A stretch of DNA of 48,576 nucleotides, from contig JAJFFJ010000065.1 of assembly GCA_021776685.1 (NCBI GenBank), positions 1 to 48,576 of the forward strand, written 5' to 3'. Position 1 is the first letter of the stretch. Every line of letters starts with the position of its first letter. The notes below the pieces were generated by a model. That model was not told the DNA's origin. It did not search any database and saw only the letters and a list, made by a program, of their open reading frames with translations. Both the position numbers and the translations under genes were made by a program. Positions 1 through 48,576 of the stretch are shown here, piece after piece. Source of the stretch: Alphaproteobacteria bacterium. Lineage in GTDB: Bacteria; Pseudomonadota; Alphaproteobacteria; Bin65.

Positions 1-1
1 G

Positions 2-2152
2 GCCGAGGAGGCCTACCGGGAGGCTCTGAAGGAGCGCCGCCAAAACAACGCCCCTATGGACTGGGCCATGACCCAGAACAATCTCGGCAACCTGCTGCAG
101 GCCCTAGGTGAGGCAACCGGAGACATAGGCACACTGCACCAGGCAGAGGACGCCTTCCAACAGGCCCTGAAGGAGCGTCGCCAAGACAACGCGCCGATCG
201 ACTGGGCTGCGACCCAAAACAATCTTGGCGCGCTACTGCAGACCCTCGGGAAGGCCACCGGGGATATCGTCACCCTGCGCCGGGCCGAGGAGGCCTACCG
301 AGAGGCCCTTAAGGAACGCGGTCGGAACGATACCCCGAAGGCTTGGTCAGAGACGATGGCGAATCTGTCCAATCTCTATCGTTCGATGGAGGATTGGGTT
401 TCTGCTATTGAGACCCTCCAGGATCTTTTGTCGGGAACCGCCCTAACGGTGGCGACGACGCCAATGCCGGGCGAGGCTCGAGGTGTTTTGCGTTCCGCCC
501 GCGGCCAAGGCGACCTTTTGTCGTGGTTATTATTGCAAGACGGTCGTGCTTCGGAGGCTCTGGGCGGCGCGGAGTTTGGCCGTGCGATTTCGTTACGCGC
601 CCACTCGGCTCAGGTGCTTTTCACCACCGAGGGTGAAGTGAGCGAGCATCTTCTAAACTGGCGCGCTGCCGTAGCCCGTGCGGAGGCCGCGGGCCAATCC
701 ATCAACGAGGAAGTTCAGGAGGCGTTTGGCGCTTTTCGTCAGGCCCTCGATGACGCCGGCCTCGGCGTACCCGAGTCACTGTCGGTGGCCGAGATCGGCT
801 TCGCCCTTCCCGATGGCAGCGTCTTTGTTCTTCCGATTGTGACGGAATACGGCGGGGCGATCTTCTTCGTCCGGCAGGGCCAGACGGAGCTTACCGACGA
901 CCATGTGCTGATGATGCCTGAGCTTACCACCGAGGCCGTCCAACACCTCCTGGCCCGTAAGCTCGACGGTCAAGATGATGATGCCCCTCCCGTTGAGGAT
1001 GACGATGCCGCCGCTGCTGAGGGGTGGACCGGCTGGCTGCCTGGCTATATGGCCTTCCGGGCTTCCATCAACCAATATTTCCAGCCGCGCCGGGGCGCCG
1101 TTGCCGCCTGGAACAGCCAGATCGAAAGCACGCTGAGCGAGATGTGGGACCTGATCATGAAGCCGGTCCACAACCGCCTCATTCAGCTGGGACTGACGCC
1201 GGCGGACAAGACCGAGAATGCAGAGGCATTAGCCCCGGAAGTGATCCTGGCGCTGCCTGGCACGATTGCTACTCTCCCGTGGCATGCCGCCGGATACGAA
1301 ATGGAGGACGGTTCTCGCTCCTACGCTCTTTCCAGCTGGGCCTTTTCCTATACCCCCAGCATCGGCACCCTGATCACCGGCCGAAGGAAACTGGAGAAGC
1401 TCAGGGACACCCCGAACAGCCTCTTAGCCGTCACCAACCCTAGCAATGACTTCCTCGCTTCCGACGGCAACCCGGTGCGGCAGACTCCCGTCTGGGACCT
1501 CTTCGAGGATCCGTACAGAACGGACCTCAAGGGCGCCAAAGTAGCCGCCTCACACCATGACGATGTCGCCACCCTCGCGCGCATCACCGAGGCCATGCCC
1601 GAGGCCAAGTACTACGTCATGTACACCCATGGCAGCGGCAACCTGTTGGGTGTCGATACAGCAGCCCTTACCACCGCGGACTTTCCCCTCACACCAGAGC
1701 ACCTCCGCCGCATGAACCTGGAAGCAGCCCGCTATGCCATGCTCGCCGCCTGCGATTCCGGCACCCTGGATATCCAACACCTCCCGGACGAGTTCAGTGG
1801 CATGCAACTCAGCATGTTGGAGGCTGGTTGTCCGGGAGCCTGCGGAACGCTGTGGCCTGTGGAAGTGTCTGTCACCGCCCCCCTGGTCCGGGAATTCTTC
1901 AGCCACCATCTGGGCCAACCCGGCACTGGCGGCCTGTCGCCCGCGCAGGCCCTGCGCAAGGTACAGCTCAACATGCTGGATCACGCTGAGCCCGCTCCCG
2001 ACAGCGCCGTCGCAAGCACTGCATCTGGCTTCGACGAGGACGAGGACACCGGCGAAACACAACCCAAAGACGGCAACACCCAGGAATATCAACGTCGGCC
2101 AGACGTCGCCTTACCTTTCTTCTGGGCGGCATTCGCACACTGGGGCGTGTGA
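2..2152 (+). CDS. TPR-CHAT protease, 5' end cut by window
   Basis: The reading frame is open from the window edge, so the start lies upstream; 716 residues are visible. The N-terminal part holds about three degenerate 47-residue TPR-type repeats with the signature TQNNLGNLLQALGEATGD. A helical middle follows, and then a C-terminal CHAT domain (caspase-like, clan CD). The catalytic His lies in YTHGSGN (His codon 1628-1630) and the catalytic Cys in LAACDSGT (Cys codon 1751-1753); the later motif GACGTLWPVE is also typical of CHAT. CHAT-TPR proteins are known as proteases in bacterial conflict systems, activated by partner proteins or nucleic acids; a role here is inferred from family and location. 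The C-terminal half is close to the CHAT gene at 3543, with long identical stretches. A probable terminator directly follows the stop. Confidence 0.9.
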   Translation, partial: AEEAYREALKERRQNNAPMDWAMTQNNLGNLLQALGEATGDIGTLHQAEDAFQQALKERRQDNAPIDWAATQNNLGALLQTLGKATGDIVTLRRAEEAYREALKERGRNDTPKAWSETMANLSNLYRSMEDWVSAIETLQDLLSGTALTVATTPMPGEARGVLRSARGQGDLLSWLLLQDGRASEALGGAEFGRAISLRAHSAQVLFTTEGEVSEHLLNWRAAVARAEAAGQSINEEVQEAFGAFRQALDDAGLGVPESLSVAEIGFALPDGSVFVLPIVTEYGGAIFFVRQGQTELTDDHVLMMPELTTEAVQHLLARKLDGQDDDAPPVEDDDAAAAEGWTGWLPGYMAFRASINQYFQPRRGAVAAWNSQIESTLSEMWDLIMKPVHNRLIQLGLTPADKTENAEALAPEVILALPGTIATLPWHAAGYEMEDGSRSYALSSWAFSYTPSIGTLITGRRKLEKLRDTPNSLLAVTNPSNDFLASDGNPVRQTPVWDLFEDPYRTDLKGAKVAASHHDDVATLARITEAMPEAKYYVMYTHGSGNLLGVDTAALTTADFPLTPEHLRRMNLEAARYAMLAACDSGTLDIQHLPDEFSGMQLSMLEAGCPGACGTLWPVEVSVTAPLVREFFSHHLGQPGTGGLSPAQALRKVQLNMLDHAEPAPDSAVASTASGFDEDEDTGETQPKDGNTQEYQRRPDVALPFFWAAFAHWGV

Positions 2153-2183
2153 AGACCTATGCCTGAAGTGGTCTTGTTTTTTT
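2152..2183 (+). terminator. Probable rho-independent terminator after first CHAT gene
   Basis: A 6-bp stem AAGACC/GGTCTT (2152-2157 with 2170-2175) with a 12-base loop is followed by one G and seven T (2177-2183). It overlaps the last base of the CHAT stop codon. The stem is short, so strength is uncertain. Confidence 0.5.
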
Positions 2184-2310
2184 CCACTGTTCCGACCTGC
2201 GCGTAAGATGTGTCGGTCGGGACATTCAAATCTTATGAAACATTCTCGATGGCGGTCGACCACTTAGCGAAGATCAGTCAATATCGAGATTACTAAAGTA
2301 TTGCGGCGTC

Positions 2311-3546
2311 ATGGGCGCCGTTGAAGTACTCAGCGAACTGGTGGATATAGTGCCACGGCGAATTGACAGCAATTCAGGCGGCCCCTCCGACCCCAATACA
2401 ACCGCAGAGGGCCAGGCGCCGCCGCTACCGCCCGAGGTGATCCGCCTTTGGAACGAAGCGGAAGAAATTACCTCGACGAACCCGAACGCGATTAGGGAAA
2501 AGGTTAGTCTCCTTGAACAGTGCCGGGACCTGCTCGGGGGGGTGCCCGAGCATTGGCACGCAATCGGCGTGGCACACGGCGCCCTGGGCAACCTGCTGCG
2601 GTCCCTGGGCGAGGCCACGGGCGACATCGATGCCCTGCGACGGGCCGAAGCGGCCTATAGCGAGGCGCTGAAGGAATATCGACGGGACAACGCCCCCATG
2701 GACTGGGCTGGGACTCAGAACAACCTCGGTAACCTGCTGAAGGCCCTGGGCGAGGCTACGGGTGACGTCGACACCCTGCGCCGGGCCGAAGCGGCCTATG
2801 GCGAGGCGCTAAAAGAATATCGACGGGACAACGCCCCCATGCAGTGGGCCGCGACCCAGAACAACCTCGGTGCCCTGCTGCAGTCGCTGGGCGAGGCCAC
2901 GGGCGTCCTCGATGCCCTGCGCCGGGCCGAGGCCGCCTTTGGCGAGGCGCTCAAAGAACGCCGCCAGGACATCGCCCCGATGAACTGGGCTGGGACCCAG
3001 AACAATCTCGGCGCCCTGCTGCAGGCACTGGGCGAGGCCACGGGCGACATCGACAGCCTGCGCCGGGCCGAGACCGCCTTTCGCGAGGCGCTCAATGAGC
3101 GCCGCGAGGACAACGCCCCAATGCTGTGGGCTAGGACCCAGTGTAATCTCGGCACCCTGCTACAGACCTTGGGCGAGGCCACGGGCGACATCGATGCCCT
3201 GCGACGGGCCGAAGCGGCCTATGGCGAAGCGCTCAAGGAGTATCGCCAGGACAACGCCCCCATGGACTGGGCAATGACCCAGAACAATCTCGGCAACCTA
3301 CTGCGGGCTCTTGGCGGAGCCACGGGCGACATCGACAGCCTGCGCCGGGGTGAGACGGCCTTTAGCGAGGCGTTGAAGGAATATCGTCAGGATAATGCCC
3401 CGATGAACTGGGCTGGGACCCAGAACAATCTCGGCACCCTGCTGCAGGCACTGGGCGAGGCCACGGGCGACATCAATACCCTGCGCCGGGCCGAAGCGGC
3501 CTATGGGGAGGCGCTGAAAGAGCAACGTCGGGTCAATGATCCATGA
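2311..3546 (+). CDS. TPR-repeat protein, partner or severed N-terminal half of the next CHAT gene
   Basis: This 411-residue protein has about 85 unique N-terminal residues followed by seven repeats of exactly 47 residues (141 bp at DNA level). Consensus features are GEATGDIDxLRRAEAAY, EALKEYRRDNAP and MxWAxTQNNLGxLL. These are long TPR-like units identical in style to those at the start of the first CHAT protein. It stops inside a repeat, and the next gene begins with the rest of a repeat in the +2 frame, through an ATGA overlap (3543-3546). Either the ancestral TPR-CHAT protein was split by a one-base change, or the two parts are made as translationally coupled subunits. No transmembrane segment or signal peptide is visible. 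The start ATG has only a weak ribosome binding site. Confidence 0.8.
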   Translation: MGAVEVLSELVDIVPRRIDSNSGGPSDPNTTAEGQAPPLPPEVIRLWNEAEEITSTNPNAIREKVSLLEQCRDLLGGVPEHWHAIGVAHGALGNLLRSLGEATGDIDALRRAEAAYSEALKEYRRDNAPMDWAGTQNNLGNLLKALGEATGDVDTLRRAEAAYGEALKEYRRDNAPMQWAATQNNLGALLQSLGEATGVLDALRRAEAAFGEALKERRQDIAPMNWAGTQNNLGALLQALGEATGDIDSLRRAETAFREALNERREDNAPMLWARTQCNLGTLLQTLGEATGDIDALRRAEAAYGEALKEYRQDNAPMDWAMTQNNLGNLLRALGGATGDIDSLRRGETAFSEALKEYRQDNAPMNWAGTQNNLGTLLQALGEATGDINTLRRAEAAYGEALKEQRRVNDP

Positions 3547-5492
3547 ATCGGGCCAGTTCTGATAACAACCTTAGCAGATTGCCGCAGAATCGAAGCACGG
3601 CCTCAGAGGAAGTCGATACCCTGCGCTGGGCCGAGGCGGCTTTCGGCAAAACACATCAAACGAAGGGATGGGACAACAGCTCAATAAGTTGGGCCGAAAC
3701 TCTAGGTAACCGGACGCGGCTTCAGGTCTCCCGGGAAGACTGGGTGAATGTTGCTGAGACTCTCCAGGAGCTGCTGTCCGGCATCGCCACAACAGTGGCG
3801 GCTACGCCTATGCCGGGTGAAGTACGCGGCGTCCTGCGCCATGCCAGGGGCCAGGGCGATCGACTCGCCTGGGCGCTGCTTCAGGAAGGGCGTGCCGAGG
3901 ACGCCATGCGCGGCGCCGAACTCGGTCGCGCCATGATGCTCCGTGCCCATTCCGCGTTCGCCCTGGTCACCCCTGGCGACGCTACCGGCGAACGGCTCCT
4001 GGATCTCCGCGCCGTGTGGCGCGCAGCGGTCGCCCGCCTCGAGGCCACCGGCCAGTCGATCAATGACGAGGTCCGCGAGAGCTTCGAAGCCTTCCGCAAG
4101 GCCCTGGAGGAAGCCGGCCTCGGCACGCCAGCGCCTTTATCTGTTGCCGATATCAGCGGCGACCTTCCTGCCGGTGGGGTGCTCGTGATGCCGATCATGA
4201 CGGAACACGGCGGCGCCGTCTTCTTCGTCAGGCAGGGGCAGACAGCACTGACCGACGATCACGTGCTGCCCCTGCCTGACCTCACCACTGCCTCTGTACG
4301 CCAACTCCTGGCCCGCGACCTCAATGACGACGCCAACGATGAGCCCGATTGGACCGGCTGGCTCCCTGGCTACGGCGTCTTTCAGAGTTCCATCAACCAA
4401 TATTTCCAGCCGCGCCGGGGCGCCGTTGCCGTCTGGAACAGCCAGATCGAAAGCACGCTGAGCGAGATGTGGGACCTGATCATGAAGCCGGTCCATGAAC
4501 ATCTCATCAAGCTCGGTCTGACATCGGGAGACAAGACAGGCAACGAGCCCGGTGATCCGGACGACACCGCCGCCCCCGAAGTGGTGCTCGCATTGCCCGG
4601 CCTCATGTCGAACCTGCCCTGGCATGCGGCGGGGTATCAGCAGAAAGACGGATCCCGTTACTTCGCTCTGAGAAGCTGGGCGATCTCCTATATCCCAAGC
4701 CTCGGCACCATGATCGGGGGTCGCAGGAAACTGGAGAAGCTCAGGGACACCCCGAACAGCCTCTTCGCCGTCACAAATCCGGACAACAGCTTTCTCGATG
4801 CCAACAAAAAGCTAATCCGCCAGAGCCCTGTCTGGGACCTCTTCGAGGATCCGTACAGGACCGACCTCAAGGGCGCCAAAGTAGCCGCCTCACACCATGA
4901 CGATGTCGCCACCCTCGCGCGCATCACCGAGGCCATGCCTCAGGCCAAGTATCTTGTGCTTTACACCCACGGCAGCGGCAACCTGGCGGGTGCCGACACC
5001 GCGGCTCTTGTCACCGTCGACGACCCACTTACCATAGGCCACCTCCGCCGCATGAACCTGGAAGCAGCCCGCTACGCCATGCTCGCCGCCTGTGATTCCG
5101 GCACCCTGGATATCCAACACCTCCCGGACGAGTTCAGTGGCATGCAACTCAGCATGTTGGAGGCTGGTTGTCCGGGAGCCTGCGGAACGCTGTGGCCTGT
5201 GGAAGTGTCTGTCACTGCCCCCCTGGTCCGGGACTTCTTCAGCCACCATCTGGGCCAACCCGGCACTGGCGGCCCGTCGCCCGCGCAGGCCCTGCGCAGG
5301 GCACAGCTCAACATGCTCGACCACGCCGAGCCCGCTCCCGACAGCGCCGTCGCCAGCACCGCATCTGGCTTCGACGAGGACGAGGATACTGGCGAAACAC
5401 AACCCAAAGACGGCAACACCCAGGAACATCACCGCCGGCTAGACGTCGCCTTACCTTTCTTCTGGGCTGCATTCGCACACTGGGGCGTGTAA
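3543..5492 (+). CDS. CHAT protease with residual TPR repeat, second copy
   Basis: A 649-residue protein starting in the ATGA overlap with the TPR gene. Residues 1-80 are a decayed repeat (AEAAFGK, ISWAETLGN) that continues the TPR array of the upstream frame. The CHAT domain occupies roughly residues 330-649, with His476 in YTHGSGN and Cys517 in LAACDSGT, so both catalytic residues are kept. The domain closely matches the first CHAT gene, with near-identical stretches alternating with divergent ones. No start signal independent of the upstream gene is obvious; coupled re-initiation or frameshifting would be needed. Intact catalytic residues and a full-length domain argue against simple decay. 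Role: likely cysteine protease in a conflict or abortive-infection system (inference). Confidence 0.85.
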   Translation: MNRASSDNNLSRLPQNRSTASEEVDTLRWAEAAFGKTHQTKGWDNSSISWAETLGNRTRLQVSREDWVNVAETLQELLSGIATTVAATPMPGEVRGVLRHARGQGDRLAWALLQEGRAEDAMRGAELGRAMMLRAHSAFALVTPGDATGERLLDLRAVWRAAVARLEATGQSINDEVRESFEAFRKALEEAGLGTPAPLSVADISGDLPAGGVLVMPIMTEHGGAVFFVRQGQTALTDDHVLPLPDLTTASVRQLLARDLNDDANDEPDWTGWLPGYGVFQSSINQYFQPRRGAVAVWNSQIESTLSEMWDLIMKPVHEHLIKLGLTSGDKTGNEPGDPDDTAAPEVVLALPGLMSNLPWHAAGYQQKDGSRYFALRSWAISYIPSLGTMIGGRRKLEKLRDTPNSLFAVTNPDNSFLDANKKLIRQSPVWDLFEDPYRTDLKGAKVAASHHDDVATLARITEAMPQAKYLVLYTHGSGNLAGADTAALVTVDDPLTIGHLRRMNLEAARYAMLAACDSGTLDIQHLPDEFSGMQLSMLEAGCPGACGTLWPVEVSVTAPLVRDFFSHHLGQPGTGGPSPAQALRRAQLNMLDHAEPAPDSAVASTASGFDEDEDTGETQPKDGNTQEHHRRLDVALPFFWAAFAHWGV

Positions 5493-5504
5493 AACTTGTA
5501 AAAA

Positions 5505-5530
5505 AAGGGCCTGACGCAGGTCAGGCCCTT
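5505..5530 (-). terminator. Strong rho-independent terminator between convergent genes
   Basis: A perfect 10-bp stem AAGGGCCTGA/TCAGGCCCTT with a 6-base loop. The run of A to its left gives a U-tract only on minus-strand transcripts, so it mainly terminates the membrane protein gene that ends at 5560; it may also slow reading from the CHAT side. Confidence 0.85.
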
Positions 5531-5559
5531 GGAGGTCGATGAGGTTATGTGGCCGAGCG

Positions 5560-7029
5560 TTAAGCCCCGGCGACGTCACGCAGCAGGTTGCGGATCCAGT
5601 CCAGATCGCCACGACCGAGCGGATAGAACCGATACTTGGTGGCGCCGCCAGTAAAGACGGCGCGGCTCTCGACCCAGTCGGGATCCAGCTCGTCGAGGGA
5701 GACCGAGCCCGGCAGATCGGGAGCCGGTTTCCACTTTCGGCGCAGGACCAGATCCTGGCAGTCGGCTACAATGGCGGCATCACCATTCAGTGGCACAACG
5801 AAATAGGCTTGCTGGCGGTGTTCATAACGCAGGTTGAGAAGCAAAGGAGCCCAGCGGGTGTAGTGCTCGATTACCCGTGGGTCACGCTCTGCCGGGGGCA
5901 GCTCGGTCGTATCCGGGTCGTCCAGCTCGCGCAGCCGCCACAGGAGCAGTAAAATAAACAGCTCGATGCCCCCGGCCATACCCAGTGCAAGCTTGGCCTG
6001 GCCGAACAGCTTGGCGAACTTCGGGTCCGACTGGCCGGTGACCATCTGGCCGAACACTTTGAACGCGATCGCATAGGACAGCTTTATCGCGTCGCCGAAG
6101 TCGAGGATTTCAATTGTCGGCGGCGTGCCGGTCTTCACGGCGGACAGCGCGTCAAGCTGGCGCTTGAGGTCGAGCAGCTGGCGAACCGATGCCCGATCCC
6201 CGCAAATGAACCTGGCGCCCGTCTTCGGGTCATAGAATTGAGTCCGGAACGCCGTCAGGTTTGTCTCCACAAAGTGACGCATGGCAGACAAGCGGGGATC
6301 CGCCTTGAGTCTCCTCAGCTCAGCGTAAGCCTTGTTGACTTCTGTCTGCGTCAGCTTCTTGCGGAAGCGTGCCAGGATGATGATGGCGCCGGTGGCCATG
6401 GCGCGGGCCTGAGATGCGAAGCGCGTGGCCTGCTGCTGCTGGTGTTTGCGCATCCGATGGCGGCGCCCACGCTTACGGACAACAAGTTTTTTGCCGTCAC
6501 AAGAGGTGCCGCGGCTGACCTCCTGCCGGGCCTTATCTCGCGTCAGCAGCGCCGTACGATCCATGCTGCCGGCAAAGACCTCGAACCGTTTTTGGATTTC
6601 GGCGGCAGGCACCATGATCGCCTGGCTTTGGCCGAGATGGATGAACTGCGCGAGATCAGATGCAGCCATGATGTGCAACCAACAACCCATCGCGAGAAGC
6701 GCACTGATCGAGGAGAGGACGCTGCCGGCGACGGTAAAAATGGTCCTCACTTTAACTGAATTTTGCCTGTCAAGGGCGGCTCCCCAGAAGATGATGATGC
6801 CCAGCGACAGCATCGTCGTCACCACGCCGGCAGTGATGACCGCCTGCCATAGGCTGATCTGGGTGGCGAACCATGTGACTATTCCGACGCCGGATGAAAG
6901 CAGACTCAATTTTATCAGGAGGAAAAGTTCAAGCCAGATCGGTAGTTTCTTGGACCGGAAGATGCGGGCGTACCAGGCGGACTGTTGCCTGACGCTGGCG
7001 CCCCCGGAGGTGGCGAGTTTGGTGGTCAT
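5560..7029 (-). CDS. Multi-pass membrane protein of unknown function
   Basis: I do not recognise a family. The 489-residue protein has three hydrophobic helices near the N-terminus (about residues 33-55, 58-80 and 95-117). Then comes a long soluble part with a very basic patch (VRKRGRRHRMRKH), a charged helical stretch, a fourth hydrophobic segment near residue 355 (MAGGIELFILLLLW), and a C-terminal soluble domain of about 120 residues rich in W, Y and D. It is transcribed convergently to the CHAT genes and in the same direction as the PBP gene upstream. Its leader carries the same TTGAC-rich motifs as the PBP leader, which suggests joint control. It could be a membrane-bound effector or a substrate of the CHAT proteases; that is inference only. 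Confidence 0.75.
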   Translation of the reverse strand: MTTKLATSGGASVRQQSAWYARIFRSKKLPIWLELFLLIKLSLLSSGVGIVTWFATQISLWQAVITAGVVTTMLSLGIIIFWGAALDRQNSVKVRTIFTVAGSVLSSISALLAMGCWLHIMAASDLAQFIHLGQSQAIMVPAAEIQKRFEVFAGSMDRTALLTRDKARQEVSRGTSCDGKKLVVRKRGRRHRMRKHQQQQATRFASQARAMATGAIIILARFRKKLTQTEVNKAYAELRRLKADPRLSAMRHFVETNLTAFRTQFYDPKTGARFICGDRASVRQLLDLKRQLDALSAVKTGTPPTIEILDFGDAIKLSYAIAFKVFGQMVTGQSDPKFAKLFGQAKLALGMAGGIELFILLLLWRLRELDDPDTTELPPAERDPRVIEHYTRWAPLLLNLRYEHRQQAYFVVPLNGDAAIVADCQDLVLRRKWKPAPDLPGSVSLDELDPDWVESRAVFTGGATKYRFYPLGRGDLDWIRNLLRDVAGA

Positions 7030-7092
7030 TAGACTGTCCCTGCTTGGAGATACACGCAGGGGCAGTTTACTATTTTCGGAAATATAAACATC

Positions 7093-7156
7093 TGACGATA
7101 CTTGACTATAATTCGCTTTTGCAATTTTCCTGACGATAGTTGACGAACATTTACTT
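7093..7156 (-). promoter_or_regulatory. TTGAC-rich repeated motif upstream of membrane protein gene
   Basis: An AT-rich stretch holding TGACGATA (7093-7100), TTGACTATA (7102-7110) and TGACGATAGTTGACGA followed by ATTTACTT (7131-7156). The same motifs recur before the PBP gene at 9928-9978, in both cases about 50-130 bases upstream of the start codon. This fits shared operator or promoter elements; which strand acts as promoter is not clear. Confidence 0.45.
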
Positions 7157-7238
7157 CATCTATTTTTCTAATATCAATATAGAGCCATGATATATTGCCA
7201 GTCCCATGATAATCAAGGGTATCTACGGGTTTCCTCCC

Positions 7239-7364
7239 TCACGCGCTGTCTTGAGTGACCGCCACCCAAATGAAAACCAAGGCGGTCGTCAGCAGGGTTG
7301 GGGGTGAGGTGCCCGTGGGAATGGCGACGGGAATATCGGCGAAGTCGCCATCCCCGTTGGCCAC
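7239..7364 (-). CDS. Possible small membrane peptide (41 aa)
   Basis: A frame beginning with GTG (7362-7364), preceded at short distance by AGAGG, encodes 41 residues ending at TGA 7239-7241. The C-terminal half (TLLTTALVFIWVAVTQ) could form one membrane helix. It lies between the PBP gene and the membrane protein gene on the same strand. Composition is GC-rich, unlike the AT-rich leader next to it. There is no family match that I know; it may equally be a remnant. Weak evidence. Confidence 0.25.
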   Translation of the reverse strand: MANGDGDFADIPVAIPTGTSPPTLLTTALVFIWVAVTQDSA

Positions 7365-7387
7365 AAGGCCTCTATCACGATTGGCGG

Positions 7388-9862
7388 TTACTGGGACGCC
7401 TGGTCATCTGCCCGCGGCGGCAAGCTCTTCAGGACCACGGCAACAAGGCCAGTCAGATGCCGTGTCGTCACTTTCCCCAGAGCTGTCTTGATCGACGGGC
7501 TGCCGACCAGAACAAAGAGTACAAAACGTCGACCGCGACACCGGAACGAGGCAAAAATCATTTTGTCCCGAACCGCGCCTATTTCGATGCCTTCGCTTGT
7601 CGCCGTCTTGCCCAAGGAATCATGGCAGCGATACCGGGCAATAAGCGGTCGAAGCGCGCGCAGCGTACCCGACGAGGCCAGAGGAGCGGCCAGGATCTTG
7701 CGAACCATGTCCTTGCGCTTACGCGGCAGGTAGGCGGACAGATCAATGACGCGTTGCGGTTTGCCCGCAGCAGTCACCTGCGGCAGACCGGCCCGTGCCA
7801 ACTGACCGTCCAGGGCATTGGCGACGGCGGCCCACCAACGCACCAAGGTCATCGGTGTGGCGGGGGCGCCATGGCCGAGGACCGACCGGTAAGCGTAGTC
7901 AGCGGCATTATCTGTTGCAGCCGGGAAGCCGCTGACGTGAAGGTAGGTGTCCCGCTTTCTTTCGCCGATTTTCAGGAGGCCATCGATGAAGGGCAGATTG
8001 TAGCTCCGACCCAGGGCCATCAGCAGGGGCACACCGCCTACGCCGTTCCTGCAACGGGCGACCCCGGTGTTGCCGTTTGGATTGGCGATGCCCCGGAACC
8101 GCTTGTTGCACAGGTAAACCAGACCGTTATTGACAAACAACGGCACCAGCACGGCCTTGAAGGCCGATCCCGTTGATCTGGTCGCTTTCCCCGAACGGTA
8201 CATATCCGTATTCGGGTCCCACGCGAGCGGACCTGTGAACTGGAAATGGCGGTTGCCGATCATAATCACGGGTCGTACGACCGGGCCGTCGACACGGAAA
8301 AGGCCAACGAAGACATCTGCCGGTGTCTGGTCAGGATCGCACGCGACGGCGCACAGGCGCTTGTCCATCGGACGTCCCCAGCCATGGAAACGCACGCGAC
8401 CGCGGTAGCCATCGAGACGCCGCAGACGTTGGGCTATTCGACGCTGGGCACGACGTTGCGCAGGGCCATGGATCGACAGGATCAGATCGCCGGTTGGCGA
8501 CCGGTTGGCCACCTTAAGCATGTCGTTGATCGGCTTGATCGCGCCCGGCAGGGCGTATGCCAGCAATCGCGCCGGATCGACGAAGGGAACCCTGCGCCCG
8601 GAGATACGCTGACGACGACCGAACTTCATGAGGTCAATCTGACGCTTGAAGGTCTGAACCTGAGCGGCGGACCATCCAAATGAAGGCGTCAACCGATCGA
8701 TGCAGTTCGATTTGGCGCGGATTCGAATCTTCTGAATGCGCTTGGCAAACTCGTCACGCAACCAGTGTTCCGGCGAACGTGGCCCGGGCAAACGTACCTG
8801 GTAGAGAATGGCGGCGCTCCAGACGCAAAGCTCCGCCGGTGTCAGCTGCTCAGGCTTCTTACCCCAGAGGACAAGCGGCACCAGGCCACCGCCAACACCG
8901 CCGCCGAAGCGGCTCGCCCTCCCGCCAATCACTACGGGGATCGTGGCAGCAAACTGATTGCGTGCATCACCGTCTTTGAGATAGTGCGCCGTATAGACTG
9001 CTGCCTGGACCGTATAAATAACCTTGGAGAGTGGGTCGGCGCGGCCAGGATTGGCATCGAGATTCTTCATCATGGTTTCGACCAATGACGAGCCGCCGGT
9101 CACGGCGCCATGGCGAAACAACCGGATTGGAATGAGCAGCTTGCCCCACCAATTGACGCCGGACACGGTTTGCCAGTGCGTGGTGTAACGGCCTTCGACG
9201 GCTTCGAGATAGGGGCGGAACTTGCGCGCGAACTCTATTGAGACCGGCACATAGCGAAACACCCGTTCCTCCGGTTGGCAATCGGGTTTGACCGGGAGAA
9301 TCGAATAGACGCTGCCGTCACCCCGCCACCTGACAATTTGAAATTCGGAGCAGCGGCGATTTCGCTCAAGACCTGAAACGATGGAATTCGGAACCATCAA
9401 GCGCAGCAGCTGGCGAACTGCATCATCGATCAGACCGGGTGCAAAAGCATGCAGGCCGATGCCAATTGCGCCCAGCATCAGAAGCCAGCGCAGGATCTGG
9501 CGGCCACCCGTGAATAAACCGAGGACGAAGAACAGAATACCGCCGGCGAACAACGCCAATCCCGGCAAAAGACCCAGGAGACGTAAGCCACCCGAAAGGA
9601 TCAACCTGACGATAAAGAAAATCAGGCGGAAGGGATTCAGGAATGACGGCAGTGTCAGGGGCGGCCAGGTGGCCGCCCCACCCGCCGGCAACGGACCGAA
9701 GACGAAGCGCCGCGCATTTGGGCGCCGTGGCTTCGCATTTTTGTATGCGTGAAAGGCGTCTTCCTCTGCGGCGCGCGTGCCACGCTGCCGATCGAGCGCC
9801 CGCGCAGGGGCCGAGTCCCGTTGCTTCAGTGCCTTGACATGACGCCTTTTCTCGCGGTTCAT
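7388..9862 (-). CDS. Divergent class A penicillin-binding protein (GT51 plus transpeptidase)
   Basis: The start ATG at 9862 is chosen because AGGAGGTGA lies four bases before it. The 824-residue protein has a basic N-terminal tail and two or three hydrophobic helices (about residues 75-145). A GT51-like region follows: EGRYTTHW near residue 222 resembles the catalytic ExxFxxH motif of peptidoglycan glycosyltransferases, and GGSSLVETMMKN near 256 matches GGSTITQQLxKN. A transpeptidase-like domain has TGSAFK (SxxK, about residue 562), SYN (SxN, about 617) and GKTATSEG (a KTG-like KTA, about 749) in the right order and spacing. Active residues look kept, but the sequence is far from ordinary PBP1 proteins and sits in a mobile element beside CHAT proteases. 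Possible roles are cell-wall remodelling, an immune effector, or a decoy. The family assignment rests on motifs only. Confidence 0.75.
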   Translation of the reverse strand: MNREKRRHVKALKQRDSAPARALDRQRGTRAAEEDAFHAYKNAKPRRPNARRFVFGPLPAGGAATWPPLTLPSFLNPFRLIFFIVRLILSGGLRLLGLLPGLALFAGGILFFVLGLFTGGRQILRWLLMLGAIGIGLHAFAPGLIDDAVRQLLRLMVPNSIVSGLERNRRCSEFQIVRWRGDGSVYSILPVKPDCQPEERVFRYVPVSIEFARKFRPYLEAVEGRYTTHWQTVSGVNWWGKLLIPIRLFRHGAVTGGSSLVETMMKNLDANPGRADPLSKVIYTVQAAVYTAHYLKDGDARNQFAATIPVVIGGRASRFGGGVGGGLVPLVLWGKKPEQLTPAELCVWSAAILYQVRLPGPRSPEHWLRDEFAKRIQKIRIRAKSNCIDRLTPSFGWSAAQVQTFKRQIDLMKFGRRQRISGRRVPFVDPARLLAYALPGAIKPINDMLKVANRSPTGDLILSIHGPAQRRAQRRIAQRLRRLDGYRGRVRFHGWGRPMDKRLCAVACDPDQTPADVFVGLFRVDGPVVRPVIMIGNRHFQFTGPLAWDPNTDMYRSGKATRSTGSAFKAVLVPLFVNNGLVYLCNKRFRGIANPNGNTGVARCRNGVGGVPLLMALGRSYNLPFIDGLLKIGERKRDTYLHVSGFPAATDNAADYAYRSVLGHGAPATPMTLVRWWAAVANALDGQLARAGLPQVTAAGKPQRVIDLSAYLPRKRKDMVRKILAAPLASSGTLRALRPLIARYRCHDSLGKTATSEGIEIGAVRDKMIFASFRCRGRRFVLFVLVGSPSIKTALGKVTTRHLTGLVAVVLKSLPPRADDQASQ

Positions 9863-9927
9863 ATTCACCTCCTGCATGCAAAGCTAAAATGCAGGGAAGC
9901 CTAGTACTTCTAACCCGGAAATTAATA

Positions 9928-9978
9928 TTGACGGTCAGTTATTATTGTTGACTATCATGTGTTGACGATTATTTACTT
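9928..9978 (-). promoter_or_regulatory. TTGAC-rich repeated motif upstream of PBP gene
   Basis: Contains TTGACGGTCA (9928-9937), TTGACTATCA (9948-9957) and TTGACGATTATTTACTT (9962-9978). The last closely matches TTGACGAACATTTACTT before the membrane protein gene. Similar position relative to the start codon suggests that the two genes answer to one regulator. Confidence 0.45.
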
Positions 9979-10385
9979 AATTTTACTGAACTTAATGTCC
10001 GTATATTTATTGTCTCTGGGAAATAGTCAGATTTCAAGAATGAAAAGCAACACATACTTTTGCGTACTGCCTCGAATCCGGATGATTGGAGCATGGCAGT
10101 AAATATGTATGTCCGCCGCCGGCGTTGGCGGGCAGATCAAGCTGTTTTAAGGCCGCCACGCGGTACAAGAGAGTTTCGCTTGGTTTAGATGGTCCTTCCT
10201 GAACCTTTGATTATCGCAGGCCGGAGTATCGGCCTGGGCATGAACCTCACCGGTGGCGGCGGTGGGCAGCACAGTGAATTTACGGGTTTACTGACGGTAT
10301 AGCAGGTGGCGTGCCGCCCTTAACCTGATCCAGACGTTTCCTTGGAATGAGTGGTGTCTGGGTCATTGCCGGAAGGCGTGCCGCA
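9979..10385. other. Mostly non-coding gap between cargo and terminase genes
   Basis: The left half is AT-rich and has no convincing gene. The right half becomes GC-rich and holds only a possible 37-codon frame (10189-10302). A portal gene would be expected here after a phage terminase, but none is present. No clear terminator with a T-tract was seen after the terminase gene. Confidence 0.6.
10189..10302 (+). CDS. Possible 37-aa ORF or remnant
   Basis: An ATG-started frame of 37 codons encodes a peptide with IIAGRSIGLGMNL and a glycine run, ending at TAG. It looks protein-like but has no ribosome binding site of note and no family that I recognise. It may be a leftover of a phage gene. Very low confidence. 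Confidence 0.15.
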   Translation: MVLPEPLIIAGRSIGLGMNLTGGGGGQHSEFTGLLTV

Positions 10386-11099
10386 CTAAAAACCCGTAAG
10401 CCGCACCTTCCGCCTGCCAGAACCTTTCATCTGCTGCCCGTACCAAACGGCGATAGCCACGGCCAGCACCAGGTCGTCGTGAGCACCTTCGCGGGCGTTG
10501 AACACTGCATTTCCGGCGGACGTAAAGCTGGCCCGAAAATCCTGAAGCTCACGCACCAGCGCCTGGGTATCTTTCAGACCGGCGGCAATCTTGAGATCAC
10601 CACTGTGAAGCAAAGCCTGGAGACGGCTGACAAGCTGTAGCTTGGCGACCCTGTAGCTACCTCCAACCCTGGTTTCAGAATCGCCAGCGGTGATGGTGAC
10701 ACCTGTCGCCTTGACGCCTCTGTCCCGGAACAGATCGAACACCGCGCGCCCGACGCCGGTCTGGTCGATCACAAGCGACGTGTTGAGCCTGCCGCGCCGG
10801 TTATAGCGGCCCAGCGGTGCGCGGCTGCACAGATCTCGGATGAAGTCGACCTGCGCCGGGTAGGCAGTGCCGAGTGGCAGCCGTTCCAGGTGCCGGACCT
10901 CGTAGATGGTCTTTGTCGGCACCTTCAGCGAGATGCTGCTCCAGTCATCCACCGGCTCCGTGCGCTGCTCGACGACACAGACCGCCGTCGGGTCATGCGC
11001 CTGGCCCAAATCGACGCCGACGACCCAGTGCCGCATCGGCCAGAGCGGCATATCCGCAGAGTTGAAGGCGGCGGTGTCATCTGGGCGAATCAGTTTCAT
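10386..11099 (-). CDS. Terminase large subunit, nuclease (C-terminal) part
   Basis: A 237-residue protein beginning shortly before the RNase H-like nuclease fold of phage large terminases: VVGVDLGQAHDPTAVCVV carries the first catalytic Asp, SLVIDQTGVG the middle strand, and EGAHDDLVLAVAIAVW the last acidic motif. It would cut concatemeric DNA during packaging. The ATPase part is encoded directly upstream on a separate frame (11105-11848). A GTG at 11114 would give a five-residue longer product overlapping the ATPase gene by ten bases. Both ends of the junction carry a PLW motif (KPLWD and MPLWPMRH), as if the junction were duplicated or re-made. It could be a natural two-gene arrangement or a broken gene. 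Confidence 0.8.
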   Translation of the reverse strand: MKLIRPDDTAAFNSADMPLWPMRHWVVGVDLGQAHDPTAVCVVEQRTEPVDDWSSISLKVPTKTIYEVRHLERLPLGTAYPAQVDFIRDLCSRAPLGRYNRRGRLNTSLVIDQTGVGRAVFDLFRDRGVKATGVTITAGDSETRVGGSYRVAKLQLVSRLQALLHSGDLKIAAGLKDTQALVRELQDFRASFTSAGNAVFNAREGAHDDLVLAVAIAVWYGQQMKGSGRRKVRLTGF

Positions 11100-11104
11100 A
11101 GTGC

Positions 11105-11848
11105 TCAATCCCACAGTGGTTTTACCTCACTGGACAAAGCCGCTTCGATCACCGCGGATGCGAACAGCTGCTCGGCGGTATCGACGAACTCGCACAGATA
11201 TTCCTGGCGAAATTGCCATTGGCCAAGTTCGGCCTCTTCGTCCTTCAGGAAGTCGGCGCTGATCCGAGGGCAGTCTTCAGCCGTAACCCTGACTCGTTGC
11301 CATCCGTCGCCATGCGCCCAGGCTTCATAGAACCAGCCACGGCGACCGTATGGCGTTGAGAGAGCGATCAGCCGACCATTGGTGGTTGCCAGCATCGGGC
11401 GTACTGCTGCCGCAAGGTCGTCGGGCACGCGGGACGCCTCGTCGACGACAACGATCGCTGCACCACTGTAGCCCCGTATTGTGGCCTCATTGCCCGGCAG
11501 CGCCACAATCCGTGATCCATTGCGGTATTCCACTTTCAGAACGCTTTCAGTGGCGATTTCCGGGCCGCTGGGGAGTCTTCGGTAGAGCTCCTCTACCTTG
11601 CGGAACAGTTCGACCGACTGGCGCTGAGAGGGGCTGACAAGGAGGCAGAGGGAGGGGGCTGCATAGATCGCTTGATGCAGGGCGATACAGGCCGCGATCG
11701 TCGACTTGCCGGACTGCCGGGAACAGTTCAGCAGGAGCTTGCGGTCCAGACTGCGCAGTGCGTCGCCCTGCCAGTCGTCGGGCACGATCCCGCAGGCGAT
11801 AGCAAATTCTGCGGCGTCCAGCGCAAGGCGGAAGTCACCCGCTAGCAT
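11105..11848 (-). CDS. Terminase large subunit, ATPase (N-terminal) part
   Basis: A 247-residue P-loop ATPase with Walker A-like CSRQSGKST near residue 42, a downstream LLVSPSQRQS motif, and Walker B IVVVDEASRV near residue 135, followed by STPYGRRGWFYEAW. This is the DNA translocation motor of a phage or satellite packaging system. It ends just after PLWD, where intact terminases continue into the nuclease domain. The start overlaps the terminase small subunit gene by 14 bases, so the two are coupled. The missing nuclease domain is encoded next door. Confidence 0.85.
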   Translation of the reverse strand: MLAGDFRLALDAAEFAIACGIVPDDWQGDALRSLDRKLLLNCSRQSGKSTIAACIALHQAIYAAPSLCLLVSPSQRQSVELFRKVEELYRRLPSGPEIATESVLKVEYRNGSRIVALPGNEATIRGYSGAAIVVVDEASRVPDDLAAAVRPMLATTNGRLIALSTPYGRRGWFYEAWAHGDGWQRVRVTAEDCPRISADFLKDEEAELGQWQFRQEYLCEFVDTAEQLFASAVIEAALSSEVKPLWD

Positions 11849-12428
11849 CGGCTTGTTCGATCAGGACGGGTTGCTTGTCGGCTGGCATGGCATCAATCCA
11901 GGGCGTCGATCCGTCGATCCGTTTCAGGACATCAGACACCGCTGCCCGCGCTTTCGGGTAATGGCGCAACGCCTGAAGCAAGCCCTGGCGCAGCTCCAGA
12001 TATTCGGGCGTCACCACAAGATTGTTATGAATGTGCGTCGATGCTGCGTTGATCTCACCCAGCACCCTGGCGGCCTGTTCCAGATTGGCCGTGATGCGGC
12101 CATGCACCTGTGCGGCTACACGCGGATCCTCACAGTCTTCGGCCAGTTCAAGAAGAGCATAGAGCCGAGCCCGTTGCGCAACGATATGCTGTAGGAGGGA
12201 TTCGCTTTCCGTCTTGCGCAGTTCCTCAAGATCAATGCCACTCGGCACCCCGGCGATAGCCAGTTGCGCCTTTAGCTTTGCAGGCATGTGGGTCTTGCGG
12301 TGACGATGCACGGAATACATGGAAACGCCGAACCGACCGGCGACGTGCTTCTGGGCGATGCCTTGAGCCAGGGCCAGCTCTATCCGCGCGCGTTCATCAT
12401 GGCGGCATACCTGACAGGGGCGGGGCAT
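11835..12428 (-). CDS. Probable terminase small subunit or DNA-binding packaging protein
   Basis: A 197-residue protein. Its N-terminus has CQVCRHDERARIELAL and a helix-turn-helix (IAQKHVAGRFGVSMYSVHRH); the rest is helical and probably oligomerises. Position directly before and overlapping the large terminase ATPase gene supports a small terminase role, which would recognise the packaging site. The start ATG shares a base with the stop of the 53-aa gene upstream (TGATG). Confidence 0.65.
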   Translation of the reverse strand: MPRPCQVCRHDERARIELALAQGIAQKHVAGRFGVSMYSVHRHRKTHMPAKLKAQLAIAGVPSGIDLEELRKTESESLLQHIVAQRARLYALLELAEDCEDPRVAAQVHGRITANLEQAARVLGEINAASTHIHNNLVVTPEYLELRQGLLQALRHYPKARAAVSDVLKRIDGSTPWIDAMPADKQPVLIEQADASG

Positions 12429-12589
12429 CAGGCTTCCTCTGCGGCCCGCTCGATCTCCGCTTTGACGTCATCGACAATGCGACGGACACGGTTGATCTGG
12501 ACGTTGTTCAAGCGGCCCCAGACCGGCTCGATATACTGTCGCTGTAGCTGGTCCAGCTTCGCTGTCTGCCCGTCGACCGCATCGCTCAT
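12428..12589 (-). CDS. Small hypothetical protein (53 aa)
   Basis: A helical 53-residue protein (starts MSDAVDGQTAKLDQ, ends AEIERAAEEA) lying between two coupled genes: its start overlaps the upstream stop as ATGA, and its stop overlaps the terminase small subunit start as TGATG. Tight coupling on both sides supports a real gene. Function unknown; perhaps part of the packaging module. Confidence 0.65.
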   Translation of the reverse strand: MSDAVDGQTAKLDQLQRQYIEPVWGRLNNVQINRVRRIVDDVKAEIERAAEEA

Positions 12590-12966
12590 CGCTTGAACAT
12601 GACCGCGGCACCGGTTCCACCGCCAGCGCTCCTCGGCGGTGCAAGAGCGCGCCTGAAGTGTTCGGCGATATCTCCGCGGCGTTCCTGAAGCCTGGCGAGT
12701 GCATCATTGCGCGCCGCATTGACAGCCGCTGTTTGCTCCCGTGCGAACTCTGCTGCCTTCAGCACCCGTGCCGCTTCCGTCATCGTCGGGTCACCCTTCA
12801 GCCGCCCGCTTCGTTTGAAGACCGCCGTCCACGCATCCCGGGTTCTACCGTGCGCCTGCTTCAGAACGAGTTCGGTAGAACCGCTTGCGCTGCCTTGCGG
12901 CCAGTCGCCAAACATGCCGCTCATGTGACGGGGAGTGGTGCGGTCGTGAAAGCCGTCCGGGATCAT
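12586..12966 (-). CDS. Hypothetical protein, first gene of the terminase operon
   Basis: The frame is open from 13107, but the first part is AT-rich and contains the AGGCCAA repeats. I therefore place the start at ATG 12966, where AGGTGA lies about nine bases upstream (126 residues); ATG 12924 is another option. The C-terminal half is a charged helix rich in Ala, Glu and Arg (ARVLKAAEFAREQ, DIAEHFRRALAP). No domain is recognised. It overlaps the next gene by four bases. Confidence 0.55.
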   Translation of the reverse strand: MIPDGFHDRTTPRHMSGMFGDWPQGSASGSTELVLKQAHGRTRDAWTAVFKRSGRLKGDPTMTEAARVLKAAEFAREQTAAVNAARNDALARLQERRGDIAEHFRRALAPPRSAGGGTGAAVMFKR

Positions 12967-12979
12967 ATCTGTGGTCACC

Positions 12980-13015
12980 TGGCCAAATAGCGCAATGTTG
13001 GCCCTATATTGGCCT
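12980..13015. repeat. GGCCAA repeats upstream of the terminase operon
   Basis: Read on the minus strand, this holds AGGCCAATATAGGGCCAACA, two GGCCAA cores 11 bases apart, and a further TTGGCCA copy at 12980-12986. The same paired motif (AGGCCAAT plus GGCCAACA) stands in front of the integrase at 16351-16399. It is likely a binding site for an element-encoded protein. Confidence 0.55.
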
Positions 13016-13200
13016 AAATTAAAATATGAGTCAAAAAATAAGTAAAATACGGAATAATTATGCGGATTTTGTATCCGCGTTTTATATTGATGCGGGCTCT
13101 TTTCCACTGATGGTTGCGGTTAGAAAGCGCGTCTCGGGTCATAAAGGGCGTATGGTCTTAAGCCGAGCCTATTTCTAAAAAGTGCTCCAACGAGGAAGCG

Positions 13201-13677
13201 ATGGTAGATGACGATCGAACAACCGCACTGGGTTTGGCGCGTTATGCTTATGAATATTATGAAGCCGCACTTGGTGCCGACGATCGAATTGGGATGCAAC
13301 CGGGTTACGAAATATCCGCGCCTTCTCCAGTGATGTTTCTGGTCGCTCATTCCATGGAATTGGCATTGAAAGCCTATATGCGGAATGCGGGACTGACAGT
13401 CGCTGATATCAGGAAGCTAGGGCATGATCTGGATGCTTGCTTTCGCATCGCGGTTGCCATGGGATTTGGTCGTCAGGTGACCTTGACCCGGGAAGAGGAA
13501 GCACTCCTCAAACTGATCAGTGACCTCCACGCTTCGACCGAGTTTCGGTATATCCAGACCGGTTCGAAGAAACTCCCAGTCTTTGGCCCAATGGCGGAAC
13601 TGGCAAAAAAGATTCTGCGACCTGTCTGTAATCTGGTTGGATATACACGTCCCAATACAGGGGGGGAGGGTGTTTAG
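13201..13677 (+). CDS. HEPN-like domain protein
   Basis: A 158-residue helical protein with the pattern AHSMELALKAYMRNAG followed by IRKLGHDLDAC, which is typical of HEPN-fold proteins of alphaproteobacterial islands. The clear Rx4-6H ribonuclease motif of toxic HEPN proteins is not obvious, so RNase activity is not assured. The start ATG follows a good GAGGA. It is the only convincing plus-strand gene in the right part of the element, convergent with the primase gene (3-base gap). It may be a defence, toxin or regulatory gene. Confidence 0.6.
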   Translation: MVDDDRTTALGLARYAYEYYEAALGADDRIGMQPGYEISAPSPVMFLVAHSMELALKAYMRNAGLTVADIRKLGHDLDACFRIAVAMGFGRQVTLTREEEALLKLISDLHASTEFRYIQTGSKKLPVFGPMAELAKKILRPVCNLVGYTRPNTGGEGV

Positions 13678-13680
13678 TTA

Positions 13681-14700
13681 CTATTGGTGTTGGTTACGCG
13701 CACCTTTGGTAAGAATGTACTTTGGAGGATCACCTTTGCCATGGCCGCCGCGGTAAACACACCAAATATGTCCTAACTCGACGAGCAGTTCGCGAGCTGA
13801 GCGAAGCCGCGCAATCCCCCATCCCAAGGATTTGGCAAGGCCGTTCGCAAGAATAAAGGGCTGATTTTCGCGCCAACCATGTTCGACCTGCAAACGCTGA
13901 AGCAAATATAGAGCGTCGCCGCTTTCACGAAGTTGGGTAGGCCAGGAACATAGTTCGGATTTCGTTGATACCGAGCGCGCATCTCTGCCGACCCAATTCC
14001 GGTCTTCGTCATGGATTTTCCAAACCGATTTCGCGGTTTTCAGAACTTCCCCATCGGACATAGGCGGGTCGTAGGTATCGTTCTCGGTGCGCATGCAGTC
14101 GACCAACGTCTCGAAGTCGTCGCACGCTCGCACTTCGCGAAGTCCAAACTTGAAAAGCGTGTCATTGCGTCTCCCGTTATCGCTGCCGGCATTCCCTGTT
14201 CCTGCCTCGGGCAAGGCGTCATTCCCGATCATAGGAAGGCGTCGCAGGTCGCTTAGCTGACCCTGTATTAGCTCGTACGGTGTGCCTGATGGGTTTCTGC
14301 TTGGCGGCGCAACCGCGTACCCGCCGTCTCCACGAATGTCGATTGGGAGTCCGTCAATTCCGGCCTGGCATCTTTCACCGGCATACTGATAGGCCAAATG
14401 AAACCCGCCGCTTGGGGTCCTCACTTGATACGGCGTTTCACCAAACCGCTTAATTGCTGTCTGCAAACAATCAGGCGCGTCGATGTCAACAATTGTGATG
14501 TTCGAACGTATGCCGGTTAGAATTGCAATATTGGCCGCGGGAAACTTCCGCGCAAGTTCCGCTAATTGTTCGCCGGATTGCATTTTCCATCGAGGGAAGC
14601 CACTGACCAATGGCTTTTTTCCATCTTCCCTGCCAACGGGCAGCACCATGCATGGGACTTGGCTATAGGCAAGGGCTGTATCTGCGAATGGCCCGTTCAT
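13681..14700 (-). CDS. Bifunctional DNA primase/polymerase (AEP family)
   Basis: A 339-residue protein with an archaeo-eukaryotic primase-type N-terminal domain. The lead WKMQSGEQLAELARKFP is followed by the metal-binding DxD in ITIVDIDAPD, then RTPSGGFHLAY (sxH motif) and IDIRGDGGYAVAPPS. The C-terminal part (from about residue 170) looks like a helical primase C-terminal or winged-helix region. Such primases replicate satellites and islands after excision. No separate helicase is present. It lies 20 bases downstream of the AlpA-like gene on the same strand. Confidence 0.88.
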   Translation of the reverse strand: MNGPFADTALAYSQVPCMVLPVGREDGKKPLVSGFPRWKMQSGEQLAELARKFPAANIAILTGIRSNITIVDIDAPDCLQTAIKRFGETPYQVRTPSGGFHLAYQYAGERCQAGIDGLPIDIRGDGGYAVAPPSRNPSGTPYELIQGQLSDLRRLPMIGNDALPEAGTGNAGSDNGRRNDTLFKFGLREVRACDDFETLVDCMRTENDTYDPPMSDGEVLKTAKSVWKIHDEDRNWVGRDARSVSTKSELCSWPTQLRESGDALYLLQRLQVEHGWRENQPFILANGLAKSLGWGIARLRSARELLVELGHIWCVYRGGHGKGDPPKYILTKGARNQHQ

Positions 14701-14720
14701 CGGACTTTGGCTCGCTCAGC

Positions 14721-14903
14721 CTATGCCGCGTCTTCGAGTTCGGCGTCGCGTGCGTCTAAGGCTTCTTCGTCCCAGCCAACGCTATTGGGACCTAACCGCT
14801 TAGGGCGCGGTAGAATTCCGGCGCGGACCCATCGATAGATTGTCACTCGTGTTTTGGAATATCGCTTCTGGAGGTCGGCATATGTGAGCCAGCGTTTGGA
14901 CAT
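14721..14903 (-). CDS. AlpA-like excisionase/regulator
   Basis: A 60-residue winged helix-turn-helix of the MerR/AlpA type: LTYADLQKRYSKTRVTIYRW followed by RAGILPRPKRLG and WDEEALDA. Such proteins activate the integrase or act as excisionase and often regulate satellite genes. It lies between integrase and primase, the usual place. Confidence 0.85.
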   Translation of the reverse strand: MSKRWLTYADLQKRYSKTRVTIYRWVRAGILPRPKRLGPNSVGWDEEALDARDAELEDAA

Positions 14904-15088
14904 ATCAGATTCTCAATTCAAGGGTGCCGCTGTCCCACAGTGATACGATAGGTTTCAGGATGTAAAGTAAAAAAACAGTAAATCTAAGACAAAATTCAGG
15001 TATAAGATAGGAAAACCAGTAAATAGGAAACAATGAAAAGATAAAAATAAGAAAACAGGGAAACCAACAGGTCATTAAATCAATGATC
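14904..15088. other. AT-rich spacer downstream of integrase
   Basis: A purine-rich, low-complexity stretch with short near-repeats (ACAGTAAATC, CCAGTAAATA, GGAAACAATG). It probably contains the promoter of the alpA-primase operon; it could also hold an origin, but no clear iteron set or stem was found. Confidence 0.4.
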
Positions 15089-16333
15089 TTATTCAATTTT
15101 GTTCATTATTGGGATGACGTTATCGACTTCGCTGCCTTCGATCAGGTCGCGTAGCCATCGATCATATGCGTCCATGGCGGTGCGTTTCTCCGGACCCCAC
15201 TCGTGCCGCTGATAGACGCCAACGATTCCTGCGCGGCTTCCTGAAATATGATTCAGAAGGGCTTCAGTAACTTCCAGTCGTGTTCCAATTTTCTGATGGA
15301 CGGTTGCAAAGGTCCTGCGCAGATCGTGGGTCCGCCAATTTTCGACGCCAGAAGCGGCATCCATGCGCGCCTTGCCTTTCCCGAATCCTGACAAGGCGGT
15401 TCCGCCCTTTCTCCCGAGAAGGTATTCGCCGCCCTCGAAACGGGGCACCTCTGCGACCAGGTCGAGCGCAAGATCGGGCAGTGGTACGATATGGGCCGAA
15501 TTGTTCTTCGACCGATCCGCGGGAATTATCCACACCCGCCCATCCAAATCGAGCTCCGCCCAGTTCATTCCTGCGACCTCGGACAAGCGCGCGCCCGTAA
15601 GTATTAGCAGGCGGTAAAGTGTTCCAAACGGGTGTCCCAGGTCGTCTGCAGCGTTCCAGACGGCAAGAAGTTCGTCGTCCTTTAAGTACCGTTCGCGGTG
15701 CCTAATCTGGGCAGGGGGCTGGATACCGATAATCGGGTTTGCTTCAAGTTCGCCCCGGCCGACGAGCCAGTTGAACATCTTTCGGACTGCAGCGAGCGTT
15801 TTTCCAGCGGTGCGTCCCTTGCCTTCTCTGACTATCTTATCAAGGACGCGGGTAACGTCACGGCGCTCGACATTGTCAATTTGCATGCTCCCGATGAGCG
15901 GGATCACGTACAGCCGAAAGTTCGTATCGTAATCGCGCCACGATCGAAGGTTTGGTTTCGCATAGTCCTCAATGAAACGCTCAGCCGCAGCGGCAACCGT
16001 AAAATCCTTGGCCCGTTCAGTGACCAACTTCTGCCTTTCGCGTTCTCGATCTTGTTCGCGCTTGTCTTCAATAGGGTCTTTGCCAGCGCCCACCAATTTT
16101 AGCGCGTCACGTGCCACGTCCCGTGCATCGGCGAGAGAATGAATGCCGACCTTACCCAGTGTCATGCGCCGGACATGGCGCTTCTCAGGGGACCGGAATT
16201 TTACGAACCAGCTTTTCCCCTTCGTTCCAACGCGTACGCCAAATCCCGGAAGAACGGTGTCGTAAATGTCATACTGGCCTGTCGACGCCAGCTTTAGACT
16301 GTCGACAGACCGTCCGGTCAGCTTCTGTTTCAT
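15089..16333 (-). CDS. int: Tyrosine integrase
   Basis: A 414-residue phage integrase of the P4/DUF4102 type. It has an N-terminal arm-binding domain (LPGFGVRVGTKGKSWFVKF), a core-binding SAM-like domain around residues 110-200, and a catalytic domain with Arg in TGARLSEV, HDLRRTFAT, a later LLNHISG and the nucleophile Tyr in VYQRHEWG. It recombines the element with a tRNA gene. It reads away from the attachment site, with about 170 bases holding four AGGCCAA repeats between its start and the tRNA fragment. All catalytic residues are present, so it is likely active. Confidence 0.95.
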   Translation of the reverse strand: MKQKLTGRSVDSLKLASTGQYDIYDTVLPGFGVRVGTKGKSWFVKFRSPEKRHVRRMTLGKVGIHSLADARDVARDALKLVGAGKDPIEDKREQDRERERQKLVTERAKDFTVAAAAERFIEDYAKPNLRSWRDYDTNFRLYVIPLIGSMQIDNVERRDVTRVLDKIVREGKGRTAGKTLAAVRKMFNWLVGRGELEANPIIGIQPPAQIRHRERYLKDDELLAVWNAADDLGHPFGTLYRLLILTGARLSEVAGMNWAELDLDGRVWIIPADRSKNNSAHIVPLPDLALDLVAEVPRFEGGEYLLGRKGGTALSGFGKGKARMDAASGVENWRTHDLRRTFATVHQKIGTRLEVTEALLNHISGSRAGIVGVYQRHEWGPEKRTAMDAYDRWLRDLIEGSEVDNVIPIMNKIE

Positions 16334-16350
16334 AATCCGCGGGTCCTTTT

Positions 16351-16399
16351 AGGCCAATGAACAGGCCAACAAATCTCTCTAGGCCAACACTGAGGCCAA
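16351..16399 (+). repeat. Four AGGCCAA direct repeats before the integrase
   Basis: AGGCCAA occurs at 16351, 16363, 16381 and 16393, with spacing of 12, 18 and 12 bases, that is two similar pairs. They sit between the integrase start and the attachment site. They may be arm-type sites for the integrase or operators of the integrase gene; the same pair occurs before the terminase operon. Confidence 0.7.
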
Positions 16400-16505
16400 C
16401 ATTAAGTGAAATTTGATGAAACAACAAGATCGCTGATTAATCCCACGTTTACACGTTTTCTTTCATGAGGTAGAAAAATCTGTGCAATTGTCAGTCTAGT
16501 TATGA

Positions 16506-16553
16506 GGACTTCTAATCCGCAGGTCGCAGGTTCGAATCCTGCCGGGGTCGCCA
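16506..16553 (+). tRNA. 3' fragment of tRNA-Arg(UCU), attachment site
   Basis: The sequence holds an anticodon loop CTTCTAA (anticodon TCT), the 3' strand of its stem, a complete T-arm (GCAGG TTCGAAT CCTGC at 16526-16542), the 3' acceptor strand CGGGGTC, discriminator G and encoded CCA (16551-16553). No D-arm or 5' acceptor strand precedes it, and the 5' anticodon stem breaks at 16505. It is therefore the chromosomal 3' remnant left by integration, marking the attachment core of the element. Confidence 0.85.
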
Positions 16554-16633
16554 GTTTCTGAAAGCGCCCGACAAACTTTTTTCATACCCGTTCTCGTGTT
16601 GGCGATGTTGTTCGCCGCGACGGCGCAGGTTTG

Positions 16634-17434
16634 TCATTTGCCTTCTTGCTTGTCGTTGACGATTTTCTCGAACCGCCGTTCCCAGGCCAGATGTCTGCCG
16701 GCGGCGCCCAGGACGAAGGGCGACACTGCGATCATCCAGATCATGACACGGTTGATCAGCGAGGCGGGGAAGCGCATGGGGCGGATAAAATCGACGAAAA
16801 GGACCACACGCACGCCGTCAGTGTCGTTCCAGGCCTCGTGGTCGAAGGTGTCGTCGAAGACCAGGCTTTTGCCGGCCTCCCAATGGCGCACGTCATCGCC
16901 GACCCGGATTGCGCAGGCGCTCGACGGCTCGGGTACGATCAGCGCGAGGTGGTATCGCAACACACCCTTGAACGGGCCGCGATGGGAAGGGAGCCGCTTG
17001 CCGGGCGCGAAGATCGAAAACATTGCGGTCTTCATGCCGGGAATGCGTTTCAGGATCTTCGCGGTCTTGGGGGACCGCTTGCAGTTGCGCGATGTTTTGA
17101 GCCCATAGGCCCAGAAGAAAAACGTCTTCCAGCCATCATCTTGCGTGAGATATCGCTGATCCGGTGAAAGGTCCTGAAAGTTTGGCAGATGCTCACGATT
17201 AGCCAGCAGGGGTTCCAACTCACCGAGGATTGACTGCCAATCCTTTTCGATAGCGGCAATCCAGGGGAAGCTGTCCGAGTTGAACCAGGCTCTGTCGCCC
17301 ACTTTCGAGGCGCGTCCGAACAGCCGGTCGAAGGCAAAGGCGATCTTCTTGCCAATGGCTAATGCGGCGTTGTCGATCTTTCTGCGGAAGCCTTTGAGCA
17401 TGGAACCGTGGCCAGCCTGGTCCGAGTTGTCCAT
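16634..17434 (-). CDS. Aspartyl/asparaginyl beta-hydroxylase family, LpxO-like
   Basis: A 266-residue Fe(II)/2-oxoglutarate-dependent oxygenase of the AspH/LpxO family. Landmarks are TFFFWAYG near residue 85, the first metal His in LPSHRGPFKGVLRYHLAL, and the second His in FDDTFDHEAWN followed by the 2-oxoglutarate-binding region DGVRVVLFVDF. A hydrophobic C-terminal helix (INRVMIWMIAVSPFVLG) suggests membrane attachment, as in LpxO, which hydroxylates a lipid A acyl chain at C2. A role in outer membrane modification is therefore likely; substrate not proven. It is the first chromosomal gene beside the attachment site, on the minus strand. Confidence 0.8.
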   Translation of the reverse strand: MDNSDQAGHGSMLKGFRRKIDNAALAIGKKIAFAFDRLFGRASKVGDRAWFNSDSFPWIAAIEKDWQSILGELEPLLANREHLPNFQDLSPDQRYLTQDDGWKTFFFWAYGLKTSRNCKRSPKTAKILKRIPGMKTAMFSIFAPGKRLPSHRGPFKGVLRYHLALIVPEPSSACAIRVGDDVRHWEAGKSLVFDDTFDHEAWNDTDGVRVVLFVDFIRPMRFPASLINRVMIWMIAVSPFVLGAAGRHLAWERRFEKIVNDKQEGK

Positions 17435-17572
17435 CTACTATGGGATGGCCGGTCGGAATTTGCCAATCCGGCCAACGCCATTTCTGAGCTTAGGTCTCTA
17501 ATTCGTGATTGGGCAAGATCGGCGCCGGTCAGGGACCGGTTGTTTTCAGTTGCCTGTGCGACCGGCAGCGCG

Positions 17573-18892
17573 CTATCCCGGCAGGATCAGATCGGGCAGC
17601 CAGGTCGCCACCACCGGGACGGCGACGATCAGGGCGAGAACCAGGATCTCCAGCAGGATGAAAGGTGTGGCGGCGACATAAATCTGCCGCATGGTGATAT
17701 CCGGCGGCGCCACGCCTTTCATGACGAAGAGCAGCAGCCCGAAAGGCGGTGTCGTAAAGCTGATTTCCAGCACGATCAGCATCAAGACGCCGAACCACAC
17801 CACATCGAATCCGGCGTGCTCGACCAGGGGCATGAAAAACGGCAGTGTAATCAGCATCATCGACATCTGGTCGATGAAGGCGCCCAGGAACAGCAGCACA
17901 CACAGCATGATGATGAGCAGCGCCATGGGCGTCAGCTTCCAGCCGACGATGAGTTCCAGAAGACCATCGACGGCGCCGGAGAAGGCCAGGATCTGCGAGA
18001 AGGTGATCGACGCGCAAATGATAAAGAGGGCCATGCCCGTGACCTTGGCCGTTTCCATCATGGATTTGCGCAGTGCCTGCCAGGAGAGGCAGCGGTAGCA
18101 GAGCGCCGCGATGATCGCACCGACTGCGCCGAGGGCCGCCGATTCGGACGGCGTCGCCCAGCCGAAGAGAATGCTGCCCACGACCAGGATAAACAGGGTC
18201 AGGAGCGGCACCACATAGATGAAGAGGGGAATCAGGCGCTCGGACAGGCTGACTGATTCCTGGTCGTATGTTGGAGCCAATTTCGGATTGAGATGGCAGC
18301 GCACCACAATGTAGATGACAAACAGCGCCGCGATCAGAAGCCCGGGGATGATCCCTGCGATCAGCAACTGGGCGATGGGCATCTGCGCCAGGCTGGCCAG
18401 CAAGACGGCCAGCGCCGACGGCGGGATAAGCATGGCGATACCGCCGGTGCCCAGGATCGGCCCGATGGCGATTGTCGGGTGATATCCGCGCTTGCGCATT
18501 TCGGGCAACAGGACGCTGCCGAGGATCGCCGTGTTCGCCATGGTCGAGCCTGACAGGGTCGAGAACAAGGTGCCTGCCGACACGGCGACCAGCGACAGCC
18601 GTCCGGGAACCCGGGCAATGACCTTGTCGACGGCGTCGATTGCCCGGAACGCCATGCCCGAGTGAAACATGATCTCGCCCATGAGGATGAACAGCGGAAT
18701 GGGCGCGAGGGAAAAGATCTTCACCGAGGCGACGGCGTTGCGCACGAGCTGCATCAAACCGGCTTCGCCGCCGAGAAAGATAAGCCCGCCCACCAGATTG
18801 ACGGTAAAGAAGGCGAAGGCCACCGGCAGGCCGATCGCCATCAATGTCGCCAACATGCCGAGCATCATTGCGAGGGCGTAATACCACTCCAT
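17573..18892 (-). CDS. dctM: TRAP transporter large permease
   Basis: A 439-residue, roughly twelve-helix membrane protein of the DctM family (GLPVAFAFFTVNLVGG, LIPPSALAVLLASLAQ, GAFIDQMSMMLITLPFFMP). It forms the sodium-driven translocation channel for an organic acid. It follows dctQ with a 3-base gap and is last in the dctP-dctQ-dctM operon. The substrate is unknown; neighbouring catabolic enzymes point to a carboxylic acid. Confidence 0.95.
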   Translation of the reverse strand: MEWYYALAMMLGMLATLMAIGLPVAFAFFTVNLVGGLIFLGGEAGLMQLVRNAVASVKIFSLAPIPLFILMGEIMFHSGMAFRAIDAVDKVIARVPGRLSLVAVSAGTLFSTLSGSTMANTAILGSVLLPEMRKRGYHPTIAIGPILGTGGIAMLIPPSALAVLLASLAQMPIAQLLIAGIIPGLLIAALFVIYIVVRCHLNPKLAPTYDQESVSLSERLIPLFIYVVPLLTLFILVVGSILFGWATPSESAALGAVGAIIAALCYRCLSWQALRKSMMETAKVTGMALFIICASITFSQILAFSGAVDGLLELIVGWKLTPMALLIIMLCVLLFLGAFIDQMSMMLITLPFFMPLVEHAGFDVVWFGVLMLIVLEISFTTPPFGLLLFVMKGVAPPDITMRQIYVAATPFILLEILVLALIVAVPVVATWLPDLILPG

Positions 18893-18895
18893 TGC

Positions 18896-19414
18896 TCAGA
18901 AACCGCCGTCGGCAATATCGGGGACGGTGGGCTCCGCTGCAGGGCGCCCGCGGAAAATCCGCCGGACAAATTCCAGGATCATCGCCCCGCAGGAAACCGG
19001 CACGAGGGCGAACAGCCACCATTCCTTGATGGTCAGGATCCGGAATATCTTGGTGTCGAGGTGATAGAGCTCGATCGTGGATCTCAGCCCGTAATAGAAA
19101 ATTACGGCGCAGACGCCGATGCCGATCAGGTTTGCCACGACTTCGACGATGCGCCGGAGTCCGGCCGGCAGGTTCTCCACCACAATGTCGACGCTGACAT
19201 GGGCCGAATGTTTGAGCACCCAGGGCGCGCCGAGAAAGGTGACTGCCACCAGCCCATATTCGACCAATTCGATCATCCAGGGGAGCGAGCCGAGATTGAA
19301 CCCCCGGACCAGAATATCAGTGGTAATGCCGAGGGCGATGAGTCCCAGCAACACCGCCGACACGGCCCCCATTACATCAAGGGCAATGTCGAACAGCTTG
19401 AGAATGAACCCCAT
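18896..19414 (-). CDS. dctQ: TRAP transporter small permease
   Basis: A 172-residue protein with four hydrophobic helices, starting MGFILKLFDIALDVMG, with the family features TDILVRGFNLGSLPWMIELVEY and APWVLKHSAHVSVD. It is the small DctQ subunit that pairs with DctM. It lies between dctP (94-base gap) and dctM. Confidence 0.92.
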   Translation of the reverse strand: MGFILKLFDIALDVMGAVSAVLLGLIALGITTDILVRGFNLGSLPWMIELVEYGLVAVTFLGAPWVLKHSAHVSVDIVVENLPAGLRRIVEVVANLIGIGVCAVIFYYGLRSTIELYHLDTKIFRILTIKEWWLFALVPVSCGAMILEFVRRIFRGRPAAEPTVPDIADGGF

Positions 19415-19509
19415 TCAGGACCACCACCGGCGGTGCCCGCATGCCTTTCGGCTGTGGGCTTGTGCGGACGCCCACATTTGGCAGCGGGCGCCCGCGGTCA
19501 CCGGTTGTG

Positions 19510-20499
19510 CTATTTCTGCTCGGTCAGTTTGCGGATCATCGGCCCGTTCACCGGGTCCTTTTTCATCACATCGGCCCACCCGGCAGATTTTGCGGTGTCC
19601 AGGAACTTCTTGCGGTCCGCACCTTTCAGGACGATGGCCTTGACCCCGTCCCGCGCCTGTTTTGCGCGTTCGCTGACATTGTTCTTTGCGCGAATGCCGC
19701 GGAACTCATTCTCGAGCCGCACCTGCACGTCGTGCAGCGCCTTCTTCTGGACCGCATTGAGTTTTTTCCAGGTATCAAGATTGACCAGCACGCTGATCTC
19801 GGCGGTAAAGAATCCCGGCTCGACACGGTATTTGATGATTTTCTGCCAGCCCCATGCGTGGATGCCCCACAACGGCCACCCAAGTCCATGGAACACACCG
19901 CGTTCCAGTCCGGTATAGGCCTGGCTCGGTGGCGTCGTAATCATGACGCCGCCAAGCGCGTTAATGAACGACTGATAGACCGACGTGCCCCTGATCTTGA
20001 GGCCCTTGAGGCTCGCGCCTGTGATCGGCTTGGTCAGATAGAAATGGAAGTTCACACCGTCGCCCCAGCGGCCGAGATAGTGAACATTCATGTTCTTGCG
20101 GTAGAGCGGCCGCAGCAGGGCGAACGCGCCATTGGTGCGCTGCACCTGTACCGGAACCGTCGACATCTTCTGCGCGTCGGCGATGGGCATGATCTTGTTG
20201 TAGTAGGTGCCCGGCAGGTGAACGATGTCGAGGACGCCGGATTTGACAGCGTTGCCCATCTCGAACGGGTTCATGGCTTTAAAGCCCGCGGCGACCATTC
20301 TGACCCGCACACCATGGGTCTTCGAGCCTTCGTTGACGCGTTTGATCCACGTCTTGATATGCGGATACCAGCTGCGATCAACCGACGGCAAAAACGTGCC
20401 GGCTTTGAGGGTGATATCGGCTGCCGATGCTGGCGTCTGGACAAAAGAACAGGCGATTCCGATAGCGACGGCGCCTGCGAATGACGTAGGTTTTTTCAT
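19510..20499 (-). CDS. dctP: TRAP transporter substrate-binding protein
   Basis: The start ATG 20499 follows GGGGAAG. A signal peptide (KKPTSFAGAVAIGIACSF, cleavage after ASA) directs the mature protein to the periplasm. The DctP fold is shown by TLKAGTFLP, LKGLKIRGTSVYQSFINALG (substrate-contact Arg expected in KIRG), QAYTGLERGVFHGLGWPLWG and FTAEISVLVNLDTWKKL. It captures an organic acid for DctQM. It is divergent from the FAH-family gene at 20812, so one control region may serve both. Confidence 0.93.
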   Translation of the reverse strand: MKKPTSFAGAVAIGIACSFVQTPASAADITLKAGTFLPSVDRSWYPHIKTWIKRVNEGSKTHGVRVRMVAAGFKAMNPFEMGNAVKSGVLDIVHLPGTYYNKIMPIADAQKMSTVPVQVQRTNGAFALLRPLYRKNMNVHYLGRWGDGVNFHFYLTKPITGASLKGLKIRGTSVYQSFINALGGVMITTPPSQAYTGLERGVFHGLGWPLWGIHAWGWQKIIKYRVEPGFFTAEISVLVNLDTWKKLNAVQKKALHDVQVRLENEFRGIRAKNNVSERAKQARDGVKAIVLKGADRKKFLDTAKSAGWADVMKKDPVNGPMIRKLTEQK

Positions 20500-20811
20500 G
20501 CCACTTCCCCACAACAATGGGACCGTGTGACGGTCCGTTACCCCTGATGCCGGGTTGCCGTGGTGTTGCATCCATCGGTGGGCCCGACTCTACTACAACG
20601 ATCGCAGGGTCATTTTCGGTGGCGACCGCTGCTCGTGCACAGACTGGACTTTAGCTGCCTGCCACGCAAGTCGAATTGCCCGCCAACCACCCCCGACAGG
20701 GCGATAGGAGGTATGTGCCGGGCTTGGTTGATCGTGGTCCGCAATTGAGGTACGGGAGTCGAGAAGTGGGAGATGGCAGGGGCGTCTGCCGCCGAAAAAA
20801 GGGAAAAAGTG
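20500..20811. promoter_or_regulatory. Divergent intergenic region
   Basis: 312 bases between dctP (minus) and the FAH gene (plus). It should hold both promoters. GGAGGT at 20706-20711 is directly followed by possible starts, but the resulting frames are short or overlap the FAH gene. No clear operator palindrome or attenuator was seen. Confidence 0.4.
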
Positions 20812-21849
20812 ATGCAGCATTATCGGCTAGCAACGGTCGAGTACCGCGGGCGTACGTTCCCCGTCGTAGAGGTCGGAGAAGCGCTGATCGATTTCGGGAT
20901 TGGCTATGAAGCGTTCAAGGCCGCGACCGGCAAACGGGACTTTTTCAAAGCCAGGCACGACTACACGATGCTGGATATTCTGGATGAGTGGTCGCTGTTC
21001 GACGCTTGTCTCGACGATTTCGTCGACTACTACGCCAAGGAAACGGTCGGCGCCTGGCCGGACATTGCCTACAGGGCTGATGAGGTCACGTTTCTGCCGC
21101 CGATCCTCTATCCCAACAAGATTCTGAACGCCGGCTCCAACTATTACGACCATTCCCTGGAGATGGGTGCGGCGGCGCCCGACCGGGAGAAACACGAGCC
21201 CTATTTCTTCTACAAGGGTTCGCGCCATAACGTCGTCGGCCACGGCGGCACGGTCTTCCTGACGCCGCGGGCAGACTATATCGACTGGGAAGCGGAACTG
21301 GCCATCGTGATTGGCAAGACCGCAAAGAACGTTTCGGAAGAAGACGCACTCGACTATGTGGCCGGCTTCACCTGTTACAACGATATCTCTGCCCGCGACC
21401 GGATGATCCGGCAGGGTGAAACCTTCGACTACGACTGGTTCGCCAACAAGGGCAACGACTCCTTCGCGCCCATCGGGCCGTTCATCACACCGGCGAAATT
21501 CATTGAGGACATCTCCGACACGCGCATTCGCTGCTACCACAACGGCGATGTGGTCCAGGACTTCAGCACCAGCAACATTGTGTTCACGGTGCCCGAGTTG
21601 ATTGCCAACGCCTCGGCCATTACGACCCTTTCGCCGGGCGACGTGATTGCGACCGGCACTGGCGCCGGCGCCGGCATGGCACATGGCGTCACCGTCGAAC
21701 ACGGCGAGATCCACAAGGTCTTCGAGCATATGTACGCTGGTAAAAGCCGCCTGCTGTCGCCGGGCGATTCGATAACCGTCGAAATCGACGGAGTCGGCCG
21801 CCTGGAAAACAGCGTCGCTGCCTATCCCAACGACCCAAATCGCAGTTGA
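20812..21849 (+). CDS. Fumarylacetoacetate hydrolase family protein
   Basis: The start ATG 20812 is preferred because AAGGGA lies about nine bases before it; ATG 20773 would add 13 residues. The 345-residue protein has the FAH C-terminal fold: ILNAGSNYYDHSLEMG, the metal-binding acid motif DWEAELAIVIGK, YVAGFTCYNDISARD, and SPGDVIATGTGAGAGM. Members hydrolyse C-C bonds of acylpyruvates or hydrate and decarboxylate oxo-dienoates from ring cleavage. First gene of the plus-strand catabolic run and divergent from the TRAP operon, so it probably acts on the imported compound or its product. Confidence 0.9.
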   Translation: MQHYRLATVEYRGRTFPVVEVGEALIDFGIGYEAFKAATGKRDFFKARHDYTMLDILDEWSLFDACLDDFVDYYAKETVGAWPDIAYRADEVTFLPPILYPNKILNAGSNYYDHSLEMGAAAPDREKHEPYFFYKGSRHNVVGHGGTVFLTPRADYIDWEAELAIVIGKTAKNVSEEDALDYVAGFTCYNDISARDRMIRQGETFDYDWFANKGNDSFAPIGPFITPAKFIEDISDTRIRCYHNGDVVQDFSTSNIVFTVPELIANASAITTLSPGDVIATGTGAGAGMAHGVTVEHGEIHKVFEHMYAGKSRLLSPGDSITVEIDGVGRLENSVAAYPNDPNRS

Positions 21850-21866
21850 GCGCGGGGATTTCCACG

Positions 21867-22340
21867 ATGGCTGGCCGGATCGAAGAACGCCTCACCGAAC
21901 TGGGAATTTCATTGCCCCGTGCCGCCCCCGCATTTGCAACCTATCTGCCCTGGAAAATCGGCGGCAACACGGTCTACATCTCGGGGCAGGGGCCACTCAT
22001 CGACGCCAAGGTCGTGGAAGAGTTTTGCGGGCGGGTCGATAGTGAGTTGACGATTGAACAGGGACAAGCAGCAGCCCGGCTGACGGCATTGAATGTGATC
22101 GCCCAGCTCAAGGACGCGTGTGGTGGCGACCTCGACCGGGTTGCCTCGTGTCTTCTGTTGTCCGGCTTTGTCAATTGCGACCCGGGCTTCACCCAGACGC
22201 CACGGGTGATCAACGGCGGCTCGGATGTCATCGTCGAGATATTTGGCGACGCTGGCCGTCATGCGCGATATGCCGTGGGCTCACCCGGTCTGCCGGAAAA
22301 TATCTCGGTTGAGATCGCAGCGACCTTCGAGCTTCATTGA
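21867..22340 (+). CDS. RidA family protein
   Basis: A 157-residue RidA/YjgF-type protein (NTVYISGQGPL, EEFCGRVDSELTIEQGQAAA, TALNVIAQLKDACGGDLDRV, VEIAATFEL). Such trimers deaminate reactive enamine/imine intermediates or act on related small molecules. The start ATG 21867 has GGGGAT upstream; a TTG at 21846 overlapping the FAH stop is possible. The close link to the FAH gene suggests a role in the same pathway. The canonical imine-binding Arg near the C-terminus is not clearly present, so chemistry may differ. Confidence 0.85.
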   Translation: MAGRIEERLTELGISLPRAAPAFATYLPWKIGGNTVYISGQGPLIDAKVVEEFCGRVDSELTIEQGQAAARLTALNVIAQLKDACGGDLDRVASCLLLSGFVNCDPGFTQTPRVINGGSDVIVEIFGDAGRHARYAVGSPGLPENISVEIAATFELH

Positions 22341-22349
22341 GCTAAACCG

Positions 22350-22607
22350 CTATTTACGCGGGGCCGCCAGCGAGTCGCGTACAGCGCAGAGCGCCTCGTA
22401 GCTGCGAAAGGCGATAATCCCGAACTCAAAAAGAATCCGGCACATTAGACAGCCGCAGACCAGCGCAACCCACCACACGGCACTGTCGTGGGTGTACAGC
22501 CACCATGCTCCATAGATAGTGCCGCCGATGGCTGCCCAGAACAGAAGCTGCAGCAGCACAGGCGCAATCATTCGCCGGAAAAGCAGAATATCGAGCAGGA
22601 GCCGCAT
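22350..22607 (-). CDS. DUF4282-like small membrane protein
   Basis: An 85-residue protein with two hydrophobic helices and the pattern LFRRMIAPVLLQLLFW and GCLMCRILFEFGIIAFR, typical of DUF4282 proteins. Function unknown. It is convergent with the RidA gene, 9 bases apart. Confidence 0.75.
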   Translation of the reverse strand: MRLLLDILLFRRMIAPVLLQLLFWAAIGGTIYGAWWLYTHDSAVWWVALVCGCLMCRILFEFGIIAFRSYEALCAVRDSLAAPRK

Positions 22608-22640
22608 CGTGGCCTCCCCAGTTGCTGGACGCTCGGGTGT

Positions 22641-23264
22641 TCAGGAGGGCTGCGGCGGGCGCGGGGTGACGGAGGGTCCCCAGATTTTCTGCATCCCATC
22701 ATTCATGCGGCCAACCGGGGTGAAATGGTCGGCGGGTGAGCCCGCCACCCGCACATACACGCAGTCCACCACGGGATTGATCGAATGAATGTCGCCCACC
22801 AGGTAGAGGCGGGCCTCGCCGGGGTCGAGATTGTAGACAGACGTTTCCTTCAACGCAGCGTCCGGATCATAGGCATCGCCGGAAACAATCTCGAAATCGC
22901 GCATGGCGGTTCGCAGGCGCGACTGTCCATAGATCGCCCAGTCCAGACCGTGATCGTGGGGCGGAGATTCGCCTCGTCCTTCCTTGCCGATATAGATGAC
23001 CACCGCGAAGCCGGTCTCGTCGTCGGTAAAGAGCCGGTGGCCGCCGCGTGCGGTGCCGGGCCCGGCATATTCCGCCAGGAATCCCTGATCGGTCAGCAGC
23101 GGTAACAGGCGCTGGCGCACAGCCTCCTGCCCCGTGGTGCTCTCGTCGTCTTTCAGGATTTCCCGTGCATCGTCGCAAAAGGCCGTCAGCGCGGCCTGGC
23201 CTGGACTGGTGTCAACCGCCAGTTCACTTGAATTTACGGCCAGCTCGGCCTCTCCGACGGTCAT
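22641..23264 (-). CDS. Cupin-fold protein, cysteine-dioxygenase-like
   Basis: The start ATG 23264 is set by GGAGG upstream; it overlaps the stop of the DUF1801 gene (ATGA), so the two are translationally coupled. The 207-residue protein has a cupin core with the metal motif ESPPHDHGLDWAIYGQS, then a second part with LVGDIHSINPVVD supplying another His. This resembles small-molecule thiol dioxygenases or predicted metal-dependent enzymes of the cupin superfamily. Substrate unknown. Confidence 0.7.
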   Translation of the reverse strand: MTVGEAELAVNSSELAVDTSPGQAALTAFCDDAREILKDDESTTGQEAVRQRLLPLLTDQGFLAEYAGPGTARGGHRLFTDDETGFAVVIYIGKEGRGESPPHDHGLDWAIYGQSRLRTAMRDFEIVSGDAYDPDAALKETSVYNLDPGEARLYLVGDIHSINPVVDCVYVRVAGSPADHFTPVGRMNDGMQKIWGPSVTPRPPQPS

Positions 23265-23713
23265 GGTTTTGCCTCCGAAATGGGTCGCGCCATCTGTGGC
23301 GCGCGTTTGGCGAGATGATAGGTCAAGGCCATTGCAATGCAATGGGCGAGTTCCGGTCCTGACGGACGGCCGCAGTCGAAAAGCATGCTACGGTTGCCCG
23401 CAAATTCAAACGCATCGGGGTAAAGCAGGCGGAATTGCTCGACGAGGTTAGTGTTGCAGTTGAAATGAACCGCATAGCGGTGTGCCAGCGCCCGGCTCGG
23501 GGCAAGCCGCACTGTGCTGCCGCTGCCGGTTTCCGGGGTCAGGTAAGCGGGTTCACCCCATTTCAGGCATTCGTCCAGCTTGCCGACGCCGGGGGTGTCG
23601 CGGGCGGTCTGAAAGATCAGTTCGCGCGTGGCCATCAAGGCGCTGCGCATTTCCGGCGCGCAACGATCAAATACCGCCTTAACCTCGGGATTGGTAAAGC
23701 GGCGATATCGCAT
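23261..23713 (-). CDS. DUF1801 domain protein
   Basis: A 150-residue protein of the DUF1801 (YdhG-like) fold: ELIFQTARDTPGVGKLDECLKW, GEPAYLTPETGSGSTVRL, and FNCNTNLVEQFR. Function of this family is not established. It is the first of a two-gene operon with the cupin protein, and divergent from the amidohydrolase. Confidence 0.8.
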   Translation of the reverse strand: MRYRRFTNPEVKAVFDRCAPEMRSALMATRELIFQTARDTPGVGKLDECLKWGEPAYLTPETGSGSTVRLAPSRALAHRYAVHFNCNTNLVEQFRLLYPDAFEFAGNRSMLFDCGRPSGPELAHCIAMALTYHLAKRAPQMARPISEAKP

Positions 23714-23729
23714 AATCTGTCACTGGCCC

Positions 23730-24791
23730 ATGTCTGAACGTTGCCTTTGGCGTGAGTGTAGGCACAATCTGCGGGCATCTGTCACCTTCATCCATGGAAA
23801 GGCTGCAACCATCGCCATCGACATGCATTCCCATTTTTATGGCGCCGGTCTGGATGATGCCATGCGGGGCAGGGACCAGGTGCCCATGCTGGTAATGGAG
23901 GACGGGCAGGAAAAGCTCGCCGCCATGACGGCGCGCTTTCCGTTCACGCCGCCCTATCACGATGTGACCGCCCGTCTCGACTGGATGGCGCAGCAGGGTT
24001 TCACTGCACAGTTGCTGACCTATCCGGGCGCCCTTGGGATGGATGCGCAGCCGGCAGGGGAGTCGGCGCCGGTTCTGTTCGCCTACAATGATGCCCTGTC
24101 AGAAATCTGTACGACCTATTCCGGCCAATTCTATGGCCTTGGCGGTCTTCCGCTGGCGGATATGGGCGCCGCGGCCGGTGAAATGGCACGGCTACGCCGC
24201 GAACTGGGACTCCTTGGCGCCTTGCTGCCGGGCAACTATTTCACTTCCATTGATGCGGTGGATGCTGTTCGACCTGTGCTGGCACAAGCTGACGAGATTG
24301 GCGCTCATATCCTGATCCACCCAGGGCTGATCCCCGGGGAGATGCCAACACCGCCAATAATGGATAATCCAGGATACCGCGCCTCGGCGATCACATTGCA
24401 AAGCACGGTATCACAGATTGTCATCACCCTGATCATGTCTGATCTGCTCGAGAGTTATCCGGGGGTCAGTTTTCAGGTGATCAATTTGGGCGGCACGATT
24501 CCCTTTATCGAGGAGCGCATGGTGCAGATTGCCCAGAACCGCACCCCTGACCAGCCCTTTCCCCACGAGAGGCTGCAGAAACTCTATTACGACACAGCGT
24601 CCCTGGGGCCACGGGCGCTGGAAACCGCGGTGCACTGCTACGGGGCGGACCGGATCATGCTGGGTTCGGACTATCCCATTTTCAACGGCCTACCGGCGGA
24701 GGAGCTGCTTGGCCAGGCCGACCTGACCGGCCAGGAACGCGAACAGATTGCTCATGGTACCGCACAGACGTTGATCGACCGGCTGGCCTGA
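23730..24791 (+). CDS. Amidohydrolase 2 family (ACMSD-like) protein
   Basis: A metal-dependent TIM-barrel enzyme: HxH in IDMHSHFYG, then QLLTYPGALGM, AHILIHPGLIPGEMP, LGGTIPFIEERM, and the metal-binding Asp in RIMLGSDYPIF. ACMSD-like members decarboxylate aromatic or semialdehyde acids or hydrolyse C-C bonds. The start is uncertain: ATG 23730 gives 353 residues, but the first 30 look unlike the family, and a start near IAIDMHSH (ATG 23823) is possible. Gene neighbours suggest a step in aromatic acid breakdown. Confidence 0.85.
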   Translation: MSERCLWRECRHNLRASVTFIHGKAATIAIDMHSHFYGAGLDDAMRGRDQVPMLVMEDGQEKLAAMTARFPFTPPYHDVTARLDWMAQQGFTAQLLTYPGALGMDAQPAGESAPVLFAYNDALSEICTTYSGQFYGLGGLPLADMGAAAGEMARLRRELGLLGALLPGNYFTSIDAVDAVRPVLAQADEIGAHILIHPGLIPGEMPTPPIMDNPGYRASAITLQSTVSQIVITLIMSDLLESYPGVSFQVINLGGTIPFIEERMVQIAQNRTPDQPFPHERLQKLYYDTASLGPRALETAVHCYGADRIMLGSDYPIFNGLPAEELLGQADLTGQEREQIAHGTAQTLIDRLA

Positions 24792-24862
24792 ACCGGACCT
24801 CTTGGATGCAATGGGATCTGCGGTTACTCTTCTGGCCGGTTTGAAGTAGACGGGAAACCCGG

Positions 24863-26002
24863 ATGACAGCAAATCTGGCGGCAAATCTGATCGACTATCA
24901 AAGTGCCCCTGTGCCTGTGCGCGAAGACCTGGTCGCGGCGCAGAGACGGGCATGGGCTCGACTGGCGGCGCCGGGCACTTGGTGGGATGGCGCGACTCGC
25001 GTCGCCCTTGCCGCGGAGACCCGACAGGCGCTGTCCTGCCGCTATTGCGCTGACCGCAAGGATGCTCTTTCTCCCTACGCGCTCGACGGAACCCACGACT
25101 CGGTCACGGATCTGCCGCCGGTCCTGGTGGATGTGATCCACCGGGTGCGCACGGACGCCAGCCGGCTGACCGAGCGATTCTATCTGGATGCGTTGGCCGG
25201 CGGCCTCACTGACGCGGAATATGTGGAGACCATCGGTGTCCTCGCCACAGTCATCGCAATTGACAGTTTTGCCGATGCCCTGGGTGTTGCCCGGCCGTCA
25301 TTGCCGGAACCGCAAGCAGGAGAGCCAACCGGTGATCGCCCTGTGGGCGCCAAACCTGGTCTCGCCTGGGTACCCACCCTGGCGCCGGAGGATATGACCG
25401 ACGCGGAAGCGGGTATGTATGACGGCATGGCCGCGATGAATATTCACCGGGCGCTCAGTCTGGTGCCAGCGGAGGTGGTGGGGTTCTTCGATCTCGACGC
25501 GGTCTGCTATCTGCCTGACGCGGTTTTGCGCGATTTCGGCACGGAATATCGCGATCTGACCCATGCGCAGATCGAGTTCCTCGCCGCCCGGGTCTCCGCT
25601 ATCAATCAGTGCGTTTACTGAACCACCAGCCATGCGGTGCTGCTCCGTGGGAGCGGCGAACATGACGGCATCGATTATGATCTGGACGCCATCATCGGCC
25701 AAGGCGCGACAGGCGATGTAGCGCCGGTCGCCCACGCGGCGTTGCTTAGCGCCTATGCCGAAGCCTTTTACGAAAGTGAAGGCGGGTTGGCGTCTGTCCG
25801 GGGCAGGATTGCAGATGAAATGGGGCCAGGATGCCTGATCGACGCGGCGGCGACGGTCGCGATTTTCGATGCGGTGGTCAAGATAGCCGATGCCACAGGA
25901 ATTCCATTGGAGGATGCAAAAGCCGAGATTTCGGAAGACATTCGTGGCAGTTTGGGTATTGATCAGTTTCCTTCAGCCGGCAGCAAGACAGGCGCTGGCT
26001 AA
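24863..26002 (+). CDS. AhpD-like two-domain selenoprotein (Sec at residue 253)
   Basis: The frame opens at ATG 24863, meets TGA at 25619-25621, and continues in the same frame to 26002. Reading TGA as Sec gives 379 residues. The TGA falls exactly on the second Cys of the AhpD/carboxymuconolactone decarboxylase active site: Cys250-Val-Tyr-Sec253 followed by TTSH (His257), where relatives have CxxC-xxx-H. The sequence after the TGA keeps the family pattern (SHAVLLRGSGEHDG, AHAALLSAYAEAFYESEGG). An N-terminal domain carries another CxxC (LSCRYCADRKDAL, near residue 60). A stem-loop 25 bases after the TGA fits a bacterial SECIS. AhpD-like proteins are thiol-based peroxidases or reductases; Sec would raise reactivity. 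A sequencing error or nonsense mutation of TGC/TGT is the alternative. Confidence 0.85.
25619..25657 (+). promoter_or_regulatory. UGA(Sec) codon and candidate bacterial SECIS
   Basis: After TGA 25619-25621, an 8-bp stem GCTGCTCC/GGAGCGGC (25639-25646 with 25650-25657, one G-U pair) closes a GTG loop whose first base is G. The gap from the UGA to the loop is 25 bases, within the spacing usual for SelB-dependent bacterial SECIS hairpins. The hairpin is inside the coding frame, as expected in bacteria. Confidence 0.75.
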
Positions 26003-26020
26003 TACGAGGATCGAATCTGG

Positions 26021-26335
26021 ATGTCTGGTGGGTTTTCGGTAGCAGGTCGGAAAAGCGATACCGCGCGTTCGCGGCGTGACTCTTCAAAGAATCCGTTGAA
26101 TTTCGACGAGGGCACCTGGGGCGCGGCCTTTGCGGAAAATGGCGGTCCCCAGTATGTCATTTTCTTTATCCTCGCGGTGGGCGGCACCATCTTTTGCGCT
26201 CTCACTGTCTACAATATCGACGGCCATCTGCACTATCTGTGGCTGATCACGATCCTCTTCTGGCTGTCTTTTTTGCGCGGAGCCCTGCGGCTTCTGAGGT
26301 GGTTGATCAGGGTGCGTGGGGCGTCCAGCACCTAG
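26021..26335 (+). CDS. Small membrane protein, unknown
   Basis: A 104-residue protein with a polar N-terminal third and two adjoining hydrophobic segments (VIFFILAVGGTIFCALTVYN and LWLITILFWLSFLRGALRLL) ending in a basic tail. No family recognised. It sits 18 bases after the selenoprotein and GAGGAT precedes the start, so it may be co-transcribed. Confidence 0.55.
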   Translation: MSGGFSVAGRKSDTARSRRDSSKNPLNFDEGTWGAAFAENGGPQYVIFFILAVGGTIFCALTVYNIDGHLHYLWLITILFWLSFLRGALRLLRWLIRVRGASST

Positions 26336-26414
26336 CCACACACCAGCCGCCGGGTTTACGGTAGGCGATGGAAAAAGGAACTGCGCGCGCGCCGCGCCGC
26401 AGAAGAGGCTCGCA

Positions 26415-27269
26415 ATGATTCCCCTTATCGATATCCGCTATGTGAGACTTGGAACGCAGGATCTGGCGGCTAACCGGCATTTCGCGACCGAGATCGTTGG
26501 CCTGGAAGTGGTCGACGAAACGCCGAGCACCGTCTATGTGCGCGGTGATAATCGCGATCACAATATCTGCTATTTCAAAGGCGACCCGTCGGATCACACC
26601 ACGGCTTTCGAGATTGAGCGAGAGGCGGACTACGAAGCCGCCGAACGTGAACTGGCGGATGCAGGTATTGAGATCGTACAGGGCACCGCCGAGGGCCGGT
26701 CGGAGCGCCGGGTGGAAGCCTATTTCACCTTTGCCGATCCCAGCGGCAACAAGATCGATCTGGTGTACAGGCCGCATTTCAACCCGGAACCTTTCATGCC
26801 CAGCCGCAAGGTGGGGATCGAGGAATTCAGCCATGTGGGCCTGAAGACCACCGATGCGGCGCGTGACGAGAAATTCTGGACCCAGCGCTTCAACATGCGG
26901 GTGAACGACTGGATCGGCCCCGCGCCGCTCATGTCCTTTGACCAGGTGCATCACCGCCTGGCCCTGTTCCCGACCGACCAGCCTGGCGTGCAGCACATCA
27001 ATTTCCAAGTGGACGGAATCGATTCGATCATGCGCTCCTGGTACTACCTGCAAGAGCGGCAGGTGCAGATCCGGTTTGGTCCGGGGCGTCATCCTTCGTC
27101 CAGTGCGATGTTCCTGTATTTCGAAGGGCCGGACAAAATCATCTACGAATACTCCCACGGCGTTCGACTGGTGACGCCGGACACATGGCGGCCAAGACAG
27201 TTTCCGTTCGACAACAAATCATTCTGCTTCTGGGGTGCGACCCCGCAGATTGACGAATTTGTCGAATAG
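26415..27269 (+). CDS. VOC-family extradiol-type dioxygenase
   Basis: The start ATG 26415 follows AGAGG. The 284-residue protein has two glyoxalase/VOC modules: LGTQDLAANRHFATEIVGL in the first, and in the second the likely metal ligands His (IEEFSHVGLKTTD), His (VQHINFQVDG) and Glu (IIYEYSHGV), the order found in type I extradiol ring-cleavage dioxygenases. It would open a catechol-type ring between or beside hydroxyls. Surrounding FAH and aldolase genes fit a meta-cleavage pathway. Substrate not determinable. Confidence 0.85.
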   Translation: MIPLIDIRYVRLGTQDLAANRHFATEIVGLEVVDETPSTVYVRGDNRDHNICYFKGDPSDHTTAFEIEREADYEAAERELADAGIEIVQGTAEGRSERRVEAYFTFADPSGNKIDLVYRPHFNPEPFMPSRKVGIEEFSHVGLKTTDAARDEKFWTQRFNMRVNDWIGPAPLMSFDQVHHRLALFPTDQPGVQHINFQVDGIDSIMRSWYYLQERQVQIRFGPGRHPSSSAMFLYFEGPDKIIYEYSHGVRLVTPDTWRPRQFPFDNKSFCFWGATPQIDEFVE

Positions 27270-27293
27270 GACCGGCAGCAGGGGCAGGAAAAC

Positions 27294-27971
27294 ATGACGA
27301 CTCCAAGTGAGGGGACCCAGATCCGGGTGCGCCAGACGGCGCGGGCGCTGGTGCGCCACGGATTAGGCAACGCCTTCGGGCATGTGAGCGCCCGCCTGAG
27401 CGAGGGCGAATTCCTGGTTTGCGCCTCAAAAGCGATGAATACCATCGCGCCCGGCGACGCCGGAACCGTGGTGCCCGTCGAGGGTGCGCTGCCAGACGGC
27501 GTGCTGGGTGAAGTGCGGGTGCACCAGCAGATTTACACGCGGCGGCCTGAGGTCGGCGGGATTGTCCGGACCTTCCTGCCCAACACTTTGACCCTCTCCG
27601 CTATGGGACGGACGCCGCGGTCACGCCACGGCTTCGGCACCTATTTTGCACCGGCGCCACCGATCTATATGGAGACGGAGCTGCTGCGCGACGATGCGCG
27701 GGCGTCGGATGTGGCGGAGCTGCTGGGCGACAATATCGCCGTTGTCCTGCGGGGCAATGGCAGCGTTATAACCGGCGCGACTATTGAGGAAGCGTTGGCA
27801 ATGGCGTACTTCCTCGAATCAGCGGCGACGGTGGAGCTGGCGGTTTTGGCTGCTGGTGACCGGGTAGAGGATTTCGAATACACCGCCGAGCAATCGAAAA
27901 ATCGCGCCGTCACTTCCGGCGGTGTGGTTGAGCGCAAATGGGCCTATCTGACATGGGGCGATCCTGAGTAG
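27294..27971 (+). CDS. Class II aldolase/adducin family protein
   Basis: A 225-residue protein of the class II aldolase fold: HGLGNAFGHVSARLSEGEFLV, then the substrate loop ASKAMNTIAPGD, EVRVHQQIYTRRPEVGGIV, and the C-terminal VVLRGNGSVITGATIEEAL. Family members cleave or decarboxylate oxo-acids with a divalent metal; the usual metal His pair is only partly clear here. It starts 24 bases after the dioxygenase with AGGA before ATG, so probably the same operon. Confidence 0.85.
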   Translation: MTTPSEGTQIRVRQTARALVRHGLGNAFGHVSARLSEGEFLVCASKAMNTIAPGDAGTVVPVEGALPDGVLGEVRVHQQIYTRRPEVGGIVRTFLPNTLTLSAMGRTPRSRHGFGTYFAPAPPIYMETELLRDDARASDVAELLGDNIAVVLRGNGSVITGATIEEALAMAYFLESAATVELAVLAAGDRVEDFEYTAEQSKNRAVTSGGVVERKWAYLTWGDPE

Positions 27972-28014
27972 GCATGACCCTGACGAGCCGGCCTGATCTG
28001 GGAGCTAATCAAGT

Positions 28015-28938
28015 ATGAAAATTGTTGCATTCAAACAGGGCGGCAAGGCGGCCCTGGGCGTCTATAAAGGCGACGATCTGGTCAATGTATCGAAGATCGA
28101 CAAATCCCTGCCGACAGATGTTGGCGATATCCTGAAGGCGCGCGCCCTCGGCAAGGTCAGCGCCGCGGCGCGAAAGGCCAAGGCGAAGGATGTGGTCAAA
28201 GGCCGGGTTTCCTGGCTGCCTCCGCTTCAGAATCCGGGGAAGATCATTTGTATCGGACTGAACTATATCGACCACGCCGCGGAGAGCCCCTTTGAGGGAT
28301 TGCCCAGCTACCCAGTGCTGTTCCTGCGGGTGAACACCAGCCTGGTGGCGAGCGGTCAGCCCATGATCAGGCCTCGCGCCAGCATCCAGTATGACTTTGA
28401 GGGTGAGATGGTCGCCGTTATCGGCAAGGGTGGCCGGCACATTCCGAAGAGCAAGGCGCTGGAACATGTGGCCGGCTATTCTGTCTTCAATGACGGCTCG
28501 ATTCGCGACTACCAGTTCAAGTCGCCCCAGTGGACCGCCGGCAAAAACTTTGACGCGACTGGCGGCTTTGGACCTGAATTCGTTACCGCCGATGAGTTGC
28601 CGAAAGGCGGTAAGGGCCTTCGCCTGCAGACCCGTCTGAACGGCAAGGTGGTGCAGGAAGCTAATACCAAGAATCTGATCTTCTCAGTCCAGCAGTTGGT
28701 TGCGACCTGCTCTGAAGTCTTCACGCTTGAGCCTGGCGATATCATCGTCACCGGCACGCCGGCCGGCGTTGGCGCCTTCCGCAAGCCACCGTTGTGGATG
28801 AAGGACGGCGATGTTTGCGAGGTGGAGATCGAAGGGATCGGCACCCTGCGCAGCCCGATCAAGGACGAACCGGCCAAGCGCCGGGCGGCCGCCAAAAAAC
28901 CAGCGAAGAAGAAACCAGCGGCCAAGAAAAAGAAATAA
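28015..28938 (+). CDS. Fumarylacetoacetate hydrolase family protein with Lys-rich tail
   Basis: A 307-residue protein. The FAH domain has IICIGLNYIDHAAESPF, FLRVNTSLVASGQPM, the metal-binding acids in YDFEGEMVAVIGKGGR, YSVFNDGSIRDYQFK and EPGDIIVTGTPAGVGAFRKP. It is like 2-oxo-hept-3-ene-dioate hydratase/isomerase or acylpyruvate hydrolases. The last 22 residues are almost only Lys, Ala and Pro (AAAKKPAKKKPAAKKKK), similar to histone H1-like tails and unusual for this enzyme family; its role is unknown. A hairpin terminator follows. Confidence 0.9.
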   Translation: MKIVAFKQGGKAALGVYKGDDLVNVSKIDKSLPTDVGDILKARALGKVSAAARKAKAKDVVKGRVSWLPPLQNPGKIICIGLNYIDHAAESPFEGLPSYPVLFLRVNTSLVASGQPMIRPRASIQYDFEGEMVAVIGKGGRHIPKSKALEHVAGYSVFNDGSIRDYQFKSPQWTAGKNFDATGGFGPEFVTADELPKGGKGLRLQTRLNGKVVQEANTKNLIFSVQQLVATCSEVFTLEPGDIIVTGTPAGVGAFRKPPLWMKDGDVCEVEIEGIGTLRSPIKDEPAKRRAAAKKPAKKKPAAKKKK

Positions 28939-28964
28939 CTCGGCCGAAATGTTCTGAATGGTGC

Positions 28965-28993
28965 GGGCGGCCTGTCGATTTGATAGGCCGCCC
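28965..28993 (+). terminator. Hairpin terminator after FAH gene
   Basis: A 12-bp stem GGGCGGCCTGTC/GATAGGCCGCCC (one G-U pair) with loop GATTT, followed by a weak TATCTATATT stretch. It separates the dioxygenase-aldolase-FAH run from the M20 gene. Confidence 0.7.
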
Positions 28994-29029
28994 TATCTAT
29001 ATTGGGTAGACCTGAAACGGAGGCCGCTC

Positions 29030-30214
29030 ATGCCCACCATCAATCGTCTGGCAAAATTTCACGACGACATGACCGCCTGGCGGCGCGATATTCACGCCCA
29101 TCCGGAGCTGGCGTTCGAAGAGCAACGGACGGCCGACAAGGTTGCCAAGCTGCTCGAAGAATTTGGGATCGATGTCCATCGTGGTTTGGCGACAACCGGG
29201 GTGGTGGGGTCCATTCGAGCTGGAACGTCGGGCAAGTCGATCGGCTTGCGTGCCGACCTCGACGCCTTGCCGCTTTTGGAAAAGAACGACTTTGGCCACT
29301 GCAGCACCCATGCGGGAAAGATGCACGCCTGCGGTCATGATGGTCATACGGTCATGCTGCTGGGCGCAGCGCGCTATCTGGCGGAGACGCGCAATTTTGA
29401 CGGCACGGTTCACCTCATCTTCCAGCCGGCGGAAGAAGGCGGCGGCGGCGGCAAAGTGATGATGGACGAAGGCCTGTTCGAGAAATTTCCCTGCGATGCC
29501 GTCTATGGCATGCACAACTGGCCGGGGCTGGAGCCAGGCAGCATCACCGTCCGCACGGGCCCCATGCTTGCCAGCGCAGACATGTTCGAAATTCGCGTGC
29601 AGGGCAAGGGCGCCCACGCGGCCATGCCGCATCAGGGTGTCGATCCGATTGTCGTGGGCGCGGAACTTGTCTCTGCTCTGCAATCGATCGTCAGCCGGAA
29701 CACGGACCCCTTGATGAACGCGGTGGTTACCGTCACCCAGTTCCACGCGGGTTCGGCCAACAATATCATCCCCGACGATGCAGTCGTTTCAGGCACGTGC
29801 CGGGCCTTGTCCGATGACGTGCAGAATATGATTGAGGCGCGCATGGTGCAGGTTGCGGAAGGCATCGCCGCTGCCCATGGCGCGACGGCTACGGTCGACT
29901 ATCGGCGCAATTATCCGGTGTTGGTGAACACGGAGAAGGAAACGCAGAAAGCGGCGCAGGCCGCGGCCAAGGTGGTAGGTGAGGACCAGGTGCATAACGA
30001 CATTCCGCCGGTCATGGGCTCAGAAGATTTTGCCTTCATGCTGCAGGAGAAGCCCGGATCCTATGTGTGGATTGGCAATGGCTTTCGCGCGGGCGCAGAT
30101 GGCGACCCCTGCATGCTCCACAATCCACACTATGACTTCAACGATGAGATCCTGAGCGTCGGCGCGAGCTATTGGGCCACACTGACTGAACAGGAACTGG
30201 CGTCGGAAGCGTAG
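29030..30214 (+). CDS. M20 family amidohydrolase (hippurate hydrolase-like)
   Basis: The start ATG 29030 is set by GGAGG upstream. The 394-residue protein has the M20D pattern: RRDIHAHPELAFEE, GLRADLDALP, metal ligands in HACGHDGHTVMLLGAARYL, the catalytic EE in FQPAEEGGGGG, the dimerisation domain with GKGAHAAMPHQGVDP, and the last metal ligand region VMGSEDFAFM. Such enzymes cleave N-acyl amino acids or indole-acetyl-amino acid conjugates. It lies in a separate transcription unit after a hairpin. Confidence 0.93.
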   Translation: MPTINRLAKFHDDMTAWRRDIHAHPELAFEEQRTADKVAKLLEEFGIDVHRGLATTGVVGSIRAGTSGKSIGLRADLDALPLLEKNDFGHCSTHAGKMHACGHDGHTVMLLGAARYLAETRNFDGTVHLIFQPAEEGGGGGKVMMDEGLFEKFPCDAVYGMHNWPGLEPGSITVRTGPMLASADMFEIRVQGKGAHAAMPHQGVDPIVVGAELVSALQSIVSRNTDPLMNAVVTVTQFHAGSANNIIPDDAVVSGTCRALSDDVQNMIEARMVQVAEGIAAAHGATATVDYRRNYPVLVNTEKETQKAAQAAAKVVGEDQVHNDIPPVMGSEDFAFMLQEKPGSYVWIGNGFRAGADGDPCMLHNPHYDFNDEILSVGASYWATLTEQELASEA

Positions 30215-30285
30215 GCATCCGGAAAATTTATGCCGCCTCAGTACCCTAATCGATAGACCTACCAGACCATCCACGGGAGAAAAGA

Positions 30286-30879
30286 ATGCCGCGCGTAAAC
30301 CCCCTGACAAAGGACGATGTGCCGGAGCTGTCCGAAGGCTTCGCCAACATGGAAAAGATCCTTGGCTTTGTGCCGAACAGCAACCTGATCATGGCGCGGC
30401 GGCCGGAAATCCTGAAAAGCTTTCAGGCGCTGGCAACGTCGATCTTCGCGGCGCCGGGGATTCCGCCGGACCTGAAAGTCATGATCGGCCACGTGGCCAG
30501 TCGGGCAGCGGGTTGCAGCTATTGCATGGCCCATACCGGGCATATGGTGGAGGCGCGGGGCGTGGCACCGGAAAAGCTCGATGCCATCTGGGACTACGAG
30601 CGTAGCGATCTCTTCACACCAGGTGAGCGGGCAGCGCTGATGGTGGCGCAGAGTGCCGGTATGGTGCCTAACGCGGTGACCGACGCCGATTTTGACGAAC
30701 TCAAGAAGCACTGGGATGAAGATCAAGTGGTGGAGATCGTTTCGGTCATCGCGCTTTATGGCTTCCTCAATCGGTGGAATGACACCCTGGCCACAGAGTT
30801 GGAGTCGCCGCCGCTTTCCTTTGGTCAGGAACGGCTGTCGGATGCGGGCTGGGACGCCGGAAAGCACGCAGCGGAATAG
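30286..30879 (+). CDS. AhpD-like (carboxymuconolactone decarboxylase) peroxidase-related protein
   Basis: A 197-residue protein starting after GGGAG. The active site is GCSYCMAHTGHM (CxxC-xxx-H), within HVASRAAGCSYC typical of uncharacterised peroxidase-related AhpD proteins. The C-terminal WDEDQVVEIVSVIALYGFLNRWND is characteristic. It is a paralogue of the gene at 47810 and more distantly of the selenoprotein at 24863. Likely a thiol-disulfide oxidoreductase. Six bases separate it from pncA. Confidence 0.9.
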   Translation: MPRVNPLTKDDVPELSEGFANMEKILGFVPNSNLIMARRPEILKSFQALATSIFAAPGIPPDLKVMIGHVASRAAGCSYCMAHTGHMVEARGVAPEKLDAIWDYERSDLFTPGERAALMVAQSAGMVPNAVTDADFDELKKHWDEDQVVEIVSVIALYGFLNRWNDTLATELESPPLSFGQERLSDAGWDAGKHAAE

Positions 30880-30885
30880 CTGCCC

Positions 30886-31518
30886 ATGGCTCACGCAGCC
30901 GCGCTGATTGTTGTGGATGTGCAGAATGATTTCTGCCCCGGCGGCGCGCTTGCGGTGCCGGATGGCGACGGTGTTGTGCCTGTCGCCAACGACCTGATGG
31001 CGCGGTTCGACCACGTAATCTTAACCCAGGACTGGCACCCATCCGGACATGGGTCCTTTGCCTCGTACCATGAAGGGGCGACCGCCTATGACGTGATCGA
31101 GATGCCCTACGGTTCGCAAGTCCTGTGGCCGGATCATTGCGTTCAGGGAACAGACGGCGCCGCCTTTCATAGAGATCTAGATGCTGATCGGGCGGGTGCA
31201 GTGATCCGCAAGGGCCGCAATCCTGCAATCGATTCCTACTCGGCCTTTTTTGAAAATGACCACGTCACCCACACAGGCCTTGCCGGGCTGCTACGGGAGC
31301 TGGCTGTTGGTCGCCTGTTCGTGTGCGGTCTGGCATTGGATTTCTGCGTCCGCTACACGGCGGAGGACGGTGCGGCCCAGGGCTTTCAGGTAACGGTCAT
31401 CGAAGACGCCTGCCGCCCGATCGATCTGGATAGCAGTCTGGCGGCGACCTATGAGGCGTTTCAAGCAGCAGGAATTCCCCTGATAGAGAGCAGCGAAGTT
31501 CAGCGCGACCCACTGTAG
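30886..31518 (+). CDS. pncA: Nicotinamidase
   Basis: A 210-residue isochorismatase-fold hydrolase that converts nicotinamide to nicotinate for NAD salvage. Catalytic Asp in IVVDVQNDFCPGG, Lys in VIRKGRNPAIDSYSAF and Cys in GLALDFCVRYTAEDG are all present, with the metal site DWHPSGHGSF. It follows the AhpD-like gene directly; its last 19 bases overlap the convergent hisI gene. Confidence 0.95.
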   Translation: MAHAAALIVVDVQNDFCPGGALAVPDGDGVVPVANDLMARFDHVILTQDWHPSGHGSFASYHEGATAYDVIEMPYGSQVLWPDHCVQGTDGAAFHRDLDADRAGAVIRKGRNPAIDSYSAFFENDHVTHTGLAGLLRELAVGRLFVCGLALDFCVRYTAEDGAAQGFQVTVIEDACRPIDLDSSLAATYEAFQAAGIPLIESSEVQRDPL

Positions 31519-31928
31519 AGGTCGTCGGGGTCTGTCAGTGGTTCGGCGATCCGGACCAGGTCGCCATTACGAACGGCGGTGTAAAAGCAGTTGCGTGTGC
31601 CGGTGTGACAGGCGACGCCGGTCTGATCCACCAGGAGCAGCAGCGTGTCCTGGTCGCAGTCGATGCGCAGTTCCATCAACGCCTGGGTCTGACCGGATGT
31701 TTCGCCCTTGCGCCATAGGGCCTGCCGCGACCGTGACCAGTAGCAGACCTGCGCCGTCGAAATGGTTTCGGCCACAGCATCTCGGTTCATCCAGGCCATC
31801 ATCAGGATTTCGCCGGTGTCATGTTGTTGCGCGATCGCGGGCACCAGGCCGTCGCCATTGAAGGCAATGGCGTCAAGGATGGCGCTCAGCTTGGTATCGG
31901 GGACCGTAGCGGGACCGTCTGTGGCCAT
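31500..31928 (-). CDS. hisI: Phosphoribosyl-AMP cyclohydrolase
   Basis: A 142-residue histidine biosynthesis enzyme that opens the adenine ring of phosphoribosyl-AMP. Diagnostic motifs are GEILMMAWMNRDAV, YWSRSRQALWRKGETSGQ, and the zinc and magnesium sites IDCDQD and GVACHTGTRNCFY. The start follows GAGG, eight bases after the cystathionine beta-lyase gene. The stop lies inside the convergent pncA gene. Confidence 0.96.
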   Translation of the reverse strand: MATDGPATVPDTKLSAILDAIAFNGDGLVPAIAQQHDTGEILMMAWMNRDAVAETISTAQVCYWSRSRQALWRKGETSGQTQALMELRIDCDQDTLLLLVDQTGVACHTGTRNCFYTAVRNGDLVRIAEPLTDPDDLYSGSR

Positions 31929-31935
31929 GGCGTCC

Positions 31936-33102
31936 TCACCCTGCGGCCGTCAGCCGTGCAAAGCCGCGTTCCAGGTCTTCAATCAGATCGTCCGTGTCTT
32001 CCAGGCCCACATGCAGGCGCAGGCAGGGTCCTGGTGCGGTCCAGGTTGTGGCGGTCCGATAGTTGGTCGGATCGATCGGCAGGATCAGGCTTTCATAGCC
32101 GCCGAAGCTGGCGCCCAGCAAGAAATGCTCCAGGCCGTCGACCATTGCAGCCACCGCATCGCGTTCAAAGGGGTTGAGCATCACAGACATGAGGCCAGAG
32201 GCGCCCTTGAAGTCCCGTTTCCAGATGTCGTGGCCCGGATGATCCGGCAGGGCCGGATACAGCACCTGATTTACCTCCGGCCGTGTCTGCAGCCATTCTG
32301 CAATGCGGGTGGCGTTGATCTGGTGCTGGGGCAGGCGTACGCCCAGGGTGCGAATGCCACGAAGGCCCAGCCAGGCTTCTTCGCTGCCGGGCCCACCACC
32401 CAGGAAGTTCGCGGTGATCTTGACGTTCTCGTAGAGCTCCTGCCGCATGCTGATGACTCCCAGCATCGCGTCCGAATGGCCAACGAGATACTTGGTGGCG
32501 GCGTTGATCGAGAGATCGACCCCCAGTTCCAGCGGCTTGCAGAAGAACGAGGTGGCCCAGGTATTGTCCATCGCCGTCATGATCCCGCGCTCGCGGGCGA
32601 CGGCTGTGATAGCGGGGATGTCAGGCATCTCGAAGGTCTGGGAGCCGGGCGATTCCAGATAGATGAGTTTGGTGTTGGGCTGGATCAGTCCTGCCACATC
32701 GGCGCCGAGCGCTGAATCGAAATACGTGATTTCAACACCATAGCGGGACAGGATCATATTCGAGAGGTTGCGCACCGGCTGGTAGGCGGAATCCTGTACC
32801 AGCATGTGATCGCCGGCGCTGACCACCGACATAATTGCCGAGGTGCAGGCGCCCATGCCGGAAGGAACCGAGACTGCCTTGTCGGCGCCTTCCAGGATCG
32901 CGACGGCTTCTTCAAAGGCGCGGGTGGTCGGCGTGCCGAAACGGCCGTAAGTGATCCCGTCAAATCGATTTGCGCGTGCTTCATCCCAGGCATCAAGCGT
33001 CGGGAATGTTACCGTCGATGCCCGAAAGACCGGCGGATTGACCACACCGAAATGATCTTCCGGGTGCCGTCCTGCAGAAACGATCTTGGTAAGCTCTTTC
33101 AT
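31936..33102 (-). CDS. metC: Cystathionine beta-lyase
   Basis: A 388-residue PLP enzyme of the Cys/Met metabolism family. The start ATG 33102 has GGAAG upstream; an ATG at 33129 is possible. Motifs: YGRFGTPTTRAFEEA, SAYQPVRNLSN, DNTWATSFFCKPLELG, and the PLP-binding Lys in AATKYLVGHSDAMLG. It converts cystathionine to homocysteine, pyruvate and ammonia. Related enzymes of sulfur metabolism (sseA, cysK) are nearby. Cystathionine gamma-synthase is a less likely alternative. Confidence 0.9.
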   Translation of the reverse strand: MKELTKIVSAGRHPEDHFGVVNPPVFRASTVTFPTLDAWDEARANRFDGITYGRFGTPTTRAFEEAVAILEGADKAVSVPSGMGACTSAIMSVVSAGDHMLVQDSAYQPVRNLSNMILSRYGVEITYFDSALGADVAGLIQPNTKLIYLESPGSQTFEMPDIPAITAVARERGIMTAMDNTWATSFFCKPLELGVDLSINAATKYLVGHSDAMLGVISMRQELYENVKITANFLGGGPGSEEAWLGLRGIRTLGVRLPQHQINATRIAEWLQTRPEVNQVLYPALPDHPGHDIWKRDFKGASGLMSVMLNPFERDAVAAMVDGLEHFLLGASFGGYESLILPIDPTNYRTATTWTAPGPCLRLHVGLEDTDDLIEDLERGFARLTAAG

Positions 33103-33220
33103 ATCTTCCGCCTGTTCATACCTTGGCATCGCGCAAACGAATTGGGGCGGCAGGCACCTGCCACCCCGAATTCAATTCGACCGGGTTTGCGCCGCCACAC
33201 GGCAGGCGCTGTGCCTGCGC

Positions 33221-33361
33221 CTAAAGTTTCTTCTTTACAGCTTTGGCGTCTTTGGCGACGCCCGAGCCGACACCTTCAACAGTATTGCAGCCGCTGACCG
33301 CGCCAGCGGCGCCCAAGATAAAAAACAGTCCAAGCATTCTGATAACCACTGCGCGCGTCAT
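33221..33361 (-). CDS. Entericidin A/B-like lipoprotein (46 aa)
   Basis: A 46-residue protein with GGAG about ten bases before its ATG. A hydrophobic signal ends in the lipobox-like AVSGC, with Cys25 as the lipid-attachment residue, followed by NTVEGVGSGVAKDAKAVKK. This NTxxGxGxDxxxxG pattern is typical of entericidin family lipoproteins in alphaproteobacteria. Function in this class is unclear; in E. coli the pair is linked to envelope stress and lysis. Confidence 0.85.
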   Translation of the reverse strand: MTRAVVIRMLGLFFILGAAGAVSGCNTVEGVGSGVAKDAKAVKKKL

Positions 33362-33394
33362 GGGGCAAAATCTCCTTGTGTGAGGGCTCGTTGA

Positions 33395-33423
33395 CCGACC
33401 CGACGGCCTTCCCGCCGGGTCGG
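33395..33423 (-). terminator. Hairpin after GNAT gene
   Basis: A stem of 12 pairs with one mismatch (CCGACCCGACGG with CCGCCGGGTCGG) and a 5-base loop, located just after the GNAT gene on the minus strand. No T-tract follows, so it may be a weak or Rho-assisted terminator. Confidence 0.4.
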
Positions 33424-33448
33424 GATCATAGGTATTGGCTGGGGGCAG

Positions 33449-34501
33449 TCAACCGGCAGCGCCTTCTGTCAATCGTGCGCCCGGCGGTAACGGCCAGTCT
33501 GCTGGAAACAGCCCGATGGTTCGCGGATCATCGATCTGCCGCGCCTCTTGCTTATACGGCGCAAACCCGACCCGCTGATACATCGCCAACGCCCGTGGGT
33601 GATCCAGGGTGCAGGTATGCACCCAGAAGCGTGCCGGCGCGTAAGACCAGGCAATCTCCGCGGCCCAGGTGAGTAGCGCAAGACCTAGCCCAGTGCCGAT
33701 GGCGTCGGGCACCAGCCCGGCATAGGCAAGCTCGATTTCGCCCGGTACGCGTCGGTCCAGCTCCGCAAATCCTGCCGGAGCGCCATGGTGGTAGAGCACG
33801 TAGATTTCCACGTCCGGGTCGTGGATATGGCCAATCAGGGTTTCATCATCCATGGCCCGCCGCTCGTACCACAGCCAGGGACCGCCGACGGTGTCGTAGA
33901 GGTATCTGTAGAAAGACACGGGAGGTTGAGTGGCGCGGAGCAGCGTGCTCCCCCTTGGCGGGGTGACCGCAGGCAACCGATCGGGCCGGTTGGTCGTTTC
34001 CAGGTGGGTGACGGTGATATCCAGTCGCCCCTCTTGCGAATCACGATCCTGTGCTGGTGCAGGCTGGTCCGCCAGAAATTTTCCCATCACCAGTCGCGGC
34101 GTGTCGGCATAGCCAAGGGCTGAATAGAATTCGCGAACCGGCTGATTGTTGGGCCTGATCATCAGGTTGATCTTGGGCACGCCCGCGGCCTTCAGCCAGG
34201 CCTCGGCATGGTGCGCCAGCCGGCGACCGACGCCGCCCCGCTGCATATCCGGATCCACCGCCAGGTAATAGAGCCAGCCTCGATGCCCGTCATGCCCACA
34301 CATGACCGTACCGGCAATGCGGCCAGCGACGACTGCCAAAAAAAGCTCGGAAGTTGCTGATGCCCGGCAGAAGGCGATGTCGGCGACAGGATCATTGTAG
34401 GCGACGGTCAGTCCGCACCTTTCCCACAATGTGGCAATCGCACCTTCGTCGCCGTCGGCAACCGGGCGGAGGGCGACCGCGTGGGCGTCAGGCGCAGTCA
34501 A
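33449..34501 (-). CDS. GNAT acetyltransferase, two domains
   Basis: An approximately 350-residue protein. The first GNAT domain has the acetyl-CoA loop DMQRGGVGRRLAHHAEAWL and the following ALGYADTPRLVMGKFL; the second has GTGLGLALLTWAAEIAW and YQRVGFAPYKQE. The N-terminus resembles YpeA-type acetyltransferases. I favour the TTG at 34501, which shares TTGA with the sseA stop; an ATG at 34546 would overlap sseA by 49 bases. Substrate unknown. Confidence 0.8.
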   Translation of the reverse strand: MTAPDAHAVALRPVADGDEGAIATLWERCGLTVAYNDPVADIAFCRASATSELFLAVVAGRIAGTVMCGHDGHRGWLYYLAVDPDMQRGGVGRRLAHHAEAWLKAAGVPKINLMIRPNNQPVREFYSALGYADTPRLVMGKFLADQPAPAQDRDSQEGRLDITVTHLETTNRPDRLPAVTPPRGSTLLRATQPPVSFYRYLYDTVGGPWLWYERRAMDDETLIGHIHDPDVEIYVLYHHGAPAGFAELDRRVPGEIELAYAGLVPDAIGTGLGLALLTWAAEIAWSYAPARFWVHTCTLDHPRALAMYQRVGFAPYKQEARQIDDPRTIGLFPADWPLPPGARLTEGAAG

Positions 34502-35358
34502 GGTGCGACCGGGGGCGCCACCGGGGTGTCGTCTCGTCCGCCCCATTCAGTCCAGGAGCCGTCATACATGGCCACATCATCCTTGCCCATCAGGTGCAGG
34601 GCGAACGCCACCGCGCAGGCGCTGACCCCGGAGCCGCAGGTGGTGATGGCTGGGCGGCCGAAATCAACCCCGGCGTCATCGAACAATGACGACAGGGCGT
34701 CTGCCGATTTCACGCATTTGGATTCCGGGTCGGTAAGGTCGCTGACGGGCAGGCTGAAGCTGCCGGGAATGTGTCCGTTGCGCAGGCCGGCACGGGGCTC
34801 CGGTTCGGTTGCATTAAACCGGCCAGCGGAACGGGCATCCAGCACTTGCGCCGCGACGTTGTCGATATTTGCCCGCATGTCCCCCAGCGCTTTGACCATA
34901 TTGGCATCGGCCGTCGCCACGTAGGTGGCGGGGACAGGATTGGTGGCGCCATCTTCGACGGGATGGCCCTCTGCCTGCCAGCGGCTGAATCCACCATCCA
35001 GGATAGAGACCCGTTCGTGGCCGAAATATTTGAACATCCACCAGACCCGCCCGGAGCTGAACAAGCCGAGGCCGTCGTAAATCACCACAGGGTCGTTATT
35101 GGAGATTCCGAGCGCGCCCACCTGCTCGGCAAACTGTTCCGCTGATGGCAGGGTGTGGGGCAGGTCGCTGCTTTGGTCGGCAATCGTCTCAATGTCGAAA
35201 TAGACCGCGCCCGGAATATGCGCCGATGCGAATTCCGCCACTGGGTCCCGTTGCATTGTAGGCAGGTACCAGGACCCATCGACGACTTTGACGTGATCCA
35301 GATGTTTCGCCAGCCGCTCAGGTGAGACCAGGGCGTTTGGGTTTGTATAGTCAGCCAC
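34498..35358 (-). CDS. sseA: 3-mercaptopyruvate sulfurtransferase
   Basis: A GTG start at 35358, with GGAG upstream, gives 286 residues, the usual length. Two rhodanese domains: the first has VKVVDGSWYLP and HIPGAVYFDIETIAD, the second VLDARSAGRFNATEPEPR and HIPGSFSLPVSDL. The active-site loop TTCGSGVSACAVAFAL fits the CG[ST]GVx motif of mercaptopyruvate sulfurtransferases rather than thiosulfate rhodaneses. It transfers sulfur from mercaptopyruvate in cysteine degradation. It is coupled with cysK (19-base gap). Confidence 0.93.
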   Translation of the reverse strand: MADYTNPNALVSPERLAKHLDHVKVVDGSWYLPTMQRDPVAEFASAHIPGAVYFDIETIADQSSDLPHTLPSAEQFAEQVGALGISNNDPVVIYDGLGLFSSGRVWWMFKYFGHERVSILDGGFSRWQAEGHPVEDGATNPVPATYVATADANMVKALGDMRANIDNVAAQVLDARSAGRFNATEPEPRAGLRNGHIPGSFSLPVSDLTDPESKCVKSADALSSLFDDAGVDFGRPAITTCGSGVSACAVAFALHLMGKDDVAMYDGSWTEWGGRDDTPVAPPVAP

Positions 35359-35377
35359 CGTTGCAATCTCCGTAGTG

Positions 35378-36382
35378 TCAGGCCAACCAGGCAGGAACGG
35401 GCAGGTCCTTTTCGCGCAGAAATGCCGGGTTGAACAGCTTGCTTTGATAACGGGTGCCGGAATCGCACAACACCGTGACGATGGTGTGCCCCGGGCCCAA
35501 CTCCTTCGCCAGGCGCACGGCACCGGCCACATTGATGGCGCTGGAGCCGCCCAGGCACAGGCCTTCGTCCTTCAGCAGATCAAACACCACCGGCAGTGCG
35601 TCCTGATCCGAGATCATGAAGGGGAAGTCGACGACGGTTCCGTCCACATTGCCGGTCACCCGGCCCTGGCCAATCCCTTCGGCAATGGTCCCGCCGTCGC
35701 TGGCCTTGGGTTCGCCATTGGTGAAATACTCGTACATTGACGCGCCCAGAGGGTCGGCGAGGCCGATCTTGATATTCGGGTTCCGCTCGCGAAGAGACAT
35801 TGAGACGCCGGCGAGGGTGCCGCCGGTGCCGATGGCGCAGATGAATCCATCAACCTTGCCGTCGGTCTGCTCCCAGATTTCCGGGCCGGTGGTTTTGATG
35901 TGCCAGCCGCGGTTGGCCAGGTTGTCCCATTGGTTGGCGTAGAGCGCGCCATTGGGCTCGCTGGCGGCCAGTTCGGCCCCCAGACGCTCCGCCGTATGCA
36001 CATAGTGGTTGGGATCGGCAAATTTGGTGGCCGGCACCTGCCTCAGCTCCGCACCGCAGAGCATCAGCATGTCTTTCTTTTCCTGGCTCTGGGTCTCCGG
36101 CATGACGATGACGGTGCGATAGCCGCGGGCGTTGCCCACCAATGCCAGGCCAATGCCGGTGTTGCCGGCGGTGCCTTCGACGATAACGCCGCCCGGCTGA
36201 ATGGCGCCGCGCTCCTCTGCGTCCAGGATCATGCCGAGCGCAGCTCGGTCTTTCACCGATCCTCCGGGATTGAGGAATTCAGCCTTGCCGAGAATGGTGC
36301 AGCCGGTTTCTTCAGACACCCGCCGCAGCTTAATCAGTGGTGTGTTGCCGACCGTGCCGGTGAATCCGTCTTTGACGTTCAT
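35378..36382 (-). CDS. cysK: Cysteine synthase
   Basis: A 334-residue PLP-dependent enzyme starting after GGGGGAAG. Motifs: TPLIKLRRVSEETGC, the PLP Lys in NPGGSVKDRAALGM, the substrate loop EGTAGNTGIGLAL, the glycine loop AIGTGGTLAGVS, and LCLGGSSAINVAGA. It makes cysteine from O-acetylserine and sulfide. The slightly longer form and the link to a sulfurtransferase also fit the cysteine desulfhydrase-like subgroup. Confidence 0.9.
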   Translation of the reverse strand: MNVKDGFTGTVGNTPLIKLRRVSEETGCTILGKAEFLNPGGSVKDRAALGMILDAEERGAIQPGGVIVEGTAGNTGIGLALVGNARGYRTVIVMPETQSQEKKDMLMLCGAELRQVPATKFADPNHYVHTAERLGAELAASEPNGALYANQWDNLANRGWHIKTTGPEIWEQTDGKVDGFICAIGTGGTLAGVSMSLRERNPNIKIGLADPLGASMYEYFTNGEPKASDGGTIAEGIGQGRVTGNVDGTVVDFPFMISDQDALPVVFDLLKDEGLCLGGSSAINVAGAVRLAKELGPGHTIVTVLCDSGTRYQSKLFNPAFLREKDLPVPAWLA

Positions 36383-36448
36383 ACTTCCCCCGTTTGCTTC
36401 TTGGGTTTTTTTGTCTTCCGGGCTAAGTGCGCCCGCCAGGCCCGCGGG

Positions 36449-37039
36449 TCAAGCCTTGGCGGCGCGAAGCACCTGGCGGTTCAGCAACAGCCATTGCAGC
36501 GCGACCAAAGTGATGGCGTTGCTCAACCGGCCCTCCCGCACCATCGCTTCAACCTCGGCAAATGGGTAGGCCGCCGCGCGGATGTCCTCGCCTTCGCCGG
36601 TGTGACCGTGCAATCCGGCAGCAGCGGCGGAATCGCAGGGCGCGGCATAGATGTGGCATTGTTCGGAACAGATGCCGGGGGTCAGGAAGATGTTGCCGAT
36701 GGGGGACAGGGGCCCGAGCTCCAAACCGGCTTCCTCAACTGCTTCCCGGCGTACGACATCCTCAGGCGTTTCGCCCGGTTCAACCACGCCTGCGACGATC
36801 TCCAACAGCCAGGCGTCACCGCCACCTGCCCAGGCGCCCGGCCTGAACTGCTCAATCAGCACAACTGAATCACGTGCGGGGTCGTAGGGCAGGACCGCTG
36901 CCGTAGCGCCACGTTCAACCACCTCGCGCAGAAGCGGCTGGCTCATCCCGCCGGCGAATAATTCGTGCCGCAGACGATAGCGGTTGACGGTCAGATATCC
37001 GTCATAGACGGCAGTGGTTTCTTCGATTTGAACATTCAT
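36449..37039 (-). CDS. nudF: ADP-ribose pyrophosphatase (Nudix)
   Basis: A 196-residue Nudix hydrolase. The Nudix box GETPEDVVRREAVEEAGLEL matches GX5EX7REUXEEXGU with all metal-binding Glu residues. The following LTPGICSEQCHIYAAP is typical of the NudF/YffH group that splits ADP-ribose into AMP and ribose 5-phosphate. It stands 66 bases before cysK on the same strand. Confidence 0.88.
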   Translation of the reverse strand: MNVQIEETTAVYDGYLTVNRYRLRHELFAGGMSQPLLREVVERGATAAVLPYDPARDSVVLIEQFRPGAWAGGGDAWLLEIVAGVVEPGETPEDVVRREAVEEAGLELGPLSPIGNIFLTPGICSEQCHIYAAPCDSAAAAGLHGHTGEGEDIRAAAYPFAEVEAMVREGRLSNAITLVALQWLLLNRQVLRAAKA

Positions 37040-37282
37040 TGTGGCTGCTCTTTGAAGGCGGATACGGGGTTCGACATTGACGGTTCAGGCCAGGTGATGC
37101 CGGATCGTGACTTGCGGGACGGCTGTGCATAGGCAATTAGCGAGCCTGGAAGCAAGTTTCGCCCGCATGCGGCGGCCGTGATGGCCGCATATCACCATAA
37201 TGTGACCCAGCTGCCCCACTGGCGCACAGGAGCCGCCCTGCTTACATGTTGGCCCACGAAAAAATCTGCAAGGGGCATACAG

Positions 37283-38512
37283 GTGGCAAGTTCGAAAAAA
37301 GTGACGTTCGCAGGGGCCTTCGGCGATCAGCTGGCCGCGCGGTTGGATATGCCGGCGGGGCCGGTACGCGCCTTCGCGCTGTTTGCGCACTGTTTCACCT
37401 GCTCGAAGGATATCTTTGCGGCGGCACGGGTCAGCCAGGCATTGGCGGAACGTGGCTTTGCCGTATTGCGGTTCGACTTCACCGGTCTTGGCGCCAGCGA
37501 TGGCGAATTCGCCAACACCAACTTCTCGTCCAATGTCGACGACCTGGTGGCAGCCGCGGACTGGCTGAAAAACAACTATCAGGCACCGGCGCTGCTGGTC
37601 GGGCATTCCCTGGGGGGTGCGGCGGTGCTGGCGGCGGCGGCGAGATTGCCGGAGGTGCAGGCGGTGGCGACCATCGGCGCGCCTGGTGACCCGGAGCATG
37701 TGGCGCATAATTTTGGCGCCAAGATCAACGAGATATCCGAATCCGGTGAGGCCGAAGTGCAACTGGCGGGGCGCAGTTTCACCATCAAAAAGCAGTTCCT
37801 GGAGGATATCGCCACGGCCAAACTGACCGAGGCGGTCGCGGGCTTCCGCAAGGCATTGCTGGTGTTCCACTCACCGGTCGACGAGGTCGTAGGCATCGAC
37901 AACGCCGCGCTGATCTTTCAGGCAGCGAAGCACCCAAAGAGCTTCGTGTCACTGGACGATGCCGATCATCTGCTCAGCCGTCACGACGACGCGGTCTATG
38001 TGGCGGATGTGTTGAGCGCGTGGGCATCGCGCTATATCGCCACCGACGATGAGGCCGCGGCGACGTCCCATCCTGATCTCAATGGCCACGAGGTGGTGGT
38101 TTATGAGAATGGCGATGGAAAATTCGGCCAGACTGTCTGGAATGGACGGCATGAAGCTCTGGCCGACGAGCCCGAGAAGGTTGGAGGACTCGATAAGGGT
38201 CCCGACCCTTACGGCTATCTCAGTGCTGCGCTAGGCGCCTGTACGTCCATGACCCTGCGTCTCTATGCGGAACGTAAAAAGCTGCCGCTCGAGCAGGTGC
38301 TGGTGCGGGTCAAGCACGACAAGATCCATGCAGAGGACTGTGAAAGCTGTGAGACCAAGGAAGGCAAGGTCGATCGCCTGCAGCGGGAGATCGAGATCAT
38401 CGGCGATATCGACGACGCTGCGCGGCAACGCTTACTGGAAATTGCGGACAAGTGTCCGGTGCATCAGACCCTGGAACGCGCCAACCTGATCGAAACCCGC
38501 CTGGCGGATTGA
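37283..38512 (+). CDS. Alpha/beta-hydrolase-OsmC fusion protein
   Basis: A GTG start at 37283 has AAGGGG upstream and gives 409 residues. Residues 1-255 are an alpha/beta hydrolase with oxyanion region LFAHCFTCSKD, nucleophile Ser in LVGHSLGGAAVL, and a late Asp-His pair (PVDEVVGIDNA, DDADHLL). Residues about 275-409 are an OsmC domain with peroxidatic Cys in LGACTSMTLRLYAERK and a CxxC in EDCESCETKEG. OsmC proteins reduce organic hydroperoxides; the fusion may first hydrolyse an acylated substrate. The fusion is known in alphaproteobacteria and others. Confidence 0.9.
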   Translation: MASSKKVTFAGAFGDQLAARLDMPAGPVRAFALFAHCFTCSKDIFAAARVSQALAERGFAVLRFDFTGLGASDGEFANTNFSSNVDDLVAAADWLKNNYQAPALLVGHSLGGAAVLAAAARLPEVQAVATIGAPGDPEHVAHNFGAKINEISESGEAEVQLAGRSFTIKKQFLEDIATAKLTEAVAGFRKALLVFHSPVDEVVGIDNAALIFQAAKHPKSFVSLDDADHLLSRHDDAVYVADVLSAWASRYIATDDEAAATSHPDLNGHEVVVYENGDGKFGQTVWNGRHEALADEPEKVGGLDKGPDPYGYLSAALGACTSMTLRLYAERKKLPLEQVLVRVKHDKIHAEDCESCETKEGKVDRLQREIEIIGDIDDAARQRLLEIADKCPVHQTLERANLIETRLAD

Positions 38513-38592
38513 GGCGTTCGGAATTCGCGAATTTGAGGTAACCTGTCCCTGGTGGGGCTGGCCTCAATACAATGGCGCGCTGGGGAGGATGC

Positions 38593-39357
38593 ATGGCGAT
38601 CGTTCGCCAAATTGGCAGCATGATGCTGGTGGGATTTGTGCCGTTGGGGTCTGGCGTTTCCGCTGGGGAACAGGTGCCGAAAGGCTTCGTCCATTTGCGG
38701 GATGTGGCGCCGACGATCCGCCAGGATATGCGCTACGCAGGTACCTACAATTTCACCGGTTCGATTGTGCCTGGCTATCAGGCGGCGGCCTGCATTCTGA
38801 CCCGTCCCGTTGCGGCCGCTTTGAGACGGATCCAGGCCGACCTGCGCAGGCTGCGTCTGTCACTCAAGGTCTATGACTGTTACCGGCCCGTACGCGCCGT
38901 GCGGTTTTTCCTCGCCTGGGCCCGCAATCCGGCGCGTCAGGGCATGAAAAACGCCTTTTTCCCCCGGGTGCAGAAGCGGTTCGTGGTGCGGCGCGGATTT
39001 GTGGCGTCGCGGTCGACCCATTCCACTGGCAATGCGGTAGACGTGACCCTCGTTCGCGCAGACGCGCCGCCCGCGCCGAAACCGGTGGCGGGACAGGTTC
39101 GCGGCAGTTGCATTGGGTCCGTGGGCCAGCGGCCGCCCGACAATTCCCTCGACATGGGCACCGGATATGACTGCTTCGATGTGCTGAGTTATACGAATAA
39201 CCCCAAGATCAAGGGCGCAGCGCGGGGTAACCGCCAGCTGTTAGTGCGGATGATGGCCCGGCACGGTTTCCGCAACTATCGCCGCGAGTGGTGGCATTTC
39301 GACTATGTGCTGCCAGTGCACCGGCGCCGCTTTGATTTTCCGGTGCAAGCCAAATAG
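38593..39357 (+). CDS. D-alanyl-D-alanine dipeptidase (VanX/DdpX family)
   Basis: The start ATG 38593 follows GGGGAGG. A signal peptide (QIGSMMLVGFVPLGSGVSA) points to the periplasm. The 254-residue protein has the zinc peptidase motifs SxHxxGxAxD in STHSTGNAVDVTL and ExWH in REWWHFDYVLP, plus KVYDCYRPVRAV. It splits D-Ala-D-Ala, probably in peptidoglycan turnover or nutrient use rather than vancomycin resistance, as no van genes are near. Confidence 0.9.
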   Translation: MAIVRQIGSMMLVGFVPLGSGVSAGEQVPKGFVHLRDVAPTIRQDMRYAGTYNFTGSIVPGYQAAACILTRPVAAALRRIQADLRRLRLSLKVYDCYRPVRAVRFFLAWARNPARQGMKNAFFPRVQKRFVVRRGFVASRSTHSTGNAVDVTLVRADAPPAPKPVAGQVRGSCIGSVGQRPPDNSLDMGTGYDCFDVLSYTNNPKIKGAARGNRQLLVRMMARHGFRNYRREWWHFDYVLPVHRRRFDFPVQAK

Positions 39358-39362
39358 ACGGG

Positions 39363-40307
39363 CTATTGCGCCTGGATCGGATTTGACAGCGTGCCAATGC
39401 CGCCGACCGAAACCTCGACCACATCGCCGGCCTTCATGAACAGCTTTGGGTCGCGGCCGTAGCCGACGCCCGAGGGAGAACCGGTGGTGACAACATCGCC
39501 CGGGCTGAAGCGCAGCCATTGGGAGTAGTGGGCAATCAGGCGCGGGATGCTGAAAACAAGCTCCGTCAGGGTGTCCTGAACCACCTCTCCATTCAACGTT
39601 GTGCTCAGATGCAGCTGATGCGGATCCTGGACTTCGTCGCGGGTTACCAGCACCGGGCCAAGTGGCGTGAAGGTGGGGAAGTTCTTGCCCAATACGTTGG
39701 TTTCCCAGGCATGGATTGCCGCCATGTTGCCTTCGGCGGAAAAGATCGGCGCGACCCAGTCCCGCGCGGAGACGTCGTTGGCGATGGTGTAGCCGGCGAC
39801 GTAGTTGAGGGCGTCCTCCTCGCTGACAGCGTGGCATTCACGGCCCATGACGAAGGTGAGTTCGCCTTCGAAATCGACCATCTGGTCGTGACCTGGCGGC
39901 AGCAGGACAGGCTGGCCAGAGCCCGCCAGTGAGGCAGGTGATTTGACAAAGGCCGCCGGCTTTTCCGGTATTGGCGTGTTCATTTCTTCCAGATGCGCGC
40001 GATAGTTCATGCCCACCGACAGGATGTAGCCAGGATCCGGGATCACTGGTGCAAGGGTCGTGCTGGCCATCTCGAGCAATGCACCCTCGGCCCGCAGCTG
40101 TGCGGCGTCAGCGTTGTAGGCGTCGTCCAGAAGGCGGCTGACGGCATCCATTGGTGGTTGGCCGCCGGCAAGAAGGTTGCGCAGGCTGGTGGGCATCGGC
40201 TGGTCGACGCCGAGAATGGCCGCACCCCGGTCAAGGTCGAGGATGTCGGCGCCCATCAGGACGCCGGGGCGATGACCGGTATCGGCCGTGTAGGTAACAA
40301 GCTTCAT
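39363..40307 (-). CDS. Fumarylacetoacetate hydrolase family protein
   Basis: The start ATG 40307 follows GGGAG. The 314-residue protein has ILSVGMNYRAHLEEMNTP, the acid motif VDFEGELTFVMGRE, YTIANDVSARDW, and SPGDVVTTGSPSGVGYG. It is the third FAH-family gene in the window and nearest to the ureidoglycolate lyase/oxo-dienoate group. It lies five bases from the convergent dipeptidase gene. Substrate unknown. Confidence 0.9.
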   Translation of the reverse strand: MKLVTYTADTGHRPGVLMGADILDLDRGAAILGVDQPMPTSLRNLLAGGQPPMDAVSRLLDDAYNADAAQLRAEGALLEMASTTLAPVIPDPGYILSVGMNYRAHLEEMNTPIPEKPAAFVKSPASLAGSGQPVLLPPGHDQMVDFEGELTFVMGRECHAVSEEDALNYVAGYTIANDVSARDWVAPIFSAEGNMAAIHAWETNVLGKNFPTFTPLGPVLVTRDEVQDPHQLHLSTTLNGEVVQDTLTELVFSIPRLIAHYSQWLRFSPGDVVTTGSPSGVGYGRDPKLFMKAGDVVEVSVGGIGTLSNPIQAQ

Positions 40308-40387
40308 TAAGGGCTCCCGGATGTGAGGCCTCATCATTGCCCGGGGACAGCGATGGCGCAACGCCGATTGGGCGATGGGGTTGCCGC

Positions 40388-43300
40388 TTAGTGAAAATCC
40401 CGGGACGGGAACATGGTCTCCGGTCGCTCAGATGGCTGCCCCGTCATCGGACCATTCAAAGGTTCCGTCAGGCGGTCCCGGCGCGGATCACGCGGCATCC
40501 CATGACCTGCCATATGGCTGTCGTGGCTGTTGTTGCGCACCTCGTCGGCGCGGGCCACTTCGATGGCGAAGGGGTCCACCTGTCCCAGGCCGTCAAGCAG
40601 GTGGGAGAGGTCGATGATCTCCTTCGCCACCACATGGATGACCGCCTGCTCGCGCTGCACCTCGCCGCGTATGGCCACCAGCCGCGCACCCATGACGATG
40701 GGGCGGTAGCGTTCCAGCATGTTGCGCCAGACGACAATGTTGGCGATGCCGGTTTCGTCCTCGAGGGTCATGAAGACAACGCCCTTGGCGGTGCCCGGCC
40801 GCTGCCGCACCAGAACGATACCGGCAACCTCGATCCGGTCGCCGTTGCGGGCGGACAGCAGGTCCTCGTTGGGCGCCACACCGCGGGCGTCCATCTCCGG
40901 GCGAAGCAGTTCTACCGGATGCGCCTTCAGGGACAGGCGCAGGCTGGCATAGTCGTCGATCACCTGCTCGCCGAGCGTCATCTCCGGCAGGGTCACCTCG
41001 GGATCGTTCACCTGCTCGTCCTCGCCACTGACGTCAAAGAGGGGCAGGGGGGCATCGCGGAAGCGCTTGACGGCCCAGAGGGCATCGCGGCGTTTCAGGT
41101 CCATCGAGCCGAAGACATCCGCCCGCGCCAGCCGCTCCAGCACCCGGGCAGCAAGACCGGTGCGCCGCCACAGGAGCCAGGGGTCGGCATAGCCATTGCC
41201 GCGCCGGGCGACCAGGGTCTGCATATGCTCCGCGCGCAGGCCCTTGATCTGGCGGAAGCCGAGACGCAGGGCGAAGTTGCCGTCCGCGCCTGGTTCCAGG
41301 GTTGAGTCCCAGTCGCTGTAATTCACATCCACGGGCAGCACCTCAACGCCATGGTCGCGGGCGTCACGGACGATCTGCGCCGAGGCATAGAAGCCCATGG
41401 GCTGGCTGTTGAGCAGCGCACAGGCAAAAGCCGCCGGGTAGTGGCACTTGAGCCAGGCGGAGACATAGACGAGTAGAGCGAAGCTGGCCGCATGGCTCTC
41501 CGGGAAGCCATAGTCGCCGAAGCCCTTGATCTGGTTGAAGCAACGTTGGGCGAAGTCCCGCTCGTAGCCGCGTTCGACCATGCCGTCGATCATCTTCTTT
41601 TCGAAGCCGTGGATCTGACCGTTCTTGCGGAAGGTGGCCATGGCGCGGCGCAGCTGATCAGCCTCACTGGGGGTAAAGCCGGCGGCGACGATGGCGATCT
41701 TCATGGCCTGCTCCTGGAAGAGAGGCACTCCCAGTGTTTTACCAAGAACATCATCTAACTCTTTGGATGGAAAAGAAACTTGCTCTTCGCCATTCCGCCG
41801 GCGCAGGTAAGGATGGACCATGTCACCCTGGATCGGTCCCGGCCGGACGATCGCTACCTCGATCACCAGATCGTAGAAATCCCGCGGCTTGAGGCGTGGC
41901 AGCATCGACATCTGCGCCCGGCTTTCGATCTGGAAAACACCCACCGTGTCGGCCTGACAGATCATGTCGTAAGTGGCCACATCCTCCGCCGGTACAGTCG
42001 CCAGGTCGTAGCGTTTGCCATAGTGGGTGGCGAGCAACTCGAAGCCCTTGCGGATGCAGGTGAGCATGCCGAGAGCGAGCACGTCGATCTTGAGGATGCC
42101 GAGGGCGTCGAGATCATCTTTGTCCCACTCCACCACCGTACGGTCTTCCATGGCGGCGTTCTCGATCGGCACCAGATCGGTCAGCGGTCCCTCGGTAATG
42201 ACAAAGCCGCCCACATGCTGGGAGAGGTGGCGGGGAAAGCCGATCAACGCCTTGGCCAGCAGGATTGCCTTCTGCAGGGTGTCGTCTGTGGGGTCCAGGC
42301 CGATGCTGCGGATATGATCCTCTTCCAGGCCGTCGCCGCTCCAGCCCCAAACGGTCTTGGCCAGCACGTCCACCGTGTCCATGGAGAGGCCCAGCACCTT
42401 GCCCACTTCGCGGATGGCGCCGCGGGCGCGATAGCAGATGACTGTGGCGGCGATGCCGGCCCGCTCCCGCCCATATTTCTCGTAGATATACTGGATCACC
42501 TCTTCGCGCCGTTCATGCTCGAAATCCACGTCGATGTCCGGCGGTTCGTTGCGCTCGGCGGAAACGAAGCGCTCAAACAGCAGATCGAGCTGGCCCGGGT
42601 CCACCGCCGTGATCCCCAGGCAGTAGCAGACAGCGGAGTTCGCCGCCGAGCCGCGGCCCTGGCAGAGGATGTCCCGCGCGCGCGCGAAGCGGACGATGTC
42701 ATGGACCGTGAGGAAATAGGGCGCGTAGCCGAGGGAGCCGATCAGCTCCAGTTCATGCTCGAGTGTCCCGCGTACGCCCTCCGGGATGTTGCCGCCATAG
42801 CGCCCAGCAGCGCCCAGCCAGGTCAACCGCGCCAGTTCCTCCTGCGCCGTCGCGCCTTCGGGCAGGGGGTCGGCGGGATAGATGTAGCGCAACTCGTCGA
42901 GGGTGAAGTGGATACGGTCGGCAATCTCTGCCGTGCGCGTCACAGCCTCCGGGCAGGCGGCAAACAGGCGGGCCATTTCGACTGCCGGTTTCAGATGCCG
43001 CTCGGCATTGCGGAACAGATGGAAACCGGCGCCCTCCAGCGTCACATGTTCACGGATGCAGGTGACGATGTCCTGCAGCACCCGCCGCTCGGGCGCGTGG
43101 TAATGGACGTCGTTGGTGGCCACCAGCGGCAGGCCCTGCCGTTCGGCGAGCGCCATGAGATGCCCCAGTCGCCGGTCGTCGTCGCCGCGATACAGCATGT
43201 GGGCGGCGAGGTAGGCGCGGCTTGGAAAGGTCTTGCAGATCTGCTCCAAAAATTCTTCGAAATCAGACCAAGTGTCGGCGCCTGATGGGATGTTGGGGGT

Positions 43301-43732
43301 GATATCGGCGCGTGCAGGCGCCGGCATGTCCGGCGGCAGGGCGATGACGATCTGGCCTTCAGCATGGTCGGCGAGGTCGCTGAAATAGAGGTGGCATTCA
43401 CCCTTTTCGGCCCGGCGGCGGCCTTTTGTGATGAACTGCGACAGGCGGCTGTAGGCGGGCTTGTCCGTGGGGAAGCAGAGAAAGCTGCCGCCCTCCATCA
43501 GGTCGATGCGCGCGCCCACCAGCAGCTTGATGCCGGCGCGCTTGGCCGCCGTGTGCGCGCGGACCACGCCGGCCAGGGTGTTGTGGTCGGTCACCGCGAT
43601 CGCCTGGTGGCCCAGCTCGGCAGCCTGCATGACCAGCTCTTCCGGATGGGAGCCGCTGTGCAAAAAACAGAAGTTTGTCGTCACCTGTAATTCGGCATAG
43701 GGCAGTTCGGCATAGGAGGGCGGGGCAAGCAT
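40388..43732 (-). CDS. dnaE2: Error-prone DNA polymerase
   Basis: A 1114-residue C-family polymerase. The N-terminal PHP domain has NFCFLHSGSHPEELVMQA and IAVTDHNTLAGVVRAH; the palm has the catalytic Asp pair in EPPDIDVDFEHERREEV and a later Asp in DALGILKIDVLALGML; helix-hairpin-helix and OB-fold regions follow near the end. It works with ImuA and ImuB in SOS mutagenesis. Its ATG shares a base with the stop of the RAYT gene (TGATG). In most cassettes dnaE2 directly follows imuB, but here a transposase gene lies between, so translation may depend on the inserted gene. Confidence 0.97.
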   Translation of the reverse strand: MLAPPSYAELPYAELQVTTNFCFLHSGSHPEELVMQAAELGHQAIAVTDHNTLAGVVRAHTAAKRAGIKLLVGARIDLMEGGSFLCFPTDKPAYSRLSQFITKGRRRAEKGECHLYFSDLADHAEGQIVIALPPDMPAPARADITPNIPSGADTWSDFEEFLEQICKTFPSRAYLAAHMLYRGDDDRRLGHLMALAERQGLPLVATNDVHYHAPERRVLQDIVTCIREHVTLEGAGFHLFRNAERHLKPAVEMARLFAACPEAVTRTAEIADRIHFTLDELRYIYPADPLPEGATAQEELARLTWLGAAGRYGGNIPEGVRGTLEHELELIGSLGYAPYFLTVHDIVRFARARDILCQGRGSAANSAVCYCLGITAVDPGQLDLLFERFVSAERNEPPDIDVDFEHERREEVIQYIYEKYGRERAGIAATVICYRARGAIREVGKVLGLSMDTVDVLAKTVWGWSGDGLEEDHIRSIGLDPTDDTLQKAILLAKALIGFPRHLSQHVGGFVITEGPLTDLVPIENAAMEDRTVVEWDKDDLDALGILKIDVLALGMLTCIRKGFELLATHYGKRYDLATVPAEDVATYDMICQADTVGVFQIESRAQMSMLPRLKPRDFYDLVIEVAIVRPGPIQGDMVHPYLRRRNGEEQVSFPSKELDDVLGKTLGVPLFQEQAMKIAIVAAGFTPSEADQLRRAMATFRKNGQIHGFEKKMIDGMVERGYERDFAQRCFNQIKGFGDYGFPESHAASFALLVYVSAWLKCHYPAAFACALLNSQPMGFYASAQIVRDARDHGVEVLPVDVNYSDWDSTLEPGADGNFALRLGFRQIKGLRAEHMQTLVARRGNGYADPWLLWRRTGLAARVLERLARADVFGSMDLKRRDALWAVKRFRDAPLPLFDVSGEDEQVNDPEVTLPEMTLGEQVIDDYASLRLSLKAHPVELLRPEMDARGVAPNEDLLSARNGDRIEVAGIVLVRQRPGTAKGVVFMTLEDETGIANIVVWRNMLERYRPIVMGARLVAIRGEVQREQAVIHVVAKEIIDLSHLLDGLGQVDPFAIEVARADEVRNNSHDSHMAGHGMPRDPRRDRLTEPLNGPMTGQPSERPETMFPSRDFH

Positions 43733-44319
43733 CAGGCAAGTCCCCCAGAATCCCCACCCTCAAAGCATGTAGGGGCGGGTTTAAAACCCGCCCTTGCGGT
43801 TTCGGGGTTTTCCCGGTCCAGATGCCATTGGGCTGGATTGCCTAGGATGTATTCGCGAATCTTGGCGAGGCTGCCGTCGTTTCGAATAACATGGTCATAG
43901 AACCCGCGTTGCCAGAGTGGGTGGCCTGGTGTGCCAAAAGCCTGGTTTATCTGTCGGGCCGAATAGGTTTTGAAGCCACGGATGATTTCGGACAGCCCGT
44001 GCTTAGAATCGCCCAACCAAATCAGCCCATGAAAATGATTGGGCATGATGACAAATTCGCCGAGCGTGATTGCCGGATAGTGCCGGTTCAGCTGCTGCCA
44101 TGTGTTTTCAGCGATTCTCCCGGATCTGTTGAGGTGCATTTGTCCGTCGCTAATTTCGCCAAAACGGCATTCCCGATCTTTGACACAGATCGTGATGAAA
44201 TAGGCGCCGGGCGTTGCGTAGTCATAGTCGGGTAAGCGCAGCGAAAGGCGACGACTCGGTGGTGCATCGGTTCGGGCGGGTTTGAAACCCGCCCCTACAG
44301 GAGCGTGTTTGGCGCGCAT
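43732..44319 (-). CDS. REP-associated tyrosine transposase (RAYT, Y1 family)
   Basis: A 195-residue protein of the Y1_Tnp/IS200-like fold: LPDYDYATPGAYFITICVKD, the HUH metal motif in IMPNHFHGLIWLG, LSEIIRGFKTYSARQINQ, LWQRGFYDHVIRN, and the nucleophile Tyr in IREYILGNPAQW. RAYTs cut and spread REP sequences. Two inverted REP palindromes lie inside its own 5' and 3' coding ends and encode the peptides GAGFKPAR and RAGFKPAP. Its start overlaps the imuB stop and its stop overlaps the dnaE2 start, both as TGATG. Confidence 0.9.
   Translation of the reverse strand: MRAKHAPVGAGFKPARTDAPPSRRLSLRLPDYDYATPGAYFITICVKDRECRFGEISDGQMHLNRSGRIAENTWQQLNRHYPAITLGEFVIMPNHFHGLIWLGDSKHGLSEIIRGFKTYSARQINQAFGTPGHPLWQRGFYDHVIRNDGSLAKIREYILGNPAQWHLDRENPETARAGFKPAPTCFEGGDSGGLA
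43769..43793 (+). repeat. REP palindrome at the 3' end of the RAYT gene
   Basis: GTAG followed by a near-perfect palindrome: arms GGGCGGGTTT (43773-43782) and AAACCCGCCC (43784-43793) around one A. GTAG at the foot of the hairpin is the usual RAYT recognition tetranucleotide. Confidence 0.85.
44274..44298 (-). repeat. REP palindrome at the 5' end of the RAYT gene
   Basis: The inverted copy: arms GGGCGGGTTT (44274-44283) and AAACCCGCCC (44285-44294) around one G, followed by CTAC, the complement of GTAG. With the copy at 43769 it forms an inverted pair flanking the transposase core. Confidence 0.85.
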
Positions 44320-46016
44320 CACCCGAACATCCCGTGTACGTGCCAGTGGCGGGTGGCGAGGTCCTGGAACAGCCAGAGGCGGGCGATCTCTGGCTGTTCT
44401 TCCGGGCCGGTCTCTGTCTCCACCAGGAAATAGTCGCGGGCGGTGAAGTCGTCCCGCCACCAGGGGCCGAGCATCCGGGCGGGGCCGGTCAGGCCGGTAT
44501 AGGGGCCTGAGTGAGGAGCTGAGTGAGGACCAGAGTGAGGATTGGCGTGAGAACCGGCATGAAGACCGGCATGAGAACCGGCAGGGGCGCGCCGCCACAG
44601 TTTGTGCCGCCAGACGAAGCGGTCGGGCGGGGCCGCCGTGTGACACCCGTCTGCCAGGGGGGCAAGTTCCACCGGTTCCGGCGCGGCCAGCAGGCGGGGT
44701 GGGGCGATCAGATTTTCGGGCTGAGTGGCCCAGGCGGACCAGTCGGGCCGCGCCGTGGTCAGCGCCGGCGCCGGGGCCGTCTGCGCCTCGGGCACCGGGG
44801 TCTCGCGCGGGGCCTGCCAGAAGACGCCGCCGCCGCCCAGCCGGTTGGCCAGCCGGTCGACCAGCTCGTCCAGATGACCGGCCTGCTCAACGGGCTGATC
44901 CAGAGCGGATGCATGTGCACGCCGCGCGCCAGTTAGATCCTGCTGGACCGGTTGATGCGGGTCGTTGGCCTCGGCGCTCAGCAACAGCATGTCGACGCCG
45001 GGGTCCGGGTCCAGGCTTTCCAGCCGGGGAGCGAACAGCCGAGCCAGATGTTTGGGGTCGCGGGACGGGCGGCTGACGCCGATCCCGGTCTCTGCAGCGG
45101 TGCCGTCGGCGCGGCAGAGGGTGAAGGTCAGCCGCCGTGCGCCCTGGCCGGTCGCTTCCAGCCGTGCGCACAGGTCGGCCAGCAGGTCGTCCAGCACCAG
45201 AACGACGGCTTCCGGTTGCTGCAGGGGCTCGGGGAAGGCGCGGCTGACGCGCAGGGGCAGGGCCGGCAGCGTCGGTGAAATTGCCTCCGCCTCGTGGCCC
45301 AGCGCCTGGTCCAGCCGCCGGCGGATGCCTGCGCCGAAGCGCAGGGTCAAGGCTGCCCGCGGAATGCCGTAGAGATCACCGATGCGGTAGAGGCCCAGCC
45401 GGGCCAATGTCTCCACATCCGCCGGCGGCAGGCGCAGGCCGTGGACGGGCAGGGGCGCCAGCGCCTCGTGCAACGACCCCGGCAGCAGGACCGGCCAGTC
45501 AGCAGGCATATCCATCAGCCCGTCTGTGCCGCTGCCGAATCGGGCCAGCGCCCAGGCGGCGCCCACGGTGCCGGCGACCGCCAGCCGGTGGGTGAGCCCG
45601 GCGCGGGTGAGTCTCTCCGATAGGTCGGCGAGCAGGGCGGTCTCGCCGCCGAACAGATGGGCGCAGCCGGAGATATCAAGAAACACCCCGCCCTCGGTTG
45701 GTCCGGCAACCAGGTCGGCGGCAGCCCAGGGGGTGTAGCGCAGGCACCAGCGCACCAGTGCGCCGAGCGCCGCCCGGTCGCCCGCCAAATCCGCCTCTGC
45801 CGCGCGCAGGCTGGGGCAGAGGGTGCGCCCGTCCGACAGAGTCATGCCCGGGTTGACGCCCGATTGCGCGGCGACCGCATTGACCGATAACAGCAGCAAC
45901 CGGCCCTGCTCGGCGGTCACCACCGCCATGGGCAGGGTCCGCAGCTCTGGCCGGTCGCGTTCGATGCGGTCAACCGACAGCCGGGGCAGCCAGAGAGACA
46001 GATACCGTTTCGCCAT
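44319..46016 (-). CDS. imuB: ImuB, Y-family polymerase-like mutagenesis protein
   Basis: A 565-residue Y-family polymerase-like protein (RYLSLWLPRLSVDRIERDRP, VFLDISGCAHLFGGE, GLYRIGDLYGIPRAAL). ImuB proteins lack the full set of catalytic acids and serve as the hub linking ImuA, DnaE2 and the beta clamp. Near residue 485 lies a stretch of seven four-residue repeats (xxHx: GSHA, GLHA, GSHA, NPHS, GPHS, APHS, GPYT), not usual in ImuB. It starts three bases after imuA and its stop overlaps the RAYT start. Confidence 0.93.
   Translation of the reverse strand: MAKRYLSLWLPRLSVDRIERDRPELRTLPMAVVTAEQGRLLLLSVNAVAAQSGVNPGMTLSDGRTLCPSLRAAEADLAGDRAALGALVRWCLRYTPWAAADLVAGPTEGGVFLDISGCAHLFGGETALLADLSERLTRAGLTHRLAVAGTVGAAWALARFGSGTDGLMDMPADWPVLLPGSLHEALAPLPVHGLRLPPADVETLARLGLYRIGDLYGIPRAALTLRFGAGIRRRLDQALGHEAEAISPTLPALPLRVSRAFPEPLQQPEAVVLVLDDLLADLCARLEATGQGARRLTFTLCRADGTAAETGIGVSRPSRDPKHLARLFAPRLESLDPDPGVDMLLLSAEANDPHQPVQQDLTGARRAHASALDQPVEQAGHLDELVDRLANRLGGGGVFWQAPRETPVPEAQTAPAPALTTARPDWSAWATQPENLIAPPRLLAAPEPVELAPLADGCHTAAPPDRFVWRHKLWRRAPAGSHAGLHAGSHANPHSGPHSAPHSGPYTGLTGPARMLGPWWRDDFTARDYFLVETETGPEEQPEIARLWLFQDLATRHWHVHGMFG
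44496..44579 (-). repeat. 12-bp tandem repeat inside imuB
   Basis: Seven imperfect 12-bp units in frame encode a His-rich four-residue repeat. The units diverge gradually along the array, as expected for a slipped-strand expansion. It sits in the linker before the C-terminal part. Confidence 0.8.
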
Positions 46017-46019
46017 CGC

Positions 46020-46703
46020 TCAGGCTGCCCGGGCGTGCGCCGCACGTGCGTGCGGAGGAATGGCGTCGCCGGTGGCGGGGTTGGCCAGCCAGCTTCCCGG
46101 TCGGCCCCCCTTGCAGCGCAGCAGGTCGAGCTGCCAGCAGCCATCCGGTGCACAGGCGATGCGCCAGCGGGTCATGGCGGCGCTGGCGGGCAGGGGATAA
46201 CGACACGGCATCAGCATCAGGACCGTGCCGCCGCTATCCGCCGCCGCAAGGCTGAGCCGGCGGCTCAGCGTGAAGTCCACCGGGGCAGCATCGGCGACGA
46301 TGGCGGTCAGTTCCGGACATCGCAGGCCTTCCTCGACGCTCCACAACACGTCCTGCATCTTCTGCGCCCGGGCGAACAGCACCTGGGACGGATCGATGAA
46401 GGGCACAAAGCCGGGGGTGTGAAGGTCGTCCCGGCACCCGCTCCACAGGAACCGGGAGTCCGGGCTGGCCATGCGGCTCAGGATGCGGAGTGCGAAGCCG
46501 GTGGCGGCGCCATCCGCGGGATGGGGAAACATGACTTCGTGCACCGCGCCCCGCCGCAGGCCGCCGGCCGGCAGCGCCGCGTCCACTGCTGGCAGGCCGA
46601 GCGGGATGGTGCGATGATGGCCCTGATGATTCGCGAGATTCGCCGGGCCACCCGTCTCCAACCGGGCAATTTTTTCGCGCAATGGGGTCAGGTCAGGCAG
46701 CAT
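46020..46703 (-). CDS. imuA: ImuA, RecA-like SOS mutagenesis protein
   Basis: ATG 46703 gives 227 residues; a GTG at 46712 is also possible, and the frame stays open upstream through the LexA box. The RecA/SulA-like fold is seen in GLPAVDAALPAGGLRRGAVHEV (a degenerate P-loop region), FLWSGCRDDLHTPGFVPF, and TRWRIACAPDGCWQLDLLRC. It is the first gene of the SOS cassette and binds ImuB. A LexA box lies 24 bases upstream of the start. Confidence 0.92.
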   Translation of the reverse strand: MLPDLTPLREKIARLETGGPANLANHQGHHRTIPLGLPAVDAALPAGGLRRGAVHEVMFPHPADGAATGFALRILSRMASPDSRFLWSGCRDDLHTPGFVPFIDPSQVLFARAQKMQDVLWSVEEGLRCPELTAIVADAAPVDFTLSRRLSLAAADSGGTVLMLMPCRYPLPASAAMTRWRIACAPDGCWQLDLLRCKGGRPGSWLANPATGDAIPPHARAAHARAA

Positions 46704-46727
46704 GGTCGTCACATGAATATTTATTTT

Positions 46728-46742
46728 GTTCTTTTTATGTTC
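46728..46742 (-). promoter_or_regulatory. LexA (SOS) box, GAAC-N7-GAAC
   Basis: On the minus strand GAACATAAAAAGAAC, the exact direct-repeat form of the alphaproteobacterial LexA operator. It lies just upstream of imuA, so the cassette should be induced by DNA damage. Confidence 0.92.
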
Positions 46743-46841
46743 TATTGTTGATGCAGGCAAGCTCTGCGTGTGTCGTGACGCTGGGCCTCTTGTCACTTTC
46801 CCTGATTTCCCGCACTCTCGGGTAGCACACAGGAGAAGGCC

Positions 46842-47738
46842 ATGGCCCTGACGGCTGTTTCGACTGACGCCCAGATAGATCCGGGGTCCCCCGGCCCGGA
46901 AGTCACGCCCCTGACCCTGACCGCCGGCGCGGAAATCACCGCCATCGACCTGACCAATCCACTAAGCGAAGCGGAAGTCGCCGCGGTGCATCAGGCGCTG
47001 CTCGACCATGGGGTTATCTTTTTCCGCGACCAGCCGGTGAACCCGGACCAGCAGGCGGCCTTCGCACGAAATTTCGGACGGGTGCCGGAAGTGCCGGACA
47101 GCATGTTCCGCGTCCATCCGGACAATTCCTTTGTTTCAGTCCTGGAGAACGACGCCGACAGGCCGCCGACCGTGAACACCTGGCATTCGGATTACTCCTT
47201 CGCCGCACTCCCGGATTTCGCCTCGATCCTGCACGCGGTGATCGTCCCGCCAGCCGGCGGCGACACCATCTGGGTGGACATGGTGGCGGCATACGAAGCG
47301 CTGCCCGACCGCATGAAACATCTGATCGACGGCCTCACCGCAACCCACGACTATATGCATCTCTATGAGCGGCCCTTCAAAGCCTACCTGTGGGAGGGAG
47401 TGCGCTTCGACAATATGGAGCAGGGCCGACTGGAACATCCGCCGGTTTCCCATCCGGTGGTGCGCACGATTCCGGATACCGGCAAGAAGGCGCTCTACAT
47501 CAACGAAAGCTTCACCCGTCACATCGACGGCTTGGGTGATGCAGAGGGCCGCGCCATCCTGCGTTACCTGGTGGACCATATCCAAACGCCGGAATTCCAG
47601 GTGCGTTTCCACTGGACGCCGGACACGGTTGCCTTCTGGGACAATCGCACCACGGTGCACTATGCCGTCGCCGATTATCACCCCCGCCACCGCCTGATGC
47701 ACCGGGTCACGGTGTTGAACGACGAAGTGCCGGTCTGA
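46842..47738 (+). CDS. TauD/TfdA-family dioxygenase
   Basis: A 298-residue Fe(II)/2-oxoglutarate dioxygenase: EITAIDLTNPLSEAEVAAVH, HGVIFFRDQPVNPDQQ, the metal motif HxD in NTWHSDYSFAALPDF, and the distal His and Arg in WDNRTTVHYAVADY and RHRLMHRVTVL. Members remove sulfonate or aryl-ether side chains, as in taurine and 2,4-D use. The start follows AGGAGAAGG. Its stop lies in a 13-bp tandem repeat that leads to the next gene. Confidence 0.92.
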   Translation: MALTAVSTDAQIDPGSPGPEVTPLTLTAGAEITAIDLTNPLSEAEVAAVHQALLDHGVIFFRDQPVNPDQQAAFARNFGRVPEVPDSMFRVHPDNSFVSVLENDADRPPTVNTWHSDYSFAALPDFASILHAVIVPPAGGDTIWVDMVAAYEALPDRMKHLIDGLTATHDYMHLYERPFKAYLWEGVRFDNMEQGRLEHPPVSHPVVRTIPDTGKKALYINESFTRHIDGLGDAEGRAILRYLVDHIQTPEFQVRFHWTPDTVAFWDNRTTVHYAVADYHPRHRLMHRVTVLNDEVPV

Positions 47739-47784
47739 CAATCAGGTCTGACAATCAGGTCTGACACTCAAGTCTGACACTCAA
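47733..47784 (+). repeat. 13-bp tandem repeat, four copies
   Basis: Four units GTCTGACA(A/C)TCA(G/A) run from the end of the dioxygenase gene through its stop codon. Units 1-2 are identical and units 3-4 are identical, so recent slippage is likely. Every unit carries TGA; the first one is the stop. Confidence 0.9.
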
Positions 47785-47809
47785 GAATCAAACCATAGAC
47801 GAGAGACAC

Positions 47810-48406
47810 ATGCCCCATATCGACCCCAAGACCCGTGAAGAACTGGCCGAGCTTGAAGACGTGTTCGAGCGCGCGGAGATGGCAATGGGCTTTGTGCCCA
47901 CCAGCTTTTTCATGATGGGCCGCAAGCCGAATATTCTGCGCGCTTTCTCGCAGCTGTCCCGCGAAGTACTGGGTGTGCCCGGCAAGGTGCCGGTGGATCT
48001 GAAGTGGCTGGTCGCTCATGTGGCGAGCCGGTCAGCCGGATGTCAGTACTGCACGGCCCATACCGGCGCCGCGGGCGCGGGGCGCGGCGGCCTGCCGGCG
48101 GAGAAGGTGGCGGCGGCTTTCGAATATGAAACCAATCCGATGTTCAGCGATGCGGAGCGGGCAGCGCTGGCCTTCGCCCAGGCCGCAGGTCAGCAGCCGA
48201 ACCTGGTCGACAAGTCAGACCATGAGGAATTGCTCAAACATTTCGACGAAGATCAGATCGTCGAGATCATGGCCGTGATCTGCCTGTTCGGCTGGCTCAA
48301 CCGCTGGAACGACTCCATGGCAACCGCGCTGGAAGAAGAGCCCAAAGAGTTCGGCGAGAAGAACCTGGCGCAGAATGGCTGGGAGGTCGGCCGGCATACG
48401 GGGTAG
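47810..48406 (+). CDS. AhpD-like (carboxymuconolactone decarboxylase) peroxidase-related protein
   Basis: A 198-residue paralogue of the gene at 30286, with the active site GCQYCTAHTGAA (CxxC-xxx-H) and the C-terminal FDEDQIVEIMAVICLFGWLNRWND. Likely a thiol-disulfide reductase or peroxidase. It may be read together with the TauD-family gene 71 bases upstream. Confidence 0.9.
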   Translation: MPHIDPKTREELAELEDVFERAEMAMGFVPTSFFMMGRKPNILRAFSQLSREVLGVPGKVPVDLKWLVAHVASRSAGCQYCTAHTGAAGAGRGGLPAEKVAAAFEYETNPMFSDAERAALAFAQAAGQQPNLVDKSDHEELLKHFDEDQIVEIMAVICLFGWLNRWNDSMATALEEEPKEFGEKNLAQNGWEVGRHTG

Positions 48407-48429
48407 GGGCCACAGCCCTACCCATCATT

Positions 48430-48576
48430 TTACCTGATCTGAAATCTCGCCCTGCCGTTTGTGCCGCCCATGATCTGACCATACGTTGGCGCCGCGAAAT
48501 GGGCAGGCAAAATCAATACGTCACGCTCGGCATTGTCGTCGACAAACTTCGTCCGCGTCGCCGCGGACATCTCCGG
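48430..48576 (-). CDS. 3' end of a probable MBL-fold metallohydrolase
   Basis: The frame is open to the window edge and ends at TAA 48430-48432 (48 residues). The sequence ILPAHFAAPTYGQI followed by GRARFQIR resembles the C-terminal end of metallo-beta-lactamase-fold hydrolases, where His of the A/GHF motif binds metal. The rest lies outside the window. Confidence 0.6.
   Translation of the reverse strand, partial: PEMSAATRTKFVDDNAERDVLILPAHFAAPTYGQIMGGTNGRARFQIR

Follow-up and report, generated by a model that had tools for sequence, protein, structure and literature searches.

One gene in the DNA analysed here, a 48,576-nucleotide stretch of an alphaproteobacterial draft genome (the window), in all probability encodes a single fused AhpD-type protein whose in-frame UGA is decoded as selenocysteine (Sec). 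We put the probability of this reading, which rests on sequence comparison, at roughly 0.93. By its profile match the gene is a further member of NCBIfam NF041238, that is, of a known, biochemically uncharacterised selenoprotein family and not of a new one. A preliminary description of the window had called the product a probable AhpD-like selenoprotein of the CxxU type; sel genes in the same genome, conservation of the TGA and codon choice in the downstream hairpin back this assignment. Coordinates are collected in Table 1.

Table 1. Features of the NF041238 gene and its surroundings (positions in the window)
Feature	Positions	Strand	Basis and remarks
Putative Sec-containing AhpD-related protein (NF041238), 379 aa with TGA read as Sec	24863..26002	+	Translation; profile match
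In-frame TGA, predicted Sec253, second position of the C-x-x-U-x-x-x-H active-site motif	25619..25621	+	Translation; homolog alignment; corresponds to the second CxxC cysteine of solved AhpD-like proteins, e.g. 6k40
Active-site motif C250-V-Y252-U253-T-T-S-H257	25610..25633	+	Invariant, with E238 (25574-25576), in 57/57
N-lobe C59-R-Y-C62	25037..25048	+	With H78 and H93 part of the invariant set in alignment A2; aligned in register with C250/U253
SECIS-type hairpin	25638..25658	+	Arms 25638-25646 / 25650-25658, apical loop GUG; fold and codon choice
Small two-helix membrane ORF, 18 nt downstream	26021..26335	+	ORF list, domain scan; possible operon partner, not conserved
Extradiol-dioxygenase-like protein	26316..27269 (start may be 26412)	+	Domain match; not conserved
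Amidohydro_2 family protein, upstream	23691..24791	+	Domain match; not conserved at the NF041238 family

Reading frame, hairpin and Sec machinery

With TGA read as a residue, the frame contains a single TGA and yields C250-V-Y-U253-T-T-S-H257, just as the preliminary description had it (exactly one in-frame TGA, at the second Cys of a CxxC-xxx-H motif). Translation table 11 turns the same stretch into two ORFs of 252 aa and 121 aa, the split that had been foreseen for standard gene callers. Family sequence had been claimed for both sides of the TGA, and the frame indeed shares on average 53% identity with 56 homologs 5' of it and 46% 3' of it. In comparisons with five relatives, changes 3' of the TGA fell mostly on codon position 3 (0.60-0.69, versus 0.27-0.37 at positions 1 and 2). 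That is, judged by its substitutions, the sequence 3' of the TGA evolves under protein-level selection. Both Cys-type relatives reported from the window were recovered, with GCSYCMAHT in 30286-30879 and GCQYCTAHT in 47810-48406.

The UGA would be decoded by the cell's own SelA/SelB/SelC/SelD system by way of the hairpin just 3' of it. This SECIS-type stem-loop, already described as standing at the right distance, lies 24-25 nt 3' of the TGA; its 30-nt core folds with -14.4 kcal/mol (z -2.4), and an alternative fold places a 5-nt loop, CGUGG, on a 7-bp stem. Published bSECIS rules call for a loop of 3-9 nt with a G in its first two positions, an upper stem of 4-16 bp, a distance of 16-37 nt from the UGA and an energy of at most -7.5 kcal/mol (PMC13188914). 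With its loop GUG, a spacing of 25 nt and the core energy given above, the window hairpin falls within these limits, and an automatic form of the rules was passed by 86 of 111 extracted sequences. An Rfam scan of the window gave no match. Folding energy alone is weak support for a SECIS element, since a 54-nt segment spanning the TGA shows no unusual stability (z -0.64).

Decisive support comes instead from codon choice across 109 distinct homologs. Leu+8 is encoded by CTC in 108 of 108 cases (25% elsewhere in the same genes), Arg+9 by CGT in 97 of 108 (10% elsewhere), Ala+10 by GCG in 62 of 62 (41%) and Ser+11 by AGY in 107 of 107 (37%). Stem pairs were retained at 6.31 of 7, versus 3.69 ± 0.13 in synonymous codon redraws. 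By these measures, selection at the nucleotide level acts on the hairpin that follows the TGA. Codon choice was used because the upper stem hardly varies, which leaves compensatory covariation uninformative. When the whole genome was searched for a TGA followed after 21 bases by the hairpin, ten places were found (one in a reversed control): the five NF041238 paralogs, four tiny frames and one further real frame. The latter, GVGCUGACTPAVLRAS, is UGSC-like with a long C-terminal part and scores 38.5 bits with NF041046, below the cut-off of 125. The SECIS assignment gains independent support from it, because an unrelated gene has this hairpin equally far from its TGA. This frame, on the minus strand at locus L159 (G000:C8) with its TGA at 9486-9488, continues for about 400 aa in its C-terminal part and may be a longer UGSC variant.

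In the organism's own genome, a draft assembly of 4.54 Mb in 158 contigs, the gene is accompanied by four paralogs (62, 45, 44 and 40% identity), all of which have TGA at the corresponding codon. The Sec reading had been made to depend on sel genes, above all selB and selC, and all four are present: selA (584 bits), selB (404 bits), a tRNA-Sec (selC) with anticodon tca, and a SelD domain (301 bits, cut-off 125) fused to an NADH-dehydrogenase-like domain. On contig C84 the SelD fusion, tRNA-Sec, selB and selA all lie between two NF041238 paralogs. Sel genes stand beside family genes in some other genomes too (e.g. G017, G004, G007, G100 and G132; loci L134 and L149), and within the flanks of only 4 of the 80 loci of a GTDB-based collection described below. 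On the tree, the five paralogs are spread over at least four old subfamilies, orthologs of most being present in related genomes; the number of paralogs is therefore not the product of a recent burst. The sel locus and one NF041238 paralog are adjoined by TupA- and TupB-like tungstate transporter genes (L011 13684-15227, G000:C84), whose matches score below their NCBIfam equivalog cut-offs.

Other readings of the TGA fare poorly against this evidence. An ordinary stop, leaving a 252-aa protein and a 121-aa ORF that is a separate gene or debris, agrees with the split under table 11. However, protein-level selection continues past the codon, codon choice behind it maintains a hairpin, and the TGA recurs in 98 of 98 distinct homologs and is confined, within the class sample, to selB-bearing genomes; we regard a stop as very improbable. 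Decoding as some other residue, such as Trp, through a changed code or near-cognate readthrough is hardly credible in a genome with a complete Sec system including tRNA-Sec (tca), given that selB is found in every family-bearing genome of the class sample and that Cys is the aligned residue in solved relatives. Only one base separates TGA from TGC or TGT, and the assembly is a draft in 158 contigs, yet a sequencing or assembly error for Cys is next to impossible when four paralogs and every homolog found in independent assemblies have a TGA there too.

Family membership, distribution and neighbourhood

The protein matches NF041238 with 451.3 bits (cut-off 175) over residues 19-370 of 379 and model positions 1-356 of 357. 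Its CVYUTTSH agrees with the family motif C-x-[YF]-U-T, which has Sec at the second redox position and is kept among homologs. The match to PF02627 (CMD; 29.5 bits, cut-off 23), found at E up to 0.05 in 57 of 57 homologs, and the predicted AhpD fold place it in the AhpD/CMD superfamily. NF041238 (AhpD_rel_CFYUT, 'alkylhydroperoxidase-related (seleno)protein') is listed as a CxxU selenoprotein family in a 2026 review, which identifies it with 'hypothetical protein 1' from the Sargasso Sea selenoproteome (PMC13188914). The latter was described in 2005 among 15 new selenoprotein families; it then comprised four sequences and had a CxxU motif (PMC1088965). The window protein shares with this family the full-length match, the CxxU with Sec second and the downstream bacterial SECIS, and nothing sets it apart. 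The two-domain form with an N-terminal CRYC, which had been thought possibly new, is the norm of this known family. The AhpD-like 1 and 2 selenoproteins of the Global Ocean Sampling data likewise belong to the AhpD/CMD superfamily and carry CxxU, but they represent other families, of COG2128 and pfam02627 type, in whose case numerous Cys homologs were counted (PMC2398784).

Among 385 genomes of the class, 27 contained NF041238 at or above the cut-off, with 52 matches, every one of them with one TGA. SelB reached its cut-off in 54 of the 385, including all 27 NF041238 genomes (hypergeometric p 8e-27, too small a value given shared ancestry, although the 27 of 27 stands). A GTDB-based collection was scanned with a seed stretch that excluded the Sec codon, and in the resulting 80 loci every family-type site was U and none was C. 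The tree comprised 98 distinct proteins, all Sec, genomes common to both collections appearing as identical rows. Among 398 genomes drawn over the phylum, the family was detected in the own genome only. That is, no Cys form of NF041238 turned up in 385 class and 398 phylum genomes or in 80 further loci, and a search of plasmids for the family gave no match. Within the examined sample the family is apparently Sec-only. A few Cys homologs were counted in 2005, by the standards of that time (PMC1088965), and the NF041238 family name too allows for Cys members. Cys occupies the Sec-aligned place in solved AhpD-like proteins, a Sec/Cys pair at the superfamily level only.

The same searches gave several further observations. 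In three genomes with selB, weak NF041238 matches with one TGA inside (G037:C141:202-594, G269:C1:1309112-1309753 and G382:C2:1385822-1386412) are possibly single-domain AhpD-like selenoproteins of other families. Locus L098 holds two tandem NF041238 selenoprotein genes, both CxYU, whose assigned coordinates (6004-7122 and 7122-8198) overlap by one base. Bin names indicate that several of the nearest homologs (L076-L090) apparently derive from marine sponge metagenomes, which suggests an ecological bias. Records L094 and L148, named Rhizobium sp. and Bordetella parapertussis, group with uncultured proteobacteria in the tree, and these MAG names are probably wrong.

The small membrane protein and the extradiol dioxygenase that had been described as adjoining the gene are both present as ORFs. 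Neither of them, nor the Amidohydro_2 protein, lies next to any of the close homologs, and the novelty proposed for this arrangement is not supported. Clustering of flanking ORFs yielded no stable partner, likely only clade-level synteny and spurious antisense ORFs. The neighbours say little about function, since none adjoins close homologs, and we dropped them as a functional clue.

Predicted fold, conserved sites and proposed chemistry

An AlphaFold2 model built from 57 sequences is all-helical with a mean pLDDT of 94.6. The modelled chain comprises two fused helical lobes of AhpD type. A structure search with it matched the C-lobe (about residues 165-359) to 6k40, 2oyo and 2prr with Z about 13, and the best whole-chain match was human Sestrin2 (Z 17.0, 241 residues, 3.5 A, 10% identity). 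Sestrins (Sestrin2; 5t0n, 5dj4) likewise combine two AhpD-type lobes in one chain and have the equivalent active-site Cys, Tyr and His (PMC4674687). In contrast, their active site lies in the N-terminal lobe with Leu second in the motif, whereas the window protein has its site in the C-terminal lobe with a predicted Sec second. Neither Pfam scans to E 10 nor a profile search of PDB sequences to E 10 returned a sestrin. Sequence membership was lacking, as was a sestrin's combination of N-lobe active site and C-lobe GATOR2-binding motif; the active-site set stands at residues 238-257. The resemblance, as modelled, is one of fold only. A review has shown that an AhpD dimer, when fused artificially, looks like Sestrin2, and that double-AhpD proteins exist in bacteria (PMC11429811). 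Likeness to sestrin is thus expected of any fused AhpD pair and descent is not implied; the passages of the review consulted do not mention selenoproteins. A joint search of open-access literature on sestrins, selenoproteins and AhpD gave only papers with other topics, which is weak evidence of novelty. Nor did the literature searched yield an earlier account of the absence of Cys forms among about 98 distinct homologs, of the Sestrin2-like predicted fused fold or of an N-lobe set (C59/C62/H78/H93) jointly absent from one clade.

In the C-lobe, E238 (15 residues before the Sec), C250, Y252, U253 and H257 are invariant in 57 of 57 family members (alignment A2). They match Glu74, Cys86, Tyr88, Cys89 and His93 of the Ralstonia protein YP_296737.1 (2prr) and the proton relay of AhpD and Sestrin2, and through the equivalent site Sestrin2 and M. 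tuberculosis AhpD reduce cumene hydroperoxide (PMC4674687). Single-domain peroxidase-related AhpDs (TIGR01926; 6k40, 2prr, 3c1l, 2oyo) have the C-lobe fold, the E/C/Y/C/H set and CxYC-xxxH in common with the window protein. They consist of one lobe and use Cys, however, where the window protein has two fused lobes and a predicted Sec second, and its TIGR01926 score of 28.6 lies below the cut-off of 81.8.

By analogy, the most likely function is that of a Sec-dependent alkyl-hydroperoxide or thiol reductase; for peroxide-reductase activity taken alone, we lean towards it. Sec253 would stand at the place of AhpD's catalytic cysteine in the C-terminal lobe. Its selenolate, activated by Glu238, Tyr252 and His257, would reduce an organic hydroperoxide or a similar oxidised substrate, and Cys250 would resolve the oxidised Sec253 through a Se-S bond, as in AhpD. 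These roles, Sec253 attacking and Cys250 resolving, are assigned because of the analogy with the AhpD/Sestrin2 relay (PMC4674687). An outside thiol system would then regenerate the enzyme, possibly by way of the N-lobe CxxC.

The AhpD fold also hosts other activities, such as that of the Cys-dependent debrominase Bmp8, which resembles thyroid deiodinase. The same selenoprotein could mainly serve reductive dehalogenation or some other aromatic reduction, with an attack of its selenol on the halogen like that of thyroid deiodinase. Bmp8, solved with substrate as a C82A mutant, is among the structure matches (6ohi, 6ohj; Z 12.3), but ranks below Sestrin2 and the peroxidase-related AhpDs. The window copy lies near Amidohydro_2, extradiol-dioxygenase-like, FAH-type and class II aldolase-like ORFs, a neighbourhood which is not conserved at homologs. 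Halogenated aromatics are common in marine sponges, the apparent source of several nearest homologs by their bin names. Since the full AhpD proton-relay set is retained as well, we consider dehalogenation an unlikely main activity and prefer the reductase reading.

The N-lobe carries a conserved set of its own: C59 and C62 are found in every one of 57 family members, and H78, H93, D98 and R101 complete the invariant set in A2. It has no proton relay, with K66 and not His at the place equivalent to H257. A profile comparison of the two halves put C59-x-x-C62 in register with C250-x-x-U253 (single-comparison E 1.5e-4, probability 51%), which suggests, without proving it, that the two lobes arose by internal duplication. 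In a second alignment (A1), a clade of loci L070-L072, which stand together on the tree, lacks C59, C62, H78 and H93 and mostly also D98 and R101. There are hints in these sequences that C59, C62, H78 and H93 act together, as a metal site or redox relay; they remain hints because the joint absence in this clade is one evolutionary event at most. L070 itself holds two tandem copies of the clade without N-lobe CxxC (237-1325 and 1477-2565, minus strand). A bolder and rather doubtful proposal is that the family is an apparently Sec-only bacterial sestrin-like double-AhpD, in which a C-lobe Sec peroxidase/dehalogenase site is recycled by an N-lobe Cys2His2 centre. If so, the centre of C59, C62, H78 and H93 would be redox-active or metal-binding and the enzyme self-contained, and the joint absence of all four residues in one clade would mark one functional unit.

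Meaning for the family

Naive gene calling breaks this selenoprotein gene in two. NF041238 has been known from metagenomes since 2005, and we found no tested function for it. To this family the present analysis adds the absence of a Cys form in the sample, five copies in one genome, the N-lobe CxxC as the norm and a predicted sestrin-like architecture. This one uncharacterised Sec family accounts for at least five paralogs in the genome, two of which flank the Sec operon. The interest of the case rests on the family, which is Sec-only in the sample and has fused lobes and a second conserved site, and not on the single find. Leads on what selenium buys these bacteria come from the missing Cys forms in the sample, the predicted fused lobes and the second conserved Cys/His set.
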